DNA of 40,627 nt from positions 1 to 40,627 of the forward strand of contig CALLCO010000017.1 of assembly GCA_937998695.1 (NCBI GenBank). The letters are read 5' to 3'. The position numbers and the translations under genes were made by a program. Source of the stretch: Candidatus Ozemibacteraceae bacterium (GTDB lineage: Bacteria; Muiribacteriota; Ozemobacteria; Ozemobacterales; Ozemobacteraceae). The notes below the pieces were generated by a model. It did no database searches and was not told where the DNA came from. It saw only the letters and a list, made by a program, of their open reading frames with translations. Of the stretch, positions 1 to 40,627 are shown in pieces; positions within the stretch are counted from its first letter, which is position 1, and every line of letters begins with the position of its first letter.

Positions 1-638
1 TCATCGGGGAATTCCTTGCCCAGCACCTTCTTGACCCGCTTGCGGAACTCGGTGGACAGCTCTTCCAGATCTTGGGCGGTCAGGTCGGTGTCGGACTTGT
101 AGCCGTGCTTGTTCTTGACTTCCTGCAGCATGTCATCGAGCTGCTTGCGGATGCCCTTGCCTTCCTCCGGCTCGATTCCTTCGGCCTTTTCCATGACTAC
201 GTCGGAATACATCATGATCAGGCGCCGGTAGGCGTCCCAGACGAAGCGGGGGTTGTTGGTCTTTTTAATCAGGCCGGGGATGGTCTTGGTGGTGAGCCCG
301 ACGTTGAGGACGGTTTCCATCATGCCGGGCATCGATTTGCGGGCGCCCGATCGGCAGGACAGCAGCAGCGGATTGTTCGGGTCGCCGAATTTCATCCCCA
401 TCTCGCCTTCGATGGCCTGCAGCCCCTTCTCGACCTGGCCCTCGAGCTCCTTGGGATACTTCCCGCCGAGTTTGAAATACTCGGTACAACATTCCGTGGT
501 GATGGTGAAACCGGCCGGCACGGGCAGGCCGATGTGGCTCATCTCCGCCAGGTTGGCACCCTTGCCGCCCAGCAGGTCTTTCATGTCCTGGCGGCCGTCA
601 GCTTTGCCGCCACCGAACAAATAGACGAGTTTCTTCAT
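1..638 (-). CDS. ppdK: Pyruvate, phosphate dikinase (N-terminal part, runs off window)
   Basis: The enzyme interconverts pyruvate + ATP + Pi and phosphoenolpyruvate + AMP + PPi in the cytoplasm. The first 212 residues are present and the C-terminus lies beyond base 1. The start reads MKKLVYLFGGGKADG, followed by a GGKGANLAEM motif (about residues 24-33) and the family signature SCRSGARKSMPGMMETVLN (about 94-112), all typical of the PPDK ATP-grasp nucleotide-binding domain. The ATG at 638 is preceded by AAGGAG with a 13-nt spacing. A promoter sits at 695-723. The gene is divergent from the membrane-protein operon at 877. Full-length PPDK is about 880-900 residues, so roughly three quarters of the gene is missing. 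The family call is secure. The catalytic His and PEP domains cannot be checked here. Confidence 0.95.
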   Translation of the reverse strand, partial: MKKLVYLFGGGKADGRQDMKDLLGGKGANLAEMSHIGLPVPAGFTITTECCTEYFKLGGKYPKELEGQVEKGLQAIEGEMGMKFGDPNNPLLLSCRSGARKSMPGMMETVLNVGLTTKTIPGLIKKTNNPRFVWDAYRRLIMMYSDVVMEKAEGIEPEEGKGIRKQLDDMLQEVKNKHGYKSDTDLTAQDLEELSTEFRKRVKKVLGKEFPD

Positions 639-694
639 AGAGGATGGTTGTCTCCTTCGTTGCATTCGGGTCGAGCTCCGAAAGGCTCGCGGGC

Positions 695-723
695 ATGGTA
701 GCACACCCCCCCCTCTGAAGCAA
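695..723 (-). promoter_or_regulatory. Sigma70-type promoter for ppdK
   Basis: On the minus strand the -35 TTGCTT (718-723) and -10 TACCAT (695-700) are separated by exactly 17 nt. The spacer contains a run of nine G. The predicted transcript starts near 688, giving a leader of about 50 nt that holds the AAGGAG site of ppdK. Read by eye only. Confidence 0.55.
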
Positions 724-791
724 GGGATCTCGCCTGTCCCCCTGGCTCGAATACGTGGATGGGGGCATATTCGCTGCGGGGCGTGGCCTTG

Positions 792-814
792 GAATCATCT
801 TGGGAAGATGATTC
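792..814. repeat. Perfect 10-bp inverted repeat upstream of the membrane-protein operon
   Basis: GAATCATCTT (792-801) and AAGATGATTC (805-814) form a perfect inverted repeat around a GGG loop. It lies in the divergent region between ppdK and the operon at 877, 27 bp upstream of that operon's -35 box. No T-tract follows on the plus strand. An operator is more likely than a terminator. An ATG at 808 falls inside the repeat and was not chosen as a start. Confidence 0.6.
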
Positions 815-840
815 TGGTGGGGAGGGAGAAAACCCGCACG

Positions 841-869
841 TTGACAGAGAGGGGTGCGGATGCTATGAT
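841..869 (+). promoter_or_regulatory. Near-consensus promoter with predicted leaderless start
   Basis: The -35 is a perfect TTGACA (841-846). A 17-nt spacer follows, then the -10 TATGAT (864-869). The predicted +1 falls at 876-877, and an in-frame ATG begins at 877. The -10 box overlaps another in-frame ATG (865), so that codon cannot be on the transcript. The first gene of the operon therefore appears to be translated from a leaderless mRNA. Confidence 0.7.
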
Positions 870-876
870 TCCCCCT

Positions 877-1320
877 ATGGAACGACGCGTGGTCGGGCTC
901 CTGCCCATGGTTTTGCTGATGGGAATTGCCACCGGGCTGGGGGTCTGGGTGGCTCTCCGGTGGGTCGGTCCGCAGCCCCGGGTGGTGGATGCCTCCCGGG
1001 TGGAAGGCTGCCTCCAGGCGTTCATCGAGTTTCGCCGATCGGGTGATGAGAACCGGCTGCACAGCGACCTCGAGCGGCTGAAGGTGAGTCGGTCGGAGTT
1101 CGAGCGGATCATCGACCGGTTCATCCACTATCGCATCAGCAAATCCGCTCTCGATCAGGCCCGCAAGCTCCTCGAGGCGTTCAAGGGAGGGTACAATATT
1201 CAGCCGGAAAGGGTGTTCGAACCCGCCCGCCCCGCCACCTATTCCTTCCAGCTCGATGCCGAGGTGTTGACCGTCATCACCGAACGCCCCGAACTGGTCT
1301 CCCAAGCCTTCGGAAGTTGA
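877..1320 (+). CDS. Small membrane-anchored protein of unknown function
   Basis: A 147-residue protein I do not recognise. It starts MERRVVGLLPMVLLMG, with one hydrophobic segment at residues 5-27 that would anchor it with the C-terminal part in the periplasm. The remaining ~115 residues are soluble and rich in charged helices, with a segment around FERIIDRFIHYRISKSAL. No catalytic motif is visible. I chose the ATG at 877 because the promoter at 841-869 predicts transcription starting on or next to this A, and there is no Shine-Dalgarno sequence. ATGs at 865 and 808 are in frame, but lie in the -10 box and upstream of the promoter respectively. It is the first gene of an operon with the two genes that follow. 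Confidence 0.7.
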   Translation: MERRVVGLLPMVLLMGIATGLGVWVALRWVGPQPRVVDASRVEGCLQAFIEFRRSGDENRLHSDLERLKVSRSEFERIIDRFIHYRISKSALDQARKLLEAFKGGYNIQPERVFEPARPATYSFQLDAEVLTVITERPELVSQAFGS

Positions 1321-1327
1321 GCCCCCC

Positions 1328-2089
1328 ATGACCGACCACCCTGGATCTCCGGTCTCCCCCCCTCTCCAGCATCCCCCTTCTATTCCCTCCGACCCGGGAA
1401 CCATGTCAGGTTCTGTTCAACCGGCCGGTGAGTCCCTCGACAGCCTGCCTTCCTTCCGCGGCGGGGGAAACACCGAGGACCTGTTCGCTGCGGGGCCGTC
1501 TTGGTTCTACAACTGGTTTACCAGGTTCCATTTCCTGGAAAAAACCTTCACCATCGCCTTTGCCTTCATTGTCTTCACGATCATCGCCCGGCATGTGCGG
1601 TACCATCGCGACATGCTGTCCTACATCGGGATCATGCTGATGATCACCACCGCCTATCTCGAGATCCTCGTCATTCGCGACCATCTCTGGGTGCTCGAGG
1701 GGGCCATGCCCGATGCCCGCCGCTGGCGGGATATCTTCTTCAACCAACAGAGCCTTCGCCAGATGCGGTGGCGCAAGATTCTCGTCGTCCTCTTTGCCAT
1801 GGCCGTTTTCACCTACGTCTACGTCAAGACCCAGGGGTCAGAGATCTATTCCTTCCTCGGAATCATCCTGATGGTCACGGTCCTCTATTTCGAGGTGCTG
1901 GCGATTCGCGACGAAGTCCAGGCACTGGTTCACACCGTGCGGGCCAGGCAGATCGAAGAAGCCGTCCTGCGGGGCGGCAACGGGGTTGTTTCGGTCGGGC
2001 CTGCGGATCCCGCTGGTCAGGATCCCCCTCCCGCCACCGGAGTTGATCCCGAGCCGGATGGCCTCTCCCCCAAGGACGACGAGGTGTGA
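1328..2089 (+). CDS. Four-helix integral membrane protein with an internal duplication
   Basis: A 253-residue protein of unknown function. Residues 1-65 are Pro/Ser-rich and probably disordered. Four hydrophobic helices follow at about 72-90, 97-116, 150-166 and 174-193, then a polar C-tail rich in Pro and Asp. The two helix pairs are copies of one another: LSYIGIMLMITTAYLEILVI (97-116) matches YSFLGIILMVTVLYFEVLAI (174-193), and both continue into IRD. It begins 7 nt after the previous stop with no clear Shine-Dalgarno site, so it is probably translated by coupling. Its stop overlaps the start of the next gene. It could be a scaffold or small channel; nothing shows an enzyme. Confidence 0.8.
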   Translation: MTDHPGSPVSPPLQHPPSIPSDPGTMSGSVQPAGESLDSLPSFRGGGNTEDLFAAGPSWFYNWFTRFHFLEKTFTIAFAFIVFTIIARHVRYHRDMLSYIGIMLMITTAYLEILVIRDHLWVLEGAMPDARRWRDIFFNQQSLRQMRWRKILVVLFAMAVFTYVYVKTQGSEIYSFLGIILMVTVLYFEVLAIRDEVQALVHTVRARQIEEAVLRGGNGVVSVGPADPAGQDPPPATGVDPEPDGLSPKDDEV

Positions 2090-3033
2090 CCACCCGGGGC
2101 GCTGTTGCCCTTGCCCTGCTCCTCTTGCTGGCCATCACCTTCCCGGGTTCGGCGGCCTCTTCTCCCGACTCCTGGACCCTGGAAATCACTCCTGGTGCAG
2201 GCATGGAGATTTTGCGCCGCGACCGGAAGGCGTACCTGCCCATGGAGCGGGGGGATGCAATCCCCGAGGGGGCCATCGTTCGCTTTCGCCCCGACGGGGT
2301 GCCTCCCGAGGCCTCGGCCGCCGTCCTGATAGGCGGGGGGGGCGCGGTTACCCTCGAAATACATCGGGGCGCGGTCTTGCGGCATGGGGCAGGGGAATGG
2401 CGACCCCTCCTGGGACGGTTCCGGGTGAGTGTCGCCTCTTCATCTACCAGCGGCCCCGCCTCTCTGGCCCTACCGGCCGCCCCCCCTTTCGGGGCGAGGT
2501 TTCCCCGGGCACGTTTCGAACTCCAGACCGGGGAAGCCCTCTTCGAGGTGGATGGTCAAGGGAATGGGTCGGTGGCCCTCCGCAAGGGGATCGGCTGGAT
2601 CAAGACCGACACTCGGGCCATCATCCGCCTGGATCCGGGAAAGCAACTCGACCTTCCCCGCTGGGGAACCCCCGGCCGGCCCCGCGATTTCGACGCACGG
2701 TGGACCGAACGCTCTCGCGGGTTCTTGACTTCCGCCGCCGCCCGTCCCGTTCCCCAGGCCACCCCGGACGAGGAGGAGACTGGGCGCGAGAAAGAAGCCA
2801 TCGAGGCTATGCCCGATACGATTCCCGGTTTCCCAGGGTCGAACCAGGAGGCGGGGGATGAACCCGACGACCAGGGACCCATGCCAGCGGAGGGGCCCCC
2901 TGCGGTTCTCGACCTTCCAGAGCCACCGACGGGTCCCAGCGACCCAGCTCAGGAATGGGAGCCCGCTTCGGAGACCCTTCCCCTGGCCGAGGCATCAGAG
3001 GCGGGGGTGGCCTCCTCCAGCCCTGTACCCTAG
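2086..3033 (+). CDS. Exported FecR-like protein
   Basis: A 315-residue exported protein. The GTG start (2086) overlaps the preceding TGA by 4 bp (GTGA). A signal peptide is clear: TTR, then the hydrophobic core AVALALLLLLAITFPG, then cleavage near AASS (about residue 24). Residues 28-210 have the rhythm of a FecR domain: a stretch with GDAIPEGAIVRF, then FELQTGEALFEVDG, then VALRKGIGWIKTDT. FecR proteins usually bind periplasmic ligands or signal to sigma factors, but no sigma or anti-sigma gene is nearby. The last 100 residues are acidic, Pro-rich and probably disordered. It is the third gene of the 877-3033 operon. The FecR assignment is by pattern only. Confidence 0.7.
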   Translation: MTTRGAVALALLLLLAITFPGSAASSPDSWTLEITPGAGMEILRRDRKAYLPMERGDAIPEGAIVRFRPDGVPPEASAAVLIGGGGAVTLEIHRGAVLRHGAGEWRPLLGRFRVSVASSSTSGPASLALPAAPPFGARFPRARFELQTGEALFEVDGQGNGSVALRKGIGWIKTDTRAIIRLDPGKQLDLPRWGTPGRPRDFDARWTERSRGFLTSAAARPVPQATPDEEETGREKEAIEAMPDTIPGFPGSNQEAGDEPDDQGPMPAEGPPAVLDLPEPPTGPSDPAQEWEPASETLPLAEASEAGVASSSPVP

Positions 3034-3196
3034 GAGTTCCTGGCGAACGTCCTGGCTGGTATGCCTGCGGTTGTTCCGGCGATGACGAGCCAGAGAAGTG
3101 GGTTCAAAGTGTTCGGCATGTTCGCCGGGGCGAAACTCTTGGACCACGGGTGCCGATATCAGGAACAAGCCCACGCGGGGCTGTTGTCGAGAAAGG

Positions 3197-3277
3197 ATGG
3201 CCGACATGCTGATGTTTTGGATCCTGACCGTCGCGACCGTGTTCCTGATCATTCACGAGGCCCGGCAGAATGGCTAG
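3197..3277 (+). CDS. Candidate 26-residue membrane peptide
   Basis: A short ORF starting MADMLMFWILTVATVFLI and ending HEARQNG. It consists almost entirely of one transmembrane helix with a charged tail. A GAGAAAGG ribosome-binding-like sequence ends at the base before the ATG, so the effective spacing is short. Its last codons overlap the next short ORF by 8 bp. Two small hydrophobic ORFs overlapping one another just before a hairpin suggest a real unit, but ORFs this small arise by chance, so this is tentative. Confidence 0.35.
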   Translation: MADMLMFWILTVATVFLIIHEARQNG

Positions 3278-3341
3278 ACGCCTGATCGTGTTCGCCCTCG
3301 TCTGCATGTTCTGGACCTGCGCACTGGCGGGCTGCGTCTGA
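3270..3341 (+). CDS. Candidate 23-residue micro-lipoprotein
   Basis: A 23-codon ORF starting MARRLIVFALV, with a basic n-region, a hydrophobic core and a C-terminal lipobox ALAGC followed only by Val and stop. If processed as a lipoprotein, the mature product would be a lipidated Cys-Val dipeptide. It overlaps the upstream micro-ORF by 8 bp and is followed within 4 bp by a strong hairpin (3345-3377). The arrangement recalls tiny entericidin-type lipoproteins, but this one is much shorter. Confidence 0.35.
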   Translation: MARRLIVFALVCMFWTCALAGCV

Positions 3342-3344
3342 AAG

Positions 3345-3377
3345 CCTCCCCTGCCGGGAAACCCGGCGGGGTGGAGG
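3345..3377. terminator. Hairpin between converging genes (probable bidirectional terminator)
   Basis: The sequence around 3353-3367 forms a GC-rich stem (GCCGGG/CCCGGC, loop AAA) extended by further C/G pairs on both sides. It lies between the last plus-strand micro-ORF (ends 3341) and the end of the minus-strand deoC fusion (3413). Only short T-tracts flank it, so intrinsic termination may be weak. Confidence 0.5.
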
Positions 3378-3412
3378 AAAAGTGGGGGCGGGAACCTCGC
3401 TGGACCCGGGAT

Positions 3413-4906
3413 TCAGTATCCCTTGCCGGCGGGGGGTTCGCCTTTGACAATGGCGACCGAAGCGCTTGCCCCGATGCGGGTCGCTCCTGCGGCGATCATC
3501 TTCTGTGCGGTCTGGGTATCGCGGATTCCGCCTGAGGCTTTGACTCCCATCGTCGGACCGACCACCCGGCGCATCAACGCGATATCTTCGGCGGTCGCCC
3601 CACCGGTGCTGAACCCGGTTGAGGTCTTGACGAAATCGGCTCCGGCCAGCTTGGACAATTCGCATGCCTTGATCTTTTCTTCCTCGGTGAGCAGCGAGGT
3701 TTCCAGGATCACCTTGACGCACAGGCCGCCCGCCGCCTCGACGACCCGGGCGATGTCGTTCTTGACCAGTTCATAGTCTTTCGACTTGAGCGCGCCGACG
3801 TTCATCACCATGTCGATCTCGGTGGCGCCGTTGGCGATGCAATCGCGCGTCTCCATGACCTTGGTGAAGGTCGAGGTGGCCCCGAGCGGGAAACCCACCA
3901 CCGTGCAGACCTTGACCGGCGACCCTTGCAGGAGTTTGGCCGCCAGGGCCACGTGGCCTGGGTTGACGCACACGGAGGCGAACTGATACTGGCGGGCCTC
4001 CTCGCACAATTTGGTGATCTCGGCGACGGTGGCATTGGGCTTGAGCAGGGTGTGGTCGATGAACCGGGCCAGCTCGGGGGCGGGCACCGGGGCGTCGAGC
4101 CCTTTTTCGATGCGGTCGGCCCCGGCCGCCACCACCTTCTTGACGGCGGGTTCGCAGGAGGCGGCACAACTGCCATACGTGCGGGAACATTGCTCTTGCA
4201 GGCACGCTCCTTCCTTGCCGGCAGGGGCCACCCCGGTCGTCTTGGGGGAGGTGGGGGTGGCGGTCGTCGTCGTCGGCTGGCAGGAACTGCAGCCGCCCGC
4301 GCCCACGCAGGTGGCGCACTTGTGTTCGGGTTTGACGCTGATGGCCCCTCTCTGGAAGCGCACCCCCATGCCCTCGAGTTCGCGCCGCAGAGCGTCGATC
4401 TTGCGGGCCACGCCCGCCGGGAAATACCGCCCGGCCTCGAGGATCGATTCGTCGGTCACGGTCAGGGGAATCCCTTCGCAGAGGGCGAAGGAGATGACCT
4501 GGGAGGCGTAGGTGTCGGCCAGCAGGTTGGCCGCCTTCGAGAGGGTGTTCATCGACAGGCTGGGAATCGTGATCTCGCGCACGTCACGCAGAGCCAGGTG
4601 AGCGGGGGCCACCTTGGAGGTGATGATCTCCACGCCCGGCAGGCTCCGGGTGATGGGGAAGTTCTCGTGCAGGTAGCTCGACAGGATGAGCTTGCCACCC
4701 GCCGGCAGCAGCGCCCCGATCTGACCGAGGACCTGCTCGACCACCTTGAAGTTGGCGGTGACCAGCACAGCCGGCTTTTGCCCGGCGGCCGACCGGGAGA
4801 CGGGCGGAGAGTCGGGCGGGGGAGTGTACGCCGCGCCGCGATTGGCGGTCTGCGACTTCAGCTTCAGCATCACTTCCCGGGCGATCTGATCGACGATGTT
4901 GTCCAT
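3413..4906 (-). CDS. deoC: BMC-associated fusion: flavoprotein-like domain, Cys-rich linker, deoxyribose-phosphate aldolase
   Basis: A 497-residue cytoplasmic protein, twice the usual ~220-260 residues of DeoC. Residues 1-18 form an amphipathic helix ([18 protein letters not shown]) like the encapsulation peptides of microcompartment cargo, followed by a Pro/Ser linker. Residues 44-187 resemble the Rossmann-type flavoproteins of BMC loci, with [18 protein letters not shown] at 114-131. Residues 195-255 carry eight cysteines: C-x2-C-x5-C-x2-C at 197-209 and C-x4-C-x6-C-x3-C at 235-251. Residues 275-497 are DeoC, which splits 2-deoxyribose-5-phosphate into glyceraldehyde-3-phosphate and acetaldehyde. 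The Schiff-base Lys is 427 (FVKTSTGF), with Asp365 and Lys456 also present. AGGAGG precedes the ATG by 7 nt inside the end of the upstream shell gene. It is the last gene of a three-gene BMC operon. Confidence 0.92.
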
Positions 4907-4908
4907 GG

Positions 4909-5229
4909 TCAGCCTCCTGCCCCGGTCGTGGCCGGAGCCGATTTGTCGAAGATGGTGCGTCCCTCCAGGCAGACGGTGTCGACGATGCCGACGATGGCTG
5001 CGTCGGCCGGGGCTTCCTTGTTTTCGAGCATCTGTTGGACCGAACTGCCTTCTTTCATTAGCAGGACCAGTTCATCCAGGTCGGCCCCCATGAAATCGAT
5101 GGCCAGCACTTCGGGGCCCTTGGCCTTCAGGGCGAGGTCGACCGGCTGTACCAGCAGCAGGGGACGTCCGGAAAAAGCGGGATGTTTGAAGGTCGCCACC
5201 ACCTTCCGGACGACGCGGGCGAGATTCAT
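4909..5229 (-). CDS. BMC shell vertex protein, EutN/CcmL family
   Basis: A 106-residue pentameric shell protein (BMC-P) that would cap the vertices of a microcompartment. The start [19 protein letters not shown] is the typical first strand-loop of EutN/CcmL. It continues with LLLVQPVDL, then a VLAIDFMGA segment, and ends the core with [10 protein letters not shown], the conserved family C-terminal strand. About 18 residues follow, rich in Thr, Ala and Gly. Its ATG overlaps the stop of the upstream paralogue by 4 bp (ATGA). It is only distantly similar to that paralogue, so the two probably occupy distinct vertex or substrate roles. No hexameric BMC-H gene is in the window. Confidence 0.9.
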
Positions 5230-5495
5230 CCCTTGCCCTCGATCCGGTCGATGATGCCGAGGATGGTGGCGTCGGAGGGTGGTCGCTGCTTGACGAACGG
5301 CAGGGAAGCCTCGCCTCCGCCGCACAGGAAGACAGTCTCCCCGTTCCCGGCATTGGTCGCATCACAGGCGATGAAGGGTTGCCCCGTCGCCTTGCCGTCG
5401 GCGTCGATGGTCGTGACGATGAGCAGCTTCAATCCCTGCATCTGGGGGTCTTTCTGGGTACACACCACCCGCCCCAGAACCCGGCCGAGGTACAT
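5226..5495 (-). CDS. BMC shell vertex protein, EutN/CcmL family
   Basis: An 89-residue BMC-P protein, the standard length for the family. The start MYLGRVLGRVVCTQKDP is canonical. It continues with LKLLIVTTIDADGK, a DATNAGNGETVFLCGG loop (the conserved region around the pentamer pore) and the terminal ATILGIIDRIE. The start at 5495 is set by AGGAGG, 5 nt upstream, and by the family N-terminus; a longer in-frame reading upstream has no support. It is the first gene of the shell-shell-deoC operon, with a promoter at 5522-5550. Confidence 0.92.
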   Translation of the reverse strand: MYLGRVLGRVVCTQKDPQMQGLKLLIVTTIDADGKATGQPFIACDATNAGNGETVFLCGGGEASLPFVKQRPPSDATILGIIDRIEGKG

Positions 5496-5521
5496 CCCTT
5501 CCTCCTGGGAGAACTGGCCAA

Positions 5522-5550
5522 ACTCTACCAAATCCACGGGGTGATTGCAA
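5522..5550 (-). promoter_or_regulatory. Promoter for the BMC operon
   Basis: On the minus strand TTGCAA (5545-5550), a 17-nt spacer and TAGAGT (5522-5527). The predicted start is near 5515, giving a 20-nt leader that includes the AGGAGG of the first shell gene. Confidence 0.5.
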
Positions 5551-5803
5551 CGAGATCGCTGCGGGAAGCATGTCGATGTCATGTGCGGCAAGACGGGGAC
5601 AAACACGGACAAGCGCCACCTCAAATTGTCCGCCAACGAACTGCAGAACCGGATTCTTGTTCCCGTCCCTGCGGGATCGGTCGTCGATCCGGAGGGCCGA
5701 GAATAGCTCGGCGAAGTGGTAGATGCATCGTCCGGGCTCCTTTGGGGCGATGCTACCGGCCTGACCCCGCCGCAGAGGTGGCCGTGACCTGCTCCTGGAA
5801 AAG
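5551..5803. other. Intergenic region between the pgi end and the BMC promoter
   Basis: No known gene or RNA family is recognised. It holds a 41-codon plus-strand ORF (5581-5706) that starts MCGKTGTNTDKRHLKL. The ORF has protein-like composition, but no ribosome binding site or homologue that I can name. The pgi transcript enters from the right and the BMC operon starts at its left edge. Confidence 0.4.
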
Positions 5804-7504
5804 TCACCCTTGCCGCCAGGCGGCAAATCTTTCCAAAAGCCCGCGGGTCGAGGAATCATGGTCTGCCAGGTCGACGGGTTGGTTGGCGGCGAGGGCTTCC
5901 TCTTCGGCCAGGATCTTCTTGGCCAGCACCTTCCCGAGTTCCACGCCCCACTGGTCGAAACTGTTGATCCGCCAGATCACGCCCTGCACGAAAATCTTCA
6001 TCTCATACAGGGCGATCAGGCTGCCCAGGCTTTGGGGGGTCAGCTGCTTCAGCAGAATCGTGTTGGTCGGCCGGTTCCCCGGAAAGACCTTGTGGGGAAG
6101 CAGGGCTTCGAGCTCGGCCGCCGGCAGGCCTTCGTTTTCGAGTTCGCGGCGCGCCTCGTCGGGGGTCTTTCCCTTCATCAGAGCCTCGGTCTGGGCGAAC
6201 AGGTTGGCCAGCAGTTTCAGGTGGTGGTCGGCGAACGGGTGGTGAGGGCGCACGCAGCCGATGAAATCGCAGGGGATCAGCTTCGTCCCCTGATGGATGA
6301 GCTGATAGAAGGCGTGCTGGCCGTTGGTGCCGGGCTCGCCCCACAGGATCGGGCCGGTCTGGTACCCGACCGTCTTGCCGTCGCGGTCGACCGACTTGCC
6401 GTTGCTCTCCATGTCGCCCTGCTGGAAATAGGCCGGGAACCGGTGCAGATACTGGTCGTAGGGCAGGATGGCCGTCGACTCCGCGCCGAAGAAGTTGTTG
6501 TACCAGATGCCGAGCAGGGCCAGGATCACCGGAATGTTGCGGCGCAACGGGGTGGTGCGGAAATGCTCGTCCATGCGGTGGTAGCCGTCGAGCAGTTCCT
6601 CGAACCGGTCGAACCCGATGGCCAGGGCGATCGACAGGCCGATCGCCGATGGGCTGGAGTAGCGCCCGCCGACCCAGTCCCAGAAGGGAAACATGTGTTC
6701 GGCGTCGATGCCGAACTTCTCGACCTCGGCCCGGTTCGTCGACAGCGCCGCGAAATGATACCGGACCGCCTTCTCGTCACGTAGGGTCTCCAGCAGCCAG
6801 CGCCGCGCGGTGTGGGCGTTGGCCATCGTCTCTTGTGTGGTAAAGGTCTTCGAGGCCACGAGGAACAGCGTTTCCGCGGGGTCGAGGTCGCGCGTCTTCT
6901 CCCAGAAGTCGGCGCCGTCGACATTGGAGACGAACCGCACCGCCGGGCCCTGGCGTCCGTAAGGCTTGAGGGCTTCGGTGATCATGACCGGCCCGAGGTC
7001 GGAGCCGCCGATGCCGATGTTGACCACCGTCTTGATCGGTTTCCCGGTGAACCCGCGCCAGACCCCGTCGCGAACCCGCTGGCTGAACGCCTTCATGCGG
7101 GCCAGGACGGCGTTGACCTCGGGCATCACATCCCGGCCGTCGACCATGATCGGCCGGTTCGAGCGGTTGCGCAGTGCCACGTGCAACACCGCCCGCTTTT
7201 CGGTCCAGTTGATCTTGTCACCCCGGAACATGGCTTCGATGGCGGCCGGCACCCCGCTCGCTTCGGCGAGATCCAGCAGCAGGTCCAGGGTCCGCCCGGT
7301 GATCCGGTTCTTGGAAAAGTCGACCAGCATCCCGTCGAACTCGAGGCTGAACTTCGCGAATCGCTCGGGGTCCTCGGCGAAGAGATCGCGCAGGTGGCGA
7401 GGGGCGATCTCGCGGTGATGAGCGGCGAGGGCCTTCCATTCGGGAGCCTCGGTGAGCGTGTGGCCCGCGCGGATGAACGTGTCGATCCGGGAAGCTGGGG
7501 TCAT
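5804..7504 (-). CDS. pgi: Glucose-6-phosphate isomerase
   Basis: Interconverts glucose-6-phosphate and fructose-6-phosphate in the cytoplasm. At 566 residues it is the long, classical bacterial/eukaryotic type. Visible landmarks are GIGGSDLGP (164-172), signature 1 around [12 protein letters not shown] (272-283), [11 protein letters not shown] (361-371) with the catalytic Glu366, [15 protein letters not shown] with His397, and signature 2 around [15 protein letters not shown] with Lys525. The ATG at 7504 has AGGAGG 6 nt upstream and its own promoter at 7547-7575. It is a single-gene unit upstream of the BMC operon on the same strand. It complements the gnd-zwf-pgl operon located 20 kb away. 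Confidence 0.98.
5810..5826 (-). terminator. Hairpin at the pgi stop codon
   Basis: TTGCCG and CGGCAA pair around a 5-nt loop, just before the pgi stop on the minus strand. A CTTTTCC stretch follows the stop. This is a weak intrinsic terminator candidate that would separate pgi from the BMC operon. Confidence 0.3.
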
Positions 7505-7546
7505 GGGGAACCTCCTGGCCTGATGTGGGGTGGGACATCTCTCCCG

Positions 7547-7575
7547 TTAATACCCCCTGATGCCGGGCGCCGCAA
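7547..7575 (-). promoter_or_regulatory. Promoter for pgi
   Basis: TTGCGG (7570-7575), a 17-nt spacer and TATTAA (7547-7552) on the minus strand. The predicted leader is about 36 nt and contains the AGGAGG site. A perfect 12-bp palindrome (GGCAGGCCTGCC, 7597-7608) lies 21 bp upstream of the -35 and could be an activator site. Confidence 0.6.
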
Positions 7576-7704
7576 GGGGGACCACGCGGTTTCCCGGGCA
7601 GGCCTGCCTACCGGCTGACGGTCGCGAACCGTGAACACCCTCGCGGGTGCGGGAACCCGCCACCTCACCCACCCAGGCGAAGCGGCGGGGGTCTCGCGGC
7701 GGAA

Positions 7705-7725
7705 GGGGGGAAGGGGAGGGGGGGG
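7705..7725 (+). other. G-quadruplex-capable purine run
   Basis: Runs of 6, 4 and 8 G separated by AA and A lie between the divergent pgi and tRNA promoters. Four GGG tracts with short loops can be drawn at 7708-7725. No protein gene covers this stretch. Confidence 0.45.
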
Positions 7726-7802
7726 ACACCCCTGACGCCGGCTTTGGAAGTCAGGGAATGCTCCCCAGAAGCGGCGTTCCTGGGGAAAGCGGCGGAAACC
7801 CC

Positions 7803-7831
7803 TTGCAGGCGGCCCCGGAATGTGGTATACA
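7803..7831 (+). promoter_or_regulatory. Promoter for tRNA-Pro
   Basis: TTGCAG (7803-7808), a 17-nt spacer and TATACA (7826-7831). The predicted start near 7838 leaves a short 5' leader before the tRNA at 7865. Confidence 0.65.
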
Positions 7832-7864
7832 GGTGAACAGTGGTTCGGCCTCACCGCCGACCCG

Positions 7865-7937
7865 CGGGGCGTAGCGCAGTTGGTAGCGTACTTGAATGGG
7901 GTTCAAGTGGTCGCTGGTTCGAGTCCAGTCGCCCCGA
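7865..7937 (+). tRNA. tRNA-Pro (anticodon GGG)
   Basis: A 73-nt cloverleaf: acceptor CGGGGCG/CGCCCCG (perfect 7 bp), D-arm GCGC/GCGT around AGTTGGTA, anticodon arm CTTGA-ATGGGGT-TCAAG with anticodon GGG, variable loop TGGTC, and T-arm GCTGG-TTCGAGT-CCAGT. The C1:G72 pair and discriminator A73 are typical of bacterial tRNA-Pro. CCA is not encoded (TGG follows). It reads CCC and CCU codons. It has its own promoter and terminator, so it is a monocistronic unit. Confidence 0.96.
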
Positions 7938-7942
7938 TGGCA

Positions 7943-7968
7943 ACGGGCTCCCGATCCCGGGAGCCCGT
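7943..7968 (+). terminator. Intrinsic terminator-like hairpin after tRNA-Pro
   Basis: A perfect 11-bp stem, ACGGGCTCCCG (7943-7953) with CGGGAGCCCGT (7958-7968), around the loop ATCC. It starts 5 nt after the tRNA. The following CATCCGTT is only weakly T-rich. Confidence 0.65.
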
Positions 7969-8034
7969 CATCCGTTAAGGCTGACATTGCCCCGCCCCCC
8001 GGGTTCAATTGGCAGGATTCTCCGTCTGTACCAG

Positions 8035-8063
8035 TTGCATGTTCCCGGCTCTGGCCCTACAAT
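8035..8063 (+). promoter_or_regulatory. Promoter for the PLP enzyme gene
   Basis: TTGCAT (8035-8040), a 17-nt spacer and TACAAT (8058-8063). The predicted leader is about 30 nt and contains AAAGGAG upstream of the ATG at 8102. The same pair of hexamers recurs at the gnd promoter. Confidence 0.7.
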
Positions 8064-8101
8064 GCCCTGAAAGAGTCCGCGCTCGGGAAAGGAGTGTCAC
8101 C

Positions 8102-9331
8102 ATGAAAGACCACGCGAAACTGGGTGTCGAGAGTCTGTGCGTCCATGCCGGCCAGCACCCGGACAAATTGTACGGCGGAGTCAGCGTCCCCATCTACCAG
8201 TCGTCGACCTTTGCCTTCGAGAGCGCCGCCCAGGGCGCGGCCCGCTTCAGCGGCGCCGACGATGGCTACAAATACACCCGACTGGGCAACCCCACCACCA
8301 CCGCTCTCGAAGACTGCGTCGCCGAGCTGGAAGGCGGCGGCAAGGGCCTGGCCACCGCGTCGGGCATGGCGGCCGTCAGTACCACCTACCTGACCTTCCT
8401 GGGGGCGGGGGCCCACATGGTCTCCACCGATTCGGTCTATGGGCCTTCCCGCACCCTTGCCGAAAAGGAACTCTCCCGCTTCGGGGTCGAGACCACCTAC
8501 GTCGATACCTCCGATGCCGCCAATGTGGCCCGCGCCATCCGGCCCACCACCAAACTTGTCTATCTCGAGACCCCCGGCAATCCGACCCTGGCCATCAGCG
8601 ATATTGCGGCCTGCGCCAAGATCGCCCACCAGGCCGGCGCCCTCCTCGTCGTCGACAACACCTTCTGCAGCCCGCTGCTGCAAAAACCCCTCGACCTGGG
8701 CGCCGACATCGTTCTGCACAGCATGACCAAATATCTCAACGGGCATTCCGACGTCGTCGCCGGTATCCTGGTCACGCGCCAGCCCGACCTGTTGACCCGC
8801 ATGAAACGCGTGCTGGTGCAGGTGGGTGGCACGATCGACCCCCATCAGGCCTGGCTGGTGCTGCGGGGCATCAAGACCCTGGCCCTGCGCGTGCGGGCCG
8901 CCGAGCAGACCGCCCGCCGGCTGGCCCAGGATCTTACGACCCACCCCGCCGTGGCCTGGGTCAAATACCCCGGCCTGCCCAGCCATCCCCAGCACGAGCT
9001 GGCCAAAACTCAGATGAGCGGCTTCGGGTCGATGATCTCCTTCGAGCTGAAGGGCGGGGTGGAGGCCGGCCGTCTCCTCATGGATTCGGTGCGGCTCAGT
9101 GTCCTGGCCGTGTCGCTGGGTGGCGTCGAGTCGCTGATCCAGCACCCGGCCAGCATGACCCACGCCAGCATGGGGCCAGAAGCCCGGCGGGCGGCGGGTA
9201 TCACCGATGGGTTGGTCCGTTTGTCCGTCGGTATCGAATCCTATGAAGATCTGCGGGCCGATTTGTGGCAAGCCCTCGACCGCGTGGTCACCGCCACGCC
9301 CCCCCAGGCGGAGGCCCAGGTTGGGGTCTGA
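8102..9331 (+). CDS. PLP-dependent Cys/Met metabolism enzyme, methionine gamma-lyase-like
   Basis: A 409-residue cytoplasmic enzyme of the Cys/Met-metabolism PLP family (fold type I). It has YKYTRLGNPT (57-66, phosphate binding by the neighbouring subunit), GMAAVS (88-93), ETPGNPTL (156-163), VVDNTF (183-188) with the PLP-contacting Asp185, and HSMTKYLNGHSD with Schiff-base Lys210. The C-terminal SLGGVESLIQHPASMTHASM segment is typical of methionine gamma-lyase and cystathionine gamma-synthase/lyase. MGL splits methionine to methanethiol, ammonia and 2-oxobutyrate. The gene stands alone, without trans-sulfuration partners, so substrate choice is uncertain. The start at 8102 is fixed by a well-placed GGAAAGGAG. 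A strong hairpin at 9361-9390 ends the unit. Confidence 0.93.
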   Translation: MKDHAKLGVESLCVHAGQHPDKLYGGVSVPIYQSSTFAFESAAQGAARFSGADDGYKYTRLGNPTTTALEDCVAELEGGGKGLATASGMAAVSTTYLTFLGAGAHMVSTDSVYGPSRTLAEKELSRFGVETTYVDTSDAANVARAIRPTTKLVYLETPGNPTLAISDIAACAKIAHQAGALLVVDNTFCSPLLQKPLDLGADIVLHSMTKYLNGHSDVVAGILVTRQPDLLTRMKRVLVQVGGTIDPHQAWLVLRGIKTLALRVRAAEQTARRLAQDLTTHPAVAWVKYPGLPSHPQHELAKTQMSGFGSMISFELKGGVEAGRLLMDSVRLSVLAVSLGGVESLIQHPASMTHASMGPEARRAAGITDGLVRLSVGIESYEDLRADLWQALDRVVTATPPQAEAQVGV

Positions 9332-9360
9332 CCCCGTTTCTGACCGCGCTGTCCCGAACG

Positions 9361-9390
9361 CCGCAACCCCGCCCGATGGCGGGGTTGCGG
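9361..9390. terminator. Strong hairpin between converging genes
   Basis: A perfect 13-bp stem, CCGCAACCCCGCC (9361-9373) with GGCGGGGTTGCGG (9378-9390), around the loop CGAT. It lies between the PLP enzyme (ends 9331) and pilC (ends 9433, opposite strand), so it probably serves both. The tail ACTTCTT on the plus strand is moderately T-rich. Confidence 0.7.
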
Positions 9391-9432
9391 ACTTCTTGGG
9401 GAGCCGTGGGGCCGGGGCCCCGGGCGGCAGGA

Positions 9433-10641
9433 TCAGTCAGCGGCGTTGACCAGTTTGAGCATCGGCATGAATACGGCGAGAACGATGCCGCCGATGACGA
9501 TGCCCATGAACACGATGACGACCGGCTCGATGATCGAGGTCAGACCCTTGACCGCGTTGTCGACCTCGGTGTCGTAGAAGTCGGCGATCTTGGACAGCAT
9601 CTTGTCGAGTTCGCCCGTTTCTTCCCCGACGGCGATCATCTGCACGACCATCGGTGGGAAAACGTTGGAGTTCTTCAGCGGTTCGGCGATCGATTCACCT
9701 TCACGGATCGAGATGCGGGTCTTGTCGACCGCTTCGGCGATGACCACGTTGCCGGCGGTCTGGGCCGTGACTTCGAGAGCCTGCAGAATGGGGACGCCCG
9801 AGGCGATCAGGGTGCCGAGGGTACGGGTGAACTTGGCGACGGCGACCTTGCGCATCATCATGCCGATGGCCGGCATTTTCAGGATGTTGGTGTCGAAGAT
9901 GCGGGAGCCGGTCTTCGTCTTGAAGAAATTGAGGATCAGAAAGGGGACGCCGAGCAGCACCGGCAGCACGACGAACCACCAGCTGACCATGAAGTCGGAG
10001 ACCCCCAGCAGGATCTGGGTGGCGAGCGGCAGTTCGACCTTCATGCCCATGAAGATTTCTTTGAACTGCGGCAACACGAACATGACCAGGGCGACGACGA
10101 CGAGGCCGGCGATGGCGAACACGACGACCGGGTAGGTCAACGCGCCCTTGACCTTCGACTTCAGGTTTTCCGAGCTTTCGAGGTAGTCGGCGAGACGGTT
10201 CAGGATCTGGTCGAGAATACCGCCGACCTCGCCGGCCTTGACCAGGCTGCAGAACAGTTCGGAAAACACCCGGGGGTGCTTCTCGAGTGCCTTCGAGAAG
10301 GTCGAACCGCCTTCGACATCGGTGCGGATCTGGGTGATGACCCGTTTGAAGGAGGGGTTCTCGGATTGCTGCTGCAAAATGGTCAGGCAGCGCACCAACG
10401 GCACGCCCGACCCGATCATGGTGGCGAACTGGCGGGCGAAGATGCAGACCTCCTGCGAGCTGATGCCGCGCTCAAAAAGGGTGAAGGAGATGCCTCCGCT
10501 CCCCTTTTTCTCGGTGATGCTGGTGACGAAGTAGCCCTTCTCACGCAGTTTGGAAATACACGCCTCTTTGCTTTCGCCGTCCATTTCGGCGGTGACGATC
10601 TTGCCATCCCAGTTGCGGGCCTTGTAGGTAAAGGTCGGCAT
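9433..10641 (-). CDS. pilC: Type IV pilus / type II secretion inner-membrane platform protein
   Basis: A 402-residue polytopic inner-membrane protein of the PilC/GspF family, the platform that couples the assembly ATPase to pilin or pseudopilin extraction. The N-terminus has the family start FTYKARNWDGK. Two T2SSF domains repeat the same motifs: FARQFATMIGSGVPL (68-82) with KAGEVGGILD (135-144), and FTRTLGTLIASGVPI (271-285) with VGEETGELDKML (338-349). Membrane segments lie at about 168-190, 221-240 and 371-394. The start is fixed by a perfect AAGGAGG 7 nt upstream; an in-frame ATG 13 codons earlier is rejected. It stands alone, with no ATPase or pilin gene adjacent. PilC versus GspF cannot be separated from sequence alone. 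Confidence 0.94.
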   Translation of the reverse strand: MPTFTYKARNWDGKIVTAEMDGESKEACISKLREKGYFVTSITEKKGSGGISFTLFERGISSQEVCIFARQFATMIGSGVPLVRCLTILQQQSENPSFKRVITQIRTDVEGGSTFSKALEKHPRVFSELFCSLVKAGEVGGILDQILNRLADYLESSENLKSKVKGALTYPVVVFAIAGLVVVALVMFVLPQFKEIFMGMKVELPLATQILLGVSDFMVSWWFVVLPVLLGVPFLILNFFKTKTGSRIFDTNILKMPAIGMMMRKVAVAKFTRTLGTLIASGVPILQALEVTAQTAGNVVIAEAVDKTRISIREGESIAEPLKNSNVFPPMVVQMIAVGEETGELDKMLSKIADFYDTEVDNAVKGLTSIIEPVVIVFMGIVIGGIVLAVFMPMLKLVNAAD

Positions 10642-10729
10642 GGCGTTCCTCCTTTCGAGGGTCGCGAACGTTCCCATCACGTTCTAGCACGAAACGTGCC
10701 AGGTCACGGATTCCCTTTGTATCGGAAGT

Positions 10730-10759
10730 AGTATAAGATGCGTTGACAGGTTTGTGCAA
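10730..10759 (-). promoter_or_regulatory. Promoter for pilC
   Basis: TTGCAC (10754-10759), an 18-nt spacer and TATACT (10730-10735) on the minus strand. The predicted leader is about 80 nt and contains a small GCACG-AAA-CGTGC hairpin near 10687-10699. Confidence 0.55.
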
Positions 10760-10817
10760 ATTTCCGCACACGGATCTCGACCTTCCCGCACACTCTTCCC
10801 CGGGAGCCTCACCTACC

Positions 10818-13280
10818 TTGGCAACTCCTATCAGGCTGATCTTTACGGAAAAGCCCTCGGTCGGTCGTGACATCGCCGAGGTTCTCGGTGCGACCCGCAA
10901 GCGGCAGGGATACATCGAAGGCGACGGACTCATCATCACCTGGGGCATCGGGCACCTCGTCACCCTCGGTCAGCCCGAAGAGCAAGACCCCGCCTGGAAA
11001 AAATGGGATCTGGGCCGGCTGCCCATGCTGCCCCGCGAGTGGAAGCTGAGTGTGCTGCCCAACACCCGCGACCAGTTCGAGGTCGTCCGGGAACTGATGG
11101 CCCGCCCCGACGTCACCGAGGTCGTCAACGCCGCCGATGCGGGCCGGGAAGGCGAGCTGATCTTCCGTCTCGTCTACCGGAAAGCCGGTTGCTCCAAGGC
11201 GGTCAAGCGACTCTGGATCTCCAGCATGACCGACGAGGCGATCCGGGACGGCTTCGCCGCCCTGCGCCCCGGCAGCGAATTCGACCCGCTCGCCCGGGCG
11301 GCCGAGTGCCGGCAGCGCGCCGATTGGCTGGTGGGCTTGAATCTGACCCGCGCCTACACCAAGAAATACGGTGACATACTGACCATTGGCCGCGTGCAGA
11401 CTCCCACCCTGGCCATGGTGGTCAAGCGGTACCAGGAGATCGCCGCGTTCCAGCCCCGCGATTTCTGGGAGATCCGCGTCTTTTATGGCGATTTCGCCGC
11501 CCTCTGGTTCGACCCGCGCGAGAAGGAAACTCCCACCCGCCTGTGGGACAAAGCCGCCGCCGAGACCCTGGCCCAGCGACTGGGGAAGGCCGAGGCCGAG
11601 GTGCGGAAGGTCACCTCCGCGCGCAAGAAACAACCCCCACCGCTGCTCTACGACCTGACCACCCTGCAGCGCGAGGCCAACAGCCGGTACGGCTACACCG
11701 CCGCCCAGACCCTGGCCGCTGCCCAGGCTCTCTACGAGCGACGCAAAGTGATCACCTACCCCCGCACCGACAGCCGCCACCTTTCGGAGGACCTGCATCC
11801 GACCCTGGCCCGTCGCCTGGCCGCGTTGCCGGGCGAGTATGGCCCCTTCGTCCAGGCGTTGCAGGGCAAGCCTCTTCCCAAGATCAAACGGGTGTTCGAC
11901 AACGCCAAGGTCAGCGATCACCACGCCATCATTCCCACCGAACAGCGGCCCAGCGACCAGAACGCCTGGAAATCCGAAGAACGACGGGTCTACGATCTGG
12001 TGGTGCGCCGTTTCCTGGCGGCCTTCCATCCCGATCACGAGTATCTGTCGACGACCGTGCTCCTGCAGGCCGATGGCGAGCACCTCAAGGCCACCGGGCG
12101 GGTGGTGCTGGTGCCCGGCTGGCGGGCTCTCTACGACCGCAAGGACAAAGACGATGCCGCGGCGGGCGGGGGTGGTGCCGGAACCGGAGACGACGAGGGG
12201 GAAGGCGAGGACCAGGCCCTGCCCGCCCTGAAGCAGGGCGATCGCCGGCAACCGCAGGGCGCCGAGCTGCTGACCAGGCAGACCAAGCCGCCCCCGCCCT
12301 ACACCGACGCCACCCTCCTGCAAGCCATGGAGACCGCTGGCAAGCTCGTCGAGAACGACGAACTGCGCCTTGCCATGAAGGACAGCGGGCTGGGCACGCC
12401 CGCCACCCGCGCCGAGATCATCGAGAAACTGATCCGGGTGGGGTATCTGGTCCGCGACAAGAAGAAGATCCAGCCGACCCCGAAAGGCATCCGGTTGATC
12501 GGGCTGGCCGACGCGCAGGTCACCAGCCCCGAATTGACGGGCACCTGGGAAAAACGCCTCGCCGACATCGCCAAAGCCAGGGCCGAGGATGGCCCGTTCA
12601 TGGCCGACATCGAGGCGTTCGTGACGTCCGTGGTCGAGCGGGTCCGCCGCGAACGGGCCGTGGTCCGCTTCGCCCCGCCCCGCCCCGCCGGCGCCGGGAA
12701 AGGCCTCCCGGCCGGGGGGCCGCCGTCGGCCCCGTCGCCCAAGGGATCAGTACCTCCCGCGGGGGGATCTGGCCCGCGGCCGATATCTGCTGGGTCCCGA
12801 GGTTCGGGCACCGCTTCCGGGGCCTCGGCGGGGCATGGCCCGGCAACCCCTCGCCGGACCATCACCTCCCCTTCTCCTTCCCAACTTCCCTCCCCGGTAC
12901 CCGCCGAATCTCGCGGTCCGGCCTCAAGACCGGGCGTGTCTCCGACCGGGCGGCCGACGTTCGGTGTCTGCCCGGCCTGCGGCAAGGGGAACATCATCGA
13001 AGGCAGTCGGGGATTCGGCTGCGACCGGTTCCGGGAGGGATGCTCCTACGTCGTCTGGAAAGAGTTCCTTGGCAAGAAATTGTCCGAAACCGCGATCAAG
13101 GCCTTGATCGCCGGCAAGCCGACCCGCGTCATGAAAGGGTTCACCCGTGAGGACGGGCGCCCCGTCAGCGGGAAGATCCGCATGCGCCCCGACGGGAAGG
13201 GGATCGAACTCGTCGAATGGGGCCCCGAACAGGGAGCCGACAATCCCCCGAAGGGGTCAGGGGGCGAAGAGCCAGCCTGA
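10818..13280 (+). CDS. topB: DNA topoisomerase III
   Basis: An 820-residue type IA topoisomerase. The Toprim domain starts with RLIFTEKPSVGRDIA and carries NAADAGREGELIF, the form usual in the TopB subfamily. The active-site Tyr is 314 in VITYPRTDSRHL. SGLGTPATRAEIIEKL and the following helix-turn-helix-like region are conserved. A low-complexity Pro/Ser/Gly linker (about 640-715) leads to a C-terminal domain with CPACGKG and a second Cys pair (GFGCDRFREGC), a zinc-ribbon seen in many TopB proteins. I chose the TTG at 10818 because it gives the family N-terminus and has GGGAG upstream; an upstream TTG (10743) would add 25 unsupported residues. The 3' end overlaps the converging lmeA-like gene by 24 bp. 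Confidence 0.95.
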   Translation: MATPIRLIFTEKPSVGRDIAEVLGATRKRQGYIEGDGLIITWGIGHLVTLGQPEEQDPAWKKWDLGRLPMLPREWKLSVLPNTRDQFEVVRELMARPDVTEVVNAADAGREGELIFRLVYRKAGCSKAVKRLWISSMTDEAIRDGFAALRPGSEFDPLARAAECRQRADWLVGLNLTRAYTKKYGDILTIGRVQTPTLAMVVKRYQEIAAFQPRDFWEIRVFYGDFAALWFDPREKETPTRLWDKAAAETLAQRLGKAEAEVRKVTSARKKQPPPLLYDLTTLQREANSRYGYTAAQTLAAAQALYERRKVITYPRTDSRHLSEDLHPTLARRLAALPGEYGPFVQALQGKPLPKIKRVFDNAKVSDHHAIIPTEQRPSDQNAWKSEERRVYDLVVRRFLAAFHPDHEYLSTTVLLQADGEHLKATGRVVLVPGWRALYDRKDKDDAAAGGGGAGTGDDEGEGEDQALPALKQGDRRQPQGAELLTRQTKPPPPYTDATLLQAMETAGKLVENDELRLAMKDSGLGTPATRAEIIEKLIRVGYLVRDKKKIQPTPKGIRLIGLADAQVTSPELTGTWEKRLADIAKARAEDGPFMADIEAFVTSVVERVRRERAVVRFAPPRPAGAGKGLPAGGPPSAPSPKGSVPPAGGSGPRPISAGSRGSGTASGASAGHGPATPRRTITSPSPSQLPSPVPAESRGPASRPGVSPTGRPTFGVCPACGKGNIIEGSRGFGCDRFREGCSYVVWKEFLGKKLSETAIKALIAGKPTRVMKGFTREDGRPVSGKIRMRPDGKGIELVEWGPEQGADNPPKGSGGEEPA

Positions 13281-14000
13281 GGCCGAGATGCCCTCGGCGG
13301 TGATCTCGAGCGTCTCCAGTCGGGCGGGGTAGGGGAGTTGGGAAAAGTCCCAGAGCGGGTTGAGCCACCCCAGCACCTGCGTGCGTAGTTCGGGCGTCAT
13401 CGGTTGTCCGTTGACCTGCGCTTCGAGGATGTCGATGACCAAATGGTCACCCTCGATGCCGAGCCTGACCGTGGCCGTGAAGGGCGAGGGGTCTTGGGCC
13501 AGGAATGACAACACATTGCCGGGAATGCGATCCAGCCTTGCCCGGCCCGAGACCTCCACCAGACCTGGCCTGAACCGGGTGGCCACCGACTCGAAGATCT
13601 TTCGGTGGCCATGGGCTTTGGCGATTTCCCGATCGATGAACTCCTGCAGGTGGGCTGCGCTCAGGGTGGCCCGGGCGTGCAGGGCGGACAGGGCCCGCAC
13701 CTGGTCGAACCCGGCCTGGCCCGCCGCGAGGATCGTCCGGAGGTGCGGCGTCAGGCCTTCCAGCTCGGCCTCGCCCTCCTTCACCCGGAACCCCTTGACA
13801 GTGGCGTCGCGCACGGTGAAGATCACCCGGTCGCCCCGATCCTGGTGGGGTTGGTTCATCAGCCACCGCAGCACGTCGAGCGACTCCCGCTCGAAATCGG
13901 CGATCTGTCGCGGCCCCATCGGCAGAGCGGCCGCGCGGGGGGCCGCCGCTCCCCAGAGAAGGGGAAGCAGCCCGAGCAGGCCCACGATCTTCCTGATCAT
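13257..14000 (-). CDS. Exported DUF2993/LmeA-like protein
   Basis: A 247-residue protein with a signal peptide (MIRKIVGLLGLLPLLWGAAA, cleavage near residue 25). The mature part alternates beta strands and short helices as in the DUF2993/LmeA family of lipid-binding envelope proteins. Visible pieces are VIFTVRDATVKGFRVK, then ATLSAAHLQEFIDREI, then GLVEVSGRARLD, then a C-terminal LETLEITAEGISASGWLF. The ATG at 14000 is preceded by GGAGGAAGAG; a longer in-frame start 14 codons upstream lacks such a site. The stop lies inside the 3' end of topB (24-bp convergent overlap). It diverges from the rhomboid gene. The family call is by pattern and moderately secure. Confidence 0.75.
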   Translation of the reverse strand: MIRKIVGLLGLLPLLWGAAAPRAAALPMGPRQIADFERESLDVLRWLMNQPHQDRGDRVIFTVRDATVKGFRVKEGEAELEGLTPHLRTILAAGQAGFDQVRALSALHARATLSAAHLQEFIDREIAKAHGHRKIFESVATRFRPGLVEVSGRARLDRIPGNVLSFLAQDPSPFTATVRLGIEGDHLVIDILEAQVNGQPMTPELRTQVLGWLNPLWDFSQLPYPARLETLEITAEGISASGWLFAP

Positions 14001-14032
14001 CTCTTCCTCCGGTCGCTGGAATGCTCTTCTCG

Positions 14033-14061
14033 ACTCTATCACGGATTGCAGAAAGCGGAAA
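14033..14061 (-). promoter_or_regulatory. Possible promoter for the LmeA-like gene
   Basis: TTTCCG (14056-14061), a 17-nt spacer and TAGAGT (14033-14038) on the minus strand. The -10 is identical to that of the BMC operon. The -35 is poor. Confidence 0.35.
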
Positions 14062-14080
14062 GGGATTCGGTCGATGGTCG

Positions 14081-14109
14081 TTTACAGAGCCGGCCTGATG
14101 CGGTAGCCT
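14081..14109 (+). promoter_or_regulatory. Promoter with predicted leaderless start for the rhomboid-MoxR operon
   Basis: TTTACA (14081-14086), a 17-nt spacer and TAGCCT (14104-14109). Seven nt (GAGCACC) separate the -10 from the ATG at 14117. No Shine-Dalgarno sequence precedes the ATG. This is the same geometry as the promoter at 841-869. Confidence 0.5.
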
Positions 14110-14116
14110 GAGCACC

Positions 14117-16291
14117 ATGGATCTGGCCGCCCGTCTCATCCTGTATATCCTGATCGCCAATGTCGGCTACATGATCTTTTCCCTGGTCCGGCGCGGCGTG
14201 CGCGCGTTCGGCGGCTACATTTTGCAACTGACCGGCCTGTTGGCCGGCATGCTCGTCCTGGTGGCACGCAGCGAGGACGGGGTCTGGGCGATCGGCCTGT
14301 CGTTGGCGGGGGTGTTCGTCCTGGTCGGGATGCCGCTCCTGCTGCAGAAACAGATCGAGCGCCTGGTGTCGGAGCAACGGTTCGCCGAGATCGAACCGCT
14401 GGCCCGCTGGAAGGCCCGCCTGGCCTGGAGCGATCTGAATGCCCACCTCGAGTCGATCGCCCGCATCACCGCTGGCACCCCCGAGGCCGCGGCCGGCCCG
14501 GAAACCACCTCCGCGCTCAAGGAACTGCTCGGGAAGGGCGAACCCTACGACGGCATGACCCGCGTCTTTCTTGCCATGGTGCTCTTCCACGGGCGGCGGT
14601 TCGAGCAATTGCTGCGTGATCTGGTCGTGCCGGACCGGCCGTTCGACGACTATCCTTTCGAGGAGCTCCTGTACGTCGTCCGCGGCTTCTTGGAAACCGG
14701 CCAGTACGAAAGCGCGGCCCAGGCCCAGATGGCGCTCGAGAAGAAGGTCGCAGTCGAAGGCAGTGAAGAGGTGTATAGCAACCTCGTCGTCTGCCGGTTG
14801 ATCTTCTTCGCCTTCATGGGGTGGGAGGTCGACTACGCCGCTCTCGCCGAGAGCGACGATGCCGTGGTGCGGGGGTTGCCCGCCCCCCTGCGGAAATACT
14901 GGTATGGCTTCAGTTGTTTCAACGCCGGCCAGTTCACCAAGGGGGAATCCCTCATGCAGGAGGGCCTGCAGGAGGCCACGGGTGAACTGCCCGACCACTG
15001 GCGGCAGTGGATGGCCAGCCGCTTGCAGGGCCTGCGCGAAGGGAAGGAGTTCCACCATGCCGCTATCGTGCCGAGCCTCGCCGACCTGCGGGCCCGCTTC
15101 CAGCCTGAGTTCCACCAGCTTGTCCAGAAAGCCACCGAAGCCGCCCGCCCCCCCGAGATCACCGACCGGGTCACCACCGGCCTGCTGGCGGCCATGCTCG
15201 TCGTCTACGTGCTCACCGCCTGGCTGGGTGACATCCACGACCTGGTCGAACTGATCGGATTCGGGGCCAACAGCGGGTTGCTGGTGCGCCAGGGGGAGTG
15301 GTTCCGGCTGTTCACCTACCAATTCCTGCACCTGGGGGCCGTCCACCTGGTGATGAACGTCATCGCCCTGCGCTTCTTCGGCCCGCCCCTGGAAACCCTG
15401 CTCGGGCCCAAGTTGTTTCTCGGCCTCTTTCTCTGGTCGGGGGTGGCGGGCGGACTGGCCACCGTGCAGGGGCAGACTGGCCTGTCGGTAGGGGCCTCGG
15501 CGGCCATCGCTGGCCTGCTGGGGGCCGCCCTCGCCTTCGAACTCCTGGGGGAGCGTCGGCAGAAGGTGCTCGGGGGCCAGAACTACCTGGCCACGCTGGT
15601 TTTCATCATCATCATCAACCTGCTGATCGGGCTCGTCGAGAAAGGCATCGACAATCGCGCCCACGTCGGTGGCTTCGCCGGAGGTCTGGTGGCTGGCATC
15701 GCCCTGGTCATGGTGCATGGGCGCCGCCTGGCGACCAAGGGGGCCGAGCTCCTCGCCCTGGTGTTCGTCATCGCCCTCTTCGGCCTTTCCACGCGGCAGT
15801 TCCATGAGGCCCGGGCCAACGGGGGCTATCCTCCCCGCGAAGCCCGGCTGGTGGGAACCGTTCCCGCCACCTGGCCGGTGAGCCTTTCCCTGGCCGAGGG
15901 CTGGGAGGTAGTGCCGGCTGCCCGCGGCTCCCGCACCCGCGCCCTGCAGGGGCCGCTCGGCGAGCGGGTCGATCTCATCGTGGTGTCCAACACCGAGCCG
16001 GAGGAAGAGGTGCTCCAGGAATACCTCGACGAGCGGACCAAATCCCTGGCCGAGAGTGCGGCCGTCGAGTTCCGGTCCAGACTCGGGCCATACGAGCGGA
16101 ATTACGGCGGGCAAAAGGTGCAAGAGGTGAAATGGCGTCTGGCCCTCGACGGCCGGAAGCTGACCCAGCGTGATTTCCTGTGGTTCGCGCCTGGACGCCT
16201 GCTGCTGTTCCAGTGTATCCTGCCCACGCATCATGACGACCGCTACGACCCGGTGCTCCGGGCCATGTTGGAGACCCTGACCTGGAAGTGA
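14117..16291 (+). CDS. Large rhomboid-family intramembrane serine protease
   Basis: A 724-residue inner-membrane protein. Residues 1-75 carry two or three hydrophobic helices. Residues 80-350 are soluble and helical, with TPR-like character. A rhomboid core lies at about 375-560: FTYQFLHLGAVHLVMNVIAL (HxxxxHxxxN), GASAAIAGLLGA with catalytic Ser461, and NRAHVGGFAGG with catalytic His516. The usual GxSG is GASA here. A soluble C-terminal domain (about 585-724) resembles small beta-sandwich modules such as DUF1795/PsbP-like, ending in QRDFLWFAPGRLLLFQ. The protease would cut membrane-protein substrates within the bilayer. It starts a two-gene operon with the MoxR ATPase, 10 nt downstream. The predicted transcript is leaderless. 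Confidence 0.88.
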   Translation: MDLAARLILYILIANVGYMIFSLVRRGVRAFGGYILQLTGLLAGMLVLVARSEDGVWAIGLSLAGVFVLVGMPLLLQKQIERLVSEQRFAEIEPLARWKARLAWSDLNAHLESIARITAGTPEAAAGPETTSALKELLGKGEPYDGMTRVFLAMVLFHGRRFEQLLRDLVVPDRPFDDYPFEELLYVVRGFLETGQYESAAQAQMALEKKVAVEGSEEVYSNLVVCRLIFFAFMGWEVDYAALAESDDAVVRGLPAPLRKYWYGFSCFNAGQFTKGESLMQEGLQEATGELPDHWRQWMASRLQGLREGKEFHHAAIVPSLADLRARFQPEFHQLVQKATEAARPPEITDRVTTGLLAAMLVVYVLTAWLGDIHDLVELIGFGANSGLLVRQGEWFRLFTYQFLHLGAVHLVMNVIALRFFGPPLETLLGPKLFLGLFLWSGVAGGLATVQGQTGLSVGASAAIAGLLGAALAFELLGERRQKVLGGQNYLATLVFIIIINLLIGLVEKGIDNRAHVGGFAGGLVAGIALVMVHGRRLATKGAELLALVFVIALFGLSTRQFHEARANGGYPPREARLVGTVPATWPVSLSLAEGWEVVPAARGSRTRALQGPLGERVDLIVVSNTEPEEEVLQEYLDERTKSLAESAAVEFRSRLGPYERNYGGQKVQEVKWRLALDGRKLTQRDFLWFAPGRLLLFQCILPTHHDDRYDPVLRAMLETLTWK

Positions 16292-16301
16292 GGCCCCGCC
16301 C

Positions 16302-17486
16302 ATGACCCCTGATCCCCTTCCCCCCGCCGGTCCGGCGATTTCCGGGTCCGATTCCACCGCGGGGCCGGCGCCCGAGACCCCGCCGGTCGCTCCGGCGGCG
16401 ACCTCGCCCGCCCCGGTGGCTTCTCCCGTCACCCCCCCGCCGCCGGCCCGCCCGGCCCGGGGAAGCGATTCCCCTGCCGGAGCGCGCCCTGGCCTGCCGA
16501 GGGTTTCCCTCGACCGGCTGCGACGCGAGATCGGCAAGGTCATCGTCGGCAACCAGGAAGTCGTCGACCAGGTGCTGATTACGCTGTTCGCCGGCGGTCA
16601 CGCCCTGCTCGAAGGGGTGCCCGGCCTCGGCAAGACCCTGCTGGTGCGAACCATCGCCGGGGTGTTGCAGCAGCGCTTTCGCCGCATCCAGTTCACGCCC
16701 GATCTGATGCCCGCCGACATCGTCGGCACCAAGCTGATCCGCGAGGACGAGCACGGCCGTCGCTCGTTCGTCTTCGAACCGGGACCCCTGTTTTCGAATC
16801 TGATCCTGGCCGACGAGATCAACCGCGCCACGGCCAAGACCCAGTCGGCCCTCCTCGAGGCCATGGCCGAGGGCACCGTCACCTCCTGCGGCGAGACCTA
16901 CGCATTGCCCCCGCCCTTCTTCGTGCTCGCCACCCAGAACCCCATCGAGATGGAAGGCACCTACCCGCTGCCCGAGGCCCAGGTCGACCGGTTCATGTTC
17001 AAGATCCTGGTCGAGCTGCCCTCGCGCGAGATGCTGGAAGGCATCCTCGAGCGCACCACCGGCAACGAGAATGCCCAGCTCGATCCCGTGCTGTCCGGCG
17101 AAGAGATCGTGGCGGCCCAGAAACTGGTGCGCGACGTTCCCATCGCCAAACACCTGCGGGAGGCTATCGCCACGTTGATTCTGGCCACCCAACCCAAATC
17201 TCCCACCGCTCCCCAGCCGGTCAAACGCTACGTCGCCTACGGCAGTTCGCCGCGCGGCCTGCAGTCGGTGGCCCTGGCCGCCAAGTCGCTGGCCTTCCTC
17301 AAGGGGCAGAACCACGTCTCGTTCGAGGAGATCAAGGCAGTGGCCCGCCCCGCGCTGCGCCATCGCCTGATCATGAACTTCGAGGGCGAGGCCGAGGGCA
17401 TCGCCCCCGACGAGATCATCGGCAAGATCCTCGCCCAGCTCGAATCCCAGGTCTCCCTGGGGAAGGCCGCCCCCGTCGCGGCCTGA
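16302..17486 (+). CDS. MoxR-family AAA+ ATPase
   Basis: A 394-residue cytoplasmic ATPase. About 68 residues of Pro/Ala-rich extension precede the AAA core. Walker A is GVPGLGKT (105-112), Walker B is LILADE (167-172), sensor 1 is LATQNPIE (209-216), and the Arg finger is in PEAQVDRF (Arg230). The C-terminal lid follows, with YVAYGSSPRGLQSVALAAKS. MoxR proteins act as chaperones with vWA-domain partners to mature or insert metal cofactors or assemble complexes. The likely partners are the DUF58 and vWA genes at 17882-23521, but these lie on the opposite strand and converge on this gene. GAGG lies 9 nt upstream of the ATG. Confidence 0.95.
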   Translation: MTPDPLPPAGPAISGSDSTAGPAPETPPVAPAATSPAPVASPVTPPPPARPARGSDSPAGARPGLPRVSLDRLRREIGKVIVGNQEVVDQVLITLFAGGHALLEGVPGLGKTLLVRTIAGVLQQRFRRIQFTPDLMPADIVGTKLIREDEHGRRSFVFEPGPLFSNLILADEINRATAKTQSALLEAMAEGTVTSCGETYALPPPFFVLATQNPIEMEGTYPLPEAQVDRFMFKILVELPSREMLEGILERTTGNENAQLDPVLSGEEIVAAQKLVRDVPIAKHLREAIATLILATQPKSPTAPQPVKRYVAYGSSPRGLQSVALAAKSLAFLKGQNHVSFEEIKAVARPALRHRLIMNFEGEAEGIAPDEIIGKILAQLESQVSLGKAAPVAA

Positions 17487-17881
17487 CGGCATCATGGCCG
17501 GCTGCCCGGTCAGGGATGGCGCAACGGGTCACCGCACGTGAAGAGAGGCGCTCGGCCTCGGTCGGCCGCTGGTCTTCGCTCACGGAGGAAGGCGGGCTGC
17601 CTGGCCACGGGTTTCCGGCGGTCGCCATTTTCGCACTGATTCCAGAACGATGATGGCGCCACCTTCCCAGGCGACAGGGCGTTCCTGGTTTGGGCTTCGA
17701 ACGAGCCTGTTGCACGAAAGCCCCAACAGCCCGCTTGCCTGTATCGTCCACCTGGAGATGCCGACCGGATCATGGGCGCTAGGTATACGACGAGCAAACG
17801 ACCGATTCGTGGAACAGACTCTTGCTGTGCCAATTTTTGCTAAATGTACAATATAACGATGCTGTTCCTGCGACAGGCTCA
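17487..17881. other. 395-bp gap between converging MoxR and vWA transcripts
   Basis: No supported gene or clear terminator is seen. The right end (17821-17860) is AT-rich and contains GTGCCAA (17827-17833) followed 11 nt later by TGTACAA (17845-17851). The same pair with a 10-nt spacing occurs in the gap on the other side of the vWA gene. Open frames through the stretch have no coding character that I can support. Confidence 0.5.
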
Positions 17882-20659
17882 TCAGTGCCCCTCGAAGCGC
17901 TTGTAGCGTTCCCACATCCGGTTGGCCTCGCGGGTGGCCTGGGCCTTCATGAAGAAGGCCTTGGCACGCAGGTAGAACCGCTTGGCTTCGGCCTCCTCGC
18001 CCCGCAACGAATGCTCCTCCGCGAGGTTCTGGAACTTTTGGGCCAGCTGCAGGTAGATCTCGCCCGGCGATTCGGGGGTGCCTTCCTTCAGCTCGGAGCG
18101 GCCCCGCAGGCCGAAGACGTTGGCCCGGCGCAGGTAGATGTCGACGAGGTAGAGCAGCAGAGCCACCAGCACCAGCCACGGCCACAGGGGCACGAACAGG
18201 GTGGTCTCGACTCCGGCGGGAATGGTGTGCAGGCCCAGCTGGTCGGGGTCCTCCACCAGTTCGCCCCCGGTCTGCTCGGCGATCTGCCGCAAGAGGGGAA
18301 GATTGGTTCGGGTGATCACCATTTCTCGCGATTCGTTGGCCGCGACCAGGGTGGCGCCGACCCGCGCCCCCTGGTCGTTGGTCACCTCGGCCACCCACAG
18401 GCCCGGCCGCGCCCCCCGCCACACCGTTTCGTAGCGGCCGTCGGTTCCCAGCGTCAGCGTGAGGTGACGGCTCTGGCCGGCCGCATCGGTCAACCGCAGG
18501 AAGCGGAACGGCGACTTCTCGTTGGCGCCGGGCTGAACCCAGAGCTGTAGGTCCGAGCCGCGCTGCGCGGTCTCGATGGTGAACCGCTCAGGCGCTCCTT
18601 CCGACAGTTCCTTGACCGTCTGGCGCACCAGTTTGCCGAGGCCGTTCCAGCGGGCCCAGGAGCGGGTCCAGACCGGGAGCAGGTCGGGGGTAAAGGCGGC
18701 GGTGCGGCCCAGCCCGTGCCGCCACCAGGCCAATACCGGATCGCCGCGGTTGCTGGTCAGCACCACCGTCGCCCGGTCTTTCTTCTGGGTCACGACGAGC
18801 CCGTCGATGGTCGGGATCTCCGCTTGGGTGATCCCCCGCGCCAGACCGGTCGATTCCGTGAGCAGAGGCTGGAAGGGTTCCTCGATGAACGGCGGGGCCG
18901 AGATGCGCTTGAACTCCTTGCGGAAGATCTCGGGCAACTCGGCGAAATCGGGGCTCTCGTAGAACTCGCCGCCGGTCCCGTCGGCGATGGCCCGCAGGGT
19001 GTTGGGGTTGACGTCGGTCCCTGCCGCCACCGTCGTCACCGGCACCTTGTACTCGCGGAAGTTTTCGAGCAGCGGCGTCACGAAATGGAAATCGGACGGG
19101 ATGCCGTCCGACATCATCAGCACGTTCTTGTGGGCGAACGGCTGGTCTTTCAGGGCGACCAGCGCCTGGGCCAGCGGCAACGAGAAGACGGTGCCACCCC
19201 CGGGGAAATACCGGTCGAGGATCCGATAGATCTCGTCGAGGTCGTCGATCTGCTGGAGCGGCAGCACCCAGGTCGGCAGGTGGTTGAACAGGATGATGCC
19301 GACGTAGTGTCCGCGGCACAACCGCAGGATCTCCTTGGTGGCGGCGATCAGGTAGTCCCAGGAATCGCCGTGCATGCTGCCCGAGCAGTCGAGCACCAGG
19401 ATCAGCGCCAGCGGCTGGTTGACGGTGCGCTTGGGCATCCGCACCGGCAGCACCTCCTCGACGGGGGTGTCCGTCCATTCCCCGAGCCCGAAGGAGTTGG
19501 GGCCTCCCACCATCAGCAGGCCGGTCCCGTTGCGCACGGCCTGTTGCAGGGTCGCGAGGTGCGCGTCCGTGAAGTGCTGGCGATGGATGTTGTTGAGGAT
19601 GATACAGGGGTAAGGGAACAGCGCGGCTCCCAGGTCGGCCGGCCATGATCCCGGGTTCACCGTGCGGAATTCGATCCTCTCCGCCTCCAGCAGTTCGCGT
19701 AGGAACCGCCCCGCCTTGGGGTCCTCCTCGAACACCAGGGCTTTGGGCATCGACCGGACCGTCACCGTGGCGAACTGGCGCGAGGCCGGTCCCGGCCGCT
19801 CACTGTCGGTCACCTGGGCGACATAGCCCACCACCCCGCGGGCCTGGGGCTTCACCTCGATGGTGTGGGCCGACAGCCCCGGCCCTCCCTCCGCCAGGAC
19901 CCGCTGGATGGTCGTCCCGTCCGACCCGCGCAGCTCCAGGGTCAGGCTCGCTCCCAGCGGATTGTCGACCAAAAAGCGTGCGGGAAACTCCTCGCCGGGA
20001 AAGATGCGGTCGGGAAAGACCGCCCGCACGATCCGCGGCTGCCGACGGCTCCGCACCGGTTCGAGCGGCACCACGGTGACGGGCAGGTTGGCCTCGGCCA
20101 GGTGCCGCGTCGCCGCCCCGACCCCGCCGTGGGTGTCGCCGCCATCAGAGAACAGGTACAACCGGCCCCGCCGCCCCGGCGGGATCGCCTTCAGCCCTTC
20201 CTCGAGGGCCCCTCCCAGGTCGGTGCTGGGCTCGCGTGGCACCTTGGCCAGCAGAGCGTCGACGGCCGCCCGGTCGGGCGGGGCCTCCCCCCAGTCTGAC
20301 GGCAGGCGATCGACCGTCCCCCGCGGCCCGCTGAAGAACAGGAAGCCTGGGGTCACATGCGAGGGCAGGTCGGCAGTCAGGCTGGCGACTACCCCCAGCG
20401 CCCACGCCAGGCTTTCGGGATCGACCGAGGGTGAGATGTCGAAGGCGAAGACGACCCGGTAGTCTTCCTGAAATTTCTGGGTCTCCCAGCGGGGATCGAG
20501 CAGGGCCAGCACCAGAAGGCCCAGCACGGCCAGTTTGAGCCAGAGCATCACCCGCTTGCCCGCCGCGGTCACGAAGACCGGGGTCCGGATCCACAGGAGG
20601 GTCAACAACAGCACCGGGACCACCCAGACGATGCCGAACGGGTTGCCCAGGCCGATCAT
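17882..20659 (-). CDS. Membrane protein with two vWA domains and a glutamine-amidotransferase-like domain
   Basis: A 925-residue inner-membrane protein. Two N-terminal helices (about 8-24, 38-54) lead to a first vWA-like domain with DISPS (74-78) in place of a full MIDAS. A beta-rich Ig-like stretch follows. A class I GATase-like fold (about 310-400, VGGPNSFGLGEW) then precedes a second vWA domain with an intact MIDAS, DCSGSMHGDS (from Asp424). A further Ig-like region, a C-terminal helix (about 808-828) and a charged coiled-coil tail end the protein. This architecture is common next to BatA/DUF58/MoxR clusters, where vWA domains bind divalent metal and partner MoxR. It is the last gene of the operon. 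A weak GAGGG lies 9 nt before the ATG. It is 268 bp from the upstream gene. Confidence 0.9.
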   Translation of the reverse strand: MIGLGNPFGIVWVVPVLLLTLLWIRTPVFVTAAGKRVMLWLKLAVLGLLVLALLDPRWETQKFQEDYRVVFAFDISPSVDPESLAWALGVVASLTADLPSHVTPGFLFFSGPRGTVDRLPSDWGEAPPDRAAVDALLAKVPREPSTDLGGALEEGLKAIPPGRRGRLYLFSDGGDTHGGVGAATRHLAEANLPVTVVPLEPVRSRRQPRIVRAVFPDRIFPGEEFPARFLVDNPLGASLTLELRGSDGTTIQRVLAEGGPGLSAHTIEVKPQARGVVGYVAQVTDSERPGPASRQFATVTVRSMPKALVFEEDPKAGRFLRELLEAERIEFRTVNPGSWPADLGAALFPYPCIILNNIHRQHFTDAHLATLQQAVRNGTGLLMVGGPNSFGLGEWTDTPVEEVLPVRMPKRTVNQPLALILVLDCSGSMHGDSWDYLIAATKEILRLCRGHYVGIILFNHLPTWVLPLQQIDDLDEIYRILDRYFPGGGTVFSLPLAQALVALKDQPFAHKNVLMMSDGIPSDFHFVTPLLENFREYKVPVTTVAAGTDVNPNTLRAIADGTGGEFYESPDFAELPEIFRKEFKRISAPPFIEEPFQPLLTESTGLARGITQAEIPTIDGLVVTQKKDRATVVLTSNRGDPVLAWWRHGLGRTAAFTPDLLPVWTRSWARWNGLGKLVRQTVKELSEGAPERFTIETAQRGSDLQLWVQPGANEKSPFRFLRLTDAAGQSRHLTLTLGTDGRYETVWRGARPGLWVAEVTNDQGARVGATLVAANESREMVITRTNLPLLRQIAEQTGGELVEDPDQLGLHTIPAGVETTLFVPLWPWLVLVALLLYLVDIYLRRANVFGLRGRSELKEGTPESPGEIYLQLAQKFQNLAEEHSLRGEEAEAKRFYLRAKAFFMKAQATREANRMWERYKRFEGH

Positions 20660-20927
20660 GCGGCGCGGCCCTCGCCGTCAGTGAGGCGGTTTCCCCGATT
20701 CCGAAAACCCTGATCCGCCGATGCTGCATATTGCTTCGATGCCCTGGGAACGCATAAAAGTGCCAAGCTACTACATTGTACAAATTCCGGAAATGTTGAG
20801 ACGACGACCGGTGTCCCGGCCATGCTCCGCTGCGGGACGGTTTCGAAAGGCGCGACGATCCCGTTCCCGGTTCGACGAGTCGCTGGCCTCCGGAGAAGGG
20901 CTGGACGTTTCTTCCGTCGGGCCATGA
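20660..20927. other. 268-bp gap inside the vWA operon
   Basis: No gene is supported. AT-rich centre near 20750-20790 with GTGCCAA (20760-20766) and a perfect TTGTACAA palindrome (20776-20783), matching the pair in the 17487-17881 gap. It could hold an internal promoter or operator for the vWA gene, but no convincing -35/-10 pair is seen. Confidence 0.45.
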
Positions 20928-22643
20928 TCAGTTGCGCCTCATGAACAGCAGCCATTCGCCCATCAACAGCAGCAGGGCCGCCGACAGCAGCCCCGGCCAC
21001 GGAGACTTGGCCAGGTCGCGCACGCCCTGGGTCGCCAGGTGCGTGCCGGTGGGAGCCCGGGCCCGGGCGGGCGCGATGCGGGCTTCGGACGGGGCCTGCA
21101 GGTTGACCGCGACGACCCGCCCGGGATGGTCGGGCAGCGGGTGCCAGCCGGCGGTCACCGGCGGCCGGCCCCGCCACAGGGCGGCCAGTCCCGGATGACC
21201 GACCGGATAGGCCAGCCGCGGGAACTTGTCGCGCAGCAGGTACTCCAGGGTGTTGAAGAGCAGGATGGGCAGGAAGAAATTCCCCTGCAGGGCCGGGTCG
21301 TCCGGGGCCACGCCGATCCAGACGTGCGGCACAGGACGGCCGTCGACCAGCGTCGTTTCCTCGGCCAGCAGGGTTCCTCCCACCGCCTCGACCAGCGGGG
21401 TGCCCGGCAGCGGACCCGGCCGCAAGGCCGAAGGGGGGGCGGCATCCCAATCCGTGCACGGCAGCAGCGGGTGTTCCGCATCCCAGGGCAAGATCTCGCC
21501 CGGCTGCAGGCCGCGGGGCCCGGGCAGGAACGCGGCGGTCGGCATCCGGCGCGCTTCGTGGGGCAACGACCCCAAGGCCAGCCAGGCGTCCGGGGGCGGG
21601 TCTCCCGAGGTGGTTCCGGCATCCACGAACGAGATCAGCGGCATGGCCCGACCCAGCCGGTGCAGCACCGACCCGCGGGGGGCGATCAGGGCCACGGTTG
21701 GTCGCCGACCTGGATCGGCAAAATACCAGGCGTCATCGGCCGGATTGCGGTTGCGATCAGGAGTGGTGTCCAAGCGCAGAATGCCCTGCCTGACGGACAA
21801 CGGGGGAAGGGTCACCGTATGCAGGCCTGGGTAGGGGAGCCGGACCGGGTCGAGTCGCGTGACGGACCCGTCCGCCTTTTCGAGGGTGAGCCCGACCTCG
21901 ATGGTCGACGGCACTTCGGAAGCAAAGGTCACGTTGGCCTCGAGGAACCGGCCCGACTCGTCGGGTGACAGGTCGGCTCCGACGATGGCGACGTTGGTCC
22001 CTTCCTCGCCGAAGGTTTCGACCCGGATGGTGGTCTGGGGCATGAAGTCCCGCGGCATCGGCAGATCGAGCGTATCGGTGAGCAGGTAGATCTCGTCGGG
22101 GCTCAGCCCTTCCAGGTCGCGCAGCAGGCGCAGCACCCGCTCGGGATTGGGGGTCGCCTGATGGCCGGGGGTGAGCTGACCCGCCGTCCGGGCGGCTACC
22201 GCCGGGGCGTCGGTGAACCGCAGCACCGGCGTCAGGGCACTGCCCAGCGTGTAGAGGGCGACCCGCCCCCCCGCCGACCGGCACAGCTCCACCGCCCGGT
22301 CCCGGGCCAGCTCGAAACGCGAAGGCCGCACGTCCTGGGCCTGCATCGAGGCCGAGACGTCGAGGATGACGATGCGGCTGCCCGCCGCCCCCGACCACCG
22401 CGAGATCACCGGCCGCGCCGCCGCCAGTACCGCCAGGGCGATCGCCAGGATCTGCAGCAGCAGGAAGAGCGACTGATGGAATCGCTGCAGGAAGGAGTTG
22501 GGGTTGACCCGGCTGGAGACGATCCGCCACAGCAGGTTCGATGACACCGGCTGCACGCGGGGGCGGGTCTTCAAAAAGTACAAGGCGATCACCGGCCCCA
22601 GCAGCAGCAGGCCCGCCAGAAACCCCGGGCTGAGGAAGGTCAT
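20928..22643 (-). CDS. BatA-type vWA membrane protein
   Basis: A 571-residue inner-membrane protein. The N-terminus MTFLSPGFLAGLLLLGPVIA matches the BatA N-terminal module, with a second helix at about 58-76. A vWA domain follows with DVSAS (Asp95, Ser97, Ser99), the MIDAS motif. A long beta-rich middle (about 220-540) ends in a C-terminal helix (about 546-565) and a short basic tail. The start is taken at 22643, where the ATG overlaps the stop of the DUF58 gene by 4 bp (ATGA). An earlier in-frame start adding 8 residues is less likely. It would act with the DUF58 protein and MoxR in envelope homeostasis or cofactor insertion. Confidence 0.9.
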   Translation of the reverse strand: MTFLSPGFLAGLLLLGPVIALYFLKTRPRVQPVSSNLLWRIVSSRVNPNSFLQRFHQSLFLLLQILAIALAVLAAARPVISRWSGAAGSRIVILDVSASMQAQDVRPSRFELARDRAVELCRSAGGRVALYTLGSALTPVLRFTDAPAVAARTAGQLTPGHQATPNPERVLRLLRDLEGLSPDEIYLLTDTLDLPMPRDFMPQTTIRVETFGEEGTNVAIVGADLSPDESGRFLEANVTFASEVPSTIEVGLTLEKADGSVTRLDPVRLPYPGLHTVTLPPLSVRQGILRLDTTPDRNRNPADDAWYFADPGRRPTVALIAPRGSVLHRLGRAMPLISFVDAGTTSGDPPPDAWLALGSLPHEARRMPTAAFLPGPRGLQPGEILPWDAEHPLLPCTDWDAAPPSALRPGPLPGTPLVEAVGGTLLAEETTLVDGRPVPHVWIGVAPDDPALQGNFFLPILLFNTLEYLLRDKFPRLAYPVGHPGLAALWRGRPPVTAGWHPLPDHPGRVVAVNLQAPSEARIAPARARAPTGTHLATQGVRDLAKSPWPGLLSAALLLLMGEWLLFMRRN

Positions 22644-23521
22644 GGCGGTGGCGCGCCCCCGGCGCATTCGAACAGCGTCAAGAGGGTCGACTCGAACGGG
22701 GTGTTGGTCAGGCTCTGGTGATAACGCATGCCCTGGCGGGTCAAAAAACCCTTCAGTTCGTCGATCGTCTCGCGAAGGACTTCCTCATACAGGGTCAGCA
22801 CCTGGTTGTTGACGGTCAGGTTCACCCGCGACTGGTCCTCGGCATCGACCAGTTCGAGGGGGCCGGCCAGGTCGGGGGTCATCTCCTCGGGGCTCAGGAT
22901 CTGGACCAGGTTGGTCTCGAACCCCCGGTGGGCCAGCCGCTTCAGCCCGCGGAAGAGATCCTCCCCGAACAGGGCGTCGGTGAGCAGGAAGACCACGCCC
23001 GGTCGACGGTTCTTCAACAGGAAGCGGGTGACCACCTCTTCGAACGAGAGGGTACGGCCGGCGGGGGCGCTCTTCTCGAGAAACCCCATCAGTCGATGGA
23101 TGTGCCCGCGCCGGAAGCCGCCTTCCGAGACCTGGTCGAGCGACTGCGAGAAGGTATAGAGGCGGGCGTTGTCCTGGTGCTGCAGGGCGATGTAGGCGAT
23201 GGCGGCGGCGATCTTGCGCGCATGGTCGAACTTCGAAGGGGTGCCGACGCCCATCGACTGGCTGGCGTCGAGCAGGATCGAGACGTTGAGATCTTCCTCG
23301 TTGTGGAACTTCTTGATATACAGCCGGTCGAGCCGGGCGTAGAGATTCCAGTCGATGAACCGCAGGTCGTCGCCCGGCAGGTATTCTTTATACTCGGCGA
23401 ACTCCGCGCTCGAGCCCCGGTTGGGGCTGCGCCGGTGGCCGATTTTTTCCCCCCGGAAGTGCCGCTTGGTGATGATCGACAGCAGTCTCAGCGACTTGAA
23501 GAATTTCAGATCGAACAGCAT
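22640..23521 (-). CDS. DUF58 family protein
   Basis: A 293-residue protein typical of the DUF58 family found beside MoxR and BatA. Visible marks are FAEYKEYLPGDDLRFIDWNL (41-60), YIKKFHNEEDLNVSILLDAS and the vWA-like DASQSMG. The C-terminal half keeps the vWA-like fold (VVFLLTDALF). It is short, without N-terminal membrane helices, so it is probably peripheral or cytoplasmic. It lies 18 bp after the upstream coiled-coil gene and overlaps the downstream BatA-like gene by 4 bp, so it is translationally coupled. Confidence 0.93.
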   Translation of the reverse strand: MLFDLKFFKSLRLLSIITKRHFRGEKIGHRRSPNRGSSAEFAEYKEYLPGDDLRFIDWNLYARLDRLYIKKFHNEEDLNVSILLDASQSMGVGTPSKFDHARKIAAAIAYIALQHQDNARLYTFSQSLDQVSEGGFRRGHIHRLMGFLEKSAPAGRTLSFEEVVTRFLLKNRRPGVVFLLTDALFGEDLFRGLKRLAHRGFETNLVQILSPEEMTPDLAGPLELVDAEDQSRVNLTVNNQVLTLYEEVLRETIDELKGFLTRQGMRYHQSLTNTPFESTLLTLFECAGGAPPP

Positions 23522-23539
23522 GCAGTGCCTTGCGGTGGC

Positions 23540-25321
23540 TCAGCGGCGCGGGCCGGCCAGCGGGTTCGCCGAGGCGGCCCCCCCTTCCCGGCGATGGCGG
23601 CCGGTCTCTCCATTGCGGGGGGCCGGCAGGGCGTAGAAATCGCGCAAGAAACTGCGGATGCGGGGGGCGGCGCGGTGCCGCTGGACGAATTCGTCGATCT
23701 CGCGGCTGCGGGCGGCGGTCTCCTGGCCCGCCTGCAGGCGTCGCCGCTCGTCCTCGGTCAGCAGGGCACCCTTTTCGTAGTCGGCCAGCAGTTGAGGGCT
23801 GGTGGCTTGGTCCGTCCGGCCGTTGAAATCGAGCACCCGCCCGGGGGGCGGCTTCTCTCCCTTCCCTTCCTTGACGATCTTCCGCGGGTCCTGGGTGACC
23901 TGCCCACCAGCCTGCTTGCCTCCAGCGTTCGAGGATGGCCCCGTGGCCGAGCCCTTCTGCATGCCGGGGGGCGGTTGCCAGGGGGAAGCCCCGGCCTGGG
24001 TGCCGGAGCTTGTGCCGGTGCCCGTGTCCGAGCCCTGGCCCGTCCGATTCCCGGCGCTGGTCCCTGGGGAGGTCCCGCTGCCTTGCCCGCTGCCTTGCCC
24101 GCTGCCCTGGCCGGTGCCGCTGCCGGACCCCGACCCGGACTCCTGGCCGGACCCTGATCCCGTCTGGTTTCCGGAACCGCCCGCGCCAGGATTCTGCCCA
24201 CCGCCCGAGGGATTGCCACTCCCGCTTCCGCTCCCAGACTGCCCAGACTGCCCGGACTGGCCGGATGGGCCATCCCGTCCTGGCTGGTCCCCTTGACCGG
24301 ACTTCGATGGGGGGGGCTGCAACCCGGACAATCGCTGGTCGATCCGCTGCAGGCTCTCTTGCAGTTTGGCCAACCGCTCGAGTTCCTTGGCCATCTGCTG
24401 CGCCGCCCGTTGCCGCCGTTCGGGGTTGTCGAGGTTGTTGCGCATCTCCTGCAGGGAAGCCCGCAGATCCTGGGTGGCGTCGTGGTTCAACTTCCCTTGC
24501 GCGTCGTCCAGGGCCTGTCGCAAAGACTCGGCCTGGCTGGTGGACAATCCCGACCCGAGCTGCGGCGCCAGGGCCGCCGCCGCTTTCGCGGCCTGCCCGG
24601 TATCCCCGCGAGACAGGGGATGGCCTACCCCTTGGCTGGTTTGGGAACGGCCCAGGGCCTCGCCCGCCTGCCGCAGATCCTGGGAAGGATTGGCCCCCCG
24701 CACCGACTGTTGCAGACGGTCGGCGGCCTGCTGACGCTCGTCGGTCGATTTGGCGTTCTTCAGCGCCTGGACCGCCCGCTCCAGCTCACGCCGGTCGCGG
24801 GAATCGCCCTGGAACGCCTTAACCGCCTCCTGGACCGCCCGGATGGCGGCGGCCGACCCGTCCCCGGGGCGCAGGAGATTCAGCAGCAGCAAGGCGATGA
24901 ACGAGGCGATCAGGATGATCGGCTCGAACCGCTCGCGCCGCCCGGGAGGGGTGGACTCGACGTCCTGGACGCGCCGGTCGGCTTCGTCCATCAGCGCCAC
25001 CAGCACCGGACTTTCCCGTTCCCGTGGCTCGAACTCCTGCGCGGTGGTCAGCAGGTCGTTCAGATCCTGGGCGGCATCGACGGCCCGGGCCGCCTCGGGC
25101 AGCGACAGCCGGGGGCGGCCCCCGCGCAGCCAGATCAGGGCGGCCACTGGCAGGACCATCCCTGCTAGGAACGGCAACCAGGCGTTCATCCACCAGGCGG
25201 CCAGCAACAGCAAACTGGCGGGAATCAGGGTGAACCGGCCCGCCCGGGCCAGTCGGGCGGCGAAGGCCCGCTCCTCCAGGGTCCGTTTCTCGCGGTCGAG
25301 GATGCCGAGAAAGGCATGCAT
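23540..25321 (-). CDS. DUF4175-like membrane protein with coiled coil and Gly/Ser-rich region
   Basis: A 593-residue protein, first gene of the vWA operon. Two hydrophobic stretches (about 31-66) and another (about 134-151) form the membrane part. Residues 160-340 are predicted coiled coil, rich in Gln, Ala, Arg and Leu. Residues 345-470 are a low-complexity run of Gly, Ser, Gln and Thr repeats (SGSGSGSG-type). A charged C-terminus follows. The layout matches DUF4175-type proteins seen upstream of DUF58/BatA genes. The ATG at 25321 is 6 nt from a -10 box (25328-25333), predicting a leaderless transcript; GAGG is too close to act as a standard Shine-Dalgarno site. Confidence 0.78.
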   Translation of the reverse strand: MHAFLGILDREKRTLEERAFAARLARAGRFTLIPASLLLLAAWWMNAWLPFLAGMVLPVAALIWLRGGRPRLSLPEAARAVDAAQDLNDLLTTAQEFEPRERESPVLVALMDEADRRVQDVESTPPGRRERFEPIILIASFIALLLLNLLRPGDGSAAAIRAVQEAVKAFQGDSRDRRELERAVQALKNAKSTDERQQAADRLQQSVRGANPSQDLRQAGEALGRSQTSQGVGHPLSRGDTGQAAKAAAALAPQLGSGLSTSQAESLRQALDDAQGKLNHDATQDLRASLQEMRNNLDNPERRQRAAQQMAKELERLAKLQESLQRIDQRLSGLQPPPSKSGQGDQPGRDGPSGQSGQSGQSGSGSGSGNPSGGGQNPGAGGSGNQTGSGSGQESGSGSGSGTGQGSGQGSGQGSGTSPGTSAGNRTGQGSDTGTGTSSGTQAGASPWQPPPGMQKGSATGPSSNAGGKQAGGQVTQDPRKIVKEGKGEKPPPGRVLDFNGRTDQATSPQLLADYEKGALLTEDERRRLQAGQETAARSREIDEFVQRHRAAPRIRSFLRDFYALPAPRNGETGRHRREGGAASANPLAGPRR

Positions 25322-25327
25322 GACCTC

Positions 25328-25356
25328 ATTCTAGGGGCCCTGTCAGGCCCTGTCAA
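25328..25356 (-). promoter_or_regulatory. Near-consensus leaderless promoter with tandem 10-bp repeat
   Basis: On the minus strand a perfect TTGACA (25351-25356), a 17-nt spacer and TAGAAT (25328-25333). Six nt then lead to the ATG at 25321. The -35 and spacer contain two tandem copies of a 10-bp unit (plus-strand GGCCCTGTCA, 25336-25345 and 25346-25355), a possible operator lying directly across the promoter. Confidence 0.65.
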
Positions 25357-25375
25357 ACGACCTTTTCCCTCCCCC

Positions 25376-25402
25376 TTGCAAAAGTTCGGGGAACGGTATA
25401 CA
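25376..25402 (+). promoter_or_regulatory. Possible promoter for the LysM gene
   Basis: TTGCAA (25376-25381) and TATACA (25397-25402), separated by only 15 nt. The -10 is good; the spacing is short. It is divergent from, and 20 bp beyond, the -35 box of the vWA operon promoter. Confidence 0.35.
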
Positions 25403-25460
25403 TTCCCACCCGCGGACGAGGTCCGACATTCACCGAATTCAGATAAGGGGGTTTTCTTCG

Positions 25461-26114
25461 ATGCGAGTCAGGCAATTTGCCGTTGTGGCGCTGGTGTTGT
25501 TCCTGTGCTTGGCGGCCACCACCGTGCACGCGGGGGCGCTGTCCAAGATGACCGACTGGTTCAAGACCAAGAAGGTATCGACCACGGTCACCGGGAAGGT
25601 CGAGTCGGTTGACGGCCGCAAGGTCATGTTCAAGACCGACGACGGGCAGGTCCTGCAGTTGACCGGCCGCAAGTCCGAAAAGATCGCCGAGCACCGCGCC
25701 GTCACCATTCGCGTCTTCGGCAACGTGCGCAAGCCCGACGCCAAGTTCCCCACCGGCGGCCTCGAAGTGCGCAACTTCAAGGTCCTCGAAGATGCTCCGG
25801 CCGCCCAGCTGGCCCCCGGACCCGCTCCTGAGCCCGAGCCTGAACCCGAGCCGATCGCCGAGCCAGAGCCGGAACCCGCTCCTGAGCCCGAGCCTGAACC
25901 CGAGCCGATCGCCGAGCCAGAGCATATGTATGAGCCCGCCGCGGCCGAACCCGCCCACTCCGACACCTACATCGTGGAGAAGGGCGACACCCTGGCCAAG
26001 ATCTCCAAGAAGGTCTACGGCACCACCAAGGAGTGGAAGAAGATCGCCGAGTTCAACCACATCACCAACCCCAAGGCCCTCAAGGTCGGCATGACCCTCA
26101 AGATTCCCCGGTAA
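25461..26114 (+). CDS. Exported LysM-domain protein with Pro-Glu repeat linker
   Basis: A 217-residue periplasmic protein. The signal peptide ends near AATTVHA (about residue 24). Residues 36-110 form a small beta domain ([20 protein letters not shown], then a DGQVLQLTG strand). Residues 118-154 are a Glu-Pro repeat, built from an 18-residue unit present almost twice at DNA level. Residues 168-217 are a LysM domain ([18 protein letters not shown], then [11 protein letters not shown]) that would bind peptidoglycan. The rigid Pro-Glu linker probably spaces the two domains across the periplasm. AAGGGGG lies about 10 nt before the ATG. It is monocistronic, with a strong terminator at 26130-26173, and divergent from the vWA operon. 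Confidence 0.92.
25821..25923 (+). repeat. 54-bp tandem repeat inside the LysM gene
   Basis: Two copies with a 54-bp period (25821-25874 and 25875-25923). The second is identical over 49 bp and then diverges. Each encodes the 18-residue unit [21 protein letters not shown] identity rather than only protein similarity suggests a recent duplication or ongoing copy-number change. Confidence 0.9.
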
Positions 26115-26129
26115 CCCAGAGTTCGTTCC

Positions 26130-26173
26130 GCATCCCCCCGGAGGGCGCCCGCTCGCCGGGGGGATGCTGTTTT
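26130..26173 (+). terminator. Intrinsic terminator of the LysM gene
   Basis: A perfect 12-bp stem, GCATCCCCCCGG (26130-26141) with CCGGGGGGATGC (26156-26167), followed by TGTTTT. It lies 15 nt after the stop codon. Confidence 0.85.
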
Positions 26174-26482
26174 CCGTCTCCGGGGAAAAACTTGTCCCGG
26201 GGGGGCCGGCGTCGTTTGATGGCGGGGTCTTTGGCGCACGCCATTTGCCTCGCCTTGCCACGCGACGCTGAACACGCCCGACCACCAGCTCGGGGCGCGC
26301 CGGGCATTCCCTCTCTCCCAAGGCCATCAGCACAGCCTCCCGGGAGAGACGAGGGCCGCCTTCAGGGACGCCTCTGGGCCGAACCCGAGGCCACCGATCC
26401 GAGCCTGCGGAATGGTGTCTGGAGGCGAACCCGGCCCCACAGGACCTGGCAAACCACGGGTGTCATATTGAGACGGAATCGG
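26174..26482. other. 309-bp gap between the LysM terminator and the pgl end
   Basis: Nothing recognised: no coding character, RNA family or clear terminator for the minus-strand pgl transcript. A CCGGGG/CCCGG imperfect repeat occurs near 26182-26203. Confidence 0.5.
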
Positions 26483-27355
26483 CTACAGGCGGCTGGCGGC
26501 GGGGGGGTCGAGCAGCCAGGTGGCGGGGCGGCGGGCCGTCAAGGCGCCGGCCGGCAGGTCGTCGGCCCTCCCTTCCAGCAGGCGGGCCAGTAGGTCTGCC
26601 TTGCCACTGCCGGTGACCAGGAAGACGAGTTCGGGAATGGCCGCCAGCGCGGCGAACGTCAGCGTGAACCGCAGGGTTTTGACCCGGGGGACCCCATACC
26701 AGGCCACCCATGCACCGCCAGCCAGGCGGCCTTCCCACGGGGTGCCCGGGAAAAGGGACGCCGTATGCCCGTCTTCGCCCAACCCCAGCCAAGCCAGGTC
26801 AGCCGGGGCATCCTGCCCAGGACGGGCGGCCCGCAGACGTGCCTCATATCTTGCGATGACCCGGCCCGGATCGCCTTCTCCAGCCCCTTCGAAGGGAATC
26901 CAGACGGTTTCGCCGCGGCGATGGGCCAACAGGGTGGCGTCGATCATGCCCTGGTTGCTGTCGGGGTGGGCGGGAAGCACGTCCCGCTCGTCGACCTGGA
27001 TCCAGGTGCCGGCGACCACCCCGGGGTCCGCGGCGGCGGCGGTCTCGCCCAGGAGGCGATACACAGGGCGGGGCGTGTTTCCCCCCGATAGGGCGGTCAC
27101 GGGCGGGTGTCCCAGGCGGCCGGCCAGTTCGTGACGGCGGTGGGTCAGCCAGGCGGCGGCCTCGGCGGCGAAAGAATCGCTCGAGTTGGCGACCAGGACG
27201 CGCCCGCGCGGGTATTCCCGCCCCGAAGATCCTCCAAAGGGAAGGGCCGCCGAAGCGCTCGCTCGGGGCGGCGAGAGGGACGGGGAGCCGGGATCGGGCG
27301 GGAGCCGGGGAGCTGAGGGCTGATGGCTCCGCTCGCGACAGTCGAAGCCGCTCAT
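26483..27355 (-). CDS. pgl: 6-Phosphogluconolactonase
   Basis: Hydrolyses 6-phosphogluconolactone to 6-phosphogluconate, the second step of the oxidative pentose phosphate pathway. The protein has 290 residues, longer than the usual ~230-260, because of a Ser/Pro/Arg-rich N-terminal extension of about 45 residues before the domain start (RGRVLVANSSDSF). Family landmarks are VTALSGGNTPRPVY, WIQVDERDVLPAHPDSNQGM and LAWLGLGEDGHTASLFPG. The ATG at 27355 overlaps the zwf stop by 4 bp (ATGA), which favours this start despite the odd extension; initiation at an internal codon cannot be excluded. It is the third gene of gnd-zwf-pgl. Confidence 0.93.
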   Translation of the reverse strand: MSGFDCRERSHQPSAPRLPPDPGSPSLSPPRASASAALPFGGSSGREYPRGRVLVANSSDSFAAEAAAWLTHRRHELAGRLGHPPVTALSGGNTPRPVYRLLGETAAAADPGVVAGTWIQVDERDVLPAHPDSNQGMIDATLLAHRRGETVWIPFEGAGEGDPGRVIARYEARLRAARPGQDAPADLAWLGLGEDGHTASLFPGTPWEGRLAGGAWVAWYGVPRVKTLRFTLTFAALAAIPELVFLVTGSGKADLLARLLEGRADDLPAGALTARRPATWLLDPPAASRL

Positions 27356-28920
27356 CGGCCCGCTCCGGGGCAATTCCGGCCTGCCCCCGCGCGCGAGGCC
27401 AGTGTTCGCCAGGCCCGGCCGTCGGCGGCCAGTAGGGCGTCCGCGGCGGCGGGGCCTTCGGTCCCCGCTTCGTATTCGCCCAGCCGGAGGGGGGCTTCCC
27501 GGGCCCACCCCTCCCGGATGGGATCGACGAACCGCCAGGCGGCCTCGATCTCGTCATGCTGCAGGAACAGGCTGTCGTCGTGGTGGAGGGCATCCAGCAG
27601 GAGGCGCTCGTAGGCATCGGGACGGTAGGCGTCGAACGACGTCTGGTACGAGAAGTCGAGGTCGACCGGGGCCAGCCGGAACTCCATGCCCGGCACCTTC
27701 GACTGCACGGTCAGGTGGATCCCTTCATCGGGCTGCACCCGGATGACGAGCACGTCGGGCGCGATGGCGCCCGGCTTCGTGGCGGCTCCGGGTGGGAAGA
27801 TGTGCCCCGGCACCTCTTTGAAGACGATGGCGATCTCGGTCTGACTGGCCGACAGCCGCTTGCCCGCCCGCAGGTAGAAGGGAATCCCGCTCCAGCGCCA
27901 GGTGTCGATCCAGACCCGCAGGGCGGCGTAGGTCTCGGTGGTCGAGTCGGGGGCCACCCCGGGCTCCTCGAGGTAGCCGGGGATGGTCGGTTCGCCCGCG
28001 TGCTGCCGGCGACCGTAGCGGGCCCGGCAGGTCTGGGTGGGCGTGTCGCTCGCCGCGATCGGGCGCAGTGCGGCCAGCACCTTTTTCTTCTCGATCCGGA
28101 CGCAGGCCGGATGATGGGAGAGCGGGGGCTCCATGGCGGTCAGGCAGAGCACCTGCAGAAGGTGATTCTGCACCACGTCGCGTAGGATGCCGGTGCGGTC
28201 GAAATACGCCGCGCGCGTCCCCACGCCGATGGTCTCGGCGAAACTGATCTGGACATGATCGACGAACTGGCGATTCCAGACCGGCTCAAACAAAATGTTG
28301 GCGAAGCGCAGGGCCAGGATGTTCTGCACCGCCTCCTTCCCCAGGTAGTGGTCGATGCGCAAGATCTGGCTTTCGTCGGCCACTTCTTGCAGTCGGGCAT
28401 GGAGGGCCCGGGCGCTCGCCAGGTCGGTGCCGAACGGCTTTTCGACCAGCAGCCGGGCGGGGCAGGGCGTCTGCCGGTCGCGGGCCAGGAAAGGCGCCAG
28501 GACGGTCAGGAAGGCGGCGATCTGCTCTGGAGGAATCGCCAGGTAGAACAGGCGGGCTGGGGCGGCGCCCTTCCCTTCGATCGCCTGCAGGGCGTCGGCG
28601 AACGGCCCTCCCGCCCCGGGGGCGCCGGGATCGAGCGGCACGTAGTGGAACCGCTCGAGCATGGCCGCGAGGCCGCGGCGGGTCAACGGGTCGGCGGCCG
28701 GGCCCGCCCCTTCCCGCAGGTGGGTGGTCAGTTCCTCGCGGGTCAGGGGCCGTCGCCCGGTCAGGACGACGTGCAAGTCGGAGGGCAGGGCCCCCGCCGC
28801 TCGCAGGCGGGCCAGCGCGGGAATCAGCTTCCGCCGGGCCAGGTCACCGGTGCCGCCGCAGATGACCAGGGAAGAGGTGCAGCGCGGCGGCGCCGGCTTC
28901 AACAGCGTGCTCAGATCCAT
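27352..28920 (-). CDS. zwf: Glucose-6-phosphate 1-dehydrogenase
   Basis: Oxidises glucose-6-phosphate to 6-phosphogluconolactone, normally with NADP+. The protein has 522 residues, near the family norm. The coenzyme loop is GGTGDLARR (22-30), with EKPFG at 160-164 and the substrate/active-site signature RIDHYLGKE at 188-196. FKEVPGHIF and the C-terminal domain follow. The start MDLSTLLKP at 28920 is chosen from the family N-terminus; an in-frame reading continuing upstream through gnd is rejected. Unusually, the 17 nt before the ATG are all C and A (complement of a G-quadruplex motif), with no Shine-Dalgarno sequence. Translation may depend on coupling to gnd. The stop overlaps pgl. Confidence 0.97.
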   Translation of the reverse strand: MDLSTLLKPAPPRCTSSLVICGGTGDLARRKLIPALARLRAAGALPSDLHVVLTGRRPLTREELTTHLREGAGPAADPLTRRGLAAMLERFHYVPLDPGAPGAGGPFADALQAIEGKGAAPARLFYLAIPPEQIAAFLTVLAPFLARDRQTPCPARLLVEKPFGTDLASARALHARLQEVADESQILRIDHYLGKEAVQNILALRFANILFEPVWNRQFVDHVQISFAETIGVGTRAAYFDRTGILRDVVQNHLLQVLCLTAMEPPLSHHPACVRIEKKKVLAALRPIAASDTPTQTCRARYGRRQHAGEPTIPGYLEEPGVAPDSTTETYAALRVWIDTWRWSGIPFYLRAGKRLSASQTEIAIVFKEVPGHIFPPGAATKPGAIAPDVLVIRVQPDEGIHLTVQSKVPGMEFRLAPVDLDFSYQTSFDAYRPDAYERLLLDALHHDDSLFLQHDEIEAAWRFVDPIREGWAREAPLRLGEYEAGTEGPAAADALLAADGRAWRTLASRAGAGRNCPGAGR

Positions 28921-28937
28921 GGGTGGGTGGGGGTGGG
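28921..28937 (+). other. G-quadruplex motif filling the gnd-zwf spacer
   Basis: The plus strand reads GGGTGGGTGGGGGTGGG: four G-tracts with single-T loops, one of the most stable intramolecular quadruplex designs. It occupies exactly the 17 bp between the gnd stop and the zwf ATG. The mRNA strand is C-rich and lacks a ribosome binding site. Confidence 0.8.
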
Positions 28938-29942
28938 TCAGCGGCCGCGGCCCGTCGTGGGCGATCCATTGGGCTCGGCAGCCTCGCCCGCCCTGCCCAC
29001 CCCGCCCGCGCCGCCGACCGGGGGAGCGGCGGTGGCGGCGGCGGTGGTGACGGTGACGGCATGCCCGCCGAACCGGTTCCGCAAGGCGGCCAGGAACCGG
29101 TTGCCGAAAGCATCGTCCTGGCGCGAGGCGAACCGGGCGAACAGGGCGGCGGCAAAGGCCGGGGCGGGAACCCCGGCGGCGATGGCCGTTTCCAAGGCCC
29201 AGCGGCCTTCGCCGGAGTCGTCGACCCGGCCCCGCAGGCCCGCCAGATGCGGGTCGTCGCGGAAGATGCCCTCGGCCAGCTCCAGCAACCAGGAGCGCAC
29301 CACGCTCCCGTGGTTCCAGAGGGTTGAGATGCGGCCGAGATCGAGGCCCAGACCGCTGCGTTCCATTAGTTCGAAGCCTTCGGCATAGGCCTGCATCATG
29401 CCGTATTCCACCGCGTTGTGCACCATCTTGACGAAATGGCCGGCACTGCCCGGACCCACGTGGGCCCACCCTTCCGTTCCGCCGGCCAGGTCGGTGAAAA
29501 CGGGGGCCAGGCGGTCCACGGCCGCCGCGTCCCCGCCGATCATCAGGCAATAGCCCTTTTCGAGGCCCCAGATGCCGCCGCTGGTGCCGACGTCCAGAAA
29601 CTGGCGGCGTCGCCCGGCCATCTCGGCGTGTCGACGCCGGCTGTCGCGCCAGTCGGAGTTGCCGCCGTCGACGATCAGGTCGCCCTCATCGAGGGATTCT
29701 GCCAGGACCCGCAGGGTCTCTTCCGTGGCCGCCCCGGCCGGAACCATGCTCCAGACCGTCCGCGGGGCCGGCAGGGCGGTTCGGAACGCTCCCAGGTCAT
29801 CCACCCACGTGGCCCCGGCGGCTTCGGCCTCGGCGCGGCGGGTCGCCGAACGGGCCGTGCAGAAAACCCGGTGTCCGTGCAGGATCAGCCGCCTGACCAT
29901 GTTCATGCCCATCTTCCCAACTCCGACGAACCCGATGTCCAT
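28938..29942 (-). CDS. gnd: 6-Phosphogluconate dehydrogenase, decarboxylating, short form
   Basis: Converts 6-phosphogluconate to ribulose-5-phosphate, CO2 and NAD(P)H. At 334 residues it is the short (GndA/YqeC-type) form rather than the ~470-residue one. It has an N-terminal GVGKMGMNMV nucleotide loop (7-16), VDGGNSDWRDS (91-101), VGTSGGIWGLEKGYCLMIGG (118-137) and the catalytic Lys172 in GHFVKMVHNAVEYGMMQ. After the second beta strand the sequence is CTARSATRR, whose arginines could bind the NADP 2'-phosphate, whereas many short forms use NAD. The last ~30 residues are low-complexity Ala/Gly/Thr. GGAGG lies 5 nt before the ATG, with a promoter at 29993-30022. It is the first gene of the operon. 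Confidence 0.95.
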   Translation of the reverse strand: MDIGFVGVGKMGMNMVRRLILHGHRVFCTARSATRRAEAEAAGATWVDDLGAFRTALPAPRTVWSMVPAGAATEETLRVLAESLDEGDLIVDGGNSDWRDSRRRHAEMAGRRRQFLDVGTSGGIWGLEKGYCLMIGGDAAAVDRLAPVFTDLAGGTEGWAHVGPGSAGHFVKMVHNAVEYGMMQAYAEGFELMERSGLGLDLGRISTLWNHGSVVRSWLLELAEGIFRDDPHLAGLRGRVDDSGEGRWALETAIAAGVPAPAFAAALFARFASRQDDAFGNRFLAALRNRFGGHAVTVTTAAATAAPPVGGAGGVGRAGEAAEPNGSPTTGRGR

Positions 29943-29992
29943 GCCGACCTCCGTTGCGTTCGAGGGCCTTCTTCGTGCGGCCCAGCCATATC

Positions 29993-30022
29993 ATTGTAGG
30001 GGGAGGGCAACCGCGAATGCAA
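29993..30022 (-). promoter_or_regulatory. Promoter for gnd-zwf-pgl
   Basis: TTGCAT (30017-30022), an 18-nt spacer and TACAAT (29993-29998) on the minus strand. The predicted leader is about 45 nt and contains the gnd GGAGG. Confidence 0.65.
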
Positions 30023-30118
30023 CCGATGGGAAATTCACCATAAATCCCCACTGGAATATGGGAGAAGAATATGCTATCTTCTCTGCCGTCTTTCCTCAGA
30101 ATCTCAGGGAGGTTACCA

Positions 30119-30295
30119 ATGAAAAACGTTGAAATGACGGTTGAGGGCAATCTGCTGGTCATCAAGATCGATCTGACCAAGGAATACGGGGCGTCGTCCT
30201 CGGGCAAGTCGGTCATCGTCGCGACCACTGAAGGCAACTACACGATCCCGGGCCGCGAAGAGAAGATCGGCCTCAACGTCTACCGGAAGAAGTAG
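30119..30295 (+). CDS. Small conserved-type protein of unknown function
   Basis: A 58-residue soluble protein starting MKNVEMTVEGNLLVIKIDL and ending IGLNVYRKK, mostly beta with a central SSSGKSVIVATTEGNY loop. From memory, similar tiny proteins occur in several phyla as uncharacterised genes; no function is known to me. The ATG at 30119 has AGGGAGG 6 nt upstream, an excellent site. The upstream ~60 bp are notably AT-rich for this window, with possible promoter hexamers (TTCACC/TATGGG or TGGAAT/TATCTT). Strong translation signals and small size suggest an abundant product. It is a single gene between converging or diverging neighbours. Confidence 0.85.
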   Translation: MKNVEMTVEGNLLVIKIDLTKEYGASSSGKSVIVATTEGNYTIPGREEKIGLNVYRKK

Positions 30296-30308
30296 TCGCC
30301 ACTTCTTC
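30286..30308 (+). terminator. Hairpin over the stop of the 58-residue protein gene
   Basis: GAAGAAGT (30286-30293) pairs with ACTTCTTC (30301-30308) across the stop codon. No T-tract follows. It may stabilise the mRNA 3' end rather than terminate. Confidence 0.35.
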
Positions 30309-30373
30309 GGGGTTCTCCCAATCCGGGGTTGAGCCGCTCTTGATGGGCCGGCTTTCTGTGGTTGGGAAGCATT

Positions 30374-30404
30374 CGGCAACCGGTATTGTCGCAGCCGGTT
30401 GCCG
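30374..30404. terminator. Hairpin between converging genes
   Basis: CGGCAACCGG (30374-30383) pairs perfectly with CCGGTTGCCG (30395-30404) around an 11-nt loop. It lies between the plus-strand small gene (ends 30295) and the minus-strand gene ending at 30452. The flanks are only weakly T-rich. Confidence 0.5.
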
Positions 30405-30451
30405 CTTCCATGTACCCCGATTTCCCGGCTGACCCCCGGGACGCCGGTATC

Positions 30452-32299
30452 TCAGATTTCTCCGCCGGGCCCTTTTGATCCTTCAACAGGAGCGGTTTCT
30501 TCTCCTGTCGCCTCATCCTCGCCCAGGTTTCCGTCTTCGCCCTCCGTGGCCGGGGAGACATCCTCTTCGCCCTCGCTGCCTTCCTCGGCCGTGGTCTCTG
30601 TGGCGGCGTCCTCTTCACAAGGATCCTCGACGCGAGCTTCCTCTGATTCGCCTTCGCTCCCGGCGGAGTCCGCGGTTTCCTCGCCAGCTTCTCCCGCCTC
30701 CTCTGCCCCCCCTGTGTCCGAGGATCCATTACCAGTCCCCTCTTCTTCTTCAGCCGCTTCGGGTGAACCTTCTTCGGCTTCGGCAAGAACGACGGGAACC
30801 CCAGCCGGTGCGGGATCAGCAGGAGGTGGGGCCGGTTTGCGGCGCAGGCGGCCCATCAAGCCGGTGAAGAATGCTTTGACCTTCTGTCCCACGGATGGAG
30901 AGGCGGCAACAGGGCCTGTCTCGGAGTCTGTGCCGGCGGCACCCGGCGTCTCCTGAGCCGGAGACGCCAAGGCCTCGACGGACTGATCTTCAGGGCCCTT
31001 GCCAGCCTCGAGGCCCTCCAGGCCGGTGAGAGCCAGGCTCTTCGCCTGCCGCCGCTTCTTGACAAGGGCATTGCCCCCCGCGATCAACCCGCCCATCAGA
31101 ATCAACACCACCAGCCCATTCTTCTTGCCCCACACCAGGTAATATCGCATCGTCAGGCCGGCCGGGCCGTCTCTGGCCGCCCTGGCCTTGCCCAGGTGTT
31201 CGAGCGCTTTGGCCAGATCGGGTTTGCTCGCGTTGGCCAGGGCCTCCCCCATCCCCCAATGGCCGTAGGGGTGGTTGCGATCTTTCTCCAACAGCCGCCC
31301 CGCGGCGTTACGTACCCCGGGGTAATTGACCTTTTTGGCGTTCAGCAAGGCTTCAACCGTCATCGCCAGGCCGTCAACAGTGTCTCCAGCCTTGGGATTG
31401 TCCTGGAAGAGTTGCAGGAGCTCCTCCCATTTCCCTTTCTTGCGCAAACCTTCCGCCTGACCCAGAACTGCCTGGACGCCAGCCGAAGGTTCCATGTCAC
31501 CTGACCCCTCTTCGGGCGGCTCGCCGCCTTCCGCCGTTTCTTCCTCCCCGGCGGGTTTGTTGCCATCAGGACCATCGGCCGGTGTTTCACCGGAGGTCGC
31601 GTCTCCGGAAGCCACCTCGTCGGCTGGCTTGTCCTCGTCGCCCGGCTCATCTTCCTCCGCCGGCGGGGAAGCCACCGCTTCGGAAGCAGGAGCTGGATCT
31701 GCAGTTGGGCTGACCGCCATGGCCAACTGGGTCGGGGAGGCGGTCGGAAGGATAGAAGCGCTGGATGTGGCCTCTGGAGAGGCCGAAGCCTGGCTGGCGG
31801 TTGGTTCGGAGGGAAGAGAGGCAATGACGGTGACAGTGGGGGTCGCGACAGCCGGAGGTAGTTGTGTCGGGGGTGGTGGCACGGGCGGGGTGACCGAACC
31901 GGTGGCCAGGACAGCGCTCGCCGTGGCAGGAAGGGTGGCACTCGGGCTGGCGCTGGCAGAACGTGGTTTAACCGCCACGCGGCCAGGGACCTTGAGGGCC
32001 GGGCTGGCCAGCTCGATCGAGATGTAGCCTCGCCGCGAAGGTTCGCGACCCGGGGGGCGGGCGGGTTGCGGCGGCTTGGGCGGCGGGGGTAGGGGAACGG
32101 GATCCTTCGATCGCAGATCGGCCGGGGCGGTGCCGGTTCCCGGGTAGTTGACGCTGGGCGGGGGAAGGGTGCGCAGCAGGCGCCGGGGATCGTCCTTCCC
32201 CGGGAAGGCCCCCCAAACCGTCGTCGACCCCAGAACCAGGCACAGGATCAACAGGCGGACCCGACCCCCAGGAGGGGGGAAGTGGGCCGCGGGCGCCAC
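30452..32299 (-). CDS. Single-pass membrane protein with Pro/Ser-rich periplasmic region and acidic tail
   Basis: A 615-residue protein I do not recognise. I chose the GTG at 32299 because GAGGAG lies 8 nt upstream and it places a signal sequence at the N-terminus (RLLILCLVLGSTTVWG). Residues 35-285 are Pro, Ser, Thr and Ala-rich, then acidic. Residues about 285-385 are helical and TPR-like (LRKKGKWEELLQLFQDNP, then HPYGHWGMGEALANASKPDL). One transmembrane helix (about 392-410, LVVLILMGGLIAGGN) is followed by KKRRQ, placing the C-terminus in the cytoplasm. The last ~130 residues are very rich in Glu. The layout loosely recalls FimV-type pilus/polarity proteins but lacks LysM. It follows rnhA by 181 bp. 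Confidence 0.72.
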   Translation of the reverse strand: MAPAAHFPPPGGRVRLLILCLVLGSTTVWGAFPGKDDPRRLLRTLPPPSVNYPGTGTAPADLRSKDPVPLPPPPKPPQPARPPGREPSRRGYISIELASPALKVPGRVAVKPRSASASPSATLPATASAVLATGSVTPPVPPPPTQLPPAVATPTVTVIASLPSEPTASQASASPEATSSASILPTASPTQLAMAVSPTADPAPASEAVASPPAEEDEPGDEDKPADEVASGDATSGETPADGPDGNKPAGEEETAEGGEPPEEGSGDMEPSAGVQAVLGQAEGLRKKGKWEELLQLFQDNPKAGDTVDGLAMTVEALLNAKKVNYPGVRNAAGRLLEKDRNHPYGHWGMGEALANASKPDLAKALEHLGKARAARDGPAGLTMRYYLVWGKKNGLVVLILMGGLIAGGNALVKKRRQAKSLALTGLEGLEAGKGPEDQSVEALASPAQETPGAAGTDSETGPVAASPSVGQKVKAFFTGLMGRLRRKPAPPPADPAPAGVPVVLAEAEEGSPEAAEEEEGTGNGSSDTGGAEEAGEAGEETADSAGSEGESEEARVEDPCEEDAATETTAEEGSEGEEDVSPATEGEDGNLGEDEATGEETAPVEGSKGPGGEI

Positions 32300-32447
32300 G
32301 GATGGCGCTCCTCCGCGGACCCGACCAGTGCAAGAGAGGAAATGGAGGGGTCGCCTCAACCCCGCGGGTGCCTTGGAGGGCGTTCTCACGTGGTTCCGAC
32401 CTCTCCGACCAGGGGGGGGGGCCGCCTGGGCGTTGGAGGCCAGCTCA

Positions 32448-32463
32448 GGGGTGGGCGGGTGGG
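32448..32463 (+). other. G-quadruplex motif in the rnhA downstream spacer
   Basis: The plus strand reads GGGGTGGGCGGGTGGG (four tracts, 1-nt loops). It lies 18 bp past the rnhA stop, in the 181-bp spacer before the next minus-strand gene. It has the same strand arrangement as the motif in the gnd-zwf spacer. Confidence 0.65.
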
Positions 32464-32480
32464 TCGGCAGGCAGGCCGGT

Positions 32481-33020
32481 TCACGCCTTGCCGGCCTTGC
32501 CGCGGCGCGCGGAGCCGGCCGCCTGGTCGCGGGCCGCGACCGCCAGCCGGTCACACCGCTCATTCTCGGGATGGCCGGCGTGCCCCTTGATCCAGCGCCA
32601 GGTGATCTGGTGCCGCTCTGTCAATTGCAGCAACTCTTCCCAGAGGTCGCGATTCTTGACCGGTTGCCTTCCCGAGCTTCGCCAGCCGTTCTGCTGCCAC
32701 TTTTCGAGCCAGCCGTCGTTGAACGCCTTGGCCAGATACTGGCTATCGGTTTGGATCACCACGCGGCAGGGTTCCTTCAGACACCGGACCGCTTCCAGGC
32801 AGGCGGTGAGCTCCATCCGGTTGTTGGTGGTGTCGGCTTCCCCCCCGCTGATCTCCTTTTCCTTGTCCTGATACCGCAGGATTGCCCCCCACCCCCCGGG
32901 GCCGGGGTTGCCCAGACAGGCGCCGTCGCAAAAGATCTCGACAAACTTGCGGGGCGGGGCCCCGCTGGCCGGCGCCCTTGTCCGTGAGGATCCGCCGGGA
33001 TCAGTCAGTCGACCAGACAT
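32481..33020 (-). CDS. rnhA: Ribonuclease HI
   Basis: Degrades the RNA strand of RNA-DNA hybrids. A 179-residue protein. The four acidic residues are present: Asp32 ([17 protein letters not shown]), Glu70 ([13 protein letters not shown]), Asp92 ([10 protein letters not shown]) and Asp157 (NERCDRLA). The catalytic His147 is in [10 protein letters not shown]. The N-terminus has about 25 extra Ser/Pro/Arg residues, and the C-terminus ends in a basic tail. The ATG at 33020 lies 20 bp inside the end of the giant lipoprotein gene, with GGGGGTGG just upstream, suggesting coupled translation. Confidence 0.95.
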
Positions 33021-36000
33021 CGTTGGCCACCCCCCATTCGGTTTCGCCGCCGAGCAGGACCATCCGGCTGCGGTGGACGGTCGCGGCACTGTCAGCCCTC
33101 GCCGCGAACCGCTGGGCCCCCGCCGGAGCGTTGTCCAGGACCCGGTTCCAGGTCTGGCCGTCCGAGGTGGCCCAGACGTCGTTGAAGGAAAGGTCCCATC
33201 CCGTTTCGTCGAGCCCACTCCCGCCGATCAGCCAGAGGCGGTTCTGATAGGACAGCAGGGTTGCCCCCGCCCGGGCGGGGAACCCGGCCTGCTCGGCCGC
33301 CCTGATCCAGGTCTGGCCGGTGGTGGTATACCAGGCGTCCGCGAGCGGTCCTTCCGCGCCTGCAGCGTTGATGCCATGTCCTCCAAAGACCCACAGCCGG
33401 CCTCCGAAGACGGCGGCCGTGCTTCGCATGCGCGGGAAGAAACTTGCGGCGGCGGCCACCTCCGTCCAGGTCTGGCCGTCCGTCGAGGTCCAGGCGTCGT
33501 CGAGCAGCAGGGGCATGCCCTCGGAATCGTATGACATGCCGCCCAACAGCCACATCCGGTTGTCGAACACCACTGCGCTGTGGTACGCCCTCGCCCAGAA
33601 ATCGGCCGACGCCGTGGCCCGGGTCCAGTCGACCCCGTTGGTTGTCCACCAGACATCGTCGAGGGTGTCGTAGCCCGTGCCGGTGTCCGTTTCCCCCCCG
33701 ATGACCCAGAGCTTGTTGGCAAAAACCAGACAGGCGTGGCCGGCCCGTGGACTGAACCGGGTGACCGTGGTGGGATTGTCGGCCAGAACCCGCGTCCAGG
33801 TCACCCCATCCGGCGATCGCCAGACGTCATTGCGGAACTGCCCGTCGTTGCCACCGATCACCCACAGGGAGTCGAGGAAGGAGGCCACGGCGTGGTTCTT
33901 GCGCGGGGAAAACTGATCGCCCTGGATATCGTCCGCCAGGTCCAGCCGCCAGTTCGCCCCTTCCATCCCGCGGGTGGTGAACTCCCAGGTGACCGGCGCC
34001 GACAGGGCATTTCCATGCTGATCGCGGGATCCGGTCGTCACCGTCACGCGGTAGCGCAGCGACATGGCCAGGGGTGCCGTCGGGCGGAACTCCACGGTGC
34101 GCTCGTCCGGCCAGGTGAATGTGCCGGCGACGGCCACTCCTGCCGGTGTTTCCAGCCGGAAGGCCCCTGCGGTGGCAGGGCGGTCCATGGCTTTGGTGAA
34201 AGCCATGCGGACCGGCGTGTCGGTGGGGAGACCCTCGCTACCTGGAACCGGATACTCGCTGCCGTTCACGACCGCCGGCCGGGCTTCGGTGCGGAAGCCC
34301 GTGATGAAGACTTCCCCCAGGGCGATGCCGCCCGCATCGCGGGCGGTGGGGCCGATCGCGGCCTCGTAGAAGGTGGCGAATGCCAGGCGGTCGGGGATGG
34401 TCACCGACAGGGTGCGCCGATCGGCCGACCAGGCGAACTGCGGCGTTCCCGCCGCCGGAACCAGCGAGAACGCCGCCTGGGTCGTGGGAGCGTCCATGGC
34501 TCGGTCGAAGGTGAAGCGCATGACGGTTGTCACCGGCACCTCGAGCGTGCCGGGGACCGGCGCGCATGCGGTGACGATGGGGGTGGTCACTGCCTGCGTG
34601 ACGAACGAGAACCCGGTGGCCCCCGTCAAGGGCGCGCCGAACACGTCACGCGCGCTGGCGGCAACGGTGACCTGGTGGGTCTGGCCGCCGGCCAGAGCAC
34701 CGCCAAAAGCCACCGTCAGACGGGTATCGTCGTTGCTCCAGGTCAGGGTCTTTCCACCCGTGGGTGCGGGATTGACCAGCACATCGACGGTTGCCCGGGC
34801 CATGGGGGTGGAAAAATATAGGACCAGGGGGGTGGTCACGCTCACCCCGGTCTGGCCATCGGTCGGCGTAGAGGCGGTTAGACGGCACGGGGGTGGCGGC
34901 ACCGTGATGAAGGTGCTCGAAAATCTTTCGGACAACGGGTTTCCGCGGGTGTCGCGGGCGGTCGTGCCGATCGCCATGGTCAGGGTGGTCGAAGCTGGCA
35001 TCCCTCCGGTTGGCCGGAAGGTCAGCCGGGTGGTCGACCAGGCGAATGTGCCCGGCAGGGCGCCCGTCCCCCCAACCAGCGTGAAGGCCTGCTCCACCGA
35101 GGGACGATCCATCTCCTTGGAGAAGGTCACCACCACCGGGCTGTCGGTGGCCACCTCGCCCGCTCCGGCGGATGGCTGCACGGCGGTTACCGCCGGCGCC
35201 ACTTCGGTCACGAACGTCCCCTGGAAGGGCAGGGCCAGGGCCAACCCGGCCTGGCTGCGGGCGGTGACGGCCACCTGGGCCGTGTAGACCTGCCCAAACG
35301 ACAGCGGCTGGCTCCAGGTGAGGGTGGCGATCGTGCGGTCGGCCGACCAGGACCAGGTCGGGGCTGCTGCGGGGGTCGGCGTCAGCGAGAAAGCGGCTTG
35401 GACGCTGGCGGTGGCCATCGCGGTGTCGAACCGCAGTTCCAAACTGGTCCGGATCGGTATGTCGGTAGTGCCAGCGGCTGGCAGGAAGCCCACCAGTCGC
35501 GGGCCGGCCGGGGGGGCGGCGGTGGTGAACCCGCTGGTGAAGGCTGTTCCCAGGGCGGTCTCGGAGGTGTCACGACTGGTGGCGGCGACCGTCACCGCAT
35601 AGGCGGTGTTGCCGTTCCAGCCTTCCGGCACGGTCAGGGTCAAGGTCTTCCCGTCGGCTGACCACTGCCGGACCACTGATCCGATAGGGATGGGGGAAAT
35701 GACGATGCCGACGGTCGGGGAGGCCATGGCTTTGCTGAAGACGATCACGAGCGGAGAGTCGAGGGCGACGTCGGCAGAGCCCGGGGCGGGTGAGATGCTG
35801 GTCACGGCGGGCGGCTCCGGGGGGAGAGTGGTGAACGAGGTGGTGAAGGCCGTGCCCAGCGCGTGTCCGGCCAGATCGGCGGCGGTGGCGGCGATGCCGA
35901 TCCCGATGGTTTTGCCCAGCGGCCATCCGCCGGCCGGCAGCAGCCGGAGCATCGGGCCGTCCCAGATCGAACCCACCGCGAGGGGAGCTCCGTCGGCGGT

Positions 36001-39000
36001 CACCGTCAGAGCGGCATTGACCGAACCCTGGTCCATGGCCCGTGAGAAGGGAAGCACCGCCCCGGTCGTCGGGCCCACCCCCGTGGCGCCGCCGGCGGGC
36101 ACCACCTGGGTCACCACCACGGCCGGGCGGGCGATCGTGGTGAACGCCTGGGTGAGGCTTCCCGCCAACGGGATGTCCGTCGCACTGCGGGCGCCCGTGC
36201 CGACCGTCAGCGTGTAGGCGGTGGCGTAGGCGAGCGGTTGGGCGAACGTGATCGTCACCGCGCGGTCGTTCGCCCAGGTGAAGGTGGGCGTGCCGACCGG
36301 GGCGGGGGCGAGGCCGATGGCCGCCTGCACGGAGGCACGGTCCATGTTCTGGTCGAAGGTCAGCTGGAGGGCGCTTCGGGGGTCGATTCCGGTCTGTCCT
36401 GGCCCCGGAACCGTGGCAATGACGCGGGGGTTGGGTCGGGCAAGGGTAGAGAATGTGAAACTACCTGGCGGAATCACCAGGTTCCCGCTCTGGGCCCGGG
36501 CGTCGGCCGCAACGGTCCATTCCCAGGCGGTGTCGGGCGCCAGCCCGAGGGGGAATGTCACCGTCAATCGGCGGGCGCCGTCGGTCCACGCTGTCTGTGG
36601 TTCCTGGCCAGGATCGGGGCGCAGCAGCGTTCGCACCGTGGCGGTCTCCATCGGTTCGGCAAAGGCGACGACGAGCGGGGTGGCCGGGTCGACGTTGGCC
36701 GCACCGCTGGCCGGGGTGATGGCCGCCGCAGTGACCGACCGCTCGACGCTTGTGGTGAACCGTATCGTGACCGCCGTCGCCAGCGGAATGCCGTTCTGGT
36801 CACGCGCCCCGCGCCCGATCAACAGGGTGTAGGCCTGGTGCGGACGCAGCGGGGCAGCCGGGGTGAGCAGAAGCCGGGTGGGGCCGTCCCACCGCCGGGT
36901 GGCGGCCACCGGCTGACCTTCGAGCAACAGCTCGCAGGCCTGGTCGGTGGTGTCATGATCCATCGGTTTGCTGAAGGGCACCCGGATGACGACCCCACTG
37001 GCCACGCCGCTGGCCCCGTCAGCCGGGAAAACCCCCGACAGAACCACGGTGGGCGCTGTGTCAGTGGTAAAAGTACGGTGAATCTCTTGGCCCAGAGAAA
37101 CCCCCAGGGCATCGCAGGCGGTGGCGGCCACGGTGAAGCGATAGGCGGTCCCCGCTTGCAGTGGGCCGGTACTGCCTGCCACGGCCGCTGTCCCCGCCTC
37201 GTTCCAGGACCACACCATCCCGCCCGCCGGGGCGGGTGCCAGGGTGGCGGCCGCGGCGACGCTGGCTCGGTCCATGGCCCGGTCGAAGGTCATTTCCAGG
37301 CGCAGGGTCAGGGTAGGCACCGTCTCGCCGTCGGACGGCAGGAAGGTGAGAAGCCGTGGGGTGTCGAGACTGCCGGTCCGGAAAGACAGACTGCGGGTTC
37401 CAGTCAGGAGGAGGCCCAGACGGTCGGCGGCCGTCCCGTCCAGTGTGGCCAGGTAGGTGGTTTCGGGGGCTAGAGGGGCGGCAAACGAGACGGTCAGCGT
37501 TTGGCCGTCCGCGCTCCAGGACAGGATCGGGGCCCCCCCGGCCGGGGTGACGCCGAGGGTCACCGTCTTCGGATCCATGGGTTTCGAAAAAACGAACTTC
37601 AGGGAAGGCTGCAGCGGCAGCCCCGTGGTGTCCGGGGTGGGGGTGGTGTCCACCAGGGTCGGCGGCGTGGTGTCCGCTGTCGTGAAGCGGCTCTCGAAGG
37701 CCACCGGCAACCGGTTCCCCGCCGCGTCCGCCAGACCGGTGCCCACCCGCAGCGTGTGCAGGGTGTTTCCCACCAGTCCGCCTGACCAATGGAATCGCAC
37801 GATTTGGTCGTTAACCCAGGTAAAGACCGGCCTTCCCGCCGGGGCCGGGCTTACCGACAATGCCGCTTCCAAGGTCGCACGGTCGACCGGCTCGTCAAAG
37901 GCCAATTCGAACGCCCCGAAGGGGTTTACCCCGGTGGCGCCCTCCACCGGCACCACCCGCACGAGAGCGGGAGGCTCGGTATCGGCGGTGGTGAAGACGA
38001 TCCGGATCGGCTGGACCAGGGGGACGCCCCCGGCACTGCGGGCAGCCTGGGTCAGTTGGAGCTCGTAGTGGGTGGCGTTCCCCCAGAGAGCGGCCGGGCC
38101 GATCGTCAAGATCCGGTTTTCGTCCTGCCAGGCCATGGCATAGGGGCTTGCTCCGGTCGGGAACAGGCTCAGGGCTGCCGCGACCGAGTTGGGGTCCATG
38201 GAGTGCGTGAACCGCAGACTCACCGGAGTGGTGCGGGAGACCGCCGTCTGCCCGTCACGCGGTGTGGCTGCCGCCAGGGCGGGGGCGGGGCCCGCCGCGG
38301 TGGTGAACGCGAGGGTGAAGGGCTGCGCCAGCGCATTGCCGTGCAGGTCCACCGGCCCGGTGGCCAGATGGAAAGTGATCCGGCTCGAGGCGGGCCAGGC
38401 CGTGCCGGGATTGATCCAAACCTGGTCGCTGGACTCGTTCCACAGGAACCACCGGGCGGTGGTCGGGGGTGAGCTGCTGCACGCCCGCTCCACCGAGTCG
38501 CGGTTCATCGGCTCGCTGAAGCGCAGGAAGACCGGGGAGTTGGTCGGCACCCCGGTCGCGCCCTGACTCGGCGTGAACGAAACCAGCTGCGGGGCGGTCA
38601 GGTCGGGCAGGGGATACTCGAAGCGGGTCTGGCCGGCCAGGGGCACGCCGTCGGTGTCGCGCGCCCGCGTCGTGAAACTGGCCACCAGCGGTGCCGTTGG
38701 GGTCCAGGCGGGGGCCCAGCCGAGCACCAGCACGGTGCCGCCCGCCTCCCAGGTGAGGGTCGGCACGGGCGGAGCCGCCGCGGCGGGGCCCAAGGACAGG
38801 GCCGCCCCCACGCTGGTCGGGTCCATGGCCCGGTCGAACCGGAACCGCAGGGCGGACAGGGGCAGGCGGAGGGGAACCCCCGCTTCCGGCCGCGTTTCTA
38901 CGATGGTCGGGCCCGTCCGTTCCTGCGTGGTGAACCGTAGGGTCTGCACCTTCGCCAGCGGATTCCCTTCCAGGTCCTGACAGGCGGTTCCCACCTCGAT

Positions 39001-40545
39001 CTCGTGGGTCAGGCTGGCCAGCCACAGGCCCGTGGGCAGCACCCCCACCGTGGTCCGGTCGGTCGACCAGAACCACGACAGGGAGCCCACCTCGGGGCTG
39101 GTCACGGCGACCCCGCGCTCGACGCTGGGCGGCCACATCGGTTCGCTGAACTGCAGGGTGATCCAGGTGTTGCGGGGAAGGTTCCGTGACCCCGCCGGGG
39201 GCTGGGTCGCCTCCAGGAAGGGGGGAACCACGTCCGCCGTCGCTCCCGTCGAGAACGCCCACCGGAAGGGATTCTCCAGGGTGACCCCCCGGATGTCCCG
39301 GGCGGTGGCGGCGAGGGTCATCTGGAACTGCGTGTGCAGCGGCAGCGGATCGAGGAAACGGAACGTCGCGGTTCGCCCGTCCCGCCACTGCCAGGTGCGC
39401 GGGCCCGGATCGGGGAAGATCGACAGGGCGCGCTCGACCGACCCCGGGTCCATCACCCGGTCGAACCTGATCTCCAGGACCGGCCGGCGGCCGATGTCGC
39501 GGGCCATGTCGGCGGGCACCGTGCTCAACACGCGGGGGCGCACGACCTGGCGGGCGGCGATCTGGGGTTGCAGGACCACCCGGCCTTCCCGCACCAGTGG
39601 CGCTTCCCGGGCCCGCCGGGCGACGACTCGCCACGCCAACGTGTGGGGGACCTGGGAGGAGGTCTTCCCGGTCAAGATCAAACGGAAACTGTAAGAGGCC
39701 GCATTCGGGCCAAACACTGACCGCACGAAGGAACCCTCACCCAAAGGGACACGGAATCCGGTGGGGGAGTCCGGTGGCAGCGCTGATACGGTCCCCATTC
39801 CATCGGGAGCGGCGCCCTCGAGGGGAAGGGCCGGCTCCGGGAACAGCGTCAACTCGGTCTGCCATTCGGGAACCGCCGCACTGGTACCAGGTGCCCCTTC
39901 CCATCCGGTCTCGATCTGCAGATCTTCGGCGAACCGGCCGTTGTCGTCGACGAGGGGGGCGGTCGGGGTGATCAGGAACACCGGGGCGGTCCGCAGACCG
40001 GGCCCGGCCCCTGGTTTGCGCAACAGCACCACCCAGTCCGACAGGGTCCAGGTGTCGACTCCGGCTACTTGGGCAATGAAATCCTGGTCTGGGGAATGGA
40101 AGCGCCAGGTCCCGTCGCTGCCTCGCGCCCCCATGAAGATGTCAGGGGCCGTGTCGGGAGACAGCCGGTGCGGCGGCGTGATGGGCAGTTCGAGCCGGGC
40201 CGGTTGCAGGAGACGGCCGTCCTGGCCGCGCAGGCGCAGGGAATACACTGGGGTCAGGGGAATGGTGCCCGACGGAATGATGAGCGCGGCCGATGCGGGG
40301 TTCATCAGGGTGAGCATCAGGATCCGGTCGGTGAGGACCGCCCCGGGCGACACCTGCAACCGGAACCGGTCGAACCGGTAATCGACTCCCTCGTCGGCCC
40401 GCACCATCAACGCTCCGGCCAATCCGGGCGGTCCTGGTTCGTCGTGCAGCTTCCGGAAGGGGCTGACGATCGAACAACCCAGGGTCAGCAGGGCCAGGAG
40501 CAGCCCGCCCGCCACCCACCACCGCCGTTGTCCCTCAGGGCTCAT
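33001..40545 (-). CDS. Giant surface lipoprotein: 18 Big_5-type repeats plus a kelch-like propeller
   Basis: A 2514-residue exported protein. The ATG at 40545 is set by AAGGAG about 8 nt upstream and gives a lipoprotein-like signal, [17 protein letters not shown]. Residues 40-330 are beta-rich and may include a ZU5-like piece ([20 protein letters not shown]). Residues about 335-2190 hold 18 consecutive ~103-residue repeats of the bacterial Ig-like Big_5 type. Each begins with a P-x2-G-x3-V pattern, then FxxxMDxxSV, and ends F(T/S)T. Residues 2195-2514 hold six kelch-like repeats, each with LWxIGG and NDVWxSxDGxTWxRV. The protein would project from the outer membrane and present the propeller at its tip, suiting adhesion or polysaccharide binding. 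It is co-transcribed with rnhA. Confidence 0.93.
33966..39545 (-). repeat. Array of 18 Big_5-type coding repeats
   Basis: About 5.6 kb of ~310-bp coding units inside the giant lipoprotein gene. The units share motifs such as MDRASV, a conserved W (TWSWSADR-like) and the terminal FTT, but have diverged in DNA, so they are old duplications. A few neighbours (for example those containing [16 protein letters not shown] and [15 protein letters not shown]) are closer to each other. Confidence 0.85.
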
Positions 40546-40627
40546 TTGGCTCTCCTTGACATGTGGTACCTCCAGCTGTTTCTGGGATACACCAGATCTC
40601 CTCATCACGAAGAGGGCTTTTCGCCTC

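Follow-up and report, generated by a model that had tools for sequence, protein, structure and literature searches.

The window analysed here, a whole stretch of 40,627 nucleotides, raises the question of what a 497-amino-acid fusion protein ending in a deoxyribose-phosphate aldolase (DeoC) is doing beside two genes for bacterial microcompartment (BMC) vertex proteins, on a contig (C17) that has two matches to PF03319 and zero to PF00936. The locus is very probably a satellite of a split microcompartment of the sugar-phosphate-utilising (SPU) type in an Ozemobacter-like genome of Candidatus Riflebacteria, with the DeoC fusion as its cargo.

The locus comprises three genes on the minus strand. 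BMC-P1 (5226..5495, 89 amino acids, PF03319 E 1.8e-26) and BMC-P2 (4909..5229, 106 amino acids, PF03319 E 2.7e-24 in a search run from 5235) are EutN/CcmL vertex proteins that far exceed the PF03319 cut-off; BMC-P2 probably starts at the ATG at 5229 rather than at the earlier GTG given by the orf tool. The third gene (3413..4906) encodes the fusion, which consists of an encapsulation-type helix, a flavoprotein-like domain, a cysteine segment and DeoC. BMC-P1 and BMC-P2 overlap by the sequence ATGA, the gap between BMC-P2 and the DeoC fusion is 2 bp, AGGAGG lies 5′ of the ATG of the fusion, and the spacing of the three genes is like that of a single operon. The tight coupling anticipated in the original prediction is thus present, but the single promoter that went with it did not emerge from a consensus scan of positions 3000-6000, whose sole promoter-like site is on the plus strand, leaving the coding strand with none. 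The upstream neighbour, phosphoglucose isomerase (5804..7504, minus strand, PF00342 E 1.9e-231), precedes the satellite in 12 of 19 loci of the family (contig ends cut some of the others) and is outside the organelle claim.

The aldolase domain occupies residues 278-487 of the fusion (3446..4075, minus strand) and matches TIGR00126 over that whole range with 294.4 bits (cut-off 117.3; E 4e-88). Residues D365, K427 and K456, which we take to be the Schiff-base lysine and the partner aspartate and lysine of class I deoxyribose-phosphate aldolase (DERA), are identical in all 20 sequences of the alignment, and the top matches of the full-length model in the PDB are DeoC crystal structures (6d33, 69-71% identity). 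Judged by its sequence, the DeoC domain is an intact class I DERA. A search of a plasmid collection with the fusion returned 258 matching records, none with a single place covering 80% of the query; in ten plasmid records among the matches listed, coverage is limited to the DeoC part.

The remainder of the organelle was sought in the rest of the genome, which spans 4.53 Mb in 324 contigs and is 91.8% complete. PF00936 matches are located on contig C90 (BMC-H and one tandem BMC-T), with one weak orphan on contig C113. On C90, the order of genes is a triosephosphate isomerase-like gene (x368), PduL (PF06130 E 1.7e-78), BMC-H, a third BMC-P, an aldehyde dehydrogenase (AldDH, PF00171 E 5.3e-39), PduS and most of BMC-T, at which point the contig ends; contig C92 opens with the C-terminal residues of a BMC-T, followed by RpiB and the phosphopentomutase DeoB. 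C90 and C92 are probably adjacent, judging by the gene order in relatives: Ca. Ozemobacter sibiricus, also of Candidatus Riflebacteria, has the same main-locus genes in one unbroken stretch, and the order x368-PduL-BMC-H-BMC-P-AldDH-PduS-BMC-T-RpiB recurs in all 15 of the other family genomes that were fetched; in 11 of these 15, the fetched stretch also includes DeoB. On a 464-kb contig of O. sibiricus, the satellite is found at 46-48 kb and the main locus at 167-175 kb, about 120 kb apart. Aldehyde dehydrogenase family matches all map to a single place, on C90. The main-locus genes that were read, in C90 and in O. sibiricus, include no B12-dependent or glycyl-radical enzyme. The x368 gene was considered as a flavoprotein and rejected, its Pfam match being to triosephosphate isomerase (E 1.9e-7, residues 223-279). 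A further RpiB match is on contig C100.

The original prediction had placed the hexameric shell genes elsewhere in the genome, and BMC-H and BMC-T are indeed on C90, with AldDH, PduL and PduS. Its assignment of the satellite to an SPU-type locus is upheld by the gene content of C90 and C92, the gene order of O. sibiricus and the presence of RpiB. The type accords with the combination of DeoC and RpiB, by which SPU loci are defined in the accessible text of Sutter et al. 2021 (PMC8217296): a DeoC-type pfam01791 aldolase and an RpiB-type pfam02502 isomerase are both encoded, as are AldDH (and PduL). The shell genes of C17 belong to PF03319 only and a fuller BMC locus is found on C90, so that C17 carries a satellite in the sense of Sutter et al., who admit enzymes in satellites; in the portion of Axen et al. 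2014 (PMC4207490) available, the usage is stricter and a locus that includes an enzyme is called satellite-like. The same portion describes SPU loci, including an aldolase-isomerase fusion in Marinimicrobia, and reports that SPU loci in Atribacteria include a triosephosphate isomerase and PduS. As far as these two sources go, the present system resembles the SPU metabolosome in its DeoC-type aldolase, RpiB and AldDH, in PduL (present in most), and in the PduS and triosephosphate isomerase of the Atribacteria loci; it differs in that DeoC and two BMC-P genes have been split off, DeoC carries a fused flavoprotein-like domain and cysteine segment, and DeoB follows RpiB. Going by the gene content, the satellite would supply two of the three vertex proteins together with the signature enzyme DeoC.

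Splitting off two BMC-P genes with an aldolase is also what characterises the type I satellites of HO (Haliangium ochraceum-like) loci in the accessible text of PMC8217296, and the present locus could belong to that type. The resemblance extends to a total of three BMC-P genes and to the extensions like encapsulation peptides that the same text reports on the aldolases of some HO genomes. Assignment to the HO type is nevertheless improbable, since RpiB, a defining SPU enzyme, sits in the main locus, and the search turned up a single tandem BMC-T, a standard PduT-like protein, whereas HO loci share BMC-Tdp. No BMC-Tdp was found by the PF00936 search of this 91.8%-complete genome, in which permuted forms might score low. 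As far as the accessible text goes, a satellite of two BMC-P genes and an aldolase is already described for HO-type loci, and the apparently new part of the SPU-type satellite is the fusion of a flavoprotein-like domain to DeoC.

The fusion begins with a helix (residues 1-20, 4847..4906, minus strand) that is a putative encapsulation peptide. In the AlphaFold model, the helix spans residues 2-21 and is followed by residues 21-40 with pLDDT below 50, and the N-terminus of the fusion is in register with the N-termini of the main-locus AldDH and PduL. A DNA pattern for the motif I-[VA]-x-E-V-[LM] has six matches in 4.5 Mb: two are N-terminal on recognised proteins (the DeoC fusion and AldDH), two are internal to proteins and two are in unassigned frames. 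PduL has the same helix, though one of its leucine codons falls outside the DNA pattern. With its terminal helix and flexible linker, the modelled DeoC fusion has the features of putative encapsulation-peptide cargo. It might instead be supposed that DeoC, a common housekeeping enzyme with only one match in this genome, the window fusion, came to lie next to a pair of BMC-P genes by chance and that its N-terminal extension is unrelated to any organelle. This is very hard to reconcile with the sharing of the helix by AldDH and PduL, with the presence of both BMC-P genes ahead of DeoC in 18 of 19 family loci (the nineteenth, L053, is truncated by a contig end), with the short form of DeoC carried by the two shell-less genomes that have the gene, and with the residence of DeoC in one locus with BMC-H, BMC-P and RpiB in six genomes of families f2, f3, f4 and f8 (G001, G002, G003, G004, G037 and G038). 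Because these four families keep DeoC inside a fuller locus, the satellite looks like a split-off part of one module.

The second part of the fusion, residues 44-186 (4349..4777, minus strand), is predicted to adopt the HFCD flavoprotein fold of UbiX and EpiD. AlphaFold gives an alpha/beta fold in which 10-residue blocks score 69-91 pLDDT (the mean of the whole 265-residue model is 67.3), and all 45 PDB matches of the predicted domain with E of 0.001 or less are UbiX, EpiD, AtHal3, DmrB and similar flavoproteins, the matches being moderate (TM on target 0.44-0.60) and including dodecameric UbiX and the DmrB cage. Against PF02441, the window protein scores 12.9 bits, below the cut-off of 22.7 (E 0.083); fused relatives L059 (36.9 bits) and L057 (28.1 bits) pass, L154, L155, L156 and L158 are sub-threshold, and L157 has no match. 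When an N-terminal profile was compared with PDB sequences, 12 had E up to 1, of which three are unrelated and nine are flavoprotein-family chains (E 0.013-0.34), presumably including dipicolinate synthase B. What had been proposed for residues 40-190 therefore stands as a modelled fold, while the expected PF02441 match falls short in the window protein itself. The two EutN/CcmL genes and the 497-residue flavoprotein-like DeoC protein were likewise correctly recognised, as the PF03319 and TIGR00126 matches and the predicted fold attest.

The domain shares with the HFCD flavoproteins UbiX, EpiD, AtHal3 and DmrB the predicted fold and an S-x-N-T-x-x-K stretch, but it is joined to an aldolase and an encapsulation-type helix and is without the loop glycine, and neither decarboxylase nor prenyltransferase activity is claimed for it. 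The glycine is absent from 16 of 17 aligned rows of family f1 (L056 is the exception) and from both rows of family f140, and it is kept in all nine rows outside these families, which comprise standalone proteins and fused proteins of families f2, f5, f6 and f7. Because the loop glycine is gone in the f1 and f140 rows, FMN binding is uncertain, and the fused domain may have lost it.

Between the flavoprotein-like domain and DeoC is a low-confidence linker (residues 197-251, 4154..4318, minus strand) with two groups of four cysteines, C197, C200, C206 and C209 followed by C235, C240, C247 and C251. All eight are invariant in 17 of 17 family sequences (alignment A4), and the segment is predicted to be disordered, with pLDDT mostly below 50; no Pfam Fe-S (Fer4) match was obtained in the window protein.

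The organelle probably digests the DNA sugar. DeoC, AldDH and PduL would catalyse successive steps of a known pathway. DeoB would convert deoxyribose-1-phosphate to deoxyribose-5-phosphate, which DeoC in the lumen would cleave to glyceraldehyde-3-phosphate and acetaldehyde; AldDH would then oxidise the acetaldehyde to acetyl-CoA, using CoA and NAD+ and yielding NADH, and PduL would make acetyl-phosphate. DeoB, DeoC, AldDH and PduL would thereby complete a likely deoxyribose route in an uncultured phylum. Searching for the iron-type family of alcohol dehydrogenases alone gave zero matches in this 91.8%-complete genome (the control succeeded in 13 of 14). Because this search turned up no candidate for regenerating NAD+, an export of electrons is proposed, in which the flavoprotein-like domain and cysteine segment would form a redox module within the lumen and, with PduS and a cysteine in the PduT-like pore, would export the electrons of NADH.

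Candidate components for such an export are encoded side by side in the main locus. The PduS-type protein contains PF01512, PF10531, PF13534 and PF13375, corresponding to the four published domains, and BMC-T is PduT-like, with the pore motif CPGK, CSGK or CAGK across the families read. In the accessible text of PMC6325248, PduS has four domains, and FMN and two 4Fe-4S clusters in the homologue studied, while the C-P/S/A-G-K pore motif of PduT is reported to hold a 4Fe-4S cluster. As described there, the PduS/PduT electron pair is like the present one in its four PduS domains, its pore motif and its adjacent genes; the difference is that the present pair belongs to an aldolase metabolosome. 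With respect to glycyl-radical microcompartments, the same text leaves open the co-encapsulation of an electron mediator (flavodoxin) with PduS, and a flavoprotein-like domain attached covalently to encapsulation-type cargo bears on a related question.

A redox role for the flavoprotein-cysteine module, in keeping with the electron-transfer module suggested in the original prediction, is the favoured reading of the sequences, but tentatively so, and it is the least certain step of the proposal. It is weakened by the missing loop glycine, by the independent loss of the flavoprotein-like domain and the cysteines, and by a lack of covariation with PduS and PduT: each of the phylum's eight families has the PduS/PduT-like pair, including those in which DeoC lacks the cysteine segment. 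The two features vary independently across families, with no flavoprotein-like domain in two genomes of genus g9, cysteines without the domain in family f3, the domain without the cysteine cluster in families f7 and f140, and neither in family f4. Rather doubtful is a more elaborate form of the redox reading, an acetaldehyde-producing aldolase with its own electron relay. In this form, a flavin domain and a pair of Fe-S clusters on the enzyme would receive the electrons of AldDH-made NADH through PduS and hand them to the PduT-like pore cluster, so that they leave the organelle and no ethanol is made; if this is true, the aldolase would be microcompartment cargo with a redox wire built into it.

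About equally likely as the redox role, and thus short of an even chance, is a structural one, in which the flavoprotein-like domain, joined to an oligomeric aldolase and an encapsulation helix, would be a scaffold that cross-links cargo and nucleates the core of the organelle, and the cysteines would bind zinc or a structural cluster or form disulfides; the organelle and its pathway would be as above. HFCD proteins form trimers and dodecamers, and the chemistry of DeoC itself is redox-neutral. The dodecameric UbiX and DmrB cage among the structural matches and the disappearance of the loop glycine from f1 and f140 suit a scaffold, but redox chemistry is a better fit for the eight invariant cysteines and for the presence of the PduS/PduT-like pair in the same organelle.

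The pairing of the flavoprotein-like domain with DeoC, which was unfamiliar at the time of the original prediction, is not unique to the source genome: 26 of the 39 genomes from Riflebacteria have it, as do two from outside the phylum. The 26 consist of 18 genomes of family f1 and G001, G029, G031, G032, G033, G035, G037 and G038; 24 were recognised by the N-terminal profile, whereas G037 and G038 gave only a weaker match, by tblastn at 23% identity, in frames of 499-501 amino acids. Three of the genomes with the fusion (G007, G012 and G023, 75-84% complete) are without a match to the main-locus hexamer. Five genomes (G002, G003, G004, G014 and G015) have shell genes and a DeoC without the flavoprotein-like domain, G014 and G015 being counted as unfused as they match the N-terminal profile through the helix alone; that these two related BMC genomes do without the domain is a point in favour of a scaffold over a redox module. 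Four genomes with shell genes (G028, G030, G034 and G036) gave no match to DeoC, and four have no shell genes (G018-G021, all four members of genus g10), two of the latter keeping the short DeoC without the extra domain, in one case still with a helix like an encapsulation peptide.

Outside the phylum, the N-terminal profile matches 20 of 342 genomes (381 were scanned overall), and five of these 20 were looked into, yielding two fusions and three standalone flavoproteins. In the two fusion genomes (G170 and G307, family f140), the fusion adjoins a BMC-P gene, and neither PduS nor BMC-T was seen in the stretches fetched. The three standalone proteins (in G198, G050 and G146) exceed the PF02441 cut-off, are encoded near BMC-H genes and have an N-terminus that looks helix-like by eye; their retention of the loop glycine speaks against the scaffold. 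According to the accessible text of PMC4207490, GRM3 loci also encode a standalone flavoprotein, a possible electron shuttle. The GRM3 protein, compared by description only, and the standalone proteins L160, L161 and L162 resemble the fused domain in being flavoproteins in a BMC setting, but they are separate genes, whereas here the domain is covalently joined to DeoC. No report of a flavoprotein-DeoC fusion was found in the accessible text of the open-access literature; supplementary tables may list one. The natural variants across the phylum (fused, without the flavoprotein-like domain, or without the cysteines) and the standalone proteins outside it are suited to studying how aldolase metabolosomes get rid of their NADH. 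In a poorly resolved DeoC tree of 28 fused and 7 unfused rows, the fewest changes needed are four, a pattern equally compatible with a single origin of the fusion plus later losses and with other histories.

Outside the satellite (the two BMC-P genes and the DeoC fusion) and the main bacterial microcompartment (BMC) locus, a weakly matching single BMC-domain protein is encoded in 10 of the 39 genomes of the phylum, including the window's genome (G000:C113:6510-6665, stretch L013:6510-6665, minus strand; further copies in stretches L213-L216). In all five members read, the pore position is occupied by Cys-Pro (GVCPSH, GVCPTH or GVCPSP), as in an Fe-S shell protein. One further frame, the sixth read, L217 of genome G003, is a different BMC-domain protein.

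A second DeoC match, partial and below the cut-off, was found in five genomes (contigs G002:C470, G003:C8, G004:C104, G037:C5 and G038:C649) within frames of 267-784 amino acids, and in G004, G037 and G038 it adjoins the DeoC encoded with shell genes. A short DeoC bearing an encapsulation-peptide-like helix is present at locus L171, in a genome that is 78% complete and gave no shell-gene matches; the helix is possibly a relic.

The positions of loci L105 and L109, titled Erysipelotrichia and Methylomirabilis, agree with G025:C402 and G006:C74, which are assigned to the window's family; these records are probably mislabelled.

The first gene of the main locus (L012:2541-3650) encodes a triosephosphate isomerase-like protein with an unexplained N-terminal part and, on inspection by eye, degenerate-looking catalytic motifs. 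In the window, a phosphoglucose isomerase gene (5804-7504) lies directly upstream of the satellite. Inspection by eye also revealed genes resembling those of 6-phosphogluconolactonase, glucose-6-phosphate dehydrogenase and 6-phosphogluconate dehydrogenase (about 26483-29942), and a frame of 2535 amino acids (33001-40608) with numerous Ig-like repeats and C-terminal kelch-like repeats.
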